Shown: positions 1 through 64,000 of the stretch, piece by piece | Layout of the letters: the number at the start of each line of letters is the position of its first letter | Position numbering within the stretch: the first letter of the stretch is position 1 | DNA from: Lacimicrobium alkaliphilum | GTDB taxonomy: Bacteria; Pseudomonadota; Gammaproteobacteria; Enterobacterales; Alteromonadaceae | Assembly (NCBI RefSeq): GCF_002591895.1 | Contig: NZ_NISX01000007.1 | Coordinates: 124,001 to 188,000 of the forward strand | Direction: 5' to 3' | DNA length: 64,000 bases | Translations under genes and position numbers: made by a program | Notes under the pieces: generated by a model | Database searches by the model: none | What the model was told of the DNA's origin: nothing | Seen by the model: the letters and a program-made list of their open reading frames with translations, nothing else

Positions 1-571
1 GCTTTTCGGTCATCGCCATACCAATGGTAACACCGGTTTTTTCAAAGTACGGCTTATTGTCACCGTCATAACAACAGGAAGTAATCAGCGGCAGCCAGAC
101 TCTGGCCACATCCGCTTGCTGGACAATGGCCGGTACACTGGCAAAGGTCATGGTCAGCGGGCAGCCTGAACCGGGATCGGCCTGATTATGCAAATAAGCC
201 ATCGCCGCACGCACCACATGGGTACCACGTTTATTCTCTGTCCAGGGCAAACTGGTATGCCCTGCTTCGATGGCATGAGCCATTAACTGATGATAGGCAG
301 GGTGATAACTGACCTGATCTATACGGTGGCCAAAACGATCATGGGACTGAAACTCAGGCAATTGTTTATTTGCCTCGAAACCGGCTGACAACAGATTCCC
401 TCCCACACGTTGTCCGAACTGAGTTAACTTTTCACGGCCCCAGGCACCATCAAAACGTTCAACCCAGTATTGCAGTACCTTGTCTGCACTGTAGGCGTTA
501 AAATCCTCCAGCGCCGCCGGCTGATTAAACACCTGGTGAGTGGCCGCATAACTGCTGTCAGATTGATTCAT
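1..571 (-). CDS. aidB: AidB-like acyl-CoA dehydrogenase, N-terminal part (cut by window edge)
   Basis: Only the first 190 codons are inside the window; the reading frame runs open off the left edge. The protein begins with a short N-terminal domain (VFNQPAALEDFNAYSADK) and continues with CPLTMTFASVPAI and ends at IGMAMTEK. These match the order and spacing of blocks in E. coli AidB, a flavoprotein of the acyl-CoA dehydrogenase superfamily induced by alkylation stress; an isovaleryl-CoA-dehydrogenase-like role is the other usual annotation. The ATG at 571 overlaps the stop of the upstream thioredoxin-like gene by 14 bases, so the two are probably co-transcribed. The flavin-binding and catalytic parts cannot be checked here. 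Confidence 0.85.
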   Translation of the reverse strand, partial: MNQSDSSYAATHQVFNQPAALEDFNAYSADKVLQYWVERFDGAWGREKLTQFGQRVGGNLLSAGFEANKQLPEFQSHDRFGHRIDQVSYHPAYHQLMAHAIEAGHTSLPWTENKRGTHVVRAAMAYLHNQADPGSGCPLTMTFASVPAIVQQADVARVWLPLITSCCYDGDNKPYFEKTGVTIGMAMTEK

Positions 572-1058
572 CCCGTGACTCTCCCCTGCCGGTTAAACCT
601 TGTTGTAAATCCAGCGCCAGTGACCCCTTTGGGCGCTCGACCATACGATACAACTCTTGTTCATCATCAAGAACAATAATAGTCGGGGTGTAAAGCAGGT
701 TAAACCTCTGTGCTAATCCGGATGGATCTTTTTTATCCAGCCCCACGGCGATCAATTGCAACGACTGGAGATCAACCTGTGATCGGTGCAGCAGTTTTAG
801 TAATCTCGGCACTTCACGCTCGCTGTCATGACACCAGGTGCCCAGAAACACCAGTACAGATTTACCGTATAGTACCTGCATCGCCTGAATCTCTGCATTT
901 TCAGGAACATAACGTTGATATTCCTGGTTAAACTCAGGGTATTGTGACAACAGTTGTTCAGCCTTAAGCTCACCGGCCAAAGACGATGAATTTGCCTGAT
1001 TGGCCGATAAGCAAGGGCTCAACAGCATTAAAAACAATAGATAAATACCATAGTGCAC
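558..1058 (-). CDS. Exported thioredoxin-fold protein
   Basis: A protein of about 166 residues with an N-terminal signal peptide ending near LSPCLSANQ, followed by one thioredoxin-like domain. The active-site region reads FLGTWCHDSEREVP, so the usual CxxC is reduced to a single Cys (WCHDS), and a cis-Pro-like YTPTIIVLD motif follows. The frame is open up to a GTG at 1091. I prefer the GTG at 1058, because it follows AAGGGAG by 8 bases and gives a clean signal peptide. It probably acts in the periplasm on thiols or peroxides, but with a single Cys a disulfide reductase role is uncertain. It overlaps the aidB-like gene by 14 bases. Confidence 0.7.
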   Translation of the reverse strand: MHYGIYLLFLMLLSPCLSANQANSSSLAGELKAEQLLSQYPEFNQEYQRYVPENAEIQAMQVLYGKSVLVFLGTWCHDSEREVPRLLKLLHRSQVDLQSLQLIAVGLDKKDPSGLAQRFNLLYTPTIIVLDDEQELYRMVERPKGSLALDLQQGLTGRGESRDESI

Positions 1059-1140
1059 CGCACTGACTCCCTTAGATCTCAGAATACTCACATCATTATG
1101 TGCTGATCACAGGCTGTTATGCACATTAATTATTCTTAAT

Positions 1141-1159
1141 AGCAACCATTATCATTCAC
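1141..1159. promoter_or_regulatory. Putative Fur box upstream of the siderophore receptor
   Basis: The reverse strand reads GTGAATGATAATGGTTGCT, which matches 12 of 19 positions of the Fur consensus GATAATGATAATCATTATC and includes an unbroken AATGATAAT core. It lies about 65 bases before the receptor start and between two divergent genes. Iron repression is inferred from the motif and from the receptor gene. Confidence 0.5.
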
Positions 1160-1222
1160 ATGCGTATTAATGTTTGGTACATTGTCGGGTAAATCATTTC
1201 ACTACTCAACACTCCGGAAACC

Positions 1223-3340
1223 ATGAAAAAAACACTGTTATCAATGGCCATCGTATGCGCATTGCCTGCTGCGGCAATGGCACAGGAAGCAACACCAGAC
1301 AAACAAGAGGTAATTGAAAAAGTTGAGGTCGTAGGCAAGCGCAGCCCCTTTGGGGCCACTAAGACCAATACACCTATTGTCGAGCTGGCGCGTACCATTT
1401 CCATCGAAACCTTAACGGATCTGAAACAAAAAGGGGCGTTAAGCCTGTCCCAGAGTGCTACCTATATGGCCGGTGTGACCGGTGAAACCTATGGCTATTC
1501 TACCCGTGTAGATTCAGTGTCATCGCGGGGCCTGGGTATTCCACGTTATCGTGATTCGATTCAGGAACTGTTCGGTAGCTACAACTCAACCCGTGCTGAA
1601 ATCTATACCATGGAGCAGGTGGAACTGCTTAAAGGCCCGGCTTCTGTTCTCTATGGGCAAGGCTCGCCAGGCGGTATTATGAACTACGTGTCGAAAACAC
1701 CGGCACCGGGTAAAGGCAGCGAAGTTGTTCTGCAATACGGTACTTTTGACCGCAAACAGGTCAACCTTGATGTCAACGGCTCTTTGACTGACGACGATAA
1801 GTGGCTTGGGCGGTTCACCGGCATTTACCGGGACGCAGAAGCACAGGTGGATCACGTTACCGACGATACAACAGTGCTGATGCCCTCTGTATCTTACCGG
1901 CCGGATGAAGATACCACTGTCACCGTGATCGGACTGTTTCAGGACACCGACAGCGATACCGCAGCACAGTTTATTCCAGTAGAAGGTACGTTGTTACCGC
2001 TGGCCGACGGCACCTATCTGCCAGACCAGGATGTTTACGCCGGTGAACCGGGGTTCAATCAGTTCGATACCCAATCCAGCCAGGTTACGGTGCTTGGTGA
2101 GCACATCATTAATGATACCACCTCGCTGTCTTTTACCGCCCTTTGGCGTGACGGTGAAGCCGATTATCATCAGGCCTGGCCTGCCTTTACCGGTGGTTCA
2201 CGGTATCTGAATGCCTTTATCGGTGCACAGGTTGCGCCCACCGATACCTATGTTGCAAGAACCTTCTATCAGGCAGATAACACCTTTGATCAGCATGCTC
2301 TGGATGTGCGTCTGGTGAAACTGTTTTATACGGGCGAGTTTGAGCATGAAGTGCTCGCCGGCTTGCAGTATCAGAATGTTGATACCGATACCAATTCGGC
2401 TTACTACCTGGGAGGCGGTGCGCTGCAGGGTGATTTCCGCTACATTCTTGATCTTGCCAATCCTCAGTATACCGGCGCTCCCGATCAATCGGTTTTTGAT
2501 GCCATTTACAATGATCAGCCCAGGCAAAACGTTAAAGACAAAGGCCTGTATCTTTCAGATCAGATTTCTTATGGTAACTGGCGCATGACCCTTGGACTGC
2601 GCCATGACCAGGTTAGCAATGACAACAGCACGACACAGCAGGATGACAGTCAGACATCTTACTCTGCGGGTCTGTTATATGGCTTTGATAATGGCCTTGC
2701 GCCTTATGTGAGTTACGCAGAGTCTTTTGAAACTGTTGTGGGTCTGGATACCAGTGGTAATCAACTTAAGCCGGAAGAGGGGCGTCAATATGAAGCGGGC
2801 GTTAAGTACGAACTGAGTCATATTCCGGGCTACATTACCCTGGCCTATTACGACATCGAAATTTCAAACCTGCCGAATCCGAATAGTCTGCCCAATGAAG
2901 CTGACCAGCAACAGGGCGTGACAAATATCAAAGGGGCAGAAATAGAGGGGCGTCTGGAGTTTGGTGACATAAATGCACAATTTGCAGCCTCAGTTATCGA
3001 CGCTGAAGACCCGAATGGCTTTGCGCTCTCAGCGCAGCCCGATAGCAACGCATCGTTGTGGATCAACTGGGAACCCGAAGCCTTTGCCGGTTTCCGTATG
3101 GGAGCGGGTATCCGCCATGTGGGTGAAAGCCTGTCAGAAAATGCAGCCGTTCGATATGAAACACCCGGCTACACCCTGGGGGATCTTATGTTGGCATATC
3201 GGTTGACCGAAAAACTGGACTTGCAACTCAATGTTCGTAACATCACGGATAAAGAGTACCTGACCTCCTGTTTGGCCAGAGGCGATTGTTTCCCCGGAGT
3301 TCGCAGAACCCTGAATGCCAGTGTCACTTATGAGTTTTAG
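1223..3340 (+). CDS. TonB-dependent siderophore receptor
   Basis: A 705-residue outer-membrane receptor with a signal peptide (cleavage near AAAMAQEA), a TonB-box-like VEKVEVVGK stretch, a plug domain at about residues 45-160 and a C-terminal 22-strand barrel ending in an aromatic residue (VTYEF). The plug carries the siderophore-receptor blocks SRGLGIPRYRDSI and VELLKGPASVLYGQGSPGG. It imports a ferric siderophore using TonB-ExbBD energy; the ligand cannot be named, although the plug resembles hydroxamate receptors of the FhuE/FoxA kind. It is followed closely by a membrane protein and a PepSY protein, forming an iron uptake operon, and is preceded by a likely Fur box. Confidence 0.9.
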   Translation: MKKTLLSMAIVCALPAAAMAQEATPDKQEVIEKVEVVGKRSPFGATKTNTPIVELARTISIETLTDLKQKGALSLSQSATYMAGVTGETYGYSTRVDSVSSRGLGIPRYRDSIQELFGSYNSTRAEIYTMEQVELLKGPASVLYGQGSPGGIMNYVSKTPAPGKGSEVVLQYGTFDRKQVNLDVNGSLTDDDKWLGRFTGIYRDAEAQVDHVTDDTTVLMPSVSYRPDEDTTVTVIGLFQDTDSDTAAQFIPVEGTLLPLADGTYLPDQDVYAGEPGFNQFDTQSSQVTVLGEHIINDTTSLSFTALWRDGEADYHQAWPAFTGGSRYLNAFIGAQVAPTDTYVARTFYQADNTFDQHALDVRLVKLFYTGEFEHEVLAGLQYQNVDTDTNSAYYLGGGALQGDFRYILDLANPQYTGAPDQSVFDAIYNDQPRQNVKDKGLYLSDQISYGNWRMTLGLRHDQVSNDNSTTQQDDSQTSYSAGLLYGFDNGLAPYVSYAESFETVVGLDTSGNQLKPEEGRQYEAGVKYELSHIPGYITLAYYDIEISNLPNPNSLPNEADQQQGVTNIKGAEIEGRLEFGDINAQFAASVIDAEDPNGFALSAQPDSNASLWINWEPEAFAGFRMGAGIRHVGESLSENAAVRYETPGYTLGDLMLAYRLTEKLDLQLNVRNITDKEYLTSCLARGDCFPGVRRTLNASVTYEF

Positions 3341-3351
3341 CAGGTGATGCT

Positions 3352-3891
3352 ATGTTTCAGTTAATTATTGCGGCTGGCTTTTCTGTCGCCGCAATCGCTA
3401 CGGTGTACCAAAGCTGGCGCGCTCGGGCCCCAGCTGTTTTTTATCTCAGCCTGGTTTTGTTACTGATTTCCTGCGTATTGTGGTCATACAGCCAGGGCTG
3501 GGAATATGGGTTGGTTTACGCACTATGCCTGCCCGGTCTGTTAGTCTGGCCTTTTATCAGTGCTAATCAGGTTCAGTTGCCACCACCAAAAAATATACCC
3601 AAAGCCCGTGACATATCGGTATCCGTCAAATCAACGTTTTATCACATCAGTAATTACCTGGTGGTGCTGGTGGTTCTTATGCTTACCAGCCTGTTAGCTT
3701 CGCTGGCTATTTGCCGCCAGCTACCCTTTGCCGAAGCAGGGCAACTCGCCACAAGCGTCGTGTTACTGCCGCTGATATGGGGGCTGCTGGGGTATCACTA
3801 CCTGGCCTGCGAATCGAAACCCAAAGCGCTGATTGTTTATGTTGTTATCGCCTCAGCCAGCGCTGCGGCACTCATATTTATCCCGGGGTAG
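3352..3891 (+). CDS. Integral membrane protein of the siderophore operon
   Basis: A 179-residue hydrophobic protein with five probable membrane segments (residues about 1-17, 27-45, 50-68, 98-118 and 132-176 in part) and a short soluble loop around KNIPKARDISVSVK. I do not recognise a named family. It starts 11 bases after the receptor stop and ends 12 bases before the PepSY gene, so it belongs to the same transcript. Proteins of this type beside PepSY reductases are often annotated only as iron-uptake-associated membrane proteins. A part in reducing or moving iron across the inner membrane is inferred from context only. Confidence 0.6.
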   Translation: MFQLIIAAGFSVAAIATVYQSWRARAPAVFYLSLVLLLISCVLWSYSQGWEYGLVYALCLPGLLVWPFISANQVQLPPPKNIPKARDISVSVKSTFYHISNYLVVLVVLMLTSLLASLAICRQLPFAEAGQLATSVVLLPLIWGLLGYHYLACESKPKALIVYVVIASASAAALIFIPG

Positions 3892-3903
3892 GAGCATTGC
3901 ATT

Positions 3904-5343
3904 ATGGATAAATCCACCAAACAATCCGCCCTGCATGCACATGCCTGGGTAGGTGTATTTTTAAGCGCCTTGCTGTTTCTGGTCTGTTTCTCAGGCACGT
4001 TGGCGGTTTTTCATCAGGAGTTTGAACGCTGGGAACAACCGGGCATACCGGAAATGAACACAACCGATGCGGCGACGGTAGAGAAGGCCATGAACGCCTT
4101 TGTTGAAAAGCATCCTGAGCCAACTGACCATCTTTTTGCTGTTTTCCCTACCTCAGGCATACCCCGCCTGGTTGTGGAAAACGATACGGTGGCGTACTTC
4201 GCTGACAGCAATGGCAACCTGCTTGAAACAGAGCAAGTGCCCTTCACGAAGATGCTGGTGGACCTGCATCTTTACCTGAACTTACCCCATTCCTGGGGCA
4301 TGATTCTGGTGAGCGCGCTGGGTGCGCTGATCTGCACACTGATCGTCACCGGTATCGTTGCTCACAAACGCATCAGCAAAGATGCATTTAAGCTTCGCAG
4401 AGGTGAAAACGCTCAGCAATATCAGATTGATTTGCACAATCGTTTTGGCTTGTGGGCAGCGCCTTTTCACTTGATTATCGGTGTTACCGGCACTTATTTT
4501 GGTATGGCAGGCCTGATTCTTGTGGTGGTGGCACAGCTTTACCACGATGGTGACAGAGATGCCGTGGTAGAGAAAATTTTCACCCCGGATCCGGTGCTTG
4601 AACAGGAAGTCGCGCAGCCACAACTGCAAAAAGCCATCGCGCAGATGAATACCCTGGCCCCACAGCACCCGTTGCTGTTCCTGACAGTACATGAAGCCAA
4701 TACACCACAGCAGTTTATTGAAATATACACTCAGGTACCCGGCAAGATGATCTATTCCGAGAACTACCGTTTCGATACAGCAGGTAATTACCTCGGAACA
4801 GCCGGATATGCACAGGGGCATTGGGGTAAACAACTTGTCTACGCCATGTATCGTCTGCACTTTGGTAACTTTGCAGGTATTCCCGGTAAAGTGCTTTATT
4901 TTGTACTGGGTATTATGCTCACCGCGCTGTGTGTCACTGGTATGGAAATCTGGCTGGCGAAGAAAGCCCACCCGCCTGTATTGACGCGTGCCTGGTATTC
5001 AGTGGCATGGGGAAGTGTCAGTGCGCTGGCATTAACGGCCCTGTTTGGGCTCTTTGCTGACGTGTCGCTGATTATGCTGTTCTGGGTACTGATGCTGGTT
5101 AATCTGGTACTTTCTTCGGCGTTCAGTCAGTCCAGTAAATCACTGTGGCTGATCATTGCCGGGAGCAGTGTTTTGCTGTTAGTTTCTGTGTATACCCTGT
5201 ACCACGGTGCCGCGGGCTTTACACCCGCGGCATTACAACTGAACCTTCCATTGCTTGCCTTTGCAGCCTGGAGCGTGCGCAAAGGCACAAAAACAGGGTC
5301 CAGGCAGACACCAGGGGGTGTCCCGCTAGTGAATCAGTCATAA
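3904..5343 (+). CDS. PepSY-associated membrane protein, probable siderophore-iron reductase
   Basis: A 479-residue inner-membrane protein of the PepSY_TM family (PF03929). An N-terminal membrane helix (VFLSALLFLVCFSGTLAVF, about residues 19-37) precedes a periplasmic PepSY-like region. Further helices follow at about 140-160, 188-215 and 335-355, and a more variable helix-rich C-terminus has at least four extra segments. Family members such as PiuB/FoxB-type proteins are linked to release or reduction of siderophore-bound iron. It is the last gene of the receptor operon and is followed by a terminator. The extra C-terminal helices are typical of the longer marine versions. Confidence 0.8.
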   Translation: MDKSTKQSALHAHAWVGVFLSALLFLVCFSGTLAVFHQEFERWEQPGIPEMNTTDAATVEKAMNAFVEKHPEPTDHLFAVFPTSGIPRLVVENDTVAYFADSNGNLLETEQVPFTKMLVDLHLYLNLPHSWGMILVSALGALICTLIVTGIVAHKRISKDAFKLRRGENAQQYQIDLHNRFGLWAAPFHLIIGVTGTYFGMAGLILVVVAQLYHDGDRDAVVEKIFTPDPVLEQEVAQPQLQKAIAQMNTLAPQHPLLFLTVHEANTPQQFIEIYTQVPGKMIYSENYRFDTAGNYLGTAGYAQGHWGKQLVYAMYRLHFGNFAGIPGKVLYFVLGIMLTALCVTGMEIWLAKKAHPPVLTRAWYSVAWGSVSALALTALFGLFADVSLIMLFWVLMLVNLVLSSAFSQSSKSLWLIIAGSSVLLLVSVYTLYHGAAGFTPAALQLNLPLLAFAAWSVRKGTKTGSRQTPGGVPLVNQS

Positions 5344-5366
5344 CAACCCGCAGGCTTTCCACTCTG

Positions 5367-5396
5367 AACCAGGGCCCAAGCGGGCCCCTGGTTTTT
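5367..5396 (+). terminator. Rho-independent terminator after the siderophore operon
   Basis: AACCAGGGCCC and GGGCCCCTGGTT form a GC-rich stem with one bulged base and a short AAGC loop, followed by TTTTT. It lies 24 bases after the PepSY stop codon. Confidence 0.75.
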
Positions 5397-5404
5397 ATCG
5401 CGTA

Positions 5405-7837
5405 CTATTTTGATTCGTAAAGGTACTGCCACCACTGAGGCTCTTCCTTCAGGTGCATATCAAAATAGGCCAGCATGGTAGACCACCAGTGGAAGGTCTT
5501 CTCCCGGGTCAGAATATGGTGGTTGTCACCTTTATACTCCACCAGCTCAACGTCCTTGCCCAGTAACTTTAACGCCGTGTACATCTGTTGGCTCTCACCG
5601 GGAGGCACATTGGTATCAGCGTCACCGTGAATTAACAACATCGGATTAGTGATATTCTGCGCCTGAAACAAAGGGCTTTGCTGAGTATAGAGTTGTGGAT
5701 TATTCCAGGGAAAGCTACCACGTGACGCAACACCTGAGTATAACGCTCCCCACCAGCCTTCGCCCCAGTACGATGCGATATTCGCGATACCGGCGTGGGA
5801 AATCGACGCGGCGAAAATATCCGTCCGCGTGGCCAGATACATGGTCATAAAACCACCATAGGAAGCGCCGAGATGACCGACTTTATCGCTATTAACAAAG
5901 GGGTAGGCTTTGAGGAAAGCCTGAGTGCCCTGAATAATATCATCGCTGGTATACTCTCCCCAGGCATTAACATGCCGGGCAGAAAAGTCCTGCCCAAAAC
6001 CGAAGGTGCCTGAGGGCTGCAATACATACACCACATACCCCTGAGCGGCCCATAAATTAAAAGGGTAGCGACCGGTAAATCCGCGGGTAACAGGCGCAGT
6101 ACCGCCATAGTAATAGACCAATGCTGGGTAAGACTGCGTCTCATCCAGATCATGGGGCAGATACACCCGGCCCTTGATGGTGTCCCCGCGGGCGTTTACA
6201 TAATCAAATTCCTGCATCTGCGGTATCCGGGTATCGTCATACTCAACCGATGAATCACGCAGTTTGACGGCTTTACTACCCGGCTTGTGGGTATACAGTG
6301 CCTGTGGTGATGAAGCCGTGGTGCCAGCGTACAATAATCTTGGCTTCACGCTCTTTGCCACTGCAACATGTTTGATTACGTCCAACTGCGATGTCAGCCG
6401 GGTGTAAAGGTTATTGTTAAAACCATACAGGTAGGTTTTGTCCTGCTCCGTCACGTTCAGGATAAGGTTATCTTTGTGCGTTACCCACATGGCACTGATG
6501 GCTGGGTCGAAGTCTTTCGATAAAGGTCTGACTTTTTCACCCTGCAGATCCATATGGTAGAGCTGTCCGTCATAATCATTGGCAATTTTCTGATCGGCTA
6601 ACGCCACACCAGCTCCCTGTGAGAAATTCGGACCGCCGAGCACATAAAGCCCTGAGGCGCTGTATCTGGCACTATTGAGTGCCCGGTATTCTCCAATCAG
6701 GCGTTCCTCAGACGTATCTATATTGAGCTCAAAAAGCGCATTCTTACCATGGGGAGGCTGACTGTAATCCACCACAGAACGCATTAACAACAGGCGCTTG
6801 TTATCCGGGCTGACATCCAGCAAATAAGTGGTGCTGTCTGCGGTCGTTAACTGACGTATCAGGCCAGAGCGCAAATCCATCTGATACAGCTGACTATTAT
6901 CACGCCATGTGGACCATCTGTCCTCAAGGGCCTGATAACGCTTTACCAGCTTACCGTCATCTTCTCCTGCCTGTTTCCAGCTGAAAACCAGTGTCTGTTT
7001 ATCCACAAAGCGAAATCCGGAGGCATCTTTTAGTTGTTCAGCCAATATTTGTGTTTTCAGCGTCTCCAGATTAAGTTGCACCAGGCGCTCTCCCTGCAGA
7101 TACACCAGAGATTTACTGTCACCGGAAAAAACGGCACTGCCTAAAGAAGTGGACCACTTTTGTCTGACTCTTTGGGAGTCCGTCTGCAACAGTTCGGTAT
7201 AGGTAATTGGCGTATCGCCCATACTCTGGTCATATCTTCGATAGCTCACCAGGGCATATTCGCCGTCATCAGACAGCTGCAGTGCCGAGACAACCTGACT
7301 GTCATACAATTGCTGCATAGAAAGGCGCTTTTTATCGCCTCCAAAAAGGACCACGCTGTCATGCTCATCTTTACCGCTGAATTCAAACTCCGGCGTCTTA
7401 TCGGCCTCTGTACCCTTTGCCAGTACAATCACCTCATGTTCACCGGTCATTAATGCCAGCCTGTAACCCTTGTCACCTTTGTCGGCTTTGACGCCGTCAA
7501 CATAAACCTGGGGTTTCTCCACCCCCGACAACACCAGCTCTCCCTGAGAAAAGCGAGTCGTTGAAACTGTCATTTTAAATAGCAGTAAACCTTGTTCAGC
7601 GGCATCAAACTGCGCCAGGGGTTGCCAGCTATGTTGTTTACCAAAAGCGTGAATTGAATTGCCAGTGGTTTCCTGAATCTGTCTCTGAGTATGTTGGTAG
7701 ATTGCATCGAGATGCGGGCTGTCGACGCTGTGCTCAAAGGGAACCGGGCCGGCAACCTGAATCATTGTCTTGTCAAGGGTTTGTGCCTGAATCCAGGGTG
7801 ATAAAATGATCAGCAATATGCTCAAAAACTTATACAT
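5405..7837 (-). CDS. S9 family prolyl oligopeptidase-type peptidase
   Basis: An 810-residue exported serine peptidase. A signal peptide (ILSPWIQAQ) is followed by a long beta-propeller-like region (about residues 190-520) and a C-terminal alpha/beta-hydrolase domain. The nucleophile Ser is at about residue 659 in GASYGGFM, the Asp at about 741 in GDADTNVP and the His at about 773 in GDNHHI, the order expected for S9 enzymes (dipeptidyl/acylaminoacyl peptidase group). It probably trims peptides in the periplasm. It is transcribed alone, convergent to the siderophore operon, and no regulatory site is evident. Confidence 0.9.
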   Translation of the reverse strand: MYKFLSILLIILSPWIQAQTLDKTMIQVAGPVPFEHSVDSPHLDAIYQHTQRQIQETTGNSIHAFGKQHSWQPLAQFDAAEQGLLLFKMTVSTTRFSQGELVLSGVEKPQVYVDGVKADKGDKGYRLALMTGEHEVIVLAKGTEADKTPEFEFSGKDEHDSVVLFGGDKKRLSMQQLYDSQVVSALQLSDDGEYALVSYRRYDQSMGDTPITYTELLQTDSQRVRQKWSTSLGSAVFSGDSKSLVYLQGERLVQLNLETLKTQILAEQLKDASGFRFVDKQTLVFSWKQAGEDDGKLVKRYQALEDRWSTWRDNSQLYQMDLRSGLIRQLTTADSTTYLLDVSPDNKRLLLMRSVVDYSQPPHGKNALFELNIDTSEERLIGEYRALNSARYSASGLYVLGGPNFSQGAGVALADQKIANDYDGQLYHMDLQGEKVRPLSKDFDPAISAMWVTHKDNLILNVTEQDKTYLYGFNNNLYTRLTSQLDVIKHVAVAKSVKPRLLYAGTTASSPQALYTHKPGSKAVKLRDSSVEYDDTRIPQMQEFDYVNARGDTIKGRVYLPHDLDETQSYPALVYYYGGTAPVTRGFTGRYPFNLWAAQGYVVYVLQPSGTFGFGQDFSARHVNAWGEYTSDDIIQGTQAFLKAYPFVNSDKVGHLGASYGGFMTMYLATRTDIFAASISHAGIANIASYWGEGWWGALYSGVASRGSFPWNNPQLYTQQSPLFQAQNITNPMLLIHGDADTNVPPGESQQMYTALKLLGKDVELVEYKGDNHHILTREKTFHWWSTMLAYFDMHLKEEPQWWQYLYESK

Positions 7838-7866
7838 AGATTTCCTTATTTTCTAACCATCAAAAT

Positions 7867-7890
7867 TTGGCCCGGGCAAAGCCGGGCCAA
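7867..7890 (-). terminator. Probable terminator of the beta-propeller lipoprotein gene
   Basis: TTGGCCCGGGC, loop AAA, GCCGGGCCAA form a strong stem with one bulge between two genes read leftward. On the minus strand it is followed by AAATTTTG, a weak U-tract, so termination is likely but not certain. Confidence 0.55.
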
Positions 7891-7961
7891 AAATTACAGA
7901 CTAACAAAATAGCAACAAGAGGTATCGTATAAGACGATAAACGACAATAATTCAGGCCGTA

Positions 7962-9026
7962 TTACTGAAACGTAACCTGCATAACGCCACCTTTGTATAA
8001 GCCGAGATAAAGCTGTTGCTGGTGTATGACCATACTGAACACGCCACCAAAGAGGTCATTATCCGGATGCTGATAGGACTCCCAGCTCTGTCCGCCATCT
8101 TCACTTATTTCCACAATCAGCGACTGAGGATCCTCAAAATTCTTATTCCAGCCGGCGGTGTAGAGTATGTCTTTATTATCCGGATCGAGAACCAGGTCAA
8201 AATAAAACCGCGAGTTGTCGTTGGTATTCAGTGCCTGCCAGGTTTCACCATTATCACTACTTTTGATGATACCTCCCTCCCCTGATACAAACAGGGTATG
8301 AGACGAATCCGGAGCAAAAACGATACCTTTTACTGTACTTGGCACAGAGAGCAACTCGTCTATGTCAGGAAACGCCTCATAAGTCATATTGTCTGTACGG
8401 TAGTGCATCAACAGAGGGTTTTCTATTGCTCCCTGCCCACCGTACCAGATATCAACACCGTTGCTGTTAACCGTAAGTGCTGACATCCCCGTAGCAAATC
8501 CATTCCAGCTGCCGGCCAATAATTGCCAGTTACGGCCGAAATCCTCTGATACCGCTAACACGTTATAGCCTACGCCATACAGCTTATCCTGATGATACTG
8601 CATGCGTCTGATTGGCTCGCTCAGCCCTTGCGATTGCTGATCAGTGCCACCGAAATCACTCTGCGGTATTTGCCAGGTTTGCCCGCTATCAGTGCTTTCA
8701 GCCAGAAAGAATTTGGCGTCAATCTTATAACTTACCAATAGCCGTGTGTCGTCCACGATGGCCAGATCCATCACTTCCCAGTTCTGCTCAGTAAGCCGCT
8801 GCCATTGTCCTTCCTGCTGAGAAACATACAGCCCCTGATCTGTGCCGGCATAAAGCTGCTGCGGTGTACTGATAAGACGATGAATGATATGCCCGTCCAG
8901 GCCCTGTGAAGTAAATTCAGGTGTGGGGTCCGGCTCAGGAATGGATGCTTTCCCGTCCTCACTGCTGTTGCAAGCAGCCAGAAACAAGATGCTGACAATA
9001 AGGGAAATGACTTTTACTGCTGACAT
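7962..9026 (-). CDS. Beta-propeller lipoprotein with BNR/photosystem-II-assembly-factor-like repeats
   Basis: A lipoprotein of 354 residues. The lipobox LFLAAC lies at the end of a signal peptide starting MSAVKVISLIV, followed by a Pro/Glu-rich linker and a propeller. Asp-box-like repeats are visible: SEDFGRNWQLL, SSDNGETWQAL, SEDGGQSWESY and STDSGQTWQIP. Such repeats occur in sialidase-like and Ycf48-like propellers. No catalytic sialidase residues are evident, so a binding or scaffold role is more likely. I chose the ATG at 9026 because AAGGAG sits 8 bases before it; a GTG three codons upstream lies directly on the ribosome site. The gene stands alone beside the S9 peptidase. Confidence 0.7.
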   Translation of the reverse strand: MSAVKVISLIVSILFLAACNSSEDGKASIPEPDPTPEFTSQGLDGHIIHRLISTPQQLYAGTDQGLYVSQQEGQWQRLTEQNWEVMDLAIVDDTRLLVSYKIDAKFFLAESTDSGQTWQIPQSDFGGTDQQSQGLSEPIRRMQYHQDKLYGVGYNVLAVSEDFGRNWQLLAGSWNGFATGMSALTVNSNGVDIWYGGQGAIENPLLMHYRTDNMTYEAFPDIDELLSVPSTVKGIVFAPDSSHTLFVSGEGGIIKSSDNGETWQALNTNDNSRFYFDLVLDPDNKDILYTAGWNKNFEDPQSLIVEISEDGGQSWESYQHPDNDLFGGVFSMVIHQQQLYLGLYKGGVMQVTFQ

Positions 9027-9165
9027 TAGACACACTCCTTTTATCTGTCTGGTTTCTTACTAAGGAGACTAGAAATTAAACAGGATCGAATCAACCCGGA
9101 TATATCCTGCTCCTGAGCGGGCTGATTTTCCTGCGCGGATTTGTGTCTTTTTGTTACGTTTTGTC

Positions 9166-9624
9166 TTAATCGCTCTTGTTGTCATCCACCTTCTTCAGCG
9201 CCACAGCATTAATGCAATATCGTAAGCCGGTTGGCGGTGGTCCGTCAGGAAATACATGACCAAGGTGTGCATCGCAGACATTGCACAACGCTTCGATGCG
9301 CTGCATGCCATGGGTGTCATCCAGGTGGTAGGCGACAGCATCTTCCTGAGCCGGTTGCGTAAAAGAGGGCCAGCCACTGCCACTGGCAAACTTCTCACTG
9401 GCATCGAACAGCAATGAGTCACAACAGATACAAGCGTAACGCCCCGGCTCTATGGCCTCACAAAGGCCTGAGCTGAAAGGCCGCTCTGTGCCTTTGAGTC
9501 GGGTTACCTGAAACTGGTTTTCACTGAGTTGTTGGCGCCATTGATCATCCGTTTTATCGATCCGTCGTGGCGCCGCTGGATTGCCTTTTTCGGCAAACCT
9601 CATAATTGCATTCCAATCAAGCAT
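9166..9624 (-). CDS. msrB: Peptide-methionine (R)-S-oxide reductase MsrB
   Basis: A 152-residue enzyme that reduces methionine-R-sulfoxide in proteins. The sequence shows SGSGWPSF (about 81-88), the two zinc-binding Cys pairs (Cys65/Cys68 in CICC and Cys114/Cys117 in CNVC), HLGHVFPDGP, and the catalytic Cys137 in RYCIN. A longer frame is open upstream, but it would overlap the adenylate-cyclase-like gene. The ATG at 9624 follows GGAGG by 5 bases and matches the normal MsrB length. It starts 43 bases after the stop of the upstream gene and may share its transcript. Confidence 0.93.
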   Translation of the reverse strand: MLDWNAIMRFAEKGNPAAPRRIDKTDDQWRQQLSENQFQVTRLKGTERPFSSGLCEAIEPGRYACICCDSLLFDASEKFASGSGWPSFTQPAQEDAVAYHLDDTHGMQRIEALCNVCDAHLGHVFPDGPPPTGLRYCINAVALKKVDDNKSD

Positions 9625-9667
9625 TGTTACCTCCGAGTTTGAACCGGAATCCGGGTGGGCTGAACCG

Positions 9668-11632
9668 TCACAACAATTCTGGTGTGCCCAGTCCTGAGCG
9701 TCTGAGAAAATGTTCATACAAGCGTTGTTTGTTACTACCTTCTGGCGCCGCGACCCATAATGAAGGTGCCTGGTGAATATCTTCAAGTTGAGGATGTAAC
9801 GCCTTCAAAGCATCAAAACCTGACTCAACACCAAGCTCTCCCCAGCTGTTCAGCGTAATCAGCCGCAGGCTGTCTACTTCGGCTTTCTGCCGGCGGCTTT
9901 CAAAATTAAGTACAAACATCACCTTAAGCAGCCTCACTGGTGCCAACAGCGCATCGCGGCTCAGTGCAGAGACCCTTATTGAAGGAAACACCTTCTGGCA
10001 CTGCGACACCAATGCATCAAGATCCTCTTCCGTTACCGGTTCTGTGTGATAATCGAGAAAGATACGGGTTTTATTATCTACAATACGGTTCCATACCCCC
10101 CAAAGTAGCAGATCCACAGGGTTGTCACCGGATTTAAGCAGCACATTGTCCAGCCCCTGCGCGTCACAATTAATCTGATTGCCGCTGTACAGTGACCATT
10201 GGCGTTTTTTGTCGGGCATGTGTCGTGCCTTAACAGTTACCACTGCCCGGTAGAGTTCATCGTCAAACGCGCTGCGCAGATATTCAATTTTGTCAGGCTT
10301 TTTCGTGTAGTAAGTATCCAGTTTCCGGCCGATAACCGTCATATCTTCATCACTGACCGATTGCTCAGACAGACTGATTGCCGATGAGATACGCCGGTAA
10401 CAAAGGATTAAAAATCCATGAATCTGTCTGCTCAGTAATGAAAACTCTCTGAAACTCCAGTGCCTGATATTGTCCAGCCGGGAAATCCGGTCCTGACTCC
10501 ACCCCCAGTTCTGAACATAGCCCTGTATAATCCGGCGCTTAAAATTATCTTCACCCTTTTGAGGTTTACGGCTTAAAAAACAGCCGCATTTGATATACAG
10601 ACAGGTTTGCAGTAACTCCACAATCTGTGGTTCATTCGCCGCCTTATAGTGTTCCACCAGCTCATCAAACATCAATCCATAGGGATCCACATGTTCGAGT
10701 TCTCCGGGTGAACGTACGCCACTGTGAACCTTCCTTTTAAGCAGGTTACACAAGGGCTGTTTATGTTCAATATTTTCCAGAAACACTTCCAGTTTGGCCA
10801 GTTTCAGCACCGACTTAAAAGGTGAATCCATGGCCTTACTGATTTGCCAGATTGCAGCGCCAAACAACTCGCCAGGCTCCATTTTCTGTAAGTTTCCAAG
10901 ATCCATAAACAATCGTGGATCCGGCGGTTGCCCGGGCTGCAGTGAGTCCATCAGCTCCTGATACTGTGTATCCGTGACTTTATCTGGCATCAACCACCAA
11001 AAAGGCAACTTTCCTGCAACCACCACATTGGTGGTATAAAACTCTGCTTTGAGGAATACCGCCTGGGCAGAGCCAGAGCTCTCGCCATCGGCCTCACCAA
11101 AGTCGTTGTGGCGTACTTTTTCTATATCAGAGAGAAAAAAATGTACCTCCAGCCCCTGTTGATCAGCCCACTGTTCAACCAGCTCCAGCTTTTGCTGAAG
11201 TAAAGCACGTTTGCGTTGGTCAAACACGTCCCCCCTGACACACACCCAGTAATCAAAATCAGAGCCTGATGACTGGGCAATAGTGCCGATACTGCCCATC
11301 AGAACCAGAGACTCAATCCAGCGATGCTCCGGCCAGGCCCCGCGTACCTTCTCTGAACGGGCTTTTTCTTCGCCAAAAACCTCTGTCAGCGCCTCACTGA
11401 CCTGCTTTCTTAACGAGTAATGATTCAGGCCGAACGGCACTTCAGCCTGTTCCACATAGCCAGGGAAATCGGGATGATTAACATGTAACAGGAAAGGAAT
11501 AATATGAAAAAGTGGCCGTTTATCACTCGGCATTAATTCCAAAGCCCGCTCATTTCGGGCTTTGTTATAGCGCAATACCCGTAGCAGACGTATTGCCAGA
11601 TTTTGTTGAATCTTGATCTTCTGTGCAGTCAT
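9668..11632 (-). CDS. Class I adenylate cyclase-like protein (short form)
   Basis: A 654-residue protein whose N-terminal half matches the catalytic domain of class I (CyaA-type) adenylate cyclases. It has the nucleotidyltransferase signature GSIGTIAQSSGSDFDYWVCV at 113-132 (GS, then DFD at 125-127) and later blocks such as MKAEFYTTNVVVAGKLPFWW in variant form (LKAEFYTTNVVVAGKLPFWW at about 194-213). It would make cAMP from ATP in the cytoplasm. E. coli CyaA is about 850 residues; this one lacks much of the C-terminal regulatory part, so it may be a second, differently controlled cyclase or a divergent nucleotidyltransferase. It is read alone or with msrB. Confidence 0.8.
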   Translation of the reverse strand: MTAQKIKIQQNLAIRLLRVLRYNKARNERALELMPSDKRPLFHIIPFLLHVNHPDFPGYVEQAEVPFGLNHYSLRKQVSEALTEVFGEEKARSEKVRGAWPEHRWIESLVLMGSIGTIAQSSGSDFDYWVCVRGDVFDQRKRALLQQKLELVEQWADQQGLEVHFFLSDIEKVRHNDFGEADGESSGSAQAVFLKAEFYTTNVVVAGKLPFWWLMPDKVTDTQYQELMDSLQPGQPPDPRLFMDLGNLQKMEPGELFGAAIWQISKAMDSPFKSVLKLAKLEVFLENIEHKQPLCNLLKRKVHSGVRSPGELEHVDPYGLMFDELVEHYKAANEPQIVELLQTCLYIKCGCFLSRKPQKGEDNFKRRIIQGYVQNWGWSQDRISRLDNIRHWSFREFSLLSRQIHGFLILCYRRISSAISLSEQSVSDEDMTVIGRKLDTYYTKKPDKIEYLRSAFDDELYRAVVTVKARHMPDKKRQWSLYSGNQINCDAQGLDNVLLKSGDNPVDLLLWGVWNRIVDNKTRIFLDYHTEPVTEEDLDALVSQCQKVFPSIRVSALSRDALLAPVRLLKVMFVLNFESRRQKAEVDSLRLITLNSWGELGVESGFDALKALHPQLEDIHQAPSLWVAAPEGSNKQRLYEHFLRRSGLGTPELL

Positions 11633-11806
11633 AAAGTGTCAGCAGACATCGTCGCTAATTGCTGTGCTCTGTTTGGGAAAATGGCTGAATATTGAAAAAT
11701 GCCCTTCAATCTTCAGCCCGGTTAGCATCCATCTAAAACCTTTATTCAGCCTGGATTAAGTCAAAAACGTTATTCTGTATGCTCTTTATATTGTCAGGAA
11801 GTGATC

Positions 11807-12436
11807 ATGAAACAAAGTATTATTGCACTCACCATTTCTGCATTGTTCCTCGGCGGTTGTGCTTCGAATTCCACCAATACACAAAAAGGCGCCGGTATTG
11901 GCGCTGTTGCCGGAGCTTTGCTGGGTAAAGCAACCGGTGATAACGCCAAAAGCCGTTATGTATGGGGGGCTGCCGTCGGTGCCCTGGCCGGTGCCGCAAT
12001 TGGTAATTATATGGATAAGCAGGAAAAGGAATTTCGCGAGGAGCTGGCTGACAGCGGCGTCTCCGTGCATCGGGAAGGCAATGAATTGCGGCTACAACTG
12101 CCTGGTCAGATAACCTTTGCCACCGGCAGTGCCACGATATCGTCCCGGTTTCACGGGGTTCTTGATGATGTTGCTAAGGTTCTGAATAAATACGAAAAAA
12201 CCACTCTGATGATCGAGGGGCACACTGACAATACCGGTAGCGCTCAGAGCAATCAGGTGCTGTCTGAAGCCCGGGCCAGCGCAGTGCGCAACTACCTTAC
12301 CACCAGGCAGCTGGATCCGCGCCGTATCACCACTGTGGGGATGGGCCAGTATCAACCTCTGGTACCCAATACCAGTGATCAGAACCGTCAGCAAAACCGT
12401 CGTGTGGCGCTGCGTATCCTGCCCAACAAAGCCTGA
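11807..12436 (+). CDS. OmpA-family lipoprotein with glycine-zipper segment (YiaD-like)
   Basis: A 209-residue outer-membrane lipoprotein. The lipobox FLGGC puts the acylated Cys at residue 18. A glycine-rich zipper (GAGIGAVAGALLG and GAAVGALAGAAIGNYMD, about residues 28-70) precedes an OmpA-like peptidoglycan-binding domain (about 100-205) with FATGSATIS, IEGHTDNTGS and NRRVALRI. It probably ties the outer membrane to peptidoglycan. I chose the ATG at 11807, preceded by AGGAA at 7 bases, rather than the GTG two codons upstream. It is monocistronic and convergent with the lactate dehydrogenase gene. Confidence 0.85.
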   Translation: MKQSIIALTISALFLGGCASNSTNTQKGAGIGAVAGALLGKATGDNAKSRYVWGAAVGALAGAAIGNYMDKQEKEFREELADSGVSVHREGNELRLQLPGQITFATGSATISSRFHGVLDDVAKVLNKYEKTTLMIEGHTDNTGSAQSNQVLSEARASAVRNYLTTRQLDPRRITTVGMGQYQPLVPNTSDQNRQQNRRVALRILPNKA

Positions 12437-12450
12437 TTCAGGCCACTTTA

Positions 12451-12472
12451 CTTCCCGTTTGGGGACGGGAAG
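12451..12472. terminator. Hairpin between convergent genes, possible terminator
   Basis: CTTCCCGT, loop TTGGGG, ACGGGAAG form a perfect 8-bp stem in the 47 bases between two convergent stop codons. Neither side has a clear U-tract, so it may end transcription only weakly or protect mRNA ends. Confidence 0.45.
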
Positions 12473-12483
12473 CCAGTATCGGT

Positions 12484-15336
12484 CTAATCCACACACTTGC
12501 TGGTGCTGACTCTGTCCAGCAGATAGGCAACCGACTGAAAAGGAATGCCACTATGCTGATGCAGACCAATTTCACAGCTGCGGCTATTGGAAACGCCCTG
12601 ACTACACCCAGATGGTATCTGCCCGGATAAATCCGCTAATGCGCTGGCATTCAGCTCAGGCGTATAAAAACCTTTATCACCTGCAAAACCACAACAATAA
12701 ATATCTTGTGGAACAATCACCTGTTCGGTACAGGCCCGGGTGAGGTCCAGCAAATATTGTTCCGTGTGCATACGCCTGCTACTGCAGGTAATATGCAGAG
12801 TTACAGGTTCTTTCTGCGGGCTGATCTCCAGCTTTGGCACTACAAACCGATATAAGAACTCTGCCGTTTCATAAAGCTTAACATCGCTGCCAGGCTGCTT
12901 CAGTTGATAGTGGTTAAGCTGCATCGCACAGGGTGATGCATCCACCAACACCGGCAATCCTTCGGCCTTTGCCAGTCTGGCCAGAGACGCCATACTTTGT
13001 GACGCTTTATCATCGGCAATCCCGTTGTGGCCTTTGCTGTCCCAGGGCGTGCCGCAACACAACTGGTCAATATCATCCGGCACCAACACACGAAACCCCG
13101 CCTTTTCCAGTATTGCGGCAATAACCTCCTGTAAGGGACGCTGATCCTCGGCGCCTGCATCCGTGGCAAACATTCTGTTGGTACAGGAAGGAAAATACAC
13201 CACAGCAGGTTGCGTGCGGTTTGATGTAACAGCAGTATGGCGGTTTTTTATAGCTGCCTTTGGCCAGGCAGGGTACCATTTTGGAATCGCACCGCCAGAA
13301 AGCTTATTCAGGCCCTTAAAGATAGCCTGGGTTGGCGTCTCACCCAGCGTATTCCGACTCAGATCAACGGAGTTCAGTGCAAAACGCGCCACCCTGGTTG
13401 TGCCAGCAAAATGACTTGCCACCTGCTTTGCAATCCACTCCCCTTTCGGTTTTTGTGCCCGTAATTGTTTGATGAAGTCGCCGGTATTAATACCTACCGG
13501 GCAGCGCTGGGCGCACAATCCGGTAGCGGCACAGGTATCTACACCCAAATACTGATAGGCCTGCTGTAATTGCTGTTTTGTCTGTGGGCTGTATTCACCG
13601 GCCTGGATCTGACGCCACAGAGCGATGCGCTGTCTTGGTGTCAGGGTCAGATCTTTAGACGGGCACACGGGTTCACAAAAACCACATTCAATACATTTAT
13701 CCAACTCAGGATCCAGTGCAGGAATCGGTTTAAGATGCCGAATATGGGCCTTGTCATCGGCATTAAGGATTACACCGGGGTTGAGGATACCATCAGGATC
13801 AAACAGTGCCTTAATACGTTCCATCAGGGTGTAGGCAGCGTCTCCCCATTCCATTTTTACAAATGGCGCCATATTACGGCCAGTGCCGTGTTCAGCCTTC
13901 AGAGAACCGCCAAAACCTGCAGTAACCAGTTCACTCAAATCCTGCATAAAGTCCTGATAACGGCGGATTTCGGCTTCGGTATTAAAAGCCTGGGTAAACA
14001 CAAAATGCAGATTCCCTTCCAGAGCGTGACCGAAAATAATAGCCTCGTTATAGCCATGCTTATGAAAAAGCCTGTGTAATGCTTCGACTCCGTCGGCAAG
14101 TCTGGGCACAGGAAACGCCACATCCTCGATAATCACGGTGGTACCTGATGGCCTTACTGCGCCCACTGCGGGGAAAGTCCCTTTACGAATGGCCCACAAT
14201 TCCTGATTACGGGCCTTATCCTGGCTAAACGCAACGCTGCCAATCAGCTCGTCAGTATACGGAGCGATAATCTTCTCAATCTCTTCGAGGTGCTCAGTAA
14301 GGACCTGAGCGCAATCTCCCGTCACTTCAATAAGCAATGCTGCGGCCTGCTCATTCAGCGCGTCCATACCTGGTGGCATGGCGGGTTTCCCGGCAACACT
14401 TTTCAGTGCTCTGGCGTCCATCAACTCTACCGCAGCTACCGGCGCCTGACGCAGACGACTCACCAGTTCACAACACGTGTCGATACGATTGAAGATAAAC
14501 AGCCCCGAGGCCCGGTCACGCTCGTCAACGACAGTGTGATAAGTAATATCGGCAATAAACCCCAGGGTACCCTCTGAGCCGATTAACAGATGTTTAAGGA
14601 TGTCCAGCGGCTGCTCAAAATCCAGCAACGAATTAATTCCATAGCCTGTGGTATTTTTCAGGCGGTATTTATGCCGGATCTTCTCAGCCAGCAGCCCATC
14701 CTCTTTGACCTGCTGATGCAATACCTTGAGGCCATCCAATAATGGCCCATGGCTCGACTCAAAGGCTTTTACACTCTCGGCATCGGCGGTATCCAGCACC
14801 GAGCCATCTGCCATCACCAGAGTCAGATCACAAAGGGTGTGATAACTATTCTGCTTGACGCCACAGCACATCCCAGAGGCATTGTTGGCAGCGATACCGC
14901 CAATTTTACAGCTATCAATAGAAGCTGGATCCGGCCCGATTTTTCGCCCCCACGGCTGCAGGAGCTTATTCGCCTGGGCGCCAATAATGCCGGGCTGAAG
15001 GCGTATTCGTGCTCCCTCGTCCAACACCTCTGCCCCGCGCCAGTTCTGTGACAACACCACTAAAACCGAGTCGGTTACTGCCTGGCCGCACAAACTGGTC
15101 CCGGCTGCACGAAAGGTAACGGGAACAAGATGGTCTGTAGCAAACTTCAACAAACGGCTGAGCTGACTGATATTGTCAACCCGTACTACCAGCTCAGGAG
15201 TCAGACGATAAAAACTCGCATCACCGCTTAGCGCCAGCCTCTGAGCCAGATCCTGAATAATATTTTCAGCTGGCAGAAAATCCCGTAGTGCTTGTTGAAA
15301 AGCGACTGGCAGATTTATTTCAGCCTCACACTGCAT
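12484..15336 (-). CDS. FAD- and Fe-S-containing D-lactate dehydrogenase (Dld-II / YdiJ type)
   Basis: A 950-residue respiratory oxidoreductase. It has an N-terminal FAD-binding PCMH domain (about residues 30-270, with AAGTSLCGQAV and NASGMCCGV), an FAD-linked oxidase C-terminal domain (about 275-530, with FGHALEGNLHFVF and KAEHGTGRN), then ferredoxin-like Cys clusters (CIECGFCEPVCPS and CAATGLCAQRCPVG), and a CCG domain pair (CCGTPWDSKG, CCGFAGDKGF). This layout matches the Fe-S D-lactate dehydrogenase Dld-II of Shewanella and E. coli YdiJ, which oxidise D-lactate or D-2-hydroxyglutarate and pass electrons on. The ATG follows AGGTGG by 7 bases. It is divergent from the MurR-like regulator; lactate is the by-product of MurQ action, which may explain the neighbourhood. 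Confidence 0.87.
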   Translation of the reverse strand: MQCEAEINLPVAFQQALRDFLPAENIIQDLAQRLALSGDASFYRLTPELVVRVDNISQLSRLLKFATDHLVPVTFRAAGTSLCGQAVTDSVLVVLSQNWRGAEVLDEGARIRLQPGIIGAQANKLLQPWGRKIGPDPASIDSCKIGGIAANNASGMCCGVKQNSYHTLCDLTLVMADGSVLDTADAESVKAFESSHGPLLDGLKVLHQQVKEDGLLAEKIRHKYRLKNTTGYGINSLLDFEQPLDILKHLLIGSEGTLGFIADITYHTVVDERDRASGLFIFNRIDTCCELVSRLRQAPVAAVELMDARALKSVAGKPAMPPGMDALNEQAAALLIEVTGDCAQVLTEHLEEIEKIIAPYTDELIGSVAFSQDKARNQELWAIRKGTFPAVGAVRPSGTTVIIEDVAFPVPRLADGVEALHRLFHKHGYNEAIIFGHALEGNLHFVFTQAFNTEAEIRRYQDFMQDLSELVTAGFGGSLKAEHGTGRNMAPFVKMEWGDAAYTLMERIKALFDPDGILNPGVILNADDKAHIRHLKPIPALDPELDKCIECGFCEPVCPSKDLTLTPRQRIALWRQIQAGEYSPQTKQQLQQAYQYLGVDTCAATGLCAQRCPVGINTGDFIKQLRAQKPKGEWIAKQVASHFAGTTRVARFALNSVDLSRNTLGETPTQAIFKGLNKLSGGAIPKWYPAWPKAAIKNRHTAVTSNRTQPAVVYFPSCTNRMFATDAGAEDQRPLQEVIAAILEKAGFRVLVPDDIDQLCCGTPWDSKGHNGIADDKASQSMASLARLAKAEGLPVLVDASPCAMQLNHYQLKQPGSDVKLYETAEFLYRFVVPKLEISPQKEPVTLHITCSSRRMHTEQYLLDLTRACTEQVIVPQDIYCCGFAGDKGFYTPELNASALADLSGQIPSGCSQGVSNSRSCEIGLHQHSGIPFQSVAYLLDRVSTSKCVD

Positions 15337-15442
15337 CAGTAATCCACCTGTGATTAATTACCCGAAATTCATCAAGTATGTTGTTAAAAATTCTTAATAC
15401 CATAGAATGCAAGGAATAGTTTATTTTTCCAACCTCTGAATC

Positions 15443-16300
15443 ATGTCGACTTTCATTAAAATAAATGCCATGCGTGACAACCTTTCTTCCAGCGAACAGG
15501 CCCTGGCGGACTATGTACTCGCGCAACCAGAAAGCATCCGCAACCTTTCATCACAGAAACTGGCCCAGCAGGTAGGTGTGAGTCAGTCCAGTGTGGTTAA
15601 ATTTACTCAGAAACTGGGATACAAAGGCTACCCAGATTTCAAATTTGCTATTAATGACAGCCTGCGCACTCAACAGGATAAGTCTCATCCTCCGTTACAT
15701 GGCCACATTTCTCTGGATGACCCTTTTGATGTAGTAGGCGAGAAACTGCTCGCCAGTAAAGTCTCAGTACTCACCAATACCCGGGCCGTAAATGAACAAA
15801 GCGCGTATGAAAAAGCCGAACAACTGATACAAAAAGCTAACCGTATACTGATATGCGGTGTGGGCAGTTCGGCTTTGGTGGCAAGGGATTTCTCCTTTAA
15901 ACTGCAAAAACTGGGTATGGCCGCCGTGGCGGAAAGTGACAACCATATTCAATTAGCCAATATTGCCAATTATGGTCCTAAAGACCTGCTGTTTGTTATC
16001 AGTGAATCCGGTGAAACCCCTGAAGAGGTTGCCGTCACCGAACTGGCCAAAGCCAATCATTGTATGGTCATCAGTCTTACAGGTTATGGTCATAACAGTA
16101 TTGCGAAACTGGCCAATGCCAGGCTTTACACCGTATCTGAAGAAGACTCAGCCCGTTTATCGTCTATTCTTGCCCGTACTGCTCAGGAATTTGTTATCGA
16201 CACCTTATTTATTCTGCTGACTCAGGCTTCAGGCAAAGGACGCAAAATGCTTGAAGCCTCTAACCAGGCCGTACGCCAGTACCGGCACAAAAACCGCTGA
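15443..16300 (+). CDS. murR: RpiR/MurR-family transcriptional regulator
   Basis: A 285-residue regulator with an N-terminal RpiR helix-turn-helix (about 1-75; LAQQVGVSQSSVVKFTQKLGY) and a C-terminal SIS sugar-phosphate-binding domain (about 120-255; ILICGVGSSALVARDFSFKL and SESGETPEE). MurR of E. coli binds MurNAc-6-phosphate through its SIS domain and represses murQP. The adjacent MurQ, NamZ, kinase, symporter and NagZ genes make this the likely local counterpart. It lies divergent from the lactate dehydrogenase gene. The upstream region holds ATTC/GAAT half sites similar to those between the symporter and nagZ genes, possibly its operator. The symbol is assigned by context. Confidence 0.75.
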   Translation: MSTFIKINAMRDNLSSSEQALADYVLAQPESIRNLSSQKLAQQVGVSQSSVVKFTQKLGYKGYPDFKFAINDSLRTQQDKSHPPLHGHISLDDPFDVVGEKLLASKVSVLTNTRAVNEQSAYEKAEQLIQKANRILICGVGSSALVARDFSFKLQKLGMAAVAESDNHIQLANIANYGPKDLLFVISESGETPEEVAVTELAKANHCMVISLTGYGHNSIAKLANARLYTVSEEDSARLSSILARTAQEFVIDTLFILLTQASGKGRKMLEASNQAVRQYRHKNR

Positions 16301-16910
16301 TAAGTTGTCAGTCTGCAGCCATCAGTTTTCAGTCACTAAAACAAATGCCAGCATTGACCGCAGAGCACCGCCTTTTTCTGACTACTGACAGCTGATAACT
16401 GAAAACTTGTTAGTCAGTCCAATAAATTGGACCCTACAAAATATTGCTCTTCTCTGCGCCCCTGCGCCTTGGCGAGATCACTCTGCTTTTCTTTGTTTGA
16501 TCTCGCAGAGACGCTGAGAATAAATACTCTTATAACTTCTGTGACCTCTGCGCCTCTGTGGTGAATTATTCATTTCGTATGGTTCGTGGTTGAAAAGCCT
16601 TTAACCACGAAAAACACCAAAAACACGAACTTAAATCTATAAACTACCTCCAGTAGTCCTGTAGCCCGTGGTGCAGCGAAGCGCAATCCGGGGATACCCT
16701 CGCCTTGCACCAACCCGCACTCCTCTGCGTCTTTGCGCCTCTGCGAGATTGATATTAACCACAGAGACACAGAGAACACAGGGGTATGAAGGGTTTAATC
16801 ATTTTTACTTCTCCGTTCTCTCCGCGTCTCTGCGGTGAGAAATCCTTTTAAACCTCTGTGTCCTCTGTGTCTCTGTGGTGAAATTCTTCTTGTCCTGTGG
16901 TGGTAAAAAC
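16301..16910. repeat. Composite intergenic repeat block, copy A
   Basis: 610 bases without a gene. First comes an imperfect inverted repeat (16316-16336 against 16388-16410) built on CAGTTTTCAGT / ACTGAAAAC. Then come several CTCTGCGCC / CTCTGTGG / CACAGAGACACAGAG units, a segment AACCACGAAAAACAC, and a GTAGCC...AGCG.AATCCGGGG module at 16661-16693. The same modules in the same order recur at 23638-23945. Short frames here have no supporting features. Confidence 0.8.
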
Positions 16911-18095
16911 TCAGGGATAAAGCAAATAGGGCTCTCTGGCTTTGATAAAAGCCTCTAAGTCGGCCTGCCAGCTTGCACGAATCTGTGCTTGTGTTTTGCC
17001 CTCTGCCATGGCTTTTCTCAGCTTGTCAGTACCGGCAAGCTTATCGAAGAAACTCTCACTGGTAAAAAAGGGCTGTTGTTGGCGGACAAACGCCTGATGC
17101 CACGCCAGCAGGTACTCCAGATTTAAACCCTGTGCGGTCTTATCACGCAAATCCATACCTTTTATTTCTGTATTTTCAAATTTTGGATGAGTTGACGCAC
17201 CTGGAATCGAGCGGGGGGTGTAACGAAATGCCTCCCCTTCTGTCAGATAAACACTGTCATGACCTATTACCTGAAAAGGAAAATCGGTACCCCGGCCAAT
17301 ACTCACCACCGTGGGCTCAAAAAATGCCAGCGAAGGGTAATGACGAATGGCGCTGAAATTGGGCAGGTTGGGACTCGGTTTAACCGGCAACTCGTAACGA
17401 AGATCATGATGATAGCCGGCAACCGGAACCACCGTTAAGTCGAGCGTTCTTTCAGTCTCTAACCACCCCTCTGCTTTGATCATCTGTGCCAGCTCGCCCA
17501 CCGTCATGCCATGCACCAATGGAATAGGATGCATACCTACAAAAGACTGAAACTGCGGATCCAGTACCGGCCCGTCTGTATAATCTCCGTTGGGATTAGG
17601 ACGATCCAGCACCACAAACGGAATATCTGCCTCGGCTGCCGCCTCCATCATATAGTGCATGGAACTGATATAGGTGTAAAAGCGCACACCCACATCCTGA
17701 ATGTCGAAAACAATCACATCCAGGTCCGCAATAGCCTCAGCGGCAGGTTTGCGTGTTTTACCGTAGATCGAGTAAAGCTCGATCCCGGTTTTCCTGTCTC
17801 TGCCGCTGTCAACTTTAGCCCCGGCATCATGATCACCACGAAAACCATGTTCAGGCGCAAAAATACGCTGCACGTTGATCTGATTACCCATTAACAGATC
17901 AACCAGGTGTTGCTCCCCTACCATTGATGTCTGATTAACCACCAGGCCCACCGCTTTACCTCTGAGCAGAGGCAGGTAAACCTGTGTTTGTTCAGCACCG
18001 GTTTTTATCGGCGTTGTGGCAGAATTTTCGCTACAGCCAAACAGCAGGGTTGCGAGCGTAAACAGGACCCAGACCGGCATTCGCAATGAACTCAT
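16911..18095 (-). CDS. namZ: Exo-beta-N-acetylmuramidase NamZ (DUF1343), lipoprotein
   Basis: A 394-residue DUF1343-family lipoprotein (lipobox LLFGC). It carries the family blocks [60 protein letters not shown] and [15 protein letters not shown]. Bacillus subtilis NamZ, of this family, cleaves MurNAc from the non-reducing end of peptidoglycan glycans, complementing NagZ. A membrane anchor places it in the periplasm, like the NagZ here, so both sugars would be released outside the cytoplasm. Its ATG overlaps the murQ stop by 4 bases. It is the last gene of the four-gene operon read leftward from 21539. Confidence 0.82.
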
Positions 18096-19051
18096 TTTGC
18101 ATCACCTTTTGTCTGTTCCACAGCACGGCGCAAAAAGCCTTTTTGCTGATCCAGCAACGCCTGCCCCTGCTGCTGATCAAGGCCTGTCAATACATGCAAT
18201 ATGGCTAGTTTGGCCTTATAACCTGTATTACTCAGCGCATCACGGGCTGTCTGGTGATCACAATCGGTGGCCTGCATTACGATACGAATGGCCCGTGCGT
18301 AGAGTTTCTGATTGCTGGCATTAACATCCACCATCAGGTTTTCATAAATCTTCCCACTGCGGATCATACTGGCCGTAGACAGCATATTAAGAATCATCTT
18401 TTGCGCCGATCCCGACTTCATCCTTGTAGAGCCGGTAAGAGCCTCTGGCCCCACCAACGCACAAATACCAATATCCGCGGCATGGGTGACTGCAGATTCC
18501 GGATTACAGGTCACACTGATAGCAGGTGCACCGATACTCCGGGCATATTCCAGTGCGGATATCACATAAGGTGTCCGGCCACTGGCCGCTATACCGACCA
18601 GTACATCATCAGCGCTGAAGTTTATTTCCTGTAAATCCCTGATAGCCAGTGCCGGATCGTCTTCTGCGCCTTCCACTGCTTTATACATAGCGCCTTCGCC
18701 GCCGGCGATGATGCCTATCACCTGCTGATCAGATACGCTGAAGGTTGGCGGACATTCCACCGCGTCCAGCACTCCTAAGCGCCCGCTGGTACCGGCCCCG
18801 ATGTAAACCAGCCTCCCGTTTTTGGCGAACGCATCGACGATATGATCCACCGCAGCTGCTATTTGTGGAATCGCTGCGGCAACCGCTTTCGCCACCTTCT
18901 GCTCTTCGGTATTAATTTTGTGTAATATTGCTTCGGTGCTGAGCAGGTCGATATCCATGGTGTCGGGATTACGCCCCTCAGACACCATCGTATCCAGCTG
19001 CTGTAGCAATAGCGATTCTGATTTCATGCAATCGCTGCTTGGTTGACTCAT
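18092..19051 (-). CDS. murQ: N-acetylmuramic acid 6-phosphate etherase MurQ
   Basis: A 319-residue SIS-domain enzyme that splits MurNAc-6-phosphate into GlcNAc-6-phosphate and D-lactate. Family blocks are visible: [60 protein letters not shown]. The two Glu residues in VECPPTF and GAEDD correspond to those needed for catalysis in E. coli MurQ. It overlaps both neighbours by 4 bases, so translation is coupled with the kinase upstream and NamZ downstream. Confidence 0.95.
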
Positions 19052-19950
19052 AGTTCAGACTCCCCTGTCAGAGTGACGGATGATGAAGAGGGTTGCATCA
19101 GGCCCCGGGCTAATATGCAGGCACCATCAAGAGAATTTCCCTTAGCCGGAATAATGCGAGCCCATAGTGGTTCACTCAGATGCCGGGCGGAGATTTCTGC
19201 CAGTCCTCCGGTAAGCACTACAGGTAAACGGTCACCCGTGGCCCGGATTAATCGTTCAACGGCCTGTATGTGGCCTGCAAACAACGATTTGGCCTGCGCG
19301 CACTCATCGACACGCTCCAACACCCCCGGTACCAATCCGGCGAACTGCGTTGCGGTAGCATGGCGTAGCCAGTACAAAATGGCGGAACGAGTACTGCCAA
19401 GCTGACTACACAGCCACTTGCCGGTTGCAGAAACCGGCTTACCCCGGGTATCCAGCTCCCACAGAACCGCATTGATGGCATTAACACCCAGTCTGGCACC
19501 ACCACCTTCATCCCCAACCAGCAGCCCCCAGCCACCAATCATGGTTTCGTTACCTTGTTCATCCAATAGCATTGCCACTGAGCCGGTGCCCAACGCCACC
19601 ACCGCAACCGGATAGCCGCCATTGGCACCATAGGCAGAAGTGCGCGCGTCGGTCATTACATCCAGATGAGCAAAATACGATTCCATCGCCTCATGAGCCT
19701 GATTGGCCAGGCTTATTTCTCCGGCACCGGCAAGGCCACAGACCACGCAGAGCTGTTCCAGCCCACAATCAGCCCTGAACGCCAGCTCCCTGGCCAGTTC
19801 TAAAATCACCGCCACCGAGCGCGTCAGCCCCAGAGACAATGACGATGCTGCGGCCCGCGCTTCCCAGCTGTTGCCGCTGGGTAAATGCACCAGTCTGGCT
19901 GTGGTTTTACTGCCACCGCCATCGACACCGAGAATATACTCCGGTTTCAT
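19048..19950 (-). CDS. BadF/BadG-family sugar kinase, probable MurNAc/GlcNAc kinase (MurK-like)
   Basis: A 300-residue protein of the ASKHA fold. The phosphate-1 loop is [17 protein letters not shown] (residues 5-21), a second ATP motif is [14 protein letters not shown], and an adenosine-type motif [12 protein letters not shown] lies near the C-terminus. The family contains N-acetylglucosamine kinases and Clostridium acetobutylicum MurK, which phosphorylates MurNAc and GlcNAc at position 6. Lying between a symporter and MurQ, and with no PTS gene nearby, it is best explained as the kinase that makes MurNAc-6-phosphate for MurQ. This substrate is inferred. It overlaps both neighbours by 4 bases. 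Confidence 0.75.
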
Positions 19951-21539
19951 TGTGAGACTCCTTCGGCATCGGCAGTAACCGAATCCGCGTTATTATTACC
20001 GGCCATGCAGACGACGAAGGCTACCGCGGTGCCAATGCACAGCTGCCAGGTAAAACCCAGTTCAAATTGCAGGTCCTGCGGCAGCAACAGGCCGAGGATA
20101 TAAGGCTGCAAAGCCAGGGTAACGAAGAAGCCACTTAACAGGGCCAGCAACACCGTTCGGGCGCTGCCGCGGCGGGTAAACAGCACAGTAAAGTACACGC
20201 CCAACAAACCGCTATAGGAAAACACCATCACGCTCAGAGCAAAAGCCAGTAACGGCATATCGGAATACTGTTGCCAGTAGAAACACAGGATTGCCATACC
20301 GGCCAACGCAACAGCCGCCGCAATCATGCCCATTTGCCCGGCCCACACGTAGTGCTTCTCCTGATGTTGCGGTTTAAGCTTTTGCATCATCGGCCGGTAC
20401 AAATCCTGAACCAATACCGATGACATGGCATTGAGACCCGAATTAAGCGTCGACAGCGCTGCTGCAATCACGCCGACGGTGACAAGCCCGCGCACACCAA
20501 CAGGTATCTCGTTAAGGACATAGTACATAAAGATAGTCACCTGCTCGCCCTCAAAGGTGGGCACGACAGACTGACCATCGGCCGACATCATCAGATCAGG
20601 GCGCTGATAATAGATATACAGCAGCAACCCGATAATAATAAACAACGCCATTACCGGTATCACCAGCACCACAGACCATATCAGTGCTGACGCGCCCTTT
20701 TTGGCATCTTTGCAACTGAGCATACGTTGGGTCATATCCTGATCCATGCCAAAAGCGGCAATGTTCAACAGCACAAAGCCGCTGATCGCAGACCAGAAGG
20801 TAAAAACCCCGGATGAGGTAAAGTCCAGACGAAAATCCAGCAATGTCAGCTTCGACAGTTCGCGATCATGAGGCTCTCTGAGGGCCTCAATAATCTGCCA
20901 GAAATCCGCGGGTATCGCCGCATACAAAAAGTAGATGACGAACAAGGCTGCACCCACATACACCGTACACTGGATCACATCACTGACAATCACAGAGCGA
21001 ATTCCACCGACAAAAGAGTACGCCAGCCCCACCAGCGTCAGAATCACCACCGAGGTAATGACACTGGAGGCCTGAATATCCGCAAACAGGATCATCGAGA
21101 CGGCGATAGCAGCCAGATAGAGTCTCGCTCCGCTGGCAAACACCCGTCCAAACAAATACATCAACCCGGCCTGGCGTTTGGCAGACGCACCAAAGCGCTG
21201 CTCCAGCATTTCATAGACAGTGGTCACTCTGGCCTGATAAAACTTCGGCATCAGGTACGCAGCGACAAAAAGTGCACCGATAAAAGCGCCTATATTGGTA
21301 GCCAGATAGCTGAAGTCATTGCGATAGCCCTGGTCCGGGCCTCCAAGAAAGGTGGCCGCAGACTGTGCCGTCGCCAGCACTGAAATTGCCACCATCCATA
21401 CCGGCATCGTATTACCGGCAAGAAAATAGTCTGCAGTCGTGGCCGCCTTTTTACGACTGTAATACCAGCCTGTGCTGGCCATCACCAGAAAGTAAGCGAT
21501 GAACACCAGCCAGTCCTGCCAGGCAAATTGGCTTTGCAT
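19947..21539 (-). CDS. Sodium:solute symporter, probable MurNAc importer
   Basis: A 530-residue SSS-family transporter with about 13-14 membrane helices from residue 8 onward. Family features include the N-terminal STGWYYSRKK...DYFLAGNTMPVW block and the GLVTVGVIAAALSTLNSGLNAMSS block at about 355-380. It is the first gene of a four-gene operon in which every junction is a 4-base overlap. The context (kinase, MurQ, NamZ) suggests import of N-acetylmuramic acid or an anhydro form with Na+; that substrate is inference. It is divergent from nagZ across 199 bases. Confidence 0.8.
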   Translation of the reverse strand: MQSQFAWQDWLVFIAYFLVMASTGWYYSRKKAATTADYFLAGNTMPVWMVAISVLATAQSAATFLGGPDQGYRNDFSYLATNIGAFIGALFVAAYLMPKFYQARVTTVYEMLEQRFGASAKRQAGLMYLFGRVFASGARLYLAAIAVSMILFADIQASSVITSVVILTLVGLAYSFVGGIRSVIVSDVIQCTVYVGAALFVIYFLYAAIPADFWQIIEALREPHDRELSKLTLLDFRLDFTSSGVFTFWSAISGFVLLNIAAFGMDQDMTQRMLSCKDAKKGASALIWSVVLVIPVMALFIIIGLLLYIYYQRPDLMMSADGQSVVPTFEGEQVTIFMYYVLNEIPVGVRGLVTVGVIAAALSTLNSGLNAMSSVLVQDLYRPMMQKLKPQHQEKHYVWAGQMGMIAAAVALAGMAILCFYWQQYSDMPLLAFALSVMVFSYSGLLGVYFTVLFTRRGSARTVLLALLSGFFVTLALQPYILGLLLPQDLQFELGFTWQLCIGTAVAFVVCMAGNNNADSVTADAEGVSQ

Positions 21540-21588
21540 AAATACCTCTTAGCCCGCTACTTTCACTTTATCAGCGATTAAGCGTTGC

Positions 21589-21636
21589 TGTAATTTTTTA
21601 TGTTGATAGAATTACATTCTAATGAATAATTAATTC
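21589..21636. promoter_or_regulatory. Candidate MurR operator between symporter and nagZ
   Basis: This part of the divergent promoter region holds TGTAATT-N14-AATTACA (21589-21616), the 13-bp palindrome AGAATTACATTCT (21608-21620) and further alternating ATTC/GAAT half sites up to 21636. Similar ATTC-N11-GAAT spacing is present upstream of the murR-like gene near 15390-15408. TGTAAT/ATTACA half sites are known for the RpiR-family member HexR. Binding by the local regulator is inferred. Confidence 0.35.
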
Positions 21637-21738
21637 CTTTTACCAGTAAAAGTTTTAATTTATTGTCGGCCAGGACCGTACAGTTACTGACTCAAGCCCT
21701 TCCAGGAAAGGCTATAACTATGATTAATAAGGCTTTTT

Positions 21739-23637
21739 ATGCTAAAAAACAGGTGGGAAAAGAAAAATATATCGCTTTTAGCCATGGGATTAGTGTTGAT
21801 GACCGCCTGTACTGAAGCGGGTAAGACAAATTCTGAAACCAACGCTCAAACCGATGAAAGTACGCTACGACGGGCAATAGCGCAAAAGATTGTCATCGAC
21901 CTGCGGTATTTCTGCGAACAGGAGCCGGTCGACCCTCCCTGTAAGAAGCCCATGACAACCCTGCCACCACAGCTTGCAGAACTTGTCAGCAGTACAGGAA
22001 TAGGCGGCGTGATTCTATTTGCCGACAACCTCACCGACACACAGCAAATGATCAGACTCAACCACGATCTGCAACAGGCTGCACTGCAAGGTAAGAGTGG
22101 CAAACCGCTGTTGCTCACCGTTGACCAGGAAGGCGGCAGAGTGGTGCGCGTTCCCCGTCATCTTGGCACGTCCTTTAGTGGCAGTATGGCCATCGGCGCA
22201 ACGTTTCCGGAGCACGGTCCGGCATTTGCGCAGAAAACCGGAGAGGTACTGGGCAGGGAACTGGCAGCATTGGGTTTTAACGTTAACCACGCCCCCACCG
22301 TAGATGTGAACGTGAACCCTCAGAACCCGGTGATTAATGTGCGCTCATTTGGTGAACGCCCACAGCAGGTTGCCGAATTGGGGCTGGCTCAGTTAAAAGC
22401 CATGCAGCAACAGGGGGTCATCGGGACTCTGAAGCATTTCCCTGGTCATGGAGACACTGCCACAGACAGTCATACCGGGTTGCCCCGGGTCGAACATGAT
22501 CGCAAGACCATCGAAGACGTTGATCTTCTGCCCTTTCGTTATGCCATAGAGCAAGGCGCAGTGGATATGATTATGACCGCCCATATTCAGTATCCACAAC
22601 TCGATAGCAGTGATATAGAAAATGCCAGTGGCGAGAAGATGCTCAGACCCGCGACCCTGTCACGGGCCATACTCACGGATCTGCTGCGCAGGGATATGGG
22701 TTTTGAGGGTGTCATCATTACCGACGCCATGGACATGGATGGTATTGCCGCATTTTTTGAACCCACACAGGCGGTCATCGAAACATTCCATGCCGGCACC
22801 GATCTGGTGCTGATGCCCGTGAGACTGCATACTCCTGGCGAGCTCAAACGGTTGCCACAGCTGATAGACGATGTGCTACACGCTGTACAACAGGGGAAGC
22901 TGAACAAAGCAGAGATCCTGGCGTCAGCGGAACGGGTCAGCTCGCTAAAACAAAAATACGTTAGTAAGGAATTGCTATCGGTACAGGAACAGATTGCCAA
23001 AGCCAAAGGCACATTGCGCCACCCCGAACACCTTGCCACAGAACAAGCGCTTTCTGACGCAGCCCTGACGCAGGTTGGAAAAAGCACTATCACACTGCCC
23101 CTGCAGGCACAGAAACTTCATCTTTTAATGCCTGACCGAAGTAAATGTCTGGCTATGCAACAGGCTCTCGGACGCCATCTACCCGCACTTGGTGTTAGTT
23201 GTTCCAGCATGCAGACTTATTTACCAGAGCGTGACAATCAGTTAATGCAGGACGCCGATATTCTTCTGGTTTCCAGCATCACACCGGCACAAAGTGCCGT
23301 TGAGCGAGGCGGAATGGAAGATATGCAGCTGGTACAGGCAGAAGCCATAGCCCATCAAGACCAACAGGCGTTAATTCCGCAACAGATAGCTAAAGCCAGG
23401 GCATCCGGTAAGAAGGTTATTTTTGTCAGCCTGCGCGCACCCTATGAGATCAGTGAACTGGCAACAGGGGCAGACCTGGTGCTTGCCACCTATGGATATA
23501 ACACCCATGTGGTGCCGGGCACTGAAGCCAACCCACAGGTCCACGGTCCCGCGTTTGAGTCTCTGGCCAGATTTTTAGCGGGCAAAATCAGCGCCACTGG
23601 CCAACTACCGGTAAGCCTCTCTGGCACAACCGATTAA
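21739..23637 (+). CDS. nagZ: Exported NagZ-type beta-N-acetylglucosaminidase (GH3), lipoprotein
   Basis: A 632-residue GH3 enzyme with a lipobox (LMTAC, Cys24). The NagZ signature KHFPGHGDTATDSH is at 232-245 and contains the Asp243/His245 general-acid dyad. The nucleophile is probably Asp329 in IITDAMDMDG. A C-terminal second domain extends from about 400 to the end. It removes GlcNAc from peptidoglycan glycans or muropeptides. E. coli NagZ is cytoplasmic and about 340 residues; this long, lipid-anchored form resembles B. subtilis NagZ (YbbD), which works outside the cell together with NamZ. AAGG precedes the ATG by 7 bases. A copy of its last 50 codons survives as a fragment at 24296-24451. 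Confidence 0.9.
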   Translation: MLKNRWEKKNISLLAMGLVLMTACTEAGKTNSETNAQTDESTLRRAIAQKIVIDLRYFCEQEPVDPPCKKPMTTLPPQLAELVSSTGIGGVILFADNLTDTQQMIRLNHDLQQAALQGKSGKPLLLTVDQEGGRVVRVPRHLGTSFSGSMAIGATFPEHGPAFAQKTGEVLGRELAALGFNVNHAPTVDVNVNPQNPVINVRSFGERPQQVAELGLAQLKAMQQQGVIGTLKHFPGHGDTATDSHTGLPRVEHDRKTIEDVDLLPFRYAIEQGAVDMIMTAHIQYPQLDSSDIENASGEKMLRPATLSRAILTDLLRRDMGFEGVIITDAMDMDGIAAFFEPTQAVIETFHAGTDLVLMPVRLHTPGELKRLPQLIDDVLHAVQQGKLNKAEILASAERVSSLKQKYVSKELLSVQEQIAKAKGTLRHPEHLATEQALSDAALTQVGKSTITLPLQAQKLHLLMPDRSKCLAMQQALGRHLPALGVSCSSMQTYLPERDNQLMQDADILLVSSITPAQSAVERGGMEDMQLVQAEAIAHQDQQALIPQQIAKARASGKKVIFVSLRAPYEISELATGADLVLATYGYNTHVVPGTEANPQVHGPAFESLARFLAGKISATGQLPVSLSGTTD

Positions 23638-23945
23638 CCACAGAGACACAGAGAACACAGAGGTATTACCGGTTTAATGCCCTTCACTTCTCTGTGCCCT
23701 CTGTGACTCTGTGGTGAATTATTCTTTTCGTGTTGTTAGTGGTAAAAAGCCCTCAACCACGAAAAACACTAAAATCACGAACAAGGCATGGTCCTGTAGC
23801 CGGTGATGCAGCGCAGCGGAATCCGGGGTACTCTCGCCTTACATCACCCCGTATGCCGCTGCGCTTTATACGGGCTACCCGATAACACCTTCGAACCTCT
23901 GCGCCCTCTGCGACTCTGCGGTGAAAAATGGCTTTCGCGTGTGAC
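23638..23945. repeat. Composite intergenic repeat block, copy B
   Basis: Begins directly at the nagZ stop. It contains ACCACAGAGACACAGAGAACACAG, CTCTGTG units, GTGGTGAATTATTC, AACCACGAAAAACAC, and a GTAGCC...AGCGGAATCCGGGG module at 23796-23828 followed by an inverted partner (ACCCCGTATGCCGCTGCGC...GGGCTAC, about 23846-23879). These modules repeat those of 16301-16910 in the same order. No gene is present. Confidence 0.8.
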
Positions 23946-23964
23946 TCTGGGCTGGAAATTAAAA

Positions 23965-23986
23965 AAGCCGGTCAGATGACCGGCTT
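23965..23986 (-). terminator. Rho-independent terminator on the minus strand
   Basis: AAGCCGGTCA, loop GA, TGACCGGCTT form a perfect 10-bp stem. On the minus strand it is followed by a run of T (CTTTTTTAATT). It would end leftward transcription from the former anchor-A gene copy, and now also any read-through from the gene at 24474-25580. Confidence 0.75.
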
Positions 23987-24075
23987 ACTAGCAGCTCCAG
24001 TGAGAGGGCAATCTACTGGAAAGCACTACTTATCGTCCTCAAATGAACAATAAATAGCCACTAGAACTAAATCAT

Positions 24076-24158
24076 AATAGATTATTCTTATCTATGCAAA
24101 GAAACAAAGATAAAATATTCATTATCCGTTTATGCTAATTTGTTCGCCTGTATCTGCC
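24076..24158. repeat. Dispersed 83-bp repeat, copy 1
   Basis: Starts AATAGATTATTCT and contains TCCGTTTATGCTAATTT and TTCGCCTGTA. It aligns along its whole length, with a few substitutions and a 3-base gap, with 28653-28734, which lies just upstream of the D-glutamate cyclase/pxp operon. It encodes nothing. Confidence 0.7.
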
Positions 24159-24164
24159 AGCTGA

Positions 24165-24288
24165 TCAGGCGTATAGAGGTTGGGAGTATAGGGGTCGTAG
24201 TTAATTTACCGATTATCCTGCCATGGCCTGCCAATCACCTGACTGTAGGTCTGCACAGGATTGGCATGAATGTCTGCCTGCAGCGCTG
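24165..24288 (-). pseudogene. Fragment of a choice-of-anchor-A gene (3' part)
   Basis: Translated on the minus strand it gives IHANPVQTYSQVIGRPWQDN, a stop codon, then INYDPYTP. The intact neighbour at 24474-25580 has IHANPAQIYGQVIGKSWQGN followed by MQINYDPFTP. It is thus a decayed duplicate of the neighbour's C-terminal region, lacking its 5' part, with an in-frame stop and a lost C-terminal anchor. It abuts a nagZ fragment at about 24290. Confidence 0.8.
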
Positions 24289-24295
24289 ACACTCA

Positions 24296-24451
24296 GACGT
24301 GGTACTTGTAACCTACGGATATAACACCAATGAGGTACAAGGCTCCGAAGCCAACCCACAGGTACATGGCCCGGCGTTTGAATCGCTGGTCAGGTTTCTA
24401 GCTGCAGAGATTTCTGCCTCTGGCAGCTTAGCGGTCACTCTGGACGAGTGA
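24296..24451 (+). pseudogene. Fragment of a nagZ gene (last 50 codons)
   Basis: Reads DVVLVTYGYNTNEVQGSEAN, then PQVHGPAFESLVRFLAAEIS, and ends at a TGA at 24449-24451. The intact nagZ has ADLVLATYGYNTHVVPGTEA, then NPQVHGPAFESLARFLAGKI. No start codon or upstream part is present. The fragment shows the former existence of a second nagZ copy convergent with the anchor-A gene 23 bases further on. Confidence 0.85.
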
Positions 24452-24473
24452 CCGTATACTACCGGGCATAAAC

Positions 24474-25580
24474 TCAGGCTGCGGCAAATTGCCTGGTCTG
24501 AGGCGGAAACTGCAACCGACGGACGGCCAACAGCGCTACAAGACTTAACAAAAATACAGCAATCCCTTGTGGCTCGCTTACCTGAGGTGGCGGATTGCTG
24601 CCCACCGGAGTAAAGGGGTCGTAGTTAATTTGCATATTGCCCTGCCATGACTTGCCAATCACCTGACCGTAGATCTGCGCAGGATTGGCATGAATGGCCG
24701 CCTGCGGCGCTAACACTGATGCATAGAGATCGGTAGCCAGATTGACCTGACTGGCACCGGCAAAATTAAACAACACCTGACTGGGCAATCTGTTGTCGGT
24801 ATTGTCTTTATTCACGTATTCACTTAACAGCTGGCCATTAACAGAAATATTGGTCTGGCTTAACTGCACACAGCCCACTTCACCCGCAGCACATTCACCA
24901 CCCGCCCAATTATTTTTACCGGCAATGGCATTAGGGTTGCTCAGATTGAATATTACGGTGGCATCTTCTGACACCCCTTCGACAAACCAATCAATATTGG
25001 CATTGATCTGTTCCTGGGTCACATTAAACACATACACATTATCATCTGGTGTTGTATCAGGCGTAAATACCAGAGGAGCACCTGCGCGCATAATGTCTCT
25101 GACGCCGGAACCTGTGGCAGTTCGTGCGGCCAGCTCATTGGATAGCTGAGTCAACTGCGAAAAAGCGCTGTCAAAATCTACCGGCAGCGCATTAGGGTTC
25201 ACCTGCGTAAGATTAGCTTCAATCGGACCGCCACTGACGGTTCCGGCATATACCAGCTCGCCGGAATGAGGCGACTGATGTTCACCTGCCTCATACACAT
25301 TCAGAAAGCCCGGACCTGACTTAACCACATCTCCCCCAACTACCAGAGTTGGGCCCTGACCCATACCAAACTGATTGATGCGATAACCAACATCATAACC
25401 ACCTGCCACGGTCATATTGCCGCCAACCGCAATACGTCCCTGAACATCTGAGCTGGTGACGCTGAAATCATCCTTTATGAAGGCGTTATAATCCCCCGCC
25501 TGTCCAAAATCAATCGCCCCACCCATTACCGGCAACGCAGCGCACAGTAAAAGTGCTGCAATGACTTTTTTCGCATTCAT
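24474..25580 (-). CDS. Choice-of-anchor A family protein with PEP-CTERM-like tail
   Basis: A 368-residue exported protein. A signal peptide (LCAALPVMGGAIDFG) is followed by a choice-of-anchor-A type domain beginning DYNAFIKDDFSVTSSDVQGRIAVGGN in shortened form (AFIKDDFSVTSSDVQGRIAV) and ending with ATDLYASVLAPQAAIHANPAQ near residue 305. The C-terminus is a sorting-type tail: VSEPQGIAVFLLSLVALLAV then RR, with SEP in place of PEP. Such tails are handled by an exosortase, and the neighbouring PrsT-like gene belongs to the same system. It probably ends up in surface or extracellular matrix. It lies 23 bases from the nagZ fragment and is convergent with it. Confidence 0.8.
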   Translation of the reverse strand: MNAKKVIAALLLCAALPVMGGAIDFGQAGDYNAFIKDDFSVTSSDVQGRIAVGGNMTVAGGYDVGYRINQFGMGQGPTLVVGGDVVKSGPGFLNVYEAGEHQSPHSGELVYAGTVSGGPIEANLTQVNPNALPVDFDSAFSQLTQLSNELAARTATGSGVRDIMRAGAPLVFTPDTTPDDNVYVFNVTQEQINANIDWFVEGVSEDATVIFNLSNPNAIAGKNNWAGGECAAGEVGCVQLSQTNISVNGQLLSEYVNKDNTDNRLPSQVLFNFAGASQVNLATDLYASVLAPQAAIHANPAQIYGQVIGKSWQGNMQINYDPFTPVGSNPPPQVSEPQGIAVFLLSLVALLAVRRLQFPPQTRQFAAA

Positions 25581-25677
25581 AATCTGTCCCTATTAAAATT
25601 TTGTTCAATTATACATCAACTTAATGCGATGACAACGCTGTCATATTTTATTCACGCAAGCCCGATCTGGCTGCATA

Positions 25678-28428
25678 TTATTCTTCCAACATGAATTTAA
25701 CTTGCTTCGCCAGAGGGGATTCTGGCGCAATCTGCTCAGCTTCAAGCAACATTTTACGGGCCTGAGCCAGCTGCCCGAGTTCGGCTAAGGTGTAAGCTAA
25801 ATGATACAAGATATCGGCATTCCTGCTATCACTGGCATGAGCCTGACGCAGCAGCTTAAGCCCCTGAGCGGGCTGACCGAGTTTAGTATGGATCCAGCCA
25901 AGAGTATCATTGAATGCCGCCACTTGCGGGGCCTGCCCACTGGCCTCAGAGGCGTATTCAAGGGCCTTTTGCAAATCTGTGTCAATATAGTAATAAGCCA
26001 GATTATTGAGAAAGAGCGGGTTCTGGTTTAACTGCGGATAATTTTCAAGTACAGAGATCGCACCGGGGATATCACCTTGTCTGGCCGCCATACTGCTCAG
26101 CTGAGCTACCGCCCAGGCATCTTCAGGTGTTTTTTCTAGCCAGCCCTCTAACAGGTCTGTCGCCGCATCAGCCTGCCCGAGCGCGGTATACAGCTGAGCC
26201 AGCCTTTGCATATGCTGACGCAATGGCTGCCGGGCATAAAGCGTTGCAAAAATGTCCAGAGCCTGTTGCGACGCGCCGCTGGCTTGCAGTGCATAAGCTT
26301 TTAGTTCCAGCATTCTGGGATCCCCATCCTGCTGCTGTAAGACCTGATCAATCAGGGTTAAAGCCGCTTCAGCATCGCCTTTTGCCAGCGCCAGCCTGGC
26401 AATCAGATAGTCATCGGGGTTTTGCCCGTTACTGAGCAACTTTCTGACCCGGGCAAGAGTGTGCCCGGCGCCCTCAAGATCCCTTATATCGATCTGCCGG
26501 TGAGCGACTGTTTGCAATCTGCGCGCATCATCATAGAGTAAGCCGTACACTGCCTTAAGCGTTTCAGCGGCGGCGTTCAATTTGCCTTCATTTTCCTCCA
26601 GGCGTGCCCTGGCCAGCAGCAACTTAGGATCCAGACGACTGTGTTGCATCATTCTTTTCAGCAATGCACTGGCCTTTCCCAGCTGAGAATCCTGAATATA
26701 CAGCTCCAGCAACGCCCGGTTAGCATCATAGTTATCTTTTTCGGTGACTGACTCAAGCAGCCTGACAGCCAGGGGAGTATTCTGGTTGCTGATGGCAAGA
26801 TCGGCGTATAACTTAACCGTGGTGACATCCTCTGGTGCAAAAGCCAAAATGCTGGTGTAGGCTTTTTCAACCTCGGCCACCTTGCCCTGATTCAGATAAA
26901 TGCCAGCCAGGCCCAACCACGCAGCCTTAAACTCGGGCGCCAGCTCGATCGCCTGCCGAAAAAACCTGATCGCCTCAGGTATTTGCGCGGCCCGCAATGA
27001 GAGCTCCCCCGCCAATTGCAGCACCTCAACTTTGCCGGGGTGCTGATTCAGCAATTTCTGAGTCGTCTCCCAGGCTTGTTCTGACAAACCGTTCTGTAAT
27101 TGCAAAAAACCCAGCATAACCTGTGACTTAAGATCTTCGCCTTGCTGCGCACGCAATACCTGCAGTGCACTTTGCAGCTGATTTTCATTGATCAGCGCCT
27201 CCAGCAACTGCTGCTGAAGCAAGGGATCCTGAGGAAACTTCTGTCGCCCTGTCTCCAGCAAGCTCAGGCTCTTATCCGTCTCTCCCAGTGCACGATATAC
27301 CGATGCCGCCAGGCGGTATAGCTGTACGTCTGTCGCTGACATGGCCAGCGCCTGGTCAACATAGGATCTGGCCGATTCCAGATCATTGTCCTGCAGAGCC
27401 AGCATACTCAGGTAACGGTAAGCGGTGGCGTTATCGCCAAACTCCCGGATAAAACGCTTAAAGCCTCTCGCGGCAGTGTCCTGATGGCCATTGGCATAAT
27501 CCACTACCGCACTGAGAAAACTAATTTCCTTGATTTTTTTGTTTTGCTCATCAATTCCACTCAGCTGATGTTGCACGTCCACCAGCAACTGTCTGGCCAG
27601 ACGATCATCCTTCTGCTGAGCAATAATGGTGGAATGTAACAATTTAGCATAGGGATTTTGCGGATACTGCTCACGAAATGCCAGTACTCTGGTCAGGGCT
27701 GAAGACAGATTACCAAGCTCTGTGAGCACCATAACCTCTCCCAACACCGCCTGCTCATTGTCCTTCTGCACATCCGCAGCCTGCTGATACAGTGACAAGG
27801 CTTTCTCAGGCTGTCGGTCAAGACGGTGTAATGCAGCGCTGAGAAGCAAGGCCGGGTAGTAGTCTGGTTGTTGCTTGAGTGCCGCTGCGACCTGTTGACG
27901 GGCCGGATCCAGTTGATTACCGTCAAACAATGATTCCGCTATTGCGGTAAGGATATCTGCCCGTAAGGGTTCCAGCTCAAGTGCTTTTTCGTACAAAGCG
28001 CGACTTTGTTCAGTCTTGCTCTCAGCCTGATAGGTTTGCCCGAGAAAATAATGGTAATCAGCCTGTTCGGCCAGCTCCGGATGCTCCAGCAACAATGACC
28101 GCACTTGTTGATGGCGGTACAACATTAATCTGGCTTCGGCCAGTTTAAGCACCACAGTGCGGCTGTCTGCATTCATTTTCAGCGCGGTGCTGTAAGCACT
28201 TTCCGCCGCTGCCGCCTTTCCTTCAGCCAGTAATATATCGCCTAACAGCAAACGGGCAGGCAGATAGTCCGGGTCATGTTGCAGACTGTTGCGCAGTTCA
28301 ATTTCGCTGGCTGCAAAATCTTGTTGTTCCGCAAGTTTTAGGGCAGCTTCATAATAGTCAAAAGCCGGGTCAGCGTATACATTGGTCGATAACAGACAAC
28401 AGAGTATGAAGGAGGGAACTTTTCCCAT
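25678..28428 (-). CDS. prsT: PEP-CTERM system TPR-repeat protein PrsT
   Basis: A 916-residue exported protein made almost wholly of tetratricopeptide repeats. A signal peptide (CCLLSTNVYA) is followed by about 20 TPR units from residue 20 to the end, for example FDYYEAALKLAEQQDFAASE, ALKQQPDYYPALLLSAALHR and ILYHLAYTLAELGQLAQARK. Length and layout match the PEP-CTERM system TPR lipoprotein PrsT, which accompanies exosortase/exopolysaccharide loci. A classical lipobox is not clear, since the Cys pair lies inside the hydrophobic core. It lies 97 bases upstream of the PEP-CTERM-like gene and in the same direction, so the two may be co-transcribed. No exosortase is in this window. Confidence 0.8.
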   Translation of the reverse strand: MGKVPSFILCCLLSTNVYADPAFDYYEAALKLAEQQDFAASEIELRNSLQHDPDYLPARLLLGDILLAEGKAAAAESAYSTALKMNADSRTVVLKLAEARLMLYRHQQVRSLLLEHPELAEQADYHYFLGQTYQAESKTEQSRALYEKALELEPLRADILTAIAESLFDGNQLDPARQQVAAALKQQPDYYPALLLSAALHRLDRQPEKALSLYQQAADVQKDNEQAVLGEVMVLTELGNLSSALTRVLAFREQYPQNPYAKLLHSTIIAQQKDDRLARQLLVDVQHQLSGIDEQNKKIKEISFLSAVVDYANGHQDTAARGFKRFIREFGDNATAYRYLSMLALQDNDLESARSYVDQALAMSATDVQLYRLAASVYRALGETDKSLSLLETGRQKFPQDPLLQQQLLEALINENQLQSALQVLRAQQGEDLKSQVMLGFLQLQNGLSEQAWETTQKLLNQHPGKVEVLQLAGELSLRAAQIPEAIRFFRQAIELAPEFKAAWLGLAGIYLNQGKVAEVEKAYTSILAFAPEDVTTVKLYADLAISNQNTPLAVRLLESVTEKDNYDANRALLELYIQDSQLGKASALLKRMMQHSRLDPKLLLARARLEENEGKLNAAAETLKAVYGLLYDDARRLQTVAHRQIDIRDLEGAGHTLARVRKLLSNGQNPDDYLIARLALAKGDAEAALTLIDQVLQQQDGDPRMLELKAYALQASGASQQALDIFATLYARQPLRQHMQRLAQLYTALGQADAATDLLEGWLEKTPEDAWAVAQLSSMAARQGDIPGAISVLENYPQLNQNPLFLNNLAYYYIDTDLQKALEYASEASGQAPQVAAFNDTLGWIHTKLGQPAQGLKLLRQAHASDSRNADILYHLAYTLAELGQLAQARKMLLEAEQIAPESPLAKQVKFMLEE

Positions 28429-28652
28429 AATGTGTATCCCTGATTAGTTTCCATATTACTACAGCAGTACTGAGGCCTGAACTTCTACCATTGTGTAACG
28501 AATATGGCAACGGTCCTTTGTCACAAAAACAATAATACGGGGTGCTGAAATCAGACCCGGACAGACATGGTACTGTCATTGGCAGTGGGTGGGCTGTGTG
28601 CTCTTGTTTTACCGCTATTGGGCAGAAAAACATCCACCAGAGATAACCTTAA
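28429..28652. other. Intergenic stretch between divergent prsT and pxp operon
   Basis: Together with the repeat at 28653-28734 this 337-base gap separates two divergent genes. I see no open frame with support and no clear hairpin. It presumably carries the prsT promoter. Confidence 0.5.
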
Positions 28653-28734
28653 AATAGATTATTCTAAAAAAACAAGGGAATAAAGGTAAAGTATTCGTAG
28701 TCCGTTTATGCTAATTTATTCGCCTGTAAATGCC
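28653..28734. repeat. Dispersed 83-bp repeat, copy 2 (pxp promoter region)
   Basis: Aligns with 24076-24158 over its whole length (shared TCCGTTTATGCTAATTT and TTCGCCTGTA). It ends 31 bases before the GTG start at 28766, so it probably contains the operon promoter. Copy 1 may be a displaced copy of that promoter region. Confidence 0.65.
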
Positions 28735-28765
28735 TTATTGATTATGGTTTTTTGAGGAGTCTATC

Positions 28766-29566
28766 GTGTCAGTCCCGTCCGCTTCATCCTTAACGCCTTA
28801 TGCACTGCGCCAGCAGATACGCAGTGGCGCACATCAGGGCAATACGTCCGGACAGGCCGCCGGATTCGTGCAATGCAATCTGGCGATTCTTCCGGCTGAC
28901 TATGCCAATGAGTTTCTGCGCTTTTGCCAGGCCAATCCAAAACCCTGCCCGTTAATTGGTATGGCTGCTGAACCCGGTGATTATATCATCAGCGATGCCG
29001 GCGAGGATGTGGATATACGCACCGATATACCCGCCTACCAGCTGTTTGAGCAGGGTCAACCAACAACGCAGGTTAACAACCTGTTGGAGGTATGGCGCGA
29101 TGATCTGGTCACCTTTATGCTTGGCTGCTCCTTTTCCTTTGAAGAGGCCTTGCTGGCTGACGGACTGGAGATCCGCAATATTACCGAAAGGGTCAATGTA
29201 CCGATGTATCGCACCAGCATGCCCTGTACACCTGCGGGTCGGTTCAGCGGTAACATGGTGGTCAGTATGCGCCCGATGCCCGCAGCCGCCGCTATCCGGG
29301 CGATCCAGATCTGCAGCCGATTTCCTTCTGTGCACGGCGCACCGGTGCATCTGGGTGACCCGGCATTGATTGGTATTGAAGACATCAACAAACCGGATTT
29401 TGGCGATCCTGTCAGCATCAGAGACGGCGAGTTACCCGTATTCTGGGCCTGTGGTGTCACACCGCAACTGGCCATCGCTAAGGCTAAACCGCCTTTTTGC
29501 ATTACCCACAGCCCTGGTTGTATGCTGATAACAGATATTCCCAACAGCAAACTATCGGTACTTTGA
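28766..29566 (+). CDS. UPF0317/DUF1445 protein, N-terminal half of a D-glutamate cyclase-like enzyme
   Basis: A 266-residue cytoplasmic protein of the DUF1445 (UPF0317) family, often called putative hydro-lyase. Family blocks include [59 protein letters not shown] and [11 protein letters not shown]. The mammalian mitochondrial D-glutamate cyclase DGLUCY has a UPF0317 part followed by a DUF4392 part. Here the DUF4392 part is the last gene of the same operon (31943-32776). The start is GTG, preceded by GAGGAGT. The pxpA gene begins 10 bases later. A role in handling D-glutamate or 5-oxo-D-proline is inferred from this linkage. Confidence 0.8.
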
Positions 29567-29576
29567 GAGGCGAAGC

Positions 29577-30302
29577 ATGTTATTAAACTGCGATTTGGGC
29601 GAAAGCTTCGGTAACTGGAAAATGGGCCTCGACGATCAGGTCATGGCGTATATTGATCAGGCCAACATTGCCTGTGGCTTTCACGCTGGCGACCCGGATG
29701 TGATGCAACATACCCTGGCACTGGCTAAAGTGCATAATATTGAAATTGGTGCTCATCCGGCTTACCCCGATTTACAGGGTTTCGGACGCCGCTCCATGGC
29801 ACATACCCATGATGAAATTGTTAATCTGTTGCATTATCAGATTGGTGCGCTGGCAGGAATGGCCACCGTACAGGAGCAACACATCAGCTATGTAAAGCCT
29901 CACGGGGCGCTGTATAACGACATGATGGCCAAAGAGGCCGTGTTCGATGCTGTGCTTGACGCCATCGGTCGTTTTCCGCAACCGTTAAAACTGATGCTAT
30001 TGGCCACCAATGAAGCACAAACATACCGGGATAAGGCTGAAAAAGCAGGCGTCGGTTTACTGTTTGAAGCCTTCGCCGATCGCCGCTATCTGGATGACGG
30101 ACGTTTAAGCCCGCGCAGCCTGCCAGATGCCGTACTGGATTCACAGCAAACCCTGGAACAGGTCTCTTTGCTCGCCAGTGAGGGGGTCGTGATCACCTCA
30201 AGTGGCGCCAGGCTAAGCCTTAATCCTGATACACTGTGCGTACATGGTGACAACCCCCACGCTGTTGCCATGGTAAAGCAAATCCGGGATTTGCTGCCAT
30301 GA
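29577..30302 (+). CDS. pxpA: 5-oxoprolinase subunit PxpA (LamB/YcsF family)
   Basis: A 241-residue LamB/YcsF protein. The N-terminal signature NCDLGESFGNWKMG is followed by ANIACGFHAGDPDVM, IGAHPAYPDLQGFGRR, YVKPHGALYNDM and FADRRYLDDGRL. With PxpB and PxpC it makes the ATP-dependent prokaryotic 5-oxoprolinase that opens 5-oxoproline (pyroglutamate) to glutamate. It overlaps pxpB by 4 bases. Confidence 0.95.
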   Translation: MLLNCDLGESFGNWKMGLDDQVMAYIDQANIACGFHAGDPDVMQHTLALAKVHNIEIGAHPAYPDLQGFGRRSMAHTHDEIVNLLHYQIGALAGMATVQEQHISYVKPHGALYNDMMAKEAVFDAVLDAIGRFPQPLKLMLLATNEAQTYRDKAEKAGVGLLFEAFADRRYLDDGRLSPRSLPDAVLDSQQTLEQVSLLASEGVVITSSGARLSLNPDTLCVHGDNPHAVAMVKQIRDLLP

Positions 30303-31003
30303 TGACACCGCGCATAGATATTGCCGGAGAAGGCGCGCTAATAGTTTACCTGGGTGATCAGGTGAGCCCCAAGCTGGCGGCTACTATTAGTGCACTGCTG
30401 CCACAAATCAAAGCGACACTGGGTGATGCACTGGTGGATCTGGTTCCCTCATACAATTCCATCCTGGTTCAGTATCAGCCCCTGAAAACCGATCACTTTG
30501 CCGTTCGCTTTCAGCTTACACAACTGTTGAGCCAACAGCTCAATCAGCAAAGCGACAGCGGCAATACCCGGCTGGTAAAACTACCGGTCTGGTACAGCGA
30601 AGAATCCGGGCCTGATCTGACCAGACTGGCAGACAATGCCGGGCTCAGTACCGACAACGTCATTGAACTGCATCAGCAAAGCCAATACCGGGTATATGCC
30701 ATAGGGTTTGCCCCCGGCTTTGCCTACCTGGGCGAAGTGGATGAACGTATCGCTGCACCACGGCTTGCGACGCCACGCAAAAAGGTACCTACCGGCGCCG
30801 TTGCCATCGCCGATCGTCAGACCGCAGTGTATCCGGCTCCTTCTCCCGGTGGCTGGAATCTGATTGGTCTGTGTCCTCATCCGATGTTTGATAAATCGGC
30901 TCAGTCCCCTATGCCGGTGGCTGTAGGTGACACTGTGCAGTTTTATGCCATTGATAAAGACGAATTCCTTCGCCTCGGCGGTAAAGTGGAAGCATTCAGA
31001 TGA
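30299..31003 (+). CDS. pxpB: 5-oxoprolinase subunit PxpB (KipI-like)
   Basis: A 234-residue carboxyltransferase-domain subunit 1 protein. Blocks visible are VPSYNSILVQY, VYAIGFAPGFAYLGEVD, PRKKVPTGAVAIADRQTAVY and SPGGWNLIG. It forms a complex with PxpC that acts with PxpA on 5-oxoproline. The start ATG overlaps the pxpA stop by 4 bases, and its own stop overlaps pxpC by 4 bases. A second ATG directly follows the first, so the start may be one codon later. Confidence 0.94.
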   Translation: MMTPRIDIAGEGALIVYLGDQVSPKLAATISALLPQIKATLGDALVDLVPSYNSILVQYQPLKTDHFAVRFQLTQLLSQQLNQQSDSGNTRLVKLPVWYSEESGPDLTRLADNAGLSTDNVIELHQQSQYRVYAIGFAPGFAYLGEVDERIAAPRLATPRKKVPTGAVAIADRQTAVYPAPSPGGWNLIGLCPHPMFDKSAQSPMPVAVGDTVQFYAIDKDEFLRLGGKVEAFR

Positions 31004-31950
31004 ATCAACTCGTGATTGAAAACCCGGGACTGTTGTCACTGCTCACTGATCAGGGGCGATTTGGAAAGGCCCATCTGGGCCTCACCACTGGCGGGCCGAT
31101 GGATCCTTTTGCGTTTAACCTGGCTAACGCCCTGGTCGGAAATAGCAGTAATGCTACGGTTATTGAAACCACATTGGGCAACCTTAGCCTCAAGGCGGAA
31201 TGTGACTGCATAATTGCAGTTACCGGTGCGGTATCCCCTGTTAATATCGATGGTGCCGGTCACGCTCTGTGGCAAAGCCATCAGGTTAAACGTGGCCAGA
31301 CTATAGAGCTTGGCCAGCCCGGTCAGGGTCTGCGCAATTATCTGGCGGTAGGCGGCGGCTTTAACGTAGAAACGGAGTTTGGCAGCACCAGCACGGTACT
31401 GCGCGAAAGTATTGGCGGACTACGTGGTGGCAAACTGCAACAGGGAGACAAGCTGGCGGTGGGTCAATCTGCTGAGTCAGCCCGTTGCCGCGCGCTGCCT
31501 GAGTCCGCCATTCCCGACTATGGGGCAATGCACCCGTTACGGCTAATCACCGGGTATCAGTATCAGGACTTTACTGATACGAGCCGGCAGCGTTTCTTTG
31601 CCAGTGAGTATAAAATCAGCCCTCAGGCTGACCGTATGGGCTATCGCTTGTCTGGCCCGGCGATTCCTTCAGGCTTAAACAGCATGTTATCTGAAGGCAT
31701 TGCTTTAGGTGCCGTGCAGGTCCCTGCCGATGGCCAGCCGATCGTATTATTAAACGATCGCCAGACCATTGGCGGCTACCCCAAGCTGGGTTCGGTATTG
31801 TCTCTAGACTGCGCCAGCCTCGCACAGTGGGGGCCGGGCACCAGGATATCCTTTAAACCGGTGAGTATCGAACTGGCTCATAATCTGTTGCACCTGCATC
31901 AGGCCAGACTGACACGACTGCTGCGGCAACTGGAACGTGAGCATGACTAA
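31000..31950 (+). CDS. pxpC: 5-oxoprolinase subunit PxpC (KipA-like, biotin-dependent carboxyltransferase family)
   Basis: A 316-residue carboxyltransferase-domain subunit 2 protein. Blocks are DQGRFGKAHLGLTTGGPMD, NLANALVGN, RGGKLQQGD, YKISPQADRMGYRLSGP and LNDRQTIGGYPKLGSV. It completes the PxpABC enzyme. It overlaps pxpB by 4 bases, and the DUF4392 gene begins inside its last codons. Confidence 0.94.
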   Translation: MNQLVIENPGLLSLLTDQGRFGKAHLGLTTGGPMDPFAFNLANALVGNSSNATVIETTLGNLSLKAECDCIIAVTGAVSPVNIDGAGHALWQSHQVKRGQTIELGQPGQGLRNYLAVGGGFNVETEFGSTSTVLRESIGGLRGGKLQQGDKLAVGQSAESARCRALPESAIPDYGAMHPLRLITGYQYQDFTDTSRQRFFASEYKISPQADRMGYRLSGPAIPSGLNSMLSEGIALGAVQVPADGQPIVLLNDRQTIGGYPKLGSVLSLDCASLAQWGPGTRISFKPVSIELAHNLLHLHQARLTRLLRQLEREHD

Positions 31951-32776
31951 TCTGCAGGCGCTGAGTGAGAAAATCGAGGCATTGTTGGTGCAGCGCAACC
32001 TGCGCGGTATGCAGCCCTTGCGCCAGCACCTTAAACCCGGTTATCTGCTGCGCAGTGCACAACTTATTGCCAACAACAGCGGTACAATGATCATCGGTAC
32101 CGGTTTTCCTGTTACCCATACCTTCGAGACCGACGGTCCGGTTGGTGCCATTGCGTTATATCAGGCTCTTGAACGGTTGGAGTATCAGCCGTATATTGCG
32201 TGTGGTAAACCGTTGTTTGGGGCGATACGAGAGGACTTCAGAGCCATTGAACTCAGCGTGAATGCCCTGGAGCAGGCCCGCAGTGAAACCCGGCAAGTTT
32301 TAGCCAGGCTTAAGCCCAGCCTGGTGCTCTCCATCGAGCGACCTGGCCTGGCTGAGAATGGTCGATATCATAATATGCGCGGTGAAGATATCAGTGAGCG
32401 CTGCGCCTGCTTCGACTATTTTCTTATTGATGCGCCCTGCCCGACTATTGGCATCGGTGACGGTGGCAATGAAATTGGCATGGGCAACGTTTTCTCTGCG
32501 CTACAGAAACTGGATATTGTGCCGGCACGCACCGAATGTGATGAGTTAATTCTGGCGGATGTATCTAACTGGGCAGCCTATGGCATTCTCGCACTGCTCG
32601 GTCAGATAAAGCAGGTGGACCTGCTCAGTACGATAAAACCGCTGGATATTCTTCAGTATCTGTCGGATAAAGGCAGTGTAGATGGGGTGACAAGGGAGAA
32701 TACCCTTACCGAAGACAGCCTCTGCTTTAGCGCCGGTGAAGCACTGATACGCCAGATTCAGGACATCATCAATTGA
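31943..32776 (+). CDS. DUF4392 protein, C-terminal half of a D-glutamate cyclase-like enzyme
   Basis: A 277-residue protein of the DUF4392 family. Characteristic blocks are IIGTGFPVTHTFETDGPVGA, LSIERPGLAENGRYHNMRGED and IGIGDGGNEIGMGNV. DUF4392 forms the C-terminal part of mammalian D-glutamate cyclase, which converts D-glutamate to 5-oxo-D-proline. Here it is separate from the DUF1445 part, with pxpABC between them. I chose the ATG at 31943, which overlaps the pxpC end by 8 bases and follows GGAAC; a GTG two codons earlier is also in frame. The proposed function is by family and context, and no activity is proven for the split form. Confidence 0.82.
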   Translation: MTNLQALSEKIEALLVQRNLRGMQPLRQHLKPGYLLRSAQLIANNSGTMIIGTGFPVTHTFETDGPVGAIALYQALERLEYQPYIACGKPLFGAIREDFRAIELSVNALEQARSETRQVLARLKPSLVLSIERPGLAENGRYHNMRGEDISERCACFDYFLIDAPCPTIGIGDGGNEIGMGNVFSALQKLDIVPARTECDELILADVSNWAAYGILALLGQIKQVDLLSTIKPLDILQYLSDKGSVDGVTRENTLTEDSLCFSAGEALIRQIQDIIN

Positions 32777-32896
32777 ATCAGGTTCAGCACCTATTCTGCA
32801 GGTACTGTTTCGTGTGCCAACTGACATACTGAGTCTTGTTGATACCCAGAGCCCGGGTAAACACGGACAAATTGAAAACCATAAAAGGATCTGACA

Positions 32897-34060
32897 ATGT
32901 ACACACGGTTAATGGCATCGCTTTTTTTAAGCCTGATCATTTTACTCTCATCATATGCAGCAAACGCCGCTGATGATGATGCGCAGGATAACGTGCCAGG
33001 CACCGTCATCATTGGCTACATATTTAATCCGGGGCCGGAATTAGATACCGATCAGATTGCCGCTGAGAAACTGACCCATATTAACTATGCATTTTCCAGG
33101 ATTGTAGATGGCAAATTGACCGAGGGCTTTGAATTTGATCAACAAAACTACCAGCAGCTGCATAGCCTGAAAGAGCGCAATCCTGAGCTCAGAATACTCT
33201 CCTCTATCGGCGGCTGGACCTGGTCAGATACCTTTTCTGATATGGCAGCTGAACCCGCCTCCAGACAAAAATTTATCCGCAGTGCCATTGAATTCGTCCG
33301 TCGTCATCAACTCGATGGCCTGGACATTGATTGGGAGTACCCCGGCCTGGTCGGCGCCGGTAATACCTTTCGGGGCGAAGATGGGCAGAATTTCACGATA
33401 TTGTTGCGCCAGTTACGCCAGGCGCTGGATAAACTGGAGCAGGAAGTTAATCGCCCCTTGTTACTGACGATCGCCAGCGGCGGATTCAGCGATTATGTTG
33501 AAAAAGCTGAACTGGGGCAGTGGCAGCAGTATCTCGACTATATCAATATCATGGCGTATGACTACAACTTTCCCTCTGACGGAGCCATTACCGGCCACCA
33601 CGCAGGGCTGTTCAGTCACCCATCTGATGGTACTCAGAACTCCGCCGATAATGCAGTAAAGCAGCACATCAAAGCAGGTGTACCGGCAAATAAACTGGTG
33701 CTTGGTGTACCTTTCTACGGCCGCATGTGGATGCAGGTCAGCGACGACAACAACGGCCTGTTCCAGCCCGGCAACAGCAACACCCTTGAACTTGGTGGCG
33801 GCAGTTATAAAAACCTGCACAATAATTTAATCGGAAAAAATGGCTACGAACGGCATTGGGATGATACAGCCAAAGTGCCATGGCTCTGGAACCCGGAGAA
33901 AAAGATACTGATAAGTTACGAAGACAGTGAATCTCTGCGCCACAAAAGCCAGTATGTGCTGGACAATAATCTGGCCGGGGTGATGTTCTGGCGATATAAC
34001 TCAGATCATCAGAATACGCTCCTGAACAGCCTCTATCGACATCTCAGGGGCTCTGACTGA
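32897..34060 (+). CDS. GH18 family chitinase
   Basis: A 387-residue exported glycoside hydrolase. A signal peptide (ILLSSYAANAAD) is followed by one GH18 barrel with ILSSIGGWTWSD (about 100-111) and the catalytic motif DGLDIDWEYPG at 140-150, whose Glu147 is the general acid. MAYDYN, LVLGVPFYGRMW and AGVMFWRYNSDH match later conserved strands. It hydrolyses chitin or chito-oligosaccharides outside the cytoplasm; peptidoglycan-like substrates are possible for GH18 members, but nothing here shows it. No chitin-binding domain is present. It is read alone and followed by a strong terminator. Confidence 0.92.
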   Translation: MYTRLMASLFLSLIILLSSYAANAADDDAQDNVPGTVIIGYIFNPGPELDTDQIAAEKLTHINYAFSRIVDGKLTEGFEFDQQNYQQLHSLKERNPELRILSSIGGWTWSDTFSDMAAEPASRQKFIRSAIEFVRRHQLDGLDIDWEYPGLVGAGNTFRGEDGQNFTILLRQLRQALDKLEQEVNRPLLLTIASGGFSDYVEKAELGQWQQYLDYINIMAYDYNFPSDGAITGHHAGLFSHPSDGTQNSADNAVKQHIKAGVPANKLVLGVPFYGRMWMQVSDDNNGLFQPGNSNTLELGGGSYKNLHNNLIGKNGYERHWDDTAKVPWLWNPEKKILISYEDSESLRHKSQYVLDNNLAGVMFWRYNSDHQNTLLNSLYRHLRGSD

Positions 34061-34089
34061 TTGAACAAAAAACCGCAGGTTTCGGTATT

Positions 34090-34114
34090 AAAAAGCCGCG
34101 ATAAGCGGCTTTTT
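34090..34114. terminator. Bidirectional terminator
   Basis: AAAAAGCCGC, loop GATAA, GCGGCTTTTT form a perfect stem flanked by A and T runs, between the convergent chitinase and formyltransferase genes. Confidence 0.9.
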
Positions 34115-34119
34115 GCTGT

Positions 34120-34917
34120 TCAATAGTAATAATGCTTAAAAAATTCCAGCATTTCTTCCTCATCCACCAGCTTCAGGCCCTTTTGTGAAAAAGCGGTAAA
34201 ATCCTCAGCTTGCGGAAAACTGAAATATCCGCCTTTGGTGGATTGAGGTCTGGCAACAGGCTTTTCACCATAAGCGATACGCTCTACTGCATCCAGCAAT
34301 AACTCACAGCCACCGGTGTACAATTGCAGTACATGCCAGAGGTAAGAGCGCTCAGAATGCACCGTCAGACGGCAAGCAGAAATAACACCACCGGTGTCGA
34401 TGCTATCATCCTCGATAAAATGGCAGGTGGTACCGATTTCACGCTCACCATTGAGCATGGCCCAGAATGTGGCCATCACCCCACGATAATCCGGCAGCAG
34501 GCCAGAATGAAGATTAATCACGCCCTGTTTGGGTATCGCCAGCAAAGGATCTTTCAGGATGCCGCCATAGCGGATACTTAAGATCAGATCCGGCTTCAGG
34601 GCCGACACCCGGCTGAGACTTTCGTCAGAATTAATAGTATTAACAATCTCCACCGGGGAGGTCAGAAGCGGCGTAAACTGAGAAAACGAAAGATATTGCG
34701 CATCTCGCTGCCCTGGTTCTGGCAAATGAGGGAAAAGCATTTCATTACACAGCGACTGCTCAAAAAACCTCAGTCGTTTCAGTTCAGGTAACGCACCGGG
34801 CTTACCCACTCTGGAAGATAAAAAAACCCTCAGAGTATGTCTCTGAAGGCTCGGCAACAAAAGATTCAGTGCCAGATTACTGGCCAGATCCTGATTCGCC
34901 AAAATAAGGATGTTCAA
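34120..34917 (-). CDS. Formyltransferase family protein
   Basis: A 265-residue protein of the methionyl-tRNA/phosphoribosylglycinamide formyltransferase fold. The N-10-formyl-tetrahydrofolate site motif is INLHSGLLPDYRG and the later Asp is in DSIDTGGVI. The fold therefore seems catalytically complete, with a folate-type one-carbon donor expected. The acceptor cannot be named; such free-standing enzymes include sugar N-formyltransferases and tRNA formyltransferase relatives. The start is TTG, with AGGGA about 9 bases upstream; an out-of-frame ATG lies just before it. It is transcribed alone. Confidence 0.75.
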   Translation of the reverse strand: MNILILANQDLASNLALNLLLPSLQRHTLRVFLSSRVGKPGALPELKRLRFFEQSLCNEMLFPHLPEPGQRDAQYLSFSQFTPLLTSPVEIVNTINSDESLSRVSALKPDLILSIRYGGILKDPLLAIPKQGVINLHSGLLPDYRGVMATFWAMLNGEREIGTTCHFIEDDSIDTGGVISACRLTVHSERSYLWHVLQLYTGGCELLLDAVERIAYGEKPVARPQSTKGGYFSFPQAEDFTAFSQKGLKLVDEEEMLEFFKHYYY

Positions 34918-34977
34918 AACATAGTATCCCTGATTAAAATGATCAGGCGATACTATAACGCAATAACAAGGTCCAAA

Positions 34978-35124
34978 TCAGACGCCGCGACCCCGCATCA
35001 GCCGCACGGCAATGACTATCAGTGCCAGCACCAGCAAAATATGGATAAAGCCGCCCATGGTATAGGATGACACCAACCCCAGCGCCCACAGAATAATCAG
35101 TACCACAATCACTGTTTCTAACAT
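34978..35124 (-). CDS. lmo0937-family (DUF5670) small membrane protein
   Basis: A 48-residue peptide: MLETVIVVLIILWALGLVSS, then YTMGGFIHILLVLALIVIAV and RLMRGRGV. It has two membrane segments around the conserved LGLVSSYTMGGFIHILLV core that defines this family. It is likely an inner-membrane peptide produced under envelope or osmotic stress; function is unknown. AGGT precedes the ATG. It is divergent from the BON lipoprotein gene. A degenerate copy of the block-wide palindrome (35186-35199) and a CATAGT -10 lie upstream. Confidence 0.85.
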   Translation of the reverse strand: MLETVIVVLIILWALGLVSSYTMGGFIHILLVLALIVIAVRLMRGRGV

Positions 35125-35185
35125 AGGTTTCTACCTGTTAACTGTACAAGAGCATTCACTATGCAGTACTGCGGGGCGGCTGTAT

Positions 35186-35199
35186 GTACGCTGGATAAC
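35186..35199 (-). promoter_or_regulatory. Degenerate regulon palindrome and promoter of the lmo0937-type gene
   Basis: GTACGCTGGATAAC: the left half matches the regulon motif and equals that of the DUF4398 promoter (GTACGCTGG), while the right half is degenerate. A -10-like CATAGT on the minus strand (35158-35163) is centred 32 bp from it. Confidence 0.45.
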
Positions 35200-35224
35200 A
35201 CAACAAACAAATACTGTGCCATGG

Positions 35225-35238
35225 GTGCGCTGGCGCAC
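35225..35238 (+). promoter_or_regulatory. Regulon palindrome upstream of the BON lipoprotein
   Basis: GTGCGCTGGCGCAC is a perfect inverted repeat (6-bp arms, 2-bp centre). A -10-like TAAGCT at 35261-35266 is centred 32 bp downstream. Confidence 0.65.
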
Positions 35239-35302
35239 AGATCTGTGTTTCTGACAGGCTTAAGCTGATAGTCCAGTTAATCAAACAAGTGAGAATCGGA
35301 TC

Positions 35303-35614
35303 ATGAAAACACGTAATATCTACGCGGTATTTTTTCTTAGCCTGCTGAGCCTGACATTGCTGGGTTGCGGCGCAACTGAAACCAGTGAAAGTACCGGTGA
35401 ATATGTTGATGACACCGTTATTACCACCAAAGTAAAAGCCGCTATATTTAATAACGACGCGCTTGAATCGGCCGAAATTAATGTTGAAACCTTCAAAGGC
35501 GAAGTACAACTAAGCGGTTTCGTCAGTTCAACAGCCGACATTAATACCGCCGTGCGACTGGCCCGCAAGGTTACCGGCGTGAAGTCGGTAGAAAATAAGA
35601 TGCAGATAAAATAA
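35303..35614 (+). CDS. BON-domain lipoprotein (OsmY-like)
   Basis: A 103-residue periplasmic or outer-membrane lipoprotein. The lipobox is LTLLGCGA (Cys near residue 19) and the remainder is a single BON domain (VDDTVITTKVKAAIFNNDAL, VETFKGEVQLSGFV, ARKVTGVKSVENKMQI). BON domains bind phospholipid and occur in osmotic-shock proteins such as OsmY and DolP. It carries the perfect copy of the regional palindrome upstream and so heads the proposed Crp/Fnr regulon. A Crp/Fnr gene follows 132 bases later with its own promoter. Confidence 0.88.
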   Translation: MKTRNIYAVFFLSLLSLTLLGCGATETSESTGEYVDDTVITTKVKAAIFNNDALESAEINVETFKGEVQLSGFVSSTADINTAVRLARKVTGVKSVENKMQIK

Positions 35615-35644
35615 TGGCGGAAGCCTGAGCGTGTTGATTTTTAT

Positions 35645-35658
35645 GTGCGGTACCGTAC
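35645..35658 (+). promoter_or_regulatory. Regulon palindrome upstream of the first Crp/Fnr gene
   Basis: GTGCGGTACCGTAC, extended to TGTGCGGTACCGTACA (35644-35659). TATACT at 35680-35685 is centred 31 bp downstream. Confidence 0.6.
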
Positions 35659-35746
35659 AGAGCGCGCCCTATACTCAGCTATACTGACAGGCTCTTTGCA
35701 CACAGGAATACCCGTCACCCTGGATAATAGGTATAAGGAAAAGGTT

Positions 35747-36511
35747 ATGCCCAAACTGGCATCACAGCAATGCGTTGATCCTAAGCTGCATAAACCAACG
35801 GAAAATCAGTTACTCAAAGCCCTCGATGCAGATGTGCAGGAGCGGCTTTTTCCACATCTGGAGCTGGTCGAGTTGCCATTGGGCAAAGCACTGTATGAAT
35901 CGGGCGATGTACTGCGCCATGTCTATTTCCCCACCGATTGCATCGTGTCACTGCTCTACGTGATGGAAAATGGCGCGTCAGCGGAAATATCCGTGGTCGG
36001 CCACGATGGTATGATTGGCGTCGCCCTGATTATGGGCGGCGAGAGTACCACCAGCCGCGCCATAGTACAAAGTGCCGGTTATGCCTCTCGTTTAGCTGGC
36101 CAACGCATGAAAAGCGAATTTAACCGCCACGGGGATATGCTGCATTTAATGCTGCGCTACTCACAGGCGTTGATCACCCAAATGGCCCAGACCGCAGTCT
36201 GCAACCGCCATCACAGTATCGAGCAGCAACTGTGTCGCTGGTTGTTGCTGTCGCTGGATCGCCTTAAAGACAATCATCTGGTGATGACTCAGGAGCTGAT
36301 TGCCAACATGCTGGGGGTGCGCCGCGAAGGCGTAACGGAAGCTGCAGGCCGTCTGCACAGACAAGGTGTGATTGACTATAGCCGCGGCCATATTATTGTC
36401 ACAGACAGGGCCAGGCTGGAGCAACTGAGTTGCGAATGCTACAGCGTCGTCAAAGCCGAAACAGATCGTCTGTTGCCGCTGTCACGTCATCACCCCCATT
36501 CCGTGTCATAA
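35747..36511 (+). CDS. Crp/Fnr-family transcriptional regulator, paralogue 1
   Basis: A 254-residue regulator with an N-terminal cyclic-nucleotide-binding-like barrel (about 20-145; YFPTDCIVSLLYVMENGASA and EISVVGHDGMIGVALIMGGE) and a C-terminal winged helix (about 150-235; LIANMLGVRREGVTEAAGRL). The barrel lacks the RxS phosphate motif of cAMP-binding Crp and has no FNR-type N-terminal Cys cluster, so the ligand is unknown. I chose the ATG at 35747 (AAGG about 6 bases before), which aligns with paralogue 2; an open GTG-led extension runs upstream through the promoter. It is very similar to the protein at 37668-38432. Probably self-regulated through the palindrome at 35645. Confidence 0.85.
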   Translation: MPKLASQQCVDPKLHKPTENQLLKALDADVQERLFPHLELVELPLGKALYESGDVLRHVYFPTDCIVSLLYVMENGASAEISVVGHDGMIGVALIMGGESTTSRAIVQSAGYASRLAGQRMKSEFNRHGDMLHLMLRYSQALITQMAQTAVCNRHHSIEQQLCRWLLLSLDRLKDNHLVMTQELIANMLGVRREGVTEAAGRLHRQGVIDYSRGHIIVTDRARLEQLSCECYSVVKAETDRLLPLSRHHPHSVS

Positions 36512-36516
36512 CGCAC
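36503..36516 (+). promoter_or_regulatory. Degenerate regulon palindrome upstream of the second Crp/Fnr gene
   Basis: GTGTCATAACGCAC: the right half (ACGCACAG) matches the regulon motif, the left half is degenerate. It overlaps the preceding stop codon. TATATT at 36539-36544 is centred exactly 32 bp downstream. Confidence 0.45.
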
Positions 36517-36613
36517 AGAAACCGCTAGCTGGCGGCGTTATATTGACCCATCAAGGCTGCACAGCACCTGCCTTGTTTATCAAAGCAATAAGCCAGTGCT
36601 AAAGGCTTTTTCT

Positions 36614-37366
36614 ATGTCTGCTCAAACGGCGTCAGTGATTACCAATCATTTACTGCAATTATTAAGTCCGGACGAACGCCAGCTCTTGCTGCAACATTGT
36701 AAGGTGGTAAAACTGCAGTTCGCCGATGTCCTTTGTGAGCCAAACCAACCCTACCGCTATCTGTATTTTCCCCTTAGTGGTTTTATTTCGCTGGTCACCA
36801 GGCTGGACGGTCATAAACCGCTGGAGATGGGCTTAATCGGCAATGAAGGCATGCTCGGCGTGACCCTGGCACTGGGTATCAGCACCGCGCCGATGCAGGC
36901 GGTGGTGCAGGGCAAAGGGACCGCATGGCGCATTGCTATTGCCGATTTGAAGCAATGTTTACTGCACTGCCCCCAATTGCAACGGGTGCTACAACAATAT
37001 CTGTTTGTACAATTGGCTCAGTTGGCCCAGAGTGCAGCCTGTGCTCACTTTCATGAACTCTCCCCGCGTCTGGCGCGCTGGTTACTGATGAGCGACGATC
37101 GTGCACACAGCGGTCAGTTTTACCTTACCCACCAGTTTCTGGCGGGTATGCTCGGCGTGCGTCGTAGCGGCATAACCGTTGCTGCGGGTATTATGCAACA
37201 GCAACAACTTATCTGTTACAGCAGGGGCGTGGTCAGCATACTGGATCGCCAGGCGTTGCAGGGTATTACCTGTGAATGCTATCAGGCGGGATTGGACGAC
37301 TACCGGAATATGCTCGGAGAGCCACAAGCTGACACTCAGACAATCAGCGCACAAAGTAAGTCATAA
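36614..37366 (+). CDS. Crp/Fnr-family transcriptional regulator, divergent member
   Basis: A 250-residue regulator with the same two-domain layout as its neighbours: a sensor barrel at about 20-140 (YRYLYFPLSGFISLVTRLDG, LIGNEGMLGVTLALG) and a winged helix at about 150-235 (FLAGMLGVRRSGITVAAGIM). It is clearly more distant from paralogues 1 and 2 than they are from each other. The ATG at 36614 has AAAGG upstream; a GTG six codons earlier is also in frame. It sits between the two near-duplicates. Ligand and targets are unknown. Confidence 0.83.
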   Translation: MSAQTASVITNHLLQLLSPDERQLLLQHCKVVKLQFADVLCEPNQPYRYLYFPLSGFISLVTRLDGHKPLEMGLIGNEGMLGVTLALGISTAPMQAVVQGKGTAWRIAIADLKQCLLHCPQLQRVLQQYLFVQLAQLAQSAACAHFHELSPRLARWLLMSDDRAHSGQFYLTHQFLAGMLGVRRSGITVAAGIMQQQQLICYSRGVVSILDRQALQGITCECYQAGLDDYRNMLGEPQADTQTISAQSKS

Positions 37367-37591
37367 AGGAATCTGAATTGCAGCCTGCTGTACAGGCAGA
37401 TCCCAGGTCAGGAAAATACATCAGCAAAGGTAAAAAACCGGCGAGTTAAGATTGAAATATTATAGGTTGTGGTGCACCTAAGTGACGCTGTTAATTCAGC
37501 AAAAAGCATTAAGGGCGCCCGGCCATGGGATTAACGGCGTGACATCAGTGAAAACTATGATGCGATAAATGTGCAGCGGATGATACTATAT

Positions 37592-37605
37592 GTGCGTTAT
37601 CGCAC
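37592..37605 (+). promoter_or_regulatory. Regulon palindrome upstream of the third Crp/Fnr gene
   Basis: GTGCGTTATCGCAC, extended to TGTGCGTTATCGCACA (37591-37606). AATACT at 37628-37633 is centred 32 bp downstream. The leader after it (CTCTTTGCACACAG) is shared with paralogue 1. Confidence 0.65.
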
Positions 37606-37667
37606 AGAGCGTATTCGTTGCTTACCTAATACTGACAATCTCTTTGCACACAGATAAGGATAAGGTT

Positions 37668-38432
37668 ATGCCTAAATTGGCATCACAGCAGTGCATTGAT
37701 CCCAAACAGCATCAGCCAACGGAAAATCAGTTACTAAAAGCCCTCTGTGCAGAAGTGCAGGAAAGGCTTTTCCCACACCTGGAACTGGTTGAGATGCCAC
37801 TGGGCAAAGTACTGCATGAGTCAGGCGAAGTATTGCGTTATGTCTATTTTCCCACCGATTGCATCGTGTCACTGCTCTATGTGATGGAAAATGGCGCATC
37901 GGCGGAAATATCCGTGGTCGGCCACGATGGTATGATTGGTATAGCTCTGCTTATGGGCGGCGAGAGCACCACCAGCCGCGCTTTAGTACAAAGTGCCGGT
38001 TATGCCTATCGGTTACCTGGTCAGCGCATCAAATCCGAGTTTAACCGCCACGGAGAATTGCTGCATTTAATGTTGCGCTACTCACAGGCACTGATCACTC
38101 AAATGGCCCAGACCGCGGTCTGTAACCGCCACCACAGTATAGACCAGCAGCTCTGCCGCTGGTTATTACTGTCTTTGGACAGGCTAAAGGATAATCATCT
38201 GGTGATGACCCAGGAGCTGATTGCCAACATGCTGGGGGTGCGCCGCGAAGGGGTAACCGAAGCCGCAGGCCGGTTACATAAACAGGGCGTGATTGACTAC
38301 AGCCGTGGCCATATTATTGTCACTGACAGGGCGAAGCTGGAGCGACTGAGCTGCGAATGCTATGGCGTGGTCAAGTCCGAAACAGATCGTCTGCTGCCAT
38401 TATCACGACACAGGACTGAATCCGTGGCGTAG
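37668..38432 (+). CDS. Crp/Fnr-family transcriptional regulator, paralogue 2
   Basis: A 254-residue protein nearly identical in sequence and length to that at 35747-36511 (both start MPKLASQQC and end with RLLPLSRH plus a few residues). The differences are conservative and scattered through the protein, and the winged-helix recognition region LIANMLGVRREGVTEAAGRL is identical, so both should bind the same DNA site. The ATG at 37668 follows AAGG. The duplication also includes the promoter and leader. No classical cAMP or Fe-S ligands are visible. Confidence 0.85.
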   Translation: MPKLASQQCIDPKQHQPTENQLLKALCAEVQERLFPHLELVEMPLGKVLHESGEVLRYVYFPTDCIVSLLYVMENGASAEISVVGHDGMIGIALLMGGESTTSRALVQSAGYAYRLPGQRIKSEFNRHGELLHLMLRYSQALITQMAQTAVCNRHHSIDQQLCRWLLLSLDRLKDNHLVMTQELIANMLGVRREGVTEAAGRLHKQGVIDYSRGHIIVTDRAKLERLSCECYGVVKSETDRLLPLSRHRTESVA

Positions 38433-38512
38433 CGCACCTGTGCACAAAAACCGGTTTTAGCGGTGTTGAGTTACCAGAAATACCCCCGCAGAGCCAAAAA
38501 CCGAAACGCCAC

Positions 38513-38818
38513 TCAAACAAATGTACGAATAATGTAAGCGGTAAACACAGTGCGCAGCCAGGCTACAACGGCTGTCAGACGTTTGCGCGTGGTGGTGTTT
38601 TTGGAGTCAGTGTTGTTGGAAGGGGTGTTGTCCTGGTGATATAACCACCAACCAAGCAACGCGCCGCTGAGGGTTGCCACGACCAGCGCCGCCGGAGAGC
38701 TGAGCCTGTTGTGCACCGCTTTGGTGACTGCGCGGGTCTGCGCACCCAACTGTAGGCGCTGTTGCGGTAACTGTTGCGCCAGTTGAGCAATCTCTCGATT
38801 GAGTTGTCGGGGCTGCAT
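38513..38818 (-). CDS. YqjK-like small protein
   Basis: A 101-residue protein with an N-terminal helix rich in Gln/Arg (REIAQLAQQLPQQRLQLGAQ), one membrane segment (AALVVATLSGALLGWWLYHQ) and a basic C-terminus. The QQRLxLxAxxR-like start and its position after YqjD- and YqjE-like genes match E. coli YqjK of the yqjCDEK operon. Function is unknown. The ATG lies 1 base after the stop of the YqjE-like gene, indicating coupling. Homology is judged from short patterns and context. Confidence 0.65.
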   Translation of the reverse strand: MQPRQLNREIAQLAQQLPQQRLQLGAQTRAVTKAVHNRLSSPAALVVATLSGALLGWWLYHQDNTPSNNTDSKNTTTRKRLTAVVAWLRTVFTAYIIRTFV

Positions 38819-38819
38819 A

Positions 38820-39242
38820 TCATCCGACCTCTCTGGTCTGTTCTGAACCTGCCAGACGCAGACTCTGCATGGTTGCCGGGAAACGTAACAGGCTGCTGTA
38901 ATAGCGGCAGCGGCGCAGCACAAACCACAAGCCCGACAGATTAACCACCATCGCCAGCCCCAGAGCCTGACCTGCCGACAACAGGCTATGCTGTGCCAGT
39001 ATGATAATTTGTGCCAGTGCGCCAAACCACACAGTCAGGGCCAGCAAGCCTGCAATCAGACCAAATACCAGCAACGCAACCATGCTGTTTGCCACCCGCT
39101 GACCCTCGAGCGTCAGCAGTTGCAGTTGGTCACAGGCCAGCGCTCTGACTTGCTGCCACCATACAACCAACTCAGCCGTTACCTCTGGTGGTACTGAAGA
39201 AACACCCGCATCAGCGGGTGTTGTAATAGAATCACTTGGCAT
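38820..39242 (-). CDS. YqjE-like / phage-holin-superfamily membrane protein
   Basis: A 140-residue inner-membrane protein with two strong membrane helices (SMVALLVFGLIAGLLALTVW and ALGLAMVVNLSGLWFVLRRC) after an amphipathic N-terminus. The family is the holin-X/YqjE superfamily; despite that name, this is a chromosomal stress-type protein and not a phage lysis gene. I chose the ATG at 39242; a GTG three codons upstream also lies inside the YqjD-like gene, whose end it overlaps. Middle gene of the trio. Confidence 0.75.
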   Translation of the reverse strand: MPSDSITTPADAGVSSVPPEVTAELVVWWQQVRALACDQLQLLTLEGQRVANSMVALLVFGLIAGLLALTVWFGALAQIIILAQHSLLSAGQALGLAMVVNLSGLWFVLRRCRYYSSLLRFPATMQSLRLAGSEQTREVG

Positions 39243-39591
39243 TATGCCCACCGGGGCGATGGCTTAACCACCAGCTAAAAAGCATACCGCCAGCCACTGC
39301 GACGCCAAGCGACATCAACGGGTGGCTGCGTACCTGATCGCGGGTGCCTTCGGTTACTTGCTGCTGCAGATGCTGCAACTGTATGCCTTTTTTTGAAATG
39401 GCCTCGGCGGCATGATTCACACCACTTGCCATTTTATCCACCGTGTTATGTGCACTGGCGGTCACCTGTTTGATGGCCGGTGAACCCGCTTCCGCGACAT
39501 TGTCGATAGCACGATGTATACTGCCCGACGCGGAATCCACTCCACTGTTGAATTCTTTTTTAGCCGCATTTGTTTCTGTTGGCTTTTCCAT
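39232..39591 (-). CDS. YqjD/ElaB-like (DUF883) ribosome-associated membrane protein
   Basis: A 119-residue protein with a long helical, Ala-rich region and a C-terminal tail anchor (VRSHPLMSLGVAVAGGMLFS then WWLSHR), the hallmark of the DUF883 YqjD/ElaB family. E. coli members sit in the inner membrane in stationary phase and bind ribosomes. The ATG at 39591 follows GGAG by 5 bases. It is the first gene of the yqjD-E-K-like operon and has the regulon palindrome at 39671-39684. Confidence 0.82.
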   Translation of the reverse strand: MEKPTETNAAKKEFNSGVDSASGSIHRAIDNVAEAGSPAIKQVTASAHNTVDKMASGVNHAAEAISKKGIQLQHLQQQVTEGTRDQVRSHPLMSLGVAVAGGMLFSWWLSHRPGGHNAK

Positions 39592-39670
39592 AATAACTCC
39601 GATTGTATGCAACAGCGGCAAGAGTACCGCTGTCTTGGCTATAGAATGCCTGGTTCGGTCGGCCAGGTCG

Positions 39671-39684
39671 GTGCGCCAGCGCGC
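39671..39684 (-). promoter_or_regulatory. Regulon palindrome upstream of the YqjDEK-like operon
   Basis: GTGCGCCAGCGCGC; on the minus strand CATTCT (39643-39648) is centred 32 bp downstream as a -10. Confidence 0.6.
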
Positions 39685-40683
39685 TTAACGCTTATCCGCC
39701 AACTCAACGGCGTTGGCAATAATTACTTCCACCCGCCGGTTTTGCTCCCGGCCATCGACTGTTGAGTTGCTGGCCATTGGTGTACTTTCACCCATACCGG
39801 TGACATCCAGACGACTGTCTGCTACGCCCTTTGCCTGCAAGAAAGTCTTCACCGTCTCCGCACGACGTTGCGACAGCAGCATGTTGGAAGCATCACTGCC
39901 AACATCGTCGGTATGGCCTTCAATCTGTGCCGTACGCTCAGGGTAAGCCATTAAGAATTTGGCCAGTTTTTGCAGATGATTACTGCTGCTGACTTTCAGA
40001 TTAGCCTTACCGGTATCGAATAACACATCCCCCAGAGTAACCACTAATCCTCTTTCCGTAGGTTTAGCATTGAGTTCATCCAGTTGTGTGCGTAATTCAG
40101 CAGCGGCAGCATCAGAGCTTTCAGCCTGTTGACGTGCAGAGCGGGCCTCAGAAAGTGCGCTTTGTTCACGGTTTTCAGCCAACATCGCCTGCCGTTTAGC
40201 CCGCGCTGAATCGATACGGGCATCACTGGCCTCTGCCTGAGCACTACTAGCCTGAGAGCGCGCCTGCTCGGCGTCACTACGGGCATCGCTGGCATCCGCA
40301 CGGGCCCTCTTCGCTTCCAGAGTGCGGGCGTTGAGTCTTACATCATCACGTTGCTGGCTCAGCGCATCCCGTTGAGACTCCAACAGGCGCGTTTGTGCCT
40401 GGGTGCTGGCCATCGCCACTTTACGCTCTGCCATCACCACCCGGTGACGGGTCAGTTGAGTGTTTTTATCCGGTTGTTCGGCCAGGATTACCGCCTGCTC
40501 GGCTTCTTTTATTGCCAGCGGAGCCAGTAGCGCCAGTTGCCTGTCGCCTTGAAGCTGTGTGAGTTGCTGGCGTACATCAGCAGCACCGTCGGGCATCTTC
40601 GGAGCACTGGCACAGGCGGTCACAAAGACAGCGGCAAAACCGATACTCAGCAATGATTTGCCAAAGGGTATTATGTGGTTCAT
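39685..40683 (-). CDS. OmpA-family lipoprotein with DUF4398 and coiled-coil region
   Basis: A 332-residue lipoprotein. The lipobox is FVTACA (Cys near 24). A DUF4398-like helical region (about 30-100) leads into a long Ala/Arg/Asp/Ser-rich helix with repeated SDARSDAEQARSQASSAQAE-type heptads (about 100-215), then an OmpA-like peptidoglycan-binding domain (about 222-325; LFDTGKANL, IEGHTDDVGSDASN, NRRVEVII). It may span the periplasm from the outer membrane to peptidoglycan. It overlaps the DUF4398 gene upstream by 4 bases. Confidence 0.85.
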   Translation of the reverse strand: MNHIIPFGKSLLSIGFAAVFVTACASAPKMPDGAADVRQQLTQLQGDRQLALLAPLAIKEAEQAVILAEQPDKNTQLTRHRVVMAERKVAMASTQAQTRLLESQRDALSQQRDDVRLNARTLEAKRARADASDARSDAEQARSQASSAQAEASDARIDSARAKRQAMLAENREQSALSEARSARQQAESSDAAAAELRTQLDELNAKPTERGLVVTLGDVLFDTGKANLKVSSSNHLQKLAKFLMAYPERTAQIEGHTDDVGSDASNMLLSQRRAETVKTFLQAKGVADSRLDVTGMGESTPMASNSTVDGREQNRRVEVIIANAVELADKR

Positions 40684-41111
40684 GGTCTTACTCCTGACAA
40701 GTTGCGTTGCACTTCCTGCTGTAATACATCAATGCTTTGTTGCATATCCTGATTAATGGCCTGAGCTTTTATCAGGTCGGCACGAGCCTGTGCCAGTTCG
40801 GCACTGGCCTGTGATTGCAGGGCCAGCCGCTGAGCCTGGAGCATATCCTTTGCTGTCACCGCATTGCGGGCAGCGGTCAACTCTGAGCGGGCAGCATTAA
40901 GTTCTGTACTGGTGTAACGAATAGTCTGTGATCTTTCGGCGTTGCCTATGGCGCGCTCAGCGGCGTCAAGTTCAGCAGATGGAGCGTTAAGAGAGCTGGC
41001 GCAGCCAGTCATCAGTACTGCAACAATGGCCAGCATCAAGCCTGGCTTCAGCAGCCGCTTGCTGAGCAAGGCGGGAATCATTGTTACCGGGGCGGCAATG
41101 AATGTTTTCAT
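40680..41111 (-). CDS. DUF4398 lipoprotein
   Basis: A 143-residue lipoprotein (VLMTGCASS, Cys near 37) whose remainder is a DUF4398 helical hairpin (ELDAAERAIGNAERSQTIRY, LNAARSELTAARNAVTAKDM). It is paralogous to the N-terminal region of the next gene, with which it overlaps by 4 bases. AGGAG precedes the ATG. Function is unknown; an envelope-stress role is suggested by the surrounding genes and the shared palindrome. Confidence 0.8.
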   Translation of the reverse strand: MKTFIAAPVTMIPALLSKRLLKPGLMLAIVAVLMTGCASSLNAPSAELDAAERAIGNAERSQTIRYTSTELNAARSELTAARNAVTAKDMLQAQRLALQSQASAELAQARADLIKAQAINQDMQQSIDVLQQEVQRNLSGVRP

Positions 41112-41186
41112 TAGAAACTCCTGATAGTCGGGGGCCGCAGAAACCTGCGCCCTGACTTACTATGTCCCAACGGCACAACGCTGTCG

Positions 41187-41200
41187 GTACGCTGGCGCGC
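41187..41200 (-). promoter_or_regulatory. Regulon palindrome upstream of the DUF4398-OmpA operon
   Basis: GTACGCTGGCGCGC; CATAGT on the minus strand (41159-41164) is centred 32 bp downstream. The same -10 and the same left half occur at the lmo0937-type gene. Confidence 0.6.
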
Positions 41201-41216
41201 ATAGCAGGAGCTTTTT

Positions 41217-41954
41217 TCAGAGCGAAGCGGGGGAGCATCCAGTGTGTTCTTTTTTACATCGATACATGGCCGTATCGGCATGATGGATCAGTTCCTGAGT
41301 ACTGTTGCCATCTGCCGGGAAGAGTGCCACACCAATGCTGGCTGACAAAGACACACTGCCACTCTTTATCTGATAGGGTTGTGCCAACAGATGTGCCATC
41401 TTGTTGACAAATGGCTTCACATCCTCTTTTTTGCTGATAGTGTTCAGCAGTAACAGAAACTCATCACCACCGTGGCGACTGATGGCGTCACTTTCACGAA
41501 TAGCGGAACGCAAGCGTGCGCTGACCAGTTGAAGCACCTCATCACCAGCCCCGTGGCCGAACTGATCATTGACGGGTTTAAAGTTATCCAGATCGACAAA
41601 CAACAGGGCAAACAGACTGTGTTGCCGTTTGGCGATACTGATAGCCTGCTGAATGCGATCCTGCATAATGCTGCGATTGAGGGTTTCGGTAAGTGCATCA
41701 CACTGACTGTCCCGCATCAGTTGCTGTAGCTCCATTCTGGCCTGTTGCAATGCCAGTAACAAACGCTTATTTTCCTGCTGCAATTGTTCGTTTTGCAGAC
41801 TCCAGATATCGCGCTGCAACATCACGTCACAGTTTATTCCATCACGCTGTGCCTGCTGACCATTGTGATCACTGTGACCGTTCTGACGATTGGCCCGCAG
41901 TTTTTGCATGGTGCTGCGCAGCTGAAACGGGTTAAAATCCTGAGGGTCTTTCAT
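41217..41954 (-). CDS. GGDEF diguanylate cyclase without sensor domain
   Basis: A 245-residue cytoplasmic protein. A coiled-coil N-terminus (about 45-82, LQNEQLQQENKRLLLALQQA) is followed by one GGDEF domain with an intact GGDEF motif at 162-166 and the RESD inhibitory site at 153-156, five residues before it, so c-di-GMP synthesis with product feedback is expected. There are no membrane segments or receiver domains, so its output is set by dimerisation and expression. It has the regional palindrome and a class II-like promoter. This links the Crp/Fnr block to c-di-GMP. Confidence 0.9.
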   Translation of the reverse strand: MKDPQDFNPFQLRSTMQKLRANRQNGHSDHNGQQAQRDGINCDVMLQRDIWSLQNEQLQQENKRLLLALQQARMELQQLMRDSQCDALTETLNRSIMQDRIQQAISIAKRQHSLFALLFVDLDNFKPVNDQFGHGAGDEVLQLVSARLRSAIRESDAISRHGGDEFLLLLNTISKKEDVKPFVNKMAHLLAQPYQIKSGSVSLSASIGVALFPADGNSTQELIHHADTAMYRCKKEHTGCSPASL

Positions 41955-42008
41955 AACAGGGCTCCTGTATTGAGACTATTAAGATATCCTGATATTGCTG
42001 CGACAAAT

Positions 42009-42022
42009 GTGCGATATCACAC
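42009..42022 (-). promoter_or_regulatory. Regulon palindrome upstream of the GGDEF gene
   Basis: GTGCGATATCACAC, extended to TGTGCGATATCACACA. TATCTT on the minus strand (41981-41986) is centred 32 bp downstream. Confidence 0.6.
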
Positions 42023-42067
42023 ATTAACGCAGGAAAATAACAGCCTGTTCACCAGTTTGCTCGCCTG

Positions 42068-42397
42068 CTAAGCAAGGTTGCACTGATCAAGAAAGGTTTT
42101 AACCTGTTTATCAGCCAGATGGCGGTCGATGTGATAGCGCTGTTGCACCAGACTACTCAGTTGTTGCTGATCACCGTCGCTTCTCAGTATTTCGGCTTCA
42201 CTGAGCTTGCCCCACTGACTTTTGGCAGCTTTAACCTGTTTCGGCCACTTTACTTTGCCACCAGCTGACGGCCCGGCCTGCTCCGTTTTAGCACTGGCTT
42301 CGGGTTTTATTGGCGTAGCTTCCATTTTATCGTCCATATCGGCCTTGTTCGCTTTGTCGAGTTTCACACCACGATTCTGTTCGCTGTACGTGTTCAT
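42068..42397 (-). CDS. CsbD-like stress protein with disordered N-terminus
   Basis: A 109-residue protein. The first half is charged and low in complexity (KADMDDKMEATPIKPEASAK). The second half matches the CsbD fold (WGKLSEAEILRSDGDQQQLS, LVQQRYHIDRHLADKQVKTF). CsbD proteins are abundant general-stress proteins of unknown action. AAGGAGG lies before the ATG, so high translation is expected. The regulon palindrome lies at 42481-42494. Confidence 0.75.
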   Translation of the reverse strand: MNTYSEQNRGVKLDKANKADMDDKMEATPIKPEASAKTEQAGPSAGGKVKWPKQVKAAKSQWGKLSEAEILRSDGDQQQLSSLVQQRYHIDRHLADKQVKTFLDQCNLA

Positions 42398-42731
42398 AAA
42401 AGACCTCCTTATAGGTTCCTTCAGTACAAGATTGCACTGACCGGTAGAACAAAGTCTGAACGATGGTCAAATCTGAGTCGGTGCGCCAACGCGCATAAGG
42501 GCAGTTAATGCACAATGGTTTGTACTGTTATTGTCGCAATATAGAGGTCAACCTGAAGCCGGGCACGACTGAGCCTGAGGTAACAACAGGGTTCACAGAA
42601 TCCGCCTTTATCCGGATTGCAGGCCATTCAAATCTGCTGCTCCAGGCAGATCGCGACAAAGCATACAGGCGACAATTGAACAAATTTGTTTTAATCTTCA
42701 CGCTATCGCTCTTTGTCCACAAGGCATGACT
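42398..42731. other. Intergenic region between divergent CsbD-like and DUF2891 genes
   Basis: 334 bases. The left part is the CsbD-like promoter with its palindrome. The right part (42500-42725) shows no supported gene; two short frames lack a ribosome site and family features. It presumably holds the DUF2891 promoter. Confidence 0.5.
42481..42494 (-). promoter_or_regulatory. Regulon palindrome upstream of the CsbD-like gene
   Basis: GTGCGCCAACGCGC; CAGACT on the minus strand (42453-42458) is centred 32 bp downstream. Confidence 0.55.
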
Positions 42732-43817
42732 ATGATGTTTCGCACACTTATCGGCACCGCCCTACTCCTTTTTATCAGCCTGAGCAGCCACTCAAACAGC
42801 TCACAAAGCAGCGCGGCTCATGCCCTTACCCTGACTGAGGCCAACAAGCTGGTTACCCTACCAATACATTGTGTTGAAACACCTTACCCTTATAAAACCG
42901 GTGTGGTACTGGGCAGCGCAGAAGATTTGCAAGAGCCTTTTGTGCATCATCCGATTTTTTACGGATGCTTTGACTGGCACAGCGCCGCACATGGTTACTG
43001 GTCGCTGGTAACCTTACTGCGCCAGTTTCCGGATTTAGAGCAGGCTGACCAGGTTAAAGCCGTACTCCAGCGTAATTTAACCGCCGACAAAGTGGCCGGT
43101 GAAGTGGCCTTTTTCAGTAAAGACATCAATGCCTCTTTCGAGCGCACTTATGGCTGGGCCTGGTTGCTGAAACTCTCCGATGAACTGCATACCTGGCAGG
43201 ATCCCATGGCCCAGCAACTGGCGAATAACCTGCAGCCACTGGCCGATCTGATCGTTAAACGCTATCTGGATTTCCTGCCGCGACTGCTCTACCCCATCCG
43301 GGTGGGCGAGCACACCAATATCGCCTTCGGTTTAAGTTTTGCCTATGACTACGCGGTGAATCGCCAACATAGCGAACTGCAACAACTTATTGCCGGGCGG
43401 GCAAAGGCGTATTTTCTGGAAGATAAGAACTGCCCCATAAGCTGGGAGCCCAGCGGCTACGATTTTATCTCACCCTGCCTCGAAGAAGTGGGCCTGATGC
43501 AGCGCATTCTGCCTGAAGATCAGTTCCTGCCCTGGTTAGAGAGTTTTATGCCGCAACTGGCCGACCCGGACTATCAGTTAGCAGTAGGGAGCGTCAGCGA
43601 CCGCACCGATGGCAAGCTGGTGCATCTGGATGGTTTAAATTTCAGCCGTGCATGGAATCTCTATGCCCTGGCAGGGCAGTATCCGAAGTATCACCATTTA
43701 AACGCGCTGGCGGATAAACATATGGCCCATTCCTACCCCAACCTGATAGGCGACAGCTATGAAGGCAGCCACTGGCTGGGCAGCTTTGCTATTCATGCCT
43801 TAAACAGCGCCAGATAA
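42732..43817 (+). CDS. DUF2891 family exported protein
   Basis: A 361-residue protein with a signal peptide (TALLLFISLSSHSNS) and a DUF2891 domain filling the rest: HPIFYGCFDWHSAAHGYWSL, RTYGWAWLLKLSDEL, GEHTNIAFGLSFAYDYA, EPSGYDFISPCLEE and HLDGLNFSRAWNLYAL. The fold is an alpha-toroid type by its repeated helices; function is not established. I chose the ATG at 42732, which has AAGG 7 bases before it; an ATG at 42726 is too close to that site. The last codons form a long hairpin. Confidence 0.8.
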   Translation: MMFRTLIGTALLLFISLSSHSNSSQSSAAHALTLTEANKLVTLPIHCVETPYPYKTGVVLGSAEDLQEPFVHHPIFYGCFDWHSAAHGYWSLVTLLRQFPDLEQADQVKAVLQRNLTADKVAGEVAFFSKDINASFERTYGWAWLLKLSDELHTWQDPMAQQLANNLQPLADLIVKRYLDFLPRLLYPIRVGEHTNIAFGLSFAYDYAVNRQHSELQQLIAGRAKAYFLEDKNCPISWEPSGYDFISPCLEEVGLMQRILPEDQFLPWLESFMPQLADPDYQLAVGSVSDRTDGKLVHLDGLNFSRAWNLYALAGQYPKYHHLNALADKHMAHSYPNLIGDSYEGSHWLGSFAIHALNSAR

Positions 43818-43833
43818 TAGCGCTGTTTAAGGC
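43797..43833 (+). terminator. Perfect 14-bp hairpin spanning the DUF2891 stop codon
   Basis: GCCTTAAACAGCGC, loop CAGATAATA, GCGCTGTTTAAGGC. The left arm lies inside the last codons and the stop (TAA, 43815-43817) is in the loop. No U-tract follows, so a classical terminator is doubtful; mRNA end protection or a regulatory stem is possible. Confidence 0.5.
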
Positions 43834-43867
43834 AGCGCTGACCGCCAACGGGCCCCGGGCCAGTTGG

Positions 43868-44779
43868 CTAAAGATCAGATCGTTTTAACTGCACCTGCAA
43901 TGCCTCAACATGAGCGTGATAGTCGTCTGGCCGTGATTTTTTAAACTTCTCCAGATTTATCAACTTCCATTTCACCGATGGATAATGCGAAAAGTCATAT
44001 ATCGACCAGTTCGGCACCAGCCGGTTTACACTCAGCAGAAACTCCCTATCTGTATCATTCAGGCTTCCATTGACGAGCCGAATAAGCTGACTTCTGGCCG
44101 CCTCCATGTCCTCATAGGTAAAGGGCCGATCTGACATGCCGTTAAACTGATTGTCAAAAGCCACGCGTTGGTCAATATGGTTGGGGTTGAGCATCTCATG
44201 GGTTGGACGGTTGCTACAGATAAGGGCATAGATAACCCCTTCTTTTATCTCAGTTGAATAGCTGTGCTCTTGAAGCAGTAAGTGAACATCGAACAGGTCT
44301 CTGGGGTGCTGCCTGTCCAATGCCGCACAAATCTTACCCCCGTATAGCTGGGATAAGGGAACAACCTGTATATCGCAGAATGCATCAAAGTATTCCTGTG
44401 CAGCGTCACACAATGGCTGCACTGGGGCAGTACTCCCAAGCACGCCCCGGCCAATCATATTGACTTCGATTTTGACCTGCACATCGCCTTCTTCAACCAT
44501 AAGTTTGCAAACGTCCGTTTTGTGCGTGATCCTAATCGTTGGCCTCAAAGCAGTGATGTTGGCCTGTACTCTGGCAAGGGAATCGTTGATTGCGCTGATG
44601 CTTTCGTCCCTGTCCTGAATGGGTATATGGGTCAAGTCGATATCCACGGATAACCTTGGCATATCCAGCACAAATAAATTGATGGCTGTACCACCGTGTA
44701 GTGCGAAGCACTTTTCCTTCGCCACTTCGGGAATCACGTTTAGTAGCAGATTCACCTGCCGTAGATATTGCTCTCTCAT
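43868..44779 (-). CDS. abiEii: AbiEii-type nucleotidyltransferase toxin
   Basis: A 303-residue nucleotidyltransferase of the AbiEii/AbiGii family. The pocket motif CFALHGGTAINLF is followed by RLSVDIDLTHI (the metal-binding DxD), and then LYGGKICAALDRQHPRDLFDV in the middle domain (shown as two overlapping blocks: LYGGKICAALDRQ and HPRDLFDVH). In the AbiE system this protein is the toxin, arresting growth, and the pair can defend against phage. It overlaps the AbiEi gene by 4 bases and is translated after it, the usual order. Confidence 0.87.
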   Translation of the reverse strand: MREQYLRQVNLLLNVIPEVAKEKCFALHGGTAINLFVLDMPRLSVDIDLTHIPIQDRDESISAINDSLARVQANITALRPTIRITHKTDVCKLMVEEGDVQVKIEVNMIGRGVLGSTAPVQPLCDAAQEYFDAFCDIQVVPLSQLYGGKICAALDRQHPRDLFDVHLLLQEHSYSTEIKEGVIYALICSNRPTHEMLNPNHIDQRVAFDNQFNGMSDRPFTYEDMEAARSQLIRLVNGSLNDTDREFLLSVNRLVPNWSIYDFSHYPSVKWKLINLEKFKKSRPDDYHAHVEALQVQLKRSDL

Positions 44780-45546
44780 GTATGTGCTTCCAGTGCCTTC
44801 GGGACAGTGATCTGATATTTAGGGATATACACACCATCAGGCACTATCTGGCGTTTACCTTTGCCTAAATCGATGGAATCCAGGTTGAGATAGTTAACCC
44901 AACTGTGTCCGGCTTTTTCGGCCATGTACAGAAACAAGCGTTTCACTTTCACAGAGGTACAGGCTTCCAGTAGCGTCTGTACAGACTTAGGGCGTAGGTT
45001 GTTTAACCCTTCCATCAACTCAAACACTTCCAGTAGTGGCTGGCTTTCCGGTGCCAGATACAAGCACTCCATTACCGCTCTGGCAGGACTTGATAGCTTT
45101 ATCTGAAAGTCTTTGTAGCTGTATTCCGTCAGACCCAGCTCTGCTGGCAGGAATGAGGATGACTGGTATTCGACATGCAGTTTCCAGTCATGCTTTTTAA
45201 ACCACGATGGGAGTTGCTCCGACTGTGCGCCAAAGAGCTGGCAACGTTGCATGGATAGCTCTAGATAATGTGATTTGCCCAGCAGCGACAGCGCCGTTTT
45301 AGCCCCCGGATGTATGGACAGACCTAGCTGGGTTTGCAGGGTATAGATACCCCCTAGCTCATCAACGGCATCGCCGCTTCTGACCAATGCACCTCTTTCA
45401 AGCTGGGTAAACCAATTGCTTTTACGGTAGCGCTTTTGCAGCTCAGGGCTATAGCCTTGCTCTGTCAGCCACGCAGAGGTCAGTACAACGCCACGTGGCG
45501 TTGTTGACATCAACTGGTTTATTTTACTTCTATTTTCGGTACTCAT
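44776..45546 (-). CDS. abiEi: AbiEi-type antitoxin and transcriptional autorepressor
   Basis: A 256-residue protein with an N-terminal winged helix-turn-helix (about 10-60; GVVLTSAWLTEQGYSPELQK, RKSNWFTQLERGALV) and a larger C-terminal antitoxin domain, as in the AbiEi_3-type antitoxins. It should neutralise the AbiEii toxin as a type IV antitoxin and repress the operon. Two 15-bp palindromes lie at and upstream of its start. It ends overlapping abiEii by 4 bases. Confidence 0.83.
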   Translation of the reverse strand: MSTENRSKINQLMSTTPRGVVLTSAWLTEQGYSPELQKRYRKSNWFTQLERGALVRSGDAVDELGGIYTLQTQLGLSIHPGAKTALSLLGKSHYLELSMQRCQLFGAQSEQLPSWFKKHDWKLHVEYQSSSFLPAELGLTEYSYKDFQIKLSSPARAVMECLYLAPESQPLLEVFELMEGLNNLRPKSVQTLLEACTSVKVKRLFLYMAEKAGHSWVNYLNLDSIDLGKGKRQIVPDGVYIPKYQITVPKALEAHT

Positions 45547-45552
45547 AGTACC
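45538..45552 (-). promoter_or_regulatory. abiE operator palindrome 1 (over the start codon)
   Basis: GGTACTCATAGTACC: perfect GGTACT / AGTACC arms with a 3-base centre that is the abiEi start codon itself. A second copy lies 72 bp upstream. Confidence 0.65.
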
Positions 45553-45609
45553 AACTTATCACTATTTTTAAACTACGCCAATAAATCAGTTTATATTATT
45601 TAATATAGT

Positions 45610-45624
45610 GGTACTTATAGTACC
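45610..45624 (-). promoter_or_regulatory. abiE operator palindrome 2
   Basis: GGTACTTATAGTACC differs from operator 1 only in one centre base. Paired inverted repeats bound by AbiEi are known from streptococcal abiE promoters. Confidence 0.65.
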
Positions 45625-45669
45625 CATATAAAAACAATTATAAACCAAATGTGTTGTTAAGAGTTCGGC

Positions 45670-45792
45670 TTATTTATTAACCAAGGTCGGATTCTGTATT
45701 AACGGCGCTGCACAACAATGCCCGCCCGGCTGGTCATCGGTGATCGCTTCTACCGGTAAGGAATGCTCACCCTGCTGGTAAGGATTGCCCGA
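45670..45792 (-). pseudogene. Possible C-terminal gene remnant
   Basis: A minus-strand frame reads GNPYQQGEHSLPVEAITDDQ then PGGHCCAAPLIQNPTLVNK and a stop at 45670-45672. No start codon or upstream coding part exists; it breaks off at the terminator hairpin at 45801. Composition looks coding but I do not recognise the family. It could be chance. Confidence 0.3.
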
Positions 45793-45800
45793 TCAGACAT

Positions 45801-45830
45801 AAAAAACGCCAGAAACAAAAGGCGTTTTTT
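45801..45830. terminator. Terminator after the 45848-46177 gene
   Basis: AAAAAACGCC, loop AGAAACAAAA, GGCGTTTTTT form a perfect stem with A and T runs, working in both directions. It lies 18 bases past the stop of the leftward gene. Confidence 0.85.
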
Positions 45831-45847
45831 CAAACAAGAGGCCGGTA

Positions 45848-46177
45848 TCAGTCTTTATTCTTCTTCTCTTTCCGAGCTTTGATTTTGATGACCGGGCTGG
45901 TGTCGTCTCGGGACAGGCATTCTTTGTCGTGGCCATTTTTGAAGGTGAGTTCTACCGGCTGGCTTTGCTGTTTGGCCCGTTGGGCGATGGCCATTTTGGT
46001 GGGCAGGTCGTCATCACCGACAAAGCCCAGCACCTGCCAGTTCTGGCCTTCCAACTGGATAAAGGTCTTCTCTTCGGTGGGATACAACATCTGCACCTTG
46101 GCATCCGGGCATTTGACGTTAGCCTGGGCCAAAGTGCTGGCCAGTAACAGCAACAGCCCTGTTATTATTCTTTGCAT
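45848..46177 (-). CDS. Small exported protein of unknown function
   Basis: A 109-residue protein with a clear signal peptide (LLLLASTLAQANVKC), a short mixed region containing QLEGQNWQVLGFVGDDDLPT, and a very basic C-terminal tail (IKIKARKEKKNKD). Two Cys in the mature part could form a disulfide. I do not recognise a family. It is probably periplasmic. It is followed by a strong terminator and stands alone. Confidence 0.6.
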   Translation of the reverse strand: MQRIITGLLLLLASTLAQANVKCPDAKVQMLYPTEEKTFIQLEGQNWQVLGFVGDDDLPTKMAIAQRAKQQSQPVELTFKNGHDKECLSRDDTSPVIKIKARKEKKNKD

Positions 46178-46555
46178 CTTTATCCCTTTAAGCTATTGAT
46201 TAGTAGTTATTTTTTCTTGTTTTTGCACGATGCAAGACTTGACCCCGTGTCCAGAAAATTGCTGTTAACTTCTGCTAAAAAGCCAGGAAAGCGCCAGAAA
46301 ACGCAATGCAAAGACAAAAAGGAAGGCCTGCCCACATTTGAACGTTATGTCGGTGTGTGACACGGCATAACCGGTCTCAGCGTTGGTTCAGCGCCAATGT
46401 CTTTAACAATTGGCGGTGGGCAAACGCTTCACTGGCGTATAGAATTGCCGCCGATAGCAGATAGCCCATTGCAACCCCTCTCGGGGCAAGACTATGTGAT
46501 TGTAAGCAGACGTTTTATCAGTCGTCCAAACTCAGCTTCGCAACAGGAAAATGAC
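46178..46555. other. Intergenic region before the AraC-type regulator
   Basis: 378 bases. The reading frame of the AraC-type gene is open back to 46397, but that part lacks a ribosome site and family features. I see no hairpin, RNA gene or supported frame. Confidence 0.5.
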
Positions 46556-47707
46556 ATGACAGTGGATGTAGTGCCAACGGTAATTTACTCAAGCATGATG
46601 GGGGTCGTTGCCCTGGCGATTATACAAGCCTGCAACAAGCCTAAACATAAGCAGACGTATTATCTGTTGGGTCTGTTAGTGCTGATGCTAACCCATATTA
46701 TTGGCGAGCTTTACATTTACTCTGGCGCCTATCAATACGCACCGGCTATTGCGGGGTTTCAGCTCCCGCTGAGAATGTTGTTGGGGCCGGCTCTCTACTT
46801 TTACGCTTATATGGCCATGTCGTCAGACAGCACACTGTCGGTTAAAAGCTATTCCATGGCCTTGCTCGGCCCGATGGTAGTGATTGTTGCCATGATACCT
46901 TTTATGTTTATGATCAGTGGTGAGCAAAAACTGGCATTGGCAAATCCGGCAACCCGGGACCCGGAACTGTGGAAAATCGCACAATTCACCTGCCTGTTTA
47001 CCGCTATCACGTTTATCGCTTTTACTTTCGCTTACCTGACGGCAACACTGCGGTTGCACGCCCAACACCGTCGACAGTTGATGGATAAGTTCTCGGCCAT
47101 TGAGCATCGCTCCATGGACTGGCTGCGCGTGGTGTTAATCTTATGGGGGCTGGTCTGGTTTATTTACACCGTCAACTACGCAGCCACCTTTTTAGGGGTT
47201 AACTGGTTTGTTCTCGATGCCTTTTTACCTGTGTTCGAATTGTCCGTTTTGCTGTCGTTTACCTACCTTGCACTCAATCAGTCGACATTGAGCAGTACCG
47301 AGAAAGACAATAGCAAAGAGACGCAAAAAAGACGTGCCTTACTGCCAAAAGACACAATGCGACAGATTGCGGCTCAGTTAACCGTCGCAATGTCAGAAAA
47401 AACCTTGTTTAAAGATGAAGATTTATCCCTGAATCGATTAGCAACAGAAATATCGGTCAGCGAAAACTACATTTCAGAAACCCTGTCACAAGAACTCAAT
47501 ACTAACTTTTTCCAGTTTGTTAATTCCTTTCGCATTAATGAGGCGAAAAAGCTACTGACCGATACGAATCTGCCGGTGACCACCATTGTTTATGAAGTGG
47601 GGTATAAATCAAAATCGACCTTTAACGCCGCCTTCAAAAAAATTGAGGGCGTGACGCCATCGGCGTATCGAGCATCACATTTGCTCGAAATTCAGCCAGA
47701 AAGCTGA
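46556..47707 (+). CDS. AraC-family regulator with membrane sensor region
   Basis: A 383-residue protein. The first 230 or so residues contain seven probable membrane helices (for example VIYSSMMGVVALAIIQAC, LLGLLVLMLTHIIGELYIYS, ALLGPMVVIVAMIPFMFMIS, VVLILWGLVWFIYTVNYAAT). The C-terminal 100 residues form an AraC-type double helix-turn-helix (LNRLATEISVSENYISETLS, VTTIVYEVGYKSKSTFNAAF). It probably senses a membrane or periplasmic cue and regulates genes directly. I chose the ATG at 46556, which follows AGGAA by 6 bases. The DUF2306 gene follows 91 bases later and is a likely target. Confidence 0.82.
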   Translation: MTVDVVPTVIYSSMMGVVALAIIQACNKPKHKQTYYLLGLLVLMLTHIIGELYIYSGAYQYAPAIAGFQLPLRMLLGPALYFYAYMAMSSDSTLSVKSYSMALLGPMVVIVAMIPFMFMISGEQKLALANPATRDPELWKIAQFTCLFTAITFIAFTFAYLTATLRLHAQHRRQLMDKFSAIEHRSMDWLRVVLILWGLVWFIYTVNYAATFLGVNWFVLDAFLPVFELSVLLSFTYLALNQSTLSSTEKDNSKETQKRRALLPKDTMRQIAAQLTVAMSEKTLFKDEDLSLNRLATEISVSENYISETLSQELNTNFFQFVNSFRINEAKKLLTDTNLPVTTIVYEVGYKSKSTFNAAFKKIEGVTPSAYRASHLLEIQPES

Positions 47708-47798
47708 ACAATTTGGTCCGAATGGGCACATTCGGACGTCATCCACACCTGTTTTCTCGAAAATTGCACTATATCGTCAATGCAAAGAGAGAATAGTT

Positions 47799-48692
47799 TT
47801 GGAAACGACATCAGTAAATACTTCAGTATCCAATGCGAAAAATACCCCGGTTCAACCTGCCAGGTATTCAGCGCAGGCAAAGGCTGTTTTAGCAAAAAAT
47901 GTATTAAAATACGCCGCGACGTTTTGGTTCATCAGCATCATGCTCGGCCAGTGGTTGTTCTTCTACTACATTATGTCGTTCTACGGCTTTTCGGTGATCA
48001 ACGACAACATGGAAATTTGGAACCGCTGGGAACCCTTAGGCAGCAAGCCCTATGACGCCAATGATTCGACAGGTAATCTGTTTTTCGCCGCCCATGCGAT
48101 TGGTGCGGGTATCGTCGCGTTTGGCGGCGCACTGCAATTAATTCCCAAATTGCGCACCGTCGCACCAAGGTTCCACAAGATAAATGGCTATGTTTATTTG
48201 CTAACCGTTTTTTGTCTGGCCATGTCAGGCTTTTATCTGTCATGGGTCAGAGGCACCAGCCCGGATACATTGTCTGCCATAGGCACCAGTATTAATGGGT
48301 TTCTTATCCTCGGGTTTGCCTACTTGACGGTGAAAACGGCAAGAAACAAACAACTTGCCAGTCACAGAAAATGGGCAATACGGCTGTTCCTGGTATCGAA
48401 TGCACAATGGTTTCTTCGGGTTGGTGTGTTCAGCTATATGGTCACAGGGACAGTTGCAGGCGCTAATCCGGCCTTTGGCGATCCCTTTTTCCCAATCTGG
48501 ACATTTGCATGCTTTTTGTTGCCACTGGCATCGGCACAGCTTTATTTTTACGCTTCTGAAAAAGGAAGTAACAGACTCAAGCTGCTTACCGGTGGCGTAC
48601 TATGCGGGCTGACTTTGATGATGCTGATTGGCGTAATGGGCCTGACCCCATTTTTGATCAAAATCATAAACGGCGAGGCCATTGTCTTTTAA
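47799..48692 (+). CDS. DUF2306 family membrane protein
   Basis: A 297-residue protein with seven or so membrane helices (FWFISIMLGQWLFFYYIMSF, AIGAGIVAFGGALQLIPKLR, VYLLTVFCLAMSGFYLSWVR, GGVLCGLTLMMLIGVMGLTP) and conserved His/Arg residues between helices (RFHKINGY, SHRKWAIRLF), as in the DUF2306 family, which is related to cytochrome b561-like folds. Function is unknown. The start appears to be TTG (AGAGAGAA about 7 bases before); no in-frame ATG fits better. It is read in the same direction as the membrane AraC regulator just upstream. Confidence 0.75.
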   Translation: METTSVNTSVSNAKNTPVQPARYSAQAKAVLAKNVLKYAATFWFISIMLGQWLFFYYIMSFYGFSVINDNMEIWNRWEPLGSKPYDANDSTGNLFFAAHAIGAGIVAFGGALQLIPKLRTVAPRFHKINGYVYLLTVFCLAMSGFYLSWVRGTSPDTLSAIGTSINGFLILGFAYLTVKTARNKQLASHRKWAIRLFLVSNAQWFLRVGVFSYMVTGTVAGANPAFGDPFFPIWTFACFLLPLASAQLYFYASEKGSNRLKLLTGGVLCGLTLMMLIGVMGLTPFLIKIINGEAIVF

Positions 48693-48778
48693 ATCAGCTG
48701 TAAGTTACTCTGGATTGCAACGGACTGTTCAAATGGGGAAATCCCGCTGGCACTACCTTACTGGATCTTAAACGGCCG

Positions 48779-49306
48779 CTACTGACACCACTTTTGATCC
48801 AGACGGATTGCGCCGTTAAAAGACCTGGCCGGTATGGGTTGAATCAGCACCTCGCCCTTGTTGGAGGTCATGCGGTGAATATACTCCCCCTCACCGGTGG
48901 CAATACCCACATGGGTGATCACACCTTCAGCCCAGTTGCCGTAGGTGTTTTGCAGAAACACCAGATCACCGGGCTGTAACGCCTCGATACTATCAATACG
49001 CTGGCCGAATTCTTCACTGGCCAGCGAATCGGCGTGTTCTGGCAATAATTGGTCGCCCTTACCAAGCAAGTGTTTGTCCCAGGGCTGTTGCGTTTCAAGG
49101 GTTGCAAACTGGTCTCCACAGGCAGCTTTGAGCACTTCGCGGGTCCAGTTCATGCATTGCTCTGCTTCACCTACCCTGTAACTCTGTTTTTGCCATTTAA
49201 GACTGTGTTGATAGATTTGCTGGCCTGGTTGTGCCGCCATGGTGGTAGCAGGCATTAACAGCAGAATAAGCCCCAGGCTAAATATTGCAGGTCTGGTTAA
49301 CAACAT
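48779..49306 (-). CDS. NlpC/P60-like exported hydrolase
   Basis: A 175-residue protein with a signal peptide (LLLMPATTMAAQ) and an NlpC/P60-type catalytic core: Cys51 in EQCMNWTREVL, LQPGDLVFLQNT, and His in VITHVGIATGEGEYIH. Family members cut peptide bonds in peptidoglycan stems. The sequence is short and divergent, so a CHAP-like amidase or other peptidase use is possible. It is transcribed alone, leftward. Confidence 0.7.
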   Translation of the reverse strand: MLLTRPAIFSLGLILLLMPATTMAAQPGQQIYQHSLKWQKQSYRVGEAEQCMNWTREVLKAACGDQFATLETQQPWDKHLLGKGDQLLPEHADSLASEEFGQRIDSIEALQPGDLVFLQNTYGNWAEGVITHVGIATGEGEYIHRMTSNKGEVLIQPIPARSFNGAIRLDQKWCQ

Positions 49307-49419
49307 CAGTGGTATTCCTCACGTCAACGAGTCAGACCACTATGCGCAGAAATATATTGAAGTAAAAATGAATACCCATCGTCTGATACGATGATATCGG
49401 GTGCAGTCAGAGGCTGTAC

Positions 49420-49707
49420 TTAGCCACACTGGCTGCTGTCGGCATGCAGGGAGGACACCCGGATTTGCAGTTTGCGGTGTGCATGCAGTACCGATTTGAT
49501 CTCTTTTTGCAATGAGCTGCCTTCTGCGGTCAGCACAGGATCCCGGCGGCTGCGGTCAAACAGGTTCAGACCAGTTTTATCTTCCAGTTTGTGAATCAGG
49601 CCACTTACCGATGACTGAGCCTTACCTAATCGACGCGCTGCACCGGAAAAACTACCGGTTTCCACGGCCGCCATAAAAGCTTCCAACTGTTCGATTGACA
49701 AGGCCAT
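49420..49707 (-). CDS. LysR-type regulator reduced to its DNA-binding domain
   Basis: A 95-residue protein that contains only the N-terminal LysR winged helix (LEAFMAAVETGSFSGAARRL, GKAQSSVSGLIHKLEDKTGL) and part of the linker helix, then stops. LysR proteins are normally about 300 residues. The next 110 bases contain no remains of an effector domain, so the loss is a clean deletion or the gene is an intact solo HTH. It is most like the full-length LysR at 57386-58294, which lies at the other side of the same locus. Confidence 0.7.
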   Translation of the reverse strand: MALSIEQLEAFMAAVETGSFSGAARRLGKAQSSVSGLIHKLEDKTGLNLFDRSRRDPVLTAEGSSLQKEIKSVLHAHRKLQIRVSSLHADSSQCG

Positions 49708-49850
49708 AGCGCTTCCCTAATAAAATGAGCAAGAATAATTAGTAAATTATAACAGGAATATTGGAATATTTTATTACAATATGTATCTGCACAAAAGTGC
49801 TATCAGATGATTTGTGCGGAATCAGAGTTAAACTGCAGAGATAGAAAAGA

Positions 49851-50453
49851 TTATCGGGACGTCACCGATGCTCTCTCCGGCAAGTAAATATGCAGCCAGA
49901 GATCATCGCCGCTGCCATTGTCATTGATAGCATATTCGAATGCCGCCTTTGGGTAGCGAATATTTCTGCCACTGACACGGGTATCGTAGCTACCCCACTT
50001 TTTCAGGTTCCACTGTCCATAAGGGTCATGCACAGTATAGTATTCACCGTCATATCCAGTGACCACCAGGATATGTCCGGGTGGCGTAAACCAGCCATGC
50101 ACTATGGTGGGCTGGCCGATACGGGCCTGCTCCTGTAACTGCGCGATGGTGCCCCGGGTTAGTGCCAGATCGCGTAAATTGCTACCCGCCTCTTTTGCCA
50201 GAGTATTAAAACCTTCAGCCAAATCAGCCACCTGCTGCAGTAAACCAAACCGCTGATACAGTTAATCCGGTGTGCGCTGGCCGAGTTGCTCAGGATCAGT
50301 CAGATCAAAATAATCACTGATCATAGCCAATGAAGTGATGCTACAGGTCGAATCAGGCTTGTGCAGATTATCAAGCTGGGAATAGTAAGGCACCTGCGCC
50401 TGGCTGAGGGGTGTCAGTAACATAGCTGCGATAAGCGTAAATGCCCGAAACAT
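49851..50453 (-). pseudogene. C39-like peptidase gene broken by one in-frame stop
   Basis: The frame runs 201 codons from the ATG at 50453, two bases after the M1 peptidase stop. It gives a signal peptide (LIAAMLLTPLSQAQ), VPYYSQLDN and the presumptive catalytic Cys in STCSITSLAMISDYF, then a TAA at 50262-50264 (codon 64), then LYQRFGLLQQVADLAEGFN and the His/Asp region GHILVVTGYDGEYYTVHDPYG. The frame is otherwise intact. Family members usually have PDELY here, so GAA to TAA is the likely single change. Without read-through the Cys and His are on separate products. Confidence 0.8.
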
Positions 50454-50454
50454 A

Positions 50455-52563
50455 CTAAAACTCCGGTTGAGTAAGCCGATGACCGGTGCGCTTTGCATCG
50501 CCAATCTGCATCAGTGGATCCAGTTGCAGCAGACTCACTGCCTGGTCGGGTGCAAGGGATAATAAGATTTCAACCTGCTCGGGATTTTGCCGCCATATAT
50601 CCACACTCAGCAGATGAGACTCTGCCGTGCCATCGGCATAGTGAAGCTGCAGCGGTACCGGCATGGGTATGCTGCCTTTGTTGCGCAGCGTTACGCGCAG
50701 CTGTGGCTGTTCCACGGCCGCGGTCTGAGCATCGAGTCTGGCATAGGTCTGATCATCCATCAGCGAGTGGCGATCCAGCAACCCCGGATTACGCTGTTCA
50801 AAAGCAGCCCCCTCTTGACTGTTGCGGCTACGGGTCAGGCTGGGAGCAGAAGGATAGTGTCGCAGGTAAGCGAGTTTCTGCTCGTTGCTCCAGTGCTGTG
50901 GCAAAATCAGCTGTGCGCCCCCGAGTTCTATATCCACATAACCACGTTGCATAAACCAGCCGCGCCAGAACCAGTCCAGCTGCTCGCCACTCTGGTGATG
51001 TACAAAACGAATAAAATCAGCAAAACCGGCATGCCTGCCACGCCATGCCTGGAAAAAGTCCGCCATAATAGTATCGAACTGCTGCCTGCCCAGCAGGGTC
51101 TCCCGCAGGATATTCAGTGCCACTGCCGGAACATGGTAGTGAGAGTCCAGCTTGCTGCTGACCTCCTCGGCAAAGGTCACCGGAGGTAAATAGTCAGTGG
51201 CGCTCATCACTGCACCGACCTTGGCGGGCTCGCCGTAAAAGCTCTGAAAGTTCTCACTCCAGCGCTGCTCCAGCCAGAATGCCAGATAGCTGGTAATACC
51301 TTCATCGAAAAAGCCTTCGGCCCGCTCGTCCGTATTTACCGTCATCGGCATCCAGGCATGGGCAATCTCATGTAAAATGCCACCTATCACGTCATATTTC
51401 TGGGTGCGGCTGTATTCGGGCGCCGGGCCGCCGATATCCGCATCCGGGCCGCGAAAGCCCACCAGCTTAAGACCCGGGTATTCCATCCCCAGCCCGGCAA
51501 TATTGACCAGATGAATACTCATTGCCGCCGGTTTGCTAAGCCATTCAGACAGTTCATCTATGGCGAATACACCGGCTTCGAGAGCGTATTTATGCCACAG
51601 CCAGCGTCCGTTATCGGAGTATACCGCAGTGATCAGTATATCCCCCTGGCTGTGTTTCACCTTGCGGGCCTGCCAGATAACATCCCTTACCGCTACAAAG
51701 GTAAAGTCACGTAATTGCTCACCCTTAAATCGCCAGGGTTGCTGATTATTAATCGGCCAGGGCTGCGCAGGCCTCAGCAATGTGGTGGGAGAATCGGCGC
51801 TAACCTGCCGGTAGCGTTTAAATACAGATTCAGGCAGATTCTGCCCGGCGCTTTGCCAGTCACCACTGCCCAGCAACAGATACTGAGGCGGGGCATCAAT
51901 GGTCACCGAAAAATCGGCCATCTCCAGGCTGAACTCGGCATTTTTAACAAAAGGCCGTAAATTCCATCCTTGCGGGCCGTAACGCATCGCTCTGGGGTAC
52001 CACTGAGCGAAGGCCAGCAGGCGATTCTCTCCGTTAATTTGCTCATAACCACTGCGTGGCACCAGTGGATGAGAGCGGGAAACCAGCTTAAGATCCCAGT
52101 CAAAATGCAGCTGTACCTGCTGTCCAGGTTTTAGTGGCTCATCCAGCGTTACCGCCACCAGCGTATCCTGCCACCCTGTTCTCAATGGCTGTTTTGCTGA
52201 GTCGGTCACCCGTAAGCGTGTTGTACCGCCGGCTTCACTGGCCCCGGCCTGATACTTTTCTCTGGCCAGACTACCTTGAGCAAAACGCTGCTGCGGTAGC
52301 TCAAACCAGAGTGTTTTCAGGGTATCCGGTGACTGATTGCGATAATTCAGTACGGCAGTGGCTGCCAGACTGGCCTTGTCTGTATTCACCCTGGCATCAA
52401 TCTTATAGCTAAGCTGTTGTTGCCAGTAAGACTCTGACGGCGTGCCCGCCGGGGAGCTGATTTCAGTCAGTGGCAACTCAAGGGGAGCAAAAGGGTCATC
52501 CGATTCAGCCTGCGCAGATGCGGCTATCAGCAACATCGCCGATACCCTGTAAAACCTGCGCAT
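50455..52563 (-). CDS. M1 family zinc metallopeptidase
   Basis: A 702-residue exported peptidase. A signal peptide (SAMLLIAASAQA) is followed by an M1-type N-terminal beta domain and a thermolysin-like catalytic domain with GMEYPG (about 359-364) and HEIAH at 398-402 followed by Glu421 after exactly 18 residues, the HExxH-x18-E zinc site. The exopeptidase motif is GMEYP rather than GAMEN, common in this subgroup. I chose the ATG at 52563, 4 bases after the lipoprotein stop, because it gives a clean signal peptide. It lies inside a leftward operon with MFS, lipoprotein and C39-like genes. Confidence 0.88.
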   Translation of the reverse strand: MRRFYRVSAMLLIAASAQAESDDPFAPLELPLTEISSPAGTPSESYWQQQLSYKIDARVNTDKASLAATAVLNYRNQSPDTLKTLWFELPQQRFAQGSLAREKYQAGASEAGGTTRLRVTDSAKQPLRTGWQDTLVAVTLDEPLKPGQQVQLHFDWDLKLVSRSHPLVPRSGYEQINGENRLLAFAQWYPRAMRYGPQGWNLRPFVKNAEFSLEMADFSVTIDAPPQYLLLGSGDWQSAGQNLPESVFKRYRQVSADSPTTLLRPAQPWPINNQQPWRFKGEQLRDFTFVAVRDVIWQARKVKHSQGDILITAVYSDNGRWLWHKYALEAGVFAIDELSEWLSKPAAMSIHLVNIAGLGMEYPGLKLVGFRGPDADIGGPAPEYSRTQKYDVIGGILHEIAHAWMPMTVNTDERAEGFFDEGITSYLAFWLEQRWSENFQSFYGEPAKVGAVMSATDYLPPVTFAEEVSSKLDSHYHVPAVALNILRETLLGRQQFDTIMADFFQAWRGRHAGFADFIRFVHHQSGEQLDWFWRGWFMQRGYVDIELGGAQLILPQHWSNEQKLAYLRHYPSAPSLTRSRNSQEGAAFEQRNPGLLDRHSLMDDQTYARLDAQTAAVEQPQLRVTLRNKGSIPMPVPLQLHYADGTAESHLLSVDIWRQNPEQVEILLSLAPDQAVSLLQLDPLMQIGDAKRTGHRLTQPEF

Positions 52564-52567
52564 AAGG

Positions 52568-53449
52568 TCAGAATCCCTCACAGTCATCCAACTCATACCC
52601 TTGCTGGCAGGCCCACTGCACCATGGCCTCTGTTATGGCATCAAATAGCGGCGCCGCCCACTGTCGCCCCTGCTCCATAGAGCCGGCTTTTTCAACAATA
52701 TCAATGGCGCGGCTGACTTCCAAAATCGACACCGTCGCACCGTATTCAGCAGCTCGTTCGATCAGCGGGTGCCAGGCCGCAGAAGAGCCCTCTTCATCTG
52801 AGTGACCACCACGGACCCTGGCGCCACGATTCCCCAGCCCCACCTGAGCATAAAAAGGGGCAATATGCTGCTGAATCAGCGCTTCCCAGTCTCGGTTGCG
52901 CTCATTGGTACCTGTCACCAGCATCTGCGCACCGGGCAGGGGGTTTTGCTGATTGGCAATATGGGCATCGGCGGTCAGCAACAGAGTCTGTACATGCTGA
53001 TTGCCCTTATGCACCCCGGCGATAAAATGCTCAAACCCCTGATAACCATTCAGATCCTCACCATACATCTGAATACTGGGCGTCAGTACAAAAAAGCCTT
53101 TGTCGGTCAGCCGCCGTGCCATTTCCTGCTGGGTAATCTGGTTCCACAGTTTGCCGATACTGCGGCCTTTGACGGTGGCACCGGGCATCATTTTACCGGG
53201 CTGGGTATACTGCTGGGGCAAAATCGCAATGGGGCGACGGGTGTCGATGCGGATAGCCGCCACATCGGCGTGGGTCCAGTTTTCGCCGGTATAGTTAAAG
53301 CGTACCTGATACAACCCTTCACCGGCCTCAAAAGTATAATCTTTTCCATCGTCGATGATCTGCGCGGTGACCCGCTTATCAGGCTCCGGCACCTGCTGGC
53401 AGGACGCCAGCAACACTACAAGCATCAACAGGCACGCACGTAACAGCAT
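52568..53449 (-). CDS. Lipoprotein of unknown function in the peptidase operon
   Basis: A 293-residue lipoprotein (VVLLASCQQ, Cys near 17). Conserved-looking stretches include ADVAAIRIDTRRPIAILPQQ, GLGNRGARVRGGHSDEEGSS and SILEVSRAIDIVEKAGSM. The pattern of a GNRG block, scattered His and a late Glu loosely recalls N-acetylmuramoyl-L-alanine amidases, but I cannot assign the family. It starts 13 bases after the MFS gene and ends 4 bases before the M1 peptidase, so it shares their transcript and probably acts on the same substrate in the periplasm. Confidence 0.65.
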   Translation of the reverse strand: MLLRACLLMLVVLLASCQQVPEPDKRVTAQIIDDGKDYTFEAGEGLYQVRFNYTGENWTHADVAAIRIDTRRPIAILPQQYTQPGKMMPGATVKGRSIGKLWNQITQQEMARRLTDKGFFVLTPSIQMYGEDLNGYQGFEHFIAGVHKGNQHVQTLLLTADAHIANQQNPLPGAQMLVTGTNERNRDWEALIQQHIAPFYAQVGLGNRGARVRGGHSDEEGSSAAWHPLIERAAEYGATVSILEVSRAIDIVEKAGSMEQGRQWAAPLFDAITEAMVQWACQQGYELDDCEGF

Positions 53450-53462
53450 TGATTTCCCCTTT

Positions 53463-54617
53463 TTATTTAGAGCGGGTGCGATTATTGGCCAGATGCAGCA
53501 GCATTACACTGAGCACAATGGCCACCGCCCCTAACCACAGAACATGGATAACGCCAAAGTGGCTGACCACGGCCGCTGCCACCGGCGGGCCTATTACCAG
53601 CCCCACTTTGAAGGCGGTCACACAAAAGACGATCAGGCGGCCACTCTTGTCAGCGTCGCTGAAAATGCCCATCATAATGGGAATAATAAAGCTCCAGAAA
53701 ATCTGATACACCACGGTGGCCAGTGCATAGATCAGCCAGATATGGGGTTGTGCCATCAGGTACAGCGCCAGCAAACAGCCAAGCTGCAACACCGCCGTCA
53801 GCCACAGGGAAAAATTACGCCCCATCATGGCCACGAATTTCGCCGCCAGCACCGAACCACAGGCGCTGATGGCAAAGCCCCAGCCTAGAATTGCACCCAC
53901 TTCTGCCACACTTAAACCGGCGGCCACGCCGATACGCTCAAGATAGGCCCAGACCGTACCCTGAGCGAAGTAGTAGGCCACCACCCCCAGAAATACAAAC
54001 AATACCGGCAGGTAAATCCGGCCAAAGGGCGGCAGACTCTGAGTTTTTTTGTTTTCATCAGCAGGGCTGCTGATACTGACCAGTGTCAGAGCCAGTAACA
54101 GAAACAGATTAAAAAACTGAAACAGGCCCTGATAGCCCCAGACACTGGTGATATGAGGCAACACCCAGAATCCCACGGTGCCAAACACCACCTGCACGGT
54201 CACCATGGCACCGAAGGCCTTATCGGGATTGGTTCTGTCGCCCAGCGCTGCCAGGGCAATGGAATAGCCGATACCACAGCCTATCCCGGCCAGAAAGCGC
54301 ACCAGCAACAGTGCCGGAAATAAGCTGGTAAACAGGGTCAGCAGATTCATACCAATAAACAGCAACAGGCTTATCTGCATCCAGCGCTGCCAGTGGCAGC
54401 GCCTGACCCAGAAAAATGCCGACATGCTGGAAAGCAGAATACCGGCCACATCGGCGGCAGTCAGAAAACCCACCTGTTGTTGGCTAAATGCGCCGCTGTC
54501 ACTAAAGGCCCCCACCACCAATGGCATCAGGATGGTGACGGCCGCCCCCATCATCGCGACCATTAATATACCGGCGTAAGCCACCCGCGACATGGCTGGC
54601 GTTATGGAGTCTGACAT
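53463..54617 (-). CDS. MFS transporter
   Basis: A 384-residue permease with 12 probable membrane helices and an N-terminal half resembling drug or peptide MFS carriers (VGFLTAADVAGILLSSMSAF, LAGIGCGIGYSIALAALGDR). The substrate is unknown; the surrounding peptidase genes suggest a peptide or amino-acid derivative. I give the ATG at 54617; a TTG at 54632, with AAGGAA 6 bases upstream, is a plausible alternative start. First gene of the operon that continues to the C39-like gene. Confidence 0.8.
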   Translation of the reverse strand: MSDSITPAMSRVAYAGILMVAMMGAAVTILMPLVVGAFSDSGAFSQQQVGFLTAADVAGILLSSMSAFFWVRRCHWQRWMQISLLLFIGMNLLTLFTSLFPALLLVRFLAGIGCGIGYSIALAALGDRTNPDKAFGAMVTVQVVFGTVGFWVLPHITSVWGYQGLFQFFNLFLLLALTLVSISSPADENKKTQSLPPFGRIYLPVLFVFLGVVAYYFAQGTVWAYLERIGVAAGLSVAEVGAILGWGFAISACGSVLAAKFVAMMGRNFSLWLTAVLQLGCLLALYLMAQPHIWLIYALATVVYQIFWSFIIPIMMGIFSDADKSGRLIVFCVTAFKVGLVIGPPVAAAVVSHFGVIHVLWLGAVAIVLSVMLLHLANNRTRSK

Positions 54618-54743
54618 GCTCTGTGACAACAAGCTGTTTTCCTTATCTGGATATCGGTTACCATGCCAGTGACCTCTGACTCTTACCCTCAACAGTCACT
54701 GGCATGGTGCTCCAGGCGCAGGCCTGAGCCTGCGCCGGTTTAA

Positions 54744-57230
54744 TTAATAGTAGGTGTAAGAGAAGTTCACACCAACCGTACGGGGGCGTACGAAAATGGT
54801 CCGCCAGCCCTGCCCCAGGTCAGTCTGACCCGAGGTTTCTGCACGCTTGTCGGTGAGGTTGTTTACCCATAGCGACACTTTCCAGTCATCCCGGCCATAG
54901 CTGACGCTGGCATTGTAGAGGGTATATGACTTGCGGGTATAGACATCCGCATCCGGAAAGTCCTGGCGGTCACTGGGTGTTTCACCCACATAACGACCAT
55001 CAAGATTAGCGGTCATATAACCATTTTCCAGCTCAGTCTCATAACTGACGCCAAAGTTGTGCCGCCATTCGGGCGCTCCACCAAGCTGACCACCTTTTTC
55101 CCAGGTGCGGCACTGCAGGTCGGCATCCGGCGCGCTGGCCACAGGCTCAAAGATACAGGCCTCACCGGTCTCCGCCCATTCAGCATCAACGGTGGCCGTG
55201 GCATAACGCAGGGTAATATCATCAGTCAGACGGTATCTGGAACTGAATTCAAAGCCTTGTGTCTCGGCCGATGGCCCATTGGTGGTGCCGTTAAGAGGGA
55301 ACACACCATCAAGGATCTGTGAGAAGTAAGTCTGCACATTGTTCCACTCAATGCGGTAGATATTGGCCTGCATATACAGGTCGCGGTCAAGCAAAAAGCC
55401 CTTGATACCCAGCTCATAGTTATCCGTTGAGTCCGGCTCGTAATTCTGCGCCTCATCAGAAACCTCCAGTGTCGCCTCATCACCGTTCTGGTCGGTTATG
55501 GTGATATTTTTAAAGCCGTTGGTGCCGCCACGACGGAAGCCCTGAGAGAATGTGGCGTAGGCCAGCAAATCATCGGTCATCTGATAGGCGGCATTAAACT
55601 TAAAGAAAGACTCACCGTTCTCTTTATTGCGCGAGGTAGAGCGACTGTTGGTCAGGCCGGTATAGTCCACAATCAGGGGGTCATTCTGATCATCATAATT
55701 AAAGATACGGGCACCAAAGGTCAGATCCAGCTTGTCGGTCGCTGCATAGGTCAGCTCACCAAATAATGCCGTTTCCTGATACTGGTTGTGGAAATTCTCA
55801 TGGTAACCCTCGTCCACTGAGCCCGGGCGGGTGTCGCCATACCAGGCCTGACGGTCAAAACCATAAAAATCTGCGGTAGCCTGATCGAAGCCGGGATAGA
55901 ACTCGGAGAAGATCAGGCGCCGCTCCGTGTCGGTATGATACAAGCCGACAATCCAGCTTAAGGGGCCATCGCCTGTAGAGGTCAGGCGGGTTTCATGGTT
56001 CAGACCTTTGTAGGTATTGTCATAGGTGATATAGGCCGACTCATTGGTATCATCCAGTCCCAGTCCAGGAACCCAGCCGTAATAGACCAGACCGTAACCC
56101 AGATAATCTGCCTGTCCTTCGCGGCTGTCTTTAAAGTAGGAGGTGCTGCTGTGCAGGGTGGCAAAATCCAGCTCCCAGTTAAAATCAATGGAATCCAGGG
56201 TCAGCTCGCGATCTGAAAACTCTTCATAGGTCGCCACTATGGTATGGTCGTTCACCTGGAACGGCGTATTGTAACGGCTGTATTTGTTGTCACAGGCGTC
56301 GCCTTCCAGGCCTTCCTGCTCACAGGCGTAGTCCACTGTTTCCCGGCTGGCGCCACTGGTACCGTGGGCCAGTTGATCCTGCTGCACATGAGACAGGGTC
56401 ACACTGAACTCATCGACAGGCTGCCACAACAGGGCGATCTTACCGCCGGTGGTTTCTTCCCAGTCATCATCCTCATACCGCTCTTTATTCGGATTGGGGT
56501 TGGGAATACGTTTTTGCTCGTCGGTAAAATAGGTGGGGCTGGTAATACGGTCGGTATAACCGGCATCATCCAGATGGGCAATGGAGGCCCTGACGGCCAC
56601 CGTATCGCTCAGTGGGACATTAAATACCACATCCGTATCATGACTCAGACCACCATCCTTAACCTGATAGATGCTGGTATTGGCGTCAAAACTGAACTCC
56701 ACCAGATCAGGCTGGTTGGTAATATAACGTATAGTACCACCGAGGCTGCCACCGCCATACAATGTACCCTGGGGGCCGAGCAGCTTTTCAACCCGGTTAA
56801 CATCTTTAATCCGATAACCGATGTTTGGCAATGGGGTATCGTCGAGGTAGTAAGCCACTGTAGTACGGGTAAACTGTTCGAGGTTATTGGCATTAACCGG
56901 AGAAACATTCAGGCCACGAACCGTTACCGATTCCGCCAGACGGTTGCTGTTACCCGGTGAGCTGATTTCAACGGAGTCTGCGATCAGCGCTTTAATATCG
57001 GTTATATTTTTACGACGCAGTTCCGCTGCACCTACCGCAGTAATGTTCATCGGAATTTCGTTGGCGGTTGCCATACGGCCACTACCGGAAACCTGGATGA
57101 TTTCAATATCCTGCTCTTTAAGTTTATTTTCCCGCTCTTCGCTTTCGTTATTTTCCTGCGCAAAAGCGGTGCCTGATAGCAATATTCCTGAAATCATCAG
57201 GGCCAGCGGTGTTTTTCTGTGTGTCTGCAT
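54744..57230 (-). CDS. TonB-dependent receptor of the peptide locus
   Basis: An 828-residue outer-membrane receptor with a signal peptide (LLSGTAFAQ), a TonB-box-like stretch (DIEIIQVSGSG), a plug (about 55-165; VEKLLGPQGTLYGGGSLGGT) and a long barrel ending in an aromatic (FSYTYY). It belongs to the CirA/FepA-like or Fiu-like group without the siderophore-receptor plug signature seen at 1223-3340; many such Alteromonadales receptors import peptides, sugars or other nutrients. It lies 126 bases upstream of the MFS operon in the same direction and is divergent from the LysR gene, which may control it. Confidence 0.88.
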   Translation of the reverse strand: MQTHRKTPLALMISGILLSGTAFAQENNESEERENKLKEQDIEIIQVSGSGRMATANEIPMNITAVGAAELRRKNITDIKALIADSVEISSPGNSNRLAESVTVRGLNVSPVNANNLEQFTRTTVAYYLDDTPLPNIGYRIKDVNRVEKLLGPQGTLYGGGSLGGTIRYITNQPDLVEFSFDANTSIYQVKDGGLSHDTDVVFNVPLSDTVAVRASIAHLDDAGYTDRITSPTYFTDEQKRIPNPNPNKERYEDDDWEETTGGKIALLWQPVDEFSVTLSHVQQDQLAHGTSGASRETVDYACEQEGLEGDACDNKYSRYNTPFQVNDHTIVATYEEFSDRELTLDSIDFNWELDFATLHSSTSYFKDSREGQADYLGYGLVYYGWVPGLGLDDTNESAYITYDNTYKGLNHETRLTSTGDGPLSWIVGLYHTDTERRLIFSEFYPGFDQATADFYGFDRQAWYGDTRPGSVDEGYHENFHNQYQETALFGELTYAATDKLDLTFGARIFNYDDQNDPLIVDYTGLTNSRSTSRNKENGESFFKFNAAYQMTDDLLAYATFSQGFRRGGTNGFKNITITDQNGDEATLEVSDEAQNYEPDSTDNYELGIKGFLLDRDLYMQANIYRIEWNNVQTYFSQILDGVFPLNGTTNGPSAETQGFEFSSRYRLTDDITLRYATATVDAEWAETGEACIFEPVASAPDADLQCRTWEKGGQLGGAPEWRHNFGVSYETELENGYMTANLDGRYVGETPSDRQDFPDADVYTRKSYTLYNASVSYGRDDWKVSLWVNNLTDKRAETSGQTDLGQGWRTIFVRPRTVGVNFSYTYY

Positions 57231-57385
57231 GGTCTTTTCCTCAACAACAGTGTTGGTTTAATAATAAATTCACCTGATACTTATTTTTTTATGGCAAATT
57301 ATTCGTTAATGAGTTGTTACCATGCAGGATTATCAATTATGATGATTAAAGAAAGTTATTTACCATAGGTTGGTGCGATACATAG

Positions 57386-58294
57386 ATGGAACTCTCACTG
57401 GAACAACTACAGGCATTTATCGCCACCGTCGAGACTGGCAGCTTTTCGGCGGCCGCCCGAAGGTTGGGTAAAGCTCAGTCATCCATTAGTGGTCTGATCA
57501 GTAATCTGGAAATTGATGCCGGGTTTTCGCTCTTCGATCGCTCCTCTAAGATCCCCAAGCTGACGCCCGAGGGGCTGGCGCTGATGAACGATGTGAAATC
57601 TGTTCTGAAAAGTCACCGCAACCTGCGTCATCGTATCGATAACATCATGGACAGTGTCGAAAGCGAAATCAGCCTGGCCTATGACAATATGGCCATCCCT
57701 GACGGCGTGATGCTGGGACTGGCGTCAGAATTTGAACAACAGTTTCCACTCACCTCGTTGATGCTGCTGGAGGCCACCCATAAGCGGGCCTATCAGCTCA
57801 TCGAACAGAATAAGGTCAATCTGGCGGTGGTGATCAGTCAGGATGATTATCCCGAACAGTTTGCCTTTCGCGGTATTTGCCACGTGCACTATTGCACTGT
57901 GGCCGGCGCCAAACACCCGCTGGCAAAACTGGACAAAGTGGCACCGCAGGATCTGGCTCAGTATCGGCATCTGCGTATTACCGACACCCAGACCGGCTTT
58001 CGTCGCTTTGATTCGGATCTGACCAGTAATATCTGGTACTCCAACTCACCCACCACCATGATGGAAATGCTGCGTCAGGGTCTGGGATGGGCAGAAATGC
58101 CTTTGCATGCAGTAGAGTCTCAGCTACTCAATGGCAGCATCGTGCGTCTGCCAACCAGCCATCAGGAAGTGACCTTTCCCCACTGTGTGGATTTGATCTG
58201 GCAGATTGAAGGCGCCATGGGTCAGTGCCTGCAATGGTTACTTGAGCGTATCACCAATAAAGCCAAGGCGCTGAATCAGCGCCCGGCGTTGTAA
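57386..58294 (+). CDS. LysR-family transcriptional regulator
   Basis: A 302-residue regulator. The N-terminal winged helix (about 1-60; LQAFIATVETGSFSAAARRL, GKAQSSISGLISNLEIDAGF) is followed by a full effector-binding domain (about 90-295). It is divergent from the TonB receptor gene with 155 bases between, the usual arrangement for a LysR and its target. Its DNA-binding domain closely resembles the truncated LysR at 49420-49707. Confidence 0.87.
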   Translation: MELSLEQLQAFIATVETGSFSAAARRLGKAQSSISGLISNLEIDAGFSLFDRSSKIPKLTPEGLALMNDVKSVLKSHRNLRHRIDNIMDSVESEISLAYDNMAIPDGVMLGLASEFEQQFPLTSLMLLEATHKRAYQLIEQNKVNLAVVISQDDYPEQFAFRGICHVHYCTVAGAKHPLAKLDKVAPQDLAQYRHLRITDTQTGFRRFDSDLTSNIWYSNSPTTMMEMLRQGLGWAEMPLHAVESQLLNGSIVRLPTSHQEVTFPHCVDLIWQIEGAMGQCLQWLLERITNKAKALNQRPAL

Positions 58295-58305
58295 CTCCGG
58301 TTCTC

Positions 58306-58340
58306 TGTAGCCTGAATAGAGCGAAGCGGAATCCGGGGGC
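58306..58340. repeat. GTAGCC...AATCCGGGG repeat module, third copy
   Basis: TGTAGCCTGAATAGAGCGAAGCGGAATCCGGGGGC is shown here in parts: GTAGCC, GCGAAGCGG and AATCCGGGG. It matches the modules at 16661-16693 and 23796-23828. It lies between convergent LysR and amidase genes. Confidence 0.65.
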
Positions 58341-58422
58341 CGTACCGTTATTTTCAGCGCAGAATCGCCGGGATCGCAACGACCCGGATAGGTTATTCCC
58401 TTTGGCTCTTTACGAAAAAATA

Positions 58423-58442
58423 CCGGGCAGCGAACTGCCCGG
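58423..58442 (-). terminator. Terminator of the amidase gene
   Basis: CCGGGCAG, loop CGAA on the plus strand, CTGCCCGG form a perfect 8-bp stem, followed on the minus strand by TATTTTTTCG. Confidence 0.85.
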
Positions 58443-58483
58443 TGAACTGATCCAGGGACACAACACCCCGGCACGGGAAAGGC

Positions 58484-59893
58484 TTAATTACTGTTAAAGG
58501 AGGGGTCTGGAAGCTTCGGATGCAACTGGTTCAAGAGCCTCGCCAGCGTGAAAATTTCCTGTTCTTTATAGGGATGGCCGACGATCTGCAATGAGCTGGG
58601 TACGCCGTTGGCACAGACACCATTGGGCATAGATAATACAGGACACTGACCGAGCGTATTAAAGGGGTAGGTCATAAACCAGCCCTTATTAGCATCCACA
58701 GACCTGCCGCCAACACTGATCTTATCGCAGCTGTAGTCGAATTCTGCCGCTACATTGGTGGTGGCCAGTGTAGGGCAAAGTAACAGATCATAATCTTTAA
58801 ACACCGATGCCAGCGCGTCCCACATTCTGCAAACATGCAGATTGGCCTCGAAGATATCCTCAACACTGAGTTCAGCCACTTTATCCAGATACCAGCGCAG
58901 GTAAGAAGTCATTTTCGGGCGGTTTTGTGCAGTATCCAGGTTTTTCCTTAGAAACATCCCCATCAACGCCCGCTGGTGCACCTTAGCGGTTTGTATTACC
59001 TGTTCATCCCAGTCCAGCTCCACCAGCTCTACCGCAACACCCGCCTGTTCCAGCAATTTTGCACTGTGGAGCAGATTGGCACGGATATCCTCTTCTACTG
59101 CGTAAAAACCCAGTTCTGGCGATATCGCCACCTTCAGAGAAGTCAGTGGCCGGTTATCCGGCAACGCATCGGGTACAAAAGAATGGGAGTCTCCCCATTG
59201 GCTGCCGCGAATAAAAGGATAGAGGTATTCCAGATCGGCCAGCTCACGGGTCAGTAAACCATGATGGCAGTAGGGATCAATATTAAAAGGCGCAATCTCA
59301 GCCACCTTTCCATGGGGCGGCTTGTAACCAAACAGGCCACAAAATGCGGCAGGAATACGCAGCGATCCACCAATATCGGTGCCATTGGCAAAACTGGCCA
59401 TGCCCGAGGCCACCGCGATTGCCGACCCGCCTGATGAGCCACCGCAGGTGATGGCCGTATTCCAGGGATTGCGACTGACCCCCCAGATATCTGACCAGGT
59501 CACCGCAGCAGTGGAACATTCGGGCGTGGTGGTGCGGCCGTGAACAATGGCACCATTATCCATCAGCACCTGTGGCACAGGATCGGTCGTGGTGGCAACT
59601 GCGTCGGCCAGACAATAGCTGCCATTGGTGGTTATCTGGCCCTTTATATAGGTTTCATCCTTGATCGCTGCCGCCAGCCCGCTCAGCGGCTGGTAGTCAC
59701 CGCGCTGATAAAGCTGCTCTGCAGCCTTGGCCTGCGCCAGTGCCTGTTCAGGAAACTGAAAAGCAAAGGCGTTCACCGACGAATTAACCTCGCGGATGCG
59801 CTGCTGATAGCTGTGCATAAGCTCCGGTGGGGAAAGTTTTTTTTCCCGCATGCTGTTCAGCAGTTCGGTAACACTGAGCTGATAGGGCTGCAC
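58484..59893 (-). CDS. Amidase signature family amidohydrolase
   Basis: A 469-residue enzyme of the amidase signature family. Catalytic Lys78 (AAIKDET), the cis-Ser in GGSSGGS (Ser153) and the nucleophile Ser177 in GTDIGGSLR are all present with the normal spacing. It hydrolyses an amide bond; the substrate is not known. No signal peptide is visible, so it acts in the cytoplasm. It is convergent with the LysR gene and may take part in using the product brought in by the neighbouring receptor and MFS carrier. Confidence 0.9.
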   Translation of the reverse strand: MQPYQLSVTELLNSMREKKLSPPELMHSYQQRIREVNSSVNAFAFQFPEQALAQAKAAEQLYQRGDYQPLSGLAAAIKDETYIKGQITTNGSYCLADAVATTTDPVPQVLMDNGAIVHGRTTTPECSTAAVTWSDIWGVSRNPWNTAITCGGSSGGSAIAVASGMASFANGTDIGGSLRIPAAFCGLFGYKPPHGKVAEIAPFNIDPYCHHGLLTRELADLEYLYPFIRGSQWGDSHSFVPDALPDNRPLTSLKVAISPELGFYAVEEDIRANLLHSAKLLEQAGVAVELVELDWDEQVIQTAKVHQRALMGMFLRKNLDTAQNRPKMTSYLRWYLDKVAELSVEDIFEANLHVCRMWDALASVFKDYDLLLCPTLATTNVAAEFDYSCDKISVGGRSVDANKGWFMTYPFNTLGQCPVLSMPNGVCANGVPSSLQIVGHPYKEQEIFTLARLLNQLHPKLPDPSFNSN

Positions 59894-60027
59894 ACTTTCC
59901 CCCGTGAATAAGCTAAAGACCTATTATTAACGGCTATGGCCGATAAATTAAATTAATTACCATAGCTTCAACCTATTAAAACTGAAATCTGAGGGATAGC
60001 TCCGTCAGAGATTTGATTTATCAGGGT

Positions 60028-62376
60028 TCAGCCAAACAAGCCCATCTGCTGGCTGACCAGGGTATCAAAATCTTCGCCGACAAAGGGTAATATGCCTTCA
60101 GCCACGGGACGGATCTGACGCTCAATATAATGCTCGTAATCCAGTGGCGCATTCTGATATTCCACTGGTTGCGGCCCGTTAAGCGTAATCACATAGTGGA
60201 TCCAGCCCTTGTGCTGATAGCGCAGCGGCTTGCCCAGTGTCTTATTCTGCTCATCTGCCAGCCGTGCGGCGCGCACATGGGGCGGAATATTCTTAACATA
60301 AGAGGTCAGGGGTTTACGTAGTCTTTTGCGATAAACCAGTTGCTCATCAAGCTCACCGGCTTTTACCTGTTCAATAAGCTCCCGAACAAAGGCCAGTACA
60401 TCTTTGTCGGCAAACACCATTTCATACAACCGGGTCTGAAAATGTTTCGCCAGTGCGGTCCAGTCTGAACGCACTGACTCCAGGCCTTTAAAGACCAGTT
60501 TATCGCCCTTATCGGTGGCTTTAAGGCCTGCGTAGCGTTTTTTACTGCCCTGCTCAGAACCCCGGATAGTGGGCATAACAAAACGTTTGAAGTGACTCTC
60601 AAATTCAATTTCCAGAAAACACTCCAGATCCAGCTCTTCACGCAGCTTTCGCTGCCAGCGCTGATTGATCAGTTGCTCCAGTTGCCTGCCCTGTTCGGCG
60701 GCCTGCTGGTCAGTAGTGTCATCACCGAGCCACACAAAGGTGGAGTCGGTGTCGCCATAAATAACCTGGTGACCCTGCTCTTCTATCCAGCGCGCGGTGG
60801 TCTGCATAATGTCGTGGCCACGCAGGGTAATAGAGCTGGCCAGACGGGTATCATAAAACCGGCAGCCACCTGAGCCCAGTACGCCGTAAAAAGAGTTCAT
60901 CAGGATCTTAATCGCCTGAGATCGGGCCGCGTCCTGCTGTTGTTTGGCTTCGTCCCGCTGCGCCCACAGGCTGGCAATAATCTCCGGTAAAAAATGCCGG
61001 GTACGATGAAACACGGCACCACGAAAACCGGGTATGGCCTTATCGGGCTCCAGTAACCCTTCTGTTAACCCCATTGGATCGATCTTGAAAGTGCGGATAA
61101 TCGAGGGGTACAGGCTCTTAAAATCCAGTACCAGAACCTGTTTATATAACCCCGGGTGCGACTCCATCACATAGCCACCAGGGCTGGCCAGGCCGCCGCC
61201 GGCGGGTAAATTCGGGGCAATATAGCCGGCACGATGTAAACGGGGCAGATACAGATTCGTAAAGGCGGCTACCGAACCGCCGCTACGATCCAGCTCCAGG
61301 CCGGTGAGGCGGCTGCGCAGAGTCAGAAAATCCAGCAGTCGGGTATGGCTGAAAATCTCCTCCACCAGCACACAGTCCTGCAGATTATATTCTGCCAGTT
61401 TGACCTTATTGTGCTGAAAATCATGCTCTATTGCGGCCAGACGATTGTCCACATCTTCTGTGGCCTTGCCTTTGCCTAACAGTTGTTGGCTAACATGTTC
61501 GAGACTAAAGCTGTCAAACTGATAGGTGGCGGTCTTCAGACCATCAATGCCGTCTATCACCACTCTTCCGGGCACCGTCACAAAGCCCTGATTGGTCTCC
61601 CGGCCATCACGCCAGCTTGCAGCGCTGTTGCCACGGCCGAGCGACAGGGGCAACCTCAGACGAGCCGCCCTTTCAATCAGTAACTTAAAATCAAAATTCA
61701 CCAGATTCCAGCCGATAAAAAGATCCGGGTCATAGTCCTCTACGTTTGTGATCAGCGCCTGCAATAAGGCTTTCTCGTCGGCGACCCAGTGGATCCACTC
61801 AGGTCCGGATTGTACCGCTCCTATCATGATCACCAACCGATAATCAGGGGCAGACAAACCTACCGAAAACAACTGCCCCTGAGCACTGCATTCGATATCC
61901 AGCGACAAGTACCGAAACTGTGGTTGATAATCGGCGCGTTTAACTCTGGCGTGCTCCACCAGAACATAGTCAGGGTACTGCCTGGTATTGCCGCTGAAAC
62001 ACAAGCTGCCACAAATAAAGCGCTCCATCAGATAGCGGTCAGCCAGACGAATATCATCTTCATAACAGACAACACCCTGTCCTTTGAGCAGATCTCTTGC
62101 CTGATACGTCTGAGCGGGATTATCAAAATACAACGCACTAATGGGTTGCTGAGCAAATGTTTTCAGATTCAGGTCATTAATGCTGTGTTCAACACGGGCG
62201 TCACTGAGCATTCTGACCACGCTGCTACGTTGCTCCTGCCGGATAAAAAAACAACTTTTTTGAGGTTCAGTGATCAGCTTAACCGGGCCATCGACCGTGT
62301 TAAGCCATAACATCAGGCTGGTTTTGCCGTCGGTTTCAACGATTTGGCGGGTAAGAACGAAGCCCTGTTGCGGCAT
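60028..62376 (-). CDS. polB: DNA polymerase II (family B)
   Basis: A 782-residue family B polymerase. The 3'-5' exonuclease motifs are YLSLDIECSA, LFIGWNLVNFDF and YNLQDCVL. Polymerase motifs are VLDFKSLYPSIIRTF, ILMNSFYGVLGS and IYGDTDSTFVW. Length matches E. coli PolB (783). It works in replication restart and translesion synthesis and is SOS-induced in E. coli. I could not find a clear LexA box upstream here. It is transcribed alone. Confidence 0.97.
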   Translation of the reverse strand: MPQQGFVLTRQIVETDGKTSLMLWLNTVDGPVKLITEPQKSCFFIRQEQRSSVVRMLSDARVEHSINDLNLKTFAQQPISALYFDNPAQTYQARDLLKGQGVVCYEDDIRLADRYLMERFICGSLCFSGNTRQYPDYVLVEHARVKRADYQPQFRYLSLDIECSAQGQLFSVGLSAPDYRLVIMIGAVQSGPEWIHWVADEKALLQALITNVEDYDPDLFIGWNLVNFDFKLLIERAARLRLPLSLGRGNSAASWRDGRETNQGFVTVPGRVVIDGIDGLKTATYQFDSFSLEHVSQQLLGKGKATEDVDNRLAAIEHDFQHNKVKLAEYNLQDCVLVEEIFSHTRLLDFLTLRSRLTGLELDRSGGSVAAFTNLYLPRLHRAGYIAPNLPAGGGLASPGGYVMESHPGLYKQVLVLDFKSLYPSIIRTFKIDPMGLTEGLLEPDKAIPGFRGAVFHRTRHFLPEIIASLWAQRDEAKQQQDAARSQAIKILMNSFYGVLGSGGCRFYDTRLASSITLRGHDIMQTTARWIEEQGHQVIYGDTDSTFVWLGDDTTDQQAAEQGRQLEQLINQRWQRKLREELDLECFLEIEFESHFKRFVMPTIRGSEQGSKKRYAGLKATDKGDKLVFKGLESVRSDWTALAKHFQTRLYEMVFADKDVLAFVRELIEQVKAGELDEQLVYRKRLRKPLTSYVKNIPPHVRAARLADEQNKTLGKPLRYQHKGWIHYVITLNGPQPVEYQNAPLDYEHYIERQIRPVAEGILPFVGEDFDTLVSQQMGLFG

Positions 62377-62680
62377 GGGTATTAATATTCAAAGACAAAA
62401 CGCTGACGACATCATATCAACTCAGGCCATCAATTGCTTACTTTACCAGACGGTGTAACGCGGGCTTAAGCCGCGCTATTGATTTCACAGGTCACTTCAA
62501 ACAGACACCCCGCCCTAAATGTTTCGTAACACTGCTTTTTAGTTAAAGCTGGCGGGCGCCGGTCTCAAATAACCGTTCAGGCATTGCGCCGGAAAAAGTG
62601 AGGCTTGTAACAAGCGGCACCGACATCATCCGGCAGCCATGCTGGCAACTGTCAATGTGCCGCTGAACATACCAACCGGC
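62377..62680. other. Intergenic region between polB and the TauE/SafE permease
   Basis: 304 bases with no supported gene. A short palindrome GCGGGCTTAAGCCGC-like stem lies near 62459-62475 without a U-tract. Confidence 0.5.
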
Positions 62681-63382
62681 TTACATTACTATGGACAGAA
62701 TGCCGGCACACAAAGCCACCAGCAAAATCATATAGCGAACGTGATACGCGTTGATCCGTTTGCTCAGATACCAGGACAGGGCCAGGCCGGCAAGCAAGGC
62801 CGGGATTGATTGTAAGAACAGCAATAAATCGCTGTACCCTGCAATATTGGTGAGCCATAACAGACAAATACCAAATAGGTTGATATAGAGGAAAAACACA
62901 CTCAGGTTAGCTTTGATTTCACTATGCTCAGCGTCCTGATACAACAATCCCATGGGTGCCCCCCCAGCAGAGGTGGTCGTTCCCATAAATCCGGAGAGGG
63001 CGCCAGCAACGAGGTTAGTACGCCGGTTAATAGCAGGCCGTACGCCCAACAAAGACAACAGCACGGCCAGAATAATTAGTACCCCAAATAACAGCGGATA
63101 ATGTTCGGTATCCAGCCACCACATCAATACGCCTGCGGCTGACACCCCAATGGTACCGCCAACAATGGCAAAGCCGGTCAATCGGGTATCGATTGCTTCC
63201 CGATTGGTAATAGATATGAGCAGGGTCAGTAACAGTGCATTAAGAATCATCGGTGCCGGCACATACTCGGGGGCGATTAAAAACAGCAATGGCGCACAAA
63301 ACAGCCCGAGGCCGAAACCCAGTAAACCTTGCAGGCAGGCGCCGCATAACAGCACCAGATTAATAAGCAGCAAATCTGACAA
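62681..63382 (-). CDS. TSUP (TauE/SafE) family permease
   Basis: A 233-residue membrane protein with eight or so helices. The N-terminal GACLQGLLGFGLGLFCAPLL and the mid-repeat GALSGFMGTTTSAGGAPMGL are the paired glycine-rich motifs of sulfite/sulfoacetate exporters (TauE/SafE). The substrate cannot be named. The start is TTG with GGGG about 6 bases upstream; no ATG fits the family length. Confidence 0.82.
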   Translation of the reverse strand: MSDLLLINLVLLCGACLQGLLGFGLGLFCAPLLFLIAPEYVPAPMILNALLLTLLISITNREAIDTRLTGFAIVGGTIGVSAAGVLMWWLDTEHYPLLFGVLIILAVLLSLLGVRPAINRRTNLVAGALSGFMGTTTSAGGAPMGLLYQDAEHSEIKANLSVFFLYINLFGICLLWLTNIAGYSDLLLFLQSIPALLAGLALSWYLSKRINAYHVRYMILLVALCAGILSIVM

Positions 63383-63503
63383 TCAGCGCCCCGGTATCCT
63401 GAAAACAATCACTATAAAATTACTATTATAATATAAAATACAAAATTAAAAATCCACACTAACCTGCTGTCAGGTTATATGTGCGATTGCTGACACACAT
63501 CAA

Positions 63504-64000
63504 TCAGACCCATCCCCCGTCAACAATAATACTTTGCGACGTCAGCATGTTGCTGTCGTCCGCAGCAAGAAAGAGGGCGGTATTGACAATGTCATCAGGC
63601 ACCAGCGTCTTCTTGATACACTGATGATGATGGATGTCTTTGACCGTATCGGCATCCAGCCACCGCGTGAGCTGACGTTCTGTCATCACCCAACCCGGGA
63701 TCAGACTGTTGACCCTGATATTATCTTCACCGTGACGGCCGGCCAGCGTGCGGGTCAGGCCTTCTATCGCGGCCTTAGCGGTAGTGTAAGCTGGCATACA
63801 TCCCTGTTTAAGACGCCAGCTGATCGAACCAAGGTTAATGATACTGCCCCCACCAAGCCGCTGCATCTGCGGGATCACGGCCTGCGCAGCAAAGAAACAG
63901 GGGCGCAGGTTTACTGCCATGCGATCGTCCCAGTATTCAACGCTCAGCGTTTCAAGGTCATGACGGGTATCATCGGCAGCATTGTTGATCAGTACGCCGA
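63504..64000 (-). CDS. Short-chain dehydrogenase/reductase (cut by window edge)
   Basis: The frame runs to the right edge, so the N-terminal cofactor-binding part is missing. Visible are the NNAA motif (VLINNAADDTRHDLE), the Ser region INLGSISWRL, the catalytic YTTAKAA (YxxxK), and IRVNSLIPGWV followed by FLAADDSNMLTSQSIIVDGG near the end. It is a classical SDR that oxidises or reduces an alcohol or carbonyl with NAD(P). The ATG at 63920 is internal, not the start. Confidence 0.9.
   Translation of the reverse strand, partial: GVLINNAADDTRHDLETLSVEYWDDRMAVNLRPCFFAAQAVIPQMQRLGGGSIINLGSISWRLKQGCMPAYTTAKAAIEGLTRTLAGRHGEDNIRVNSLIPGWVMTERQLTRWLDADTVKDIHHHQCIKKTLVPDDIVNTALFLAADDSNMLTSQSIIVDGGWV

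Follow-up and report, generated by a model that had tools for sequence, protein, structure and literature searches.

To our knowledge, many proteobacterial Crp/Fnr genes still lack an assigned site, signal or set of targets. In Escherichia coli, CRP recognizes TGTGA-N6-TCACA, a site with a 16-bp register. For FNR, excerpts of the literature give the consensus TTGAT-N4-ATCAA (PMC4601167), -41.5 as the usual activating position at class II promoters (PMC7349173) and a cysteine pattern of Cys-20, 23, 29 and 122. Further relatives are GlxR and the CRP of Mycobacterium tuberculosis, both cAMP-bound actinobacterial CRPs. Stress genes, on the other hand, are known as the cargo of alternative sigma factors with promoters of their own: EcfG of the alphaproteobacterial general stress response is reported to control csbD, catalases and a PRC-barrel protein (PMC7083833, PMC6599016), and AlgU of the pseudomonads BON-domain and CsbD-like proteins (PMC10651043). 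A closer relative sits on pKLC102, a conjugative element of Pseudomonas aeruginosa, whose Crp/Fnr gene is 79% identical to ours over 90% of the query length.

Here we analyze a window — the whole stretch of 64,000 nucleotides from Lacimicrobium alkaliphilum — in which a palindrome recurs at nine promoters (Table 1). All nine 14-mers named in the preliminary description are letter-exact and occur once each, at the positions given there, and each is followed, in gene-ward reading, by a hexamer of the form xAxxxT that lies 21 or 22 bases past the palindrome, with 31–32 bp between the two centres at 9/9 sites. Judging from the letters of this and related genomes, it is very likely that an unnamed Crp/Fnr subfamily activates a general or envelope-stress regulon, together with its own genes, from class II positions at this palindrome. 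The palindrome, with the family consensus TCTGTGCGCTAGCGCACAGA and the core GTDCG-NTAN-CGHAC, would be the operator of the subfamily, to which the three regulators of the cluster belong. A regulator dimer would bind centred near -41.5, over the position of a -35 element, and touch RNA polymerase, leading to class II activation of -10 promoters of the form xAxxxT, including those of the regulators themselves (positive autoregulation). The predicted targets in the window are the BON, DUF4398-OmpA, CsbD-like and DUF5670 genes and the GGDEF cyclase; those of a second cluster would be Pmp3, catalase, PRC-barrel, transglutaminase and transglycosylase-associated proteins.

Table 1. Palindromes and genes of the cluster (window coordinates; bits and ranks refer to the 24-bp matrix).
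Feature	Position	Strand	Details
Membrane peptide, lmo0937-type, 48 aa (DUF5670)	34978..35124	-	Pfam PF18919, 1.7e-15
Degenerate palindrome GTACGCTGGATAAC	35186..35199	-	hexamer CATAGT 35158-35163; DUF5670 peptide promoter; 8.6 bits, rank 10
Palindrome GTGCGCTGGCGCAC	35225..35238	+	hexamer TAAGCT 35261-35266; 22.9 bits, rank 3
BON-domain protein	35303..35614	+	Pfam PF04972, 3e-20
Palindrome GTGCGGTACCGTAC	35645..35658	+	hexamer TATACT 35680-35685; presumed autoregulatory site of A1; 28.8 bits, rank 2
Crp/Fnr regulator type A (A1)	35747..36511	+	HTH_Crp_2 and cNMP_binding; recognition helix GVRREGVTEA
Degenerate palindrome GTGTCATAACGCAC	36503..36516	+	hexamer TATATT 36539-36544; regulator B promoter; 15.5 bits, rank 8
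Crp/Fnr regulator type B	36596..37366	+	31% identity to type A; recognition helix GVRRSGITVA
Palindrome GTGCGTTATCGCAC	37592..37605	+	hexamer AATACT 37628-37633; presumed autoregulatory site of A2; 29.3 bits, rank 1
Crp/Fnr regulator type A (A2)	37668..38432	+	89% identity to 35747-36511
Small-protein operon ('YqjDEK-like')	38513..39591	-	third ORF: LptF_LptG match below cut-off
Palindrome, + strand letters GTGCGCCAGCGCGC	39671..39684	-	hexamer CATTCT 39643-39648; 16.3 bits, rank 7
DUF4398-OmpA operon	39685..41111	-	DUF4398 protein 40680-41111; OmpA-domain protein 39685-40683, with an extra DUF4398 match below the Pfam cut-off
Palindrome, + strand letters GTACGCTGGCGCGC	41187..41200	-	hexamer CATAGT 41159-41164; 21.4 bits, rank 4
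GGDEF diguanylate cyclase	41217..41954	-	Pfam PF00990, 3e-45
Palindrome, + strand letters GTGCGATATCACAC	42009..42022	-	hexamer TATCTT 41981-41986; 16.3 bits, rank 6
CsbD-like protein	42068..42397	-	Pfam score 24.4 of 40 bits
Palindrome, + strand letters GTGCGCCAACGCGC	42481..42494	-	hexamer CAGACT 42453-42458; 19.1 bits, rank 5

The promoter geometry proposed earlier is supported by the spacing. TANNNT lies 21, 22 and 23 bases past the site in 36, 58 and 13 of 352 orientations, respectively, compared with a background of 3.45 (SD 2.1) per offset at offsets 5–19 and 25–49, and this peak argues for class II geometry with a predicted site centre near -41.5. Could the regulators bind here and repress instead, or act both ways, with the hexamers lying within a repressed promoter? 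Many hexamers are weak (CANNNT), which speaks for such a reading, but activation agrees better with a palindrome that covers the -35 region at a fixed spacing of 21–23 bases, and -41.5 is the common activating position for FNR. We regard repression as improbable. We infer that the subfamily binds and activates, with stress as the condition.

Which proteins would do so? The preliminary description had proposed the three resident regulators, and all of them are indeed Crp/Fnr proteins, with an N-terminal cNMP_binding and a C-terminal HTH_Crp_2 domain above the Pfam cut-off. They are not equivalent: two are type A proteins with 89% identity to each other, whereas the third, of type B, is divergent and has a different recognition helix. 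The predicted fold of one type A protein resembles CRP, GlxR and FNR structures; the best matches are GlxR and M. tuberculosis CRP (target-normalised TM-scores of 0.72–0.80 in the top ten) at ~18% identity. Domains, predicted fold and a predicted centre near -41.5 upstream of xAxxxT are shared with E. coli FNR and CRP, whereas the operator is GTDCG-N4-CGHAC and neither of theirs. No close named relative emerged from NCBIfam and PDB sequence searches: with the NCBIfam CRP equivalog only type B is listed among the three, at 15.9 of 266 bits, and with the FNR model type A reaches 16.6–16.8 of 228 bits, both far short of the cut-offs.

The same palindrome precedes homologous regulators in other genomes. 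Its strict form lies ahead of the regulator gene in 44/80 foreign loci, where shuffles give 0.2, in support of the predicted autoregulation; the other 36 genes have no strict site within 330 bp upstream. Most of these site-less genes belong to Pseudomonas, with a site in 11/31 Pseudomonas-labelled loci versus 33/49 others. When spacers of 0–12 were tried upstream of the 80 genes, the commonest 5-bp inverted repeat was GTGCG-N4-CGCAC (11 loci), and the second, TCTGT-N10-ACAGA (7 loci), corresponds to the outer arms of the same palindrome. Type B genes, which were absent from matrix training, are preceded by a site of more than 12 bits in 32/44 cases versus 161/2000 random windows of the same loci, and by a strict site in only 2/44. 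For type A the figure is 66/92, partly circular because the majority of those genes trained the matrix.

Co-occurrence within the class (223 genomes) also favours control by the resident regulators. The 20-bp motif occurs in 18/28 regulator carriers (62 sites) versus 4/195 non-carriers (4 sites), a Fisher probability of 5.5e-16 that ignores the relatedness of the genomes, and the reversed control in 3/28 versus 20/195; the strict 20-bp form is missing from the other ten carriers. A looser 14-bp pattern separates carriers modestly in a family survey (mean 2.8 in 11 strong carriers versus 1.25 in 48 others, p 0.008), its reversed control often being equally frequent. These distributions bear on the idea that the sites are degenerate operators of the global CRP/Vfr or FNR. 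The 16-bp register and the class II position would suit it, but the motif requires CG at half-site positions 4–5, is without TGTGA and TTGAT, is found in just those four genomes without the subfamily and precedes the subfamily's own genes. We hold this idea to be very improbable; we reject ordinary CRP or FNR sites on the low NCBIfam scores, the matrix consensus and the genome co-occurrence.

It is harder still to believe that the palindrome belongs to another factor, such as a TetR-type desaturase repressor. A near-identical 14-mer does lie on contig C16, with a TetR gene on one side and a fatty acid desaturase gene on the other, and recurs with the same flanks in G051, a genome of the same genus. 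The C16 site nevertheless has poor outer arms (12.8 bits), and the main sites co-occur with and precede Crp/Fnr genes in many genera. The site at C16:3979 is probably a TetR operator beside the desaturase gene.

How strong is the motif within its own genome? A 24-bp matrix, trained solely on promoters of homologous regulators from other genomes with the window held out, places the nine sites at ranks 1–8 and 10 in the window. Eight of them exceed 14 bits, and no position outside 35.1–42.6 kb scores above 10.0 bits. Counterparts exist at the same place in G051 for 7/9 sites; its GGDEF gene has no site above 8 bits. The site at 35186 is the weakest of the nine and, taken alone, only plausible; G051 has a 12.8-bit site with the hexamer CATAGT (L163:6680) ahead of the same peptide gene. 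Genome-wide, the bare palindrome is not over-represented: the 4.30 Mb contain 8 exact matches and 81 at ≤1 mismatch, against 149 for the reversed control. In many genomes that control is at least as frequent as the bare 14-bp palindrome, which makes such genome-wide counts uninformative, and the argument rests on clustering, outer arms and spacing. The clustering is the non-random feature: two clusters making up 0.6% of the genome contain 4/8 exact and 12/81 near matches, with binomials of 8e-8 and 8e-14 that are generous because the second cluster was discovered from those same matches. That the palindromes were picked by eye from chance occurrences has next to no credibility: the lack of genome-wide excess is in its favour, but shuffles give 0.1 positions above 14 bits per 64 kb, and the matrix ranks, the conservation across genera at foreign loci and the genome co-occurrence contradict it.

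The regulon is less local than first described. The compact cluster in the window is real, but a second one on contig C1 has ten sites, among them sites ahead of Pmp3, catalase, PRC-barrel, transglutaminase and transglycosylase-associated genes; two of the ten (L017:4757 and L017:7883) are without a convincing hexamer or gene. No regulator gene is encoded there, the three family matches of the genome all lying within the window, and the resident regulators presumably act on it in trans. Among exact sites elsewhere, C2:86919 (L019) scores 21.4 bits and has a TACCCT hexamer without a clear gene, L022 (C15) scores 10.0 bits, and L020 (C45) and L021 (C10) stay below 8 bits.

Across foreign loci, we scanned 105 of 168 target ORFs, dropping 38 regulator genes, 17 giant ORFs, 7 own-genome ORFs and one antisense ORF; 38 Pfam families matched in all. 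Because simple rules based on the longest ORF defined both genes and targets, the target list includes spurious entries. Relative to control genes from these loci, BON, PRC, DUF3309, DUF4398 and DUF883 are enriched, and further recurrent targets include some GGDEF cyclases and giant ORFs (the one scanned is GH94-like). The envelope-stress content suggested for the window recurs elsewhere, while the c-di-GMP part is less clear, with GGDEF in 6/105 targets versus 3/105 controls. CsbD is not enriched (1/105 versus 2/105). Two labels are weaker than claimed: 'CsbD-like', for which the Pfam score is below the cut-off, and 'YqjDEK-like', the first two ORFs of that operon having no Pfam match.

What might the regulators sense? 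Their conserved cysteines are 152, 163 (type A), 229 and 231, which do not match the FNR pattern as given in the excerpt; near the N-terminus only Cys9 occurs, in 5/83 aligned regulators, and no FNR-like cysteine cluster was found there. Cys152, His156 and Cys229-x-Cys231-Tyr (CxCY) are invariant, Cys152 partly by ascertainment because one search peptide includes it; His156 and CxCY lie outside the search peptides. This set hints at metal or redox sensing. In an alignment of one type A protein with GlxR chain 4cyd, Ile and Thr stand where GlxR has the Glu and Arg of the GELSIFDPGPRTS stretch. These two residues of the phosphate-binding cassette are the usual cAMP contacts, so the contacts are missing in this protein.

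Palindrome and fixed spacing in many relatives point to a widespread, apparently unnamed envelope or general-stress switch. For one Crp/Fnr subfamily, the analysis predicts an operator, a promoter geometry and targets that recur: BON and PRC-barrel proteins, small membrane peptides and a giant enzyme resembling cyclic glucan synthases, joined in this genome by catalase and a diguanylate cyclase. The cargo overlaps the EcfG and AlgU regulons, which suggests that genes known elsewhere from sigma-factor stress responses are run here by an autoregulated activator, apparently at a sigma-70-like -10 element. A bolder and doubtful extension, possible at best, is a widespread general stress response that depends on an activator and stands apart from alternative sigma factors. 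In it, paired A and B proteins, perhaps as A–B heterodimers, would sense metal, redox or oxidative conditions through a site of Cys152, His156, Cys229 and Cys231 that links the hinge behind the dimerisation helix with the C-terminal helix, and plasmids and conjugative elements would carry these proteins and their targets from species to species.

Among the matches listed, we found no description of the motif strings or the regulon in open-access PubMed Central literature; five long motif strings had no match there, and the matches listed for one search were short chance strings only. Nor did we find a printed link between the pKLC102 regulator and the motif, the search covering literature other than the original pKLC102 paper. 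The regulator is also found on plasmids. pKLC102 differs from the present locus in being mobile and in having, in the part examined, a single such regulator; like the locus, the element has sites of the motif, five of them at 13–20 bits, and it also has a GH94 giant gene.

The nine 14-bp palindromes that a preliminary description placed before genes at 35186–42494 each occur once in the window, at the positions assigned to them. Beside all nine, read toward the gene served, lies the claimed xAxxxT hexamer, starting 21 or 22 bases past the palindrome (31–32 bp from centre to centre). The sites were scored with a symmetric 24-bp matrix (23.4 bits; consensus GCTCTGTGCGCTAGCGCACAGAGC) trained solely on foreign material, the best sites lying upstream of 59 out of 80 regulator genes; the other 21 had no site above 9 bits, and neither the window nor its own genome was part of the training. 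Among all window positions the claimed sites take ranks 1, 2, 3, 4, 5, 6, 7, 8 and 10. Eight of them exceed 14 bits, a level expected 0.1 times per 64 kb of shuffled sequence, and no position outside 35.1–42.6 kb of the window scores above 10.0 bits. These ranks and scores contradict, within the window, the possibility raised in advance that the motif is equally frequent in DNA of its own genome. Genome-wide, the palindrome by itself shows no enrichment (8 exact and 81 near matches versus 149 for the reversed control), and clustering is its only non-random feature.

The same motif recurs upstream of related regulators in other organisms. Queries from the three aligned resident regulators gave 586 confirmed loci, the best 80 of which were analyzed; they include Rheinheimera, Arsukibacterium, Alkalimonas, Pseudomonas (31 by label), Nitrosomonas and other genera, and relatedness is ignored in the counts. 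When all 5-bp inverted repeats with spacers of 0 to 12 were tallied within 350 bp upstream of the 80 genes, without any prior motif, the commonest was GTGCG-N4-CGCAC (11 loci), followed by TCTGT-N10-ACAGA (7 loci), to which the outer arms of that palindrome correspond, and then by GTACG-N4-CGTAC (6 loci). The strict form GT[GAT]CG-N4-CG[CTA]AC has 52 upstream occurrences, spread over 44 of the 80 genes (Pseudomonas 11 of 31 loci, others 33 of 49), while 50 first-order shuffles gave a mean of 0.2 and a maximum of 1. Across the entire loci it is found 177 times; other rearrangements of the half-site letters reach at most 82, in a variant that has the GTGCG half in common. With the window and the two stretches of the second cluster (L016, L017) added, 87 of 187 strict sites fall outside genes called by a simple longest-ORF rule, in DNA making up 9.8% of the total. 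Four MAG contigs (L065, L074, L054, L076; labels Desulfovibrionaceae, Phycisphaerales, Klebsiella) also encode the regulator, again downstream of a strict or near site, which horizontal transfer or mis-binning would explain.

The promoter spacing is conserved as well. In 352 orientations (both directions of 176 foreign strict sites, the 177th being too close to an end), TANNNT starts 21, 22 and 23 bases past the site 36, 58 and 13 times, against an average of 3.45 (SD 2.1, maximum 9) at offsets 5–19 and 25–49. For YANNNT the counts rise to 39, 97 and 32, so hexamers that begin with C, as before several window genes, genuinely belong to the set. Read one way or both, 152 of 187 sites have [TC]ANNNT or AATANT at 21–23 with an ORF after it; composition would give about 18% for the hexamer alone, as a rough estimate rather than a computed value. 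If the hexamer is taken as −12 to −7, the palindrome would be centred at −40.5 to −41.5. According to one account (PMC7349173), FNR class II sites usually lie at −41.5, and within the −10 element −11A and −7T matter most; the A and T of the window hexamers coincide with these two.

Which protein would bind these sites? In the own genome, family matches (E up to 0.001) number three, all inside the window. Across the class, 28 of 223 genomes encode a relative (E ≤ 1e-30), and the 20-bp pattern TNNGTDCGNTANCGHACNNA is present in 18 of these carriers (62 sites) versus 4 of 195 non-carriers (4 sites); all but one of these four genomes come from the genus or family of a carrier. With relatedness ignored, Fisher p is 5.5e-16, rising to 3.6e-15 when the own genome is left out; the reversed pattern occurs in 3 of 28 carriers and 20 of 195 others. 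Within the window's family, 25 of 59 genomes have some regulator match and 11 a strong one (our own cut, E below 1e-40). The looser 14-bp pattern shows a smaller contrast here, averaging 2.8 in these 11 versus 1.25 in the other 48 (p = 0.008), with the reversed control frequently equal in number.

The family set of 136 proteins from 87 loci (one further protein with an incomplete helix was omitted) divides by recognition helix into type A (GVRRE-like, 92) and type B (44, of which 34 by our sum have GVRRS). A site above 12 bits precedes 66 of 92 type A genes (49 strict), most of them the training set of the matrix, and 32 of 44 type B genes (only 2 strict), which lay outside it; random windows of the same loci reach this score in 161 of 2000 cases. 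As 27 of 46 type A genes in loci lacking type B have a site, type A by itself is probably enough. The two genes are adjacent in 35 of 87 loci, as in the window (35747–38432), with different recognition helices, and heterodimers or a division of labour are possible. The analysis confirms the earlier observation, and it supports and enlarges the earlier reading of the sites as putative class II operators of the resident Crp/Fnr proteins. We infer binding, activation and signal.

All three resident regulators contain HTH_Crp_2 and cNMP_binding domains; the two type A proteins are 89% identical, and type B is 31% identical to the first regulator. The fold predicted for a type A protein (one modelled, mean pLDDT 85.6) matches CRP, GlxR and FNR structures. 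The cassette Glu and Arg of GlxR (4cyd) are replaced in the aligned regulator, which makes cAMP an unlikely ligand. Cys152, His156 and C-x-C-Y at 229–232 (residues 229, 231, 232) are present in 136 of 136 proteins, including 44 of 44 of type B, the conservation of Cys152 being partly ascertained since it lies in a search peptide; they may form a metal or redox site. The protein belongs to the Crp/Fnr superfamily, and the system would work like a class II CRP/FNR one. By operator, cofactor residues and curated models, however, it is distinct from both CRP and FNR. No description of the motif or regulon was among the matches listed in the open-access literature, though an earlier one is possible.

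Behind the window sites lie a DUF5670 peptide, a BON protein, the three regulators, a small-protein operon, a DUF4398/OmpA operon, a GGDEF cyclase and a CsbD-like protein. This cluster is syntenic in a same-genus genome (G051), which has a single type A gene and counterparts for seven of the nine sites, namely those of DUF5670, BON, regulators A and B, DUF4398 and CsbD and the one past the OmpA gene; before its GGDEF gene no site scores more than 8 bits. In a second cluster of the own genome, eight of ten sites lie before genes that are mainly stress-type, and the whole-genome family search found no regulator gene there. A separate 6-kb stretch of G051 (L164) has sites before relatives of the transglutaminase and one PRC-barrel gene of this cluster; relatives of the other tested genes are absent from it.

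Positions of regulators, the second cluster and stray features
Feature	Position	Gene or context	Hexamer past site
Regulator, type A	window 35747-36511, +
Regulator, type B	window 36596-37366, +
Regulator, second type A	window 37668-38432, +
Lone 10.0-bit site GTACGGTAGTGCAT	window 8395	top score outside cluster
Second cluster, ten sites >11 bits	contig C1, 107,222-124,882 (L016:10223 to L017:7883)
C1 site		exo/endonuclease-phosphatase	[TC]ANNNT at 22 bases
C1 site		small ORF plus PRC-barrel	[TC]ANNNT at 22 bases
C1 site		transglutaminase	[TC]ANNNT at 22 bases
C1 site		Pmp3	GAATAT at 23 bases
C1 site		large catalase	[TC]ANNNT at 22 bases
C1 site		transglycosylase-associated protein	[TC]ANNNT at 22 bases
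C1 site		second PRC-barrel	[TC]ANNNT at 22 bases
C1 site		ClpP-like	[TC]ANNNT at 22 bases
C1 sites, remaining two	L017:4757, L017:7883	no clear promoter or gene
Near-identical 14-mer	contig C16:3979 (L168:2480); L166:2447	same letters in G051
Two neighbouring ORFs	window 43868-45546, −	immediately past cluster

Elsewhere, 105 target proteins carry BON (13), PRC-barrel (7), GGDEF (6), DUF3309 (6), DUF4398 (4), DUF883 (3) and CsbD (1) domains, versus BON 1, GGDEF 3 and CsbD 2 in 105 control genes of the same loci; PRC, DUF3309, DUF4398 and DUF883 are absent from the 25 most-populated of 147 control families. This cargo is partly similar to that described for the EcfG and AlgU regulons. Giant ORFs of over 2,500 aa follow a site in 17 loci; that of L026, the single one scanned, belongs to GH94 and is cyclic-glucan-synthase-like. 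Regulator relatives also occur on 68 plasmid records (E up to 1e-30), 15 at 60–80% identity. One of these records is the conjugative P. aeruginosa element pKLC102 (NC_019202.1). Besides the regulator it has a giant GH94 gene and five sites scoring 13–20 bits; two of the five lie in the gap that precedes a desaturase gene.

The 14-mer on C16 is flanked, in the own genome, by a gene of the TetR family and one for a fatty acid desaturase; it is probably an operator of the neighbouring TetR protein and a false positive for the Crp/Fnr regulon. The two ORFs just past the window cluster have the look of a possible AbiEi/AbiEii toxin-antitoxin pair.
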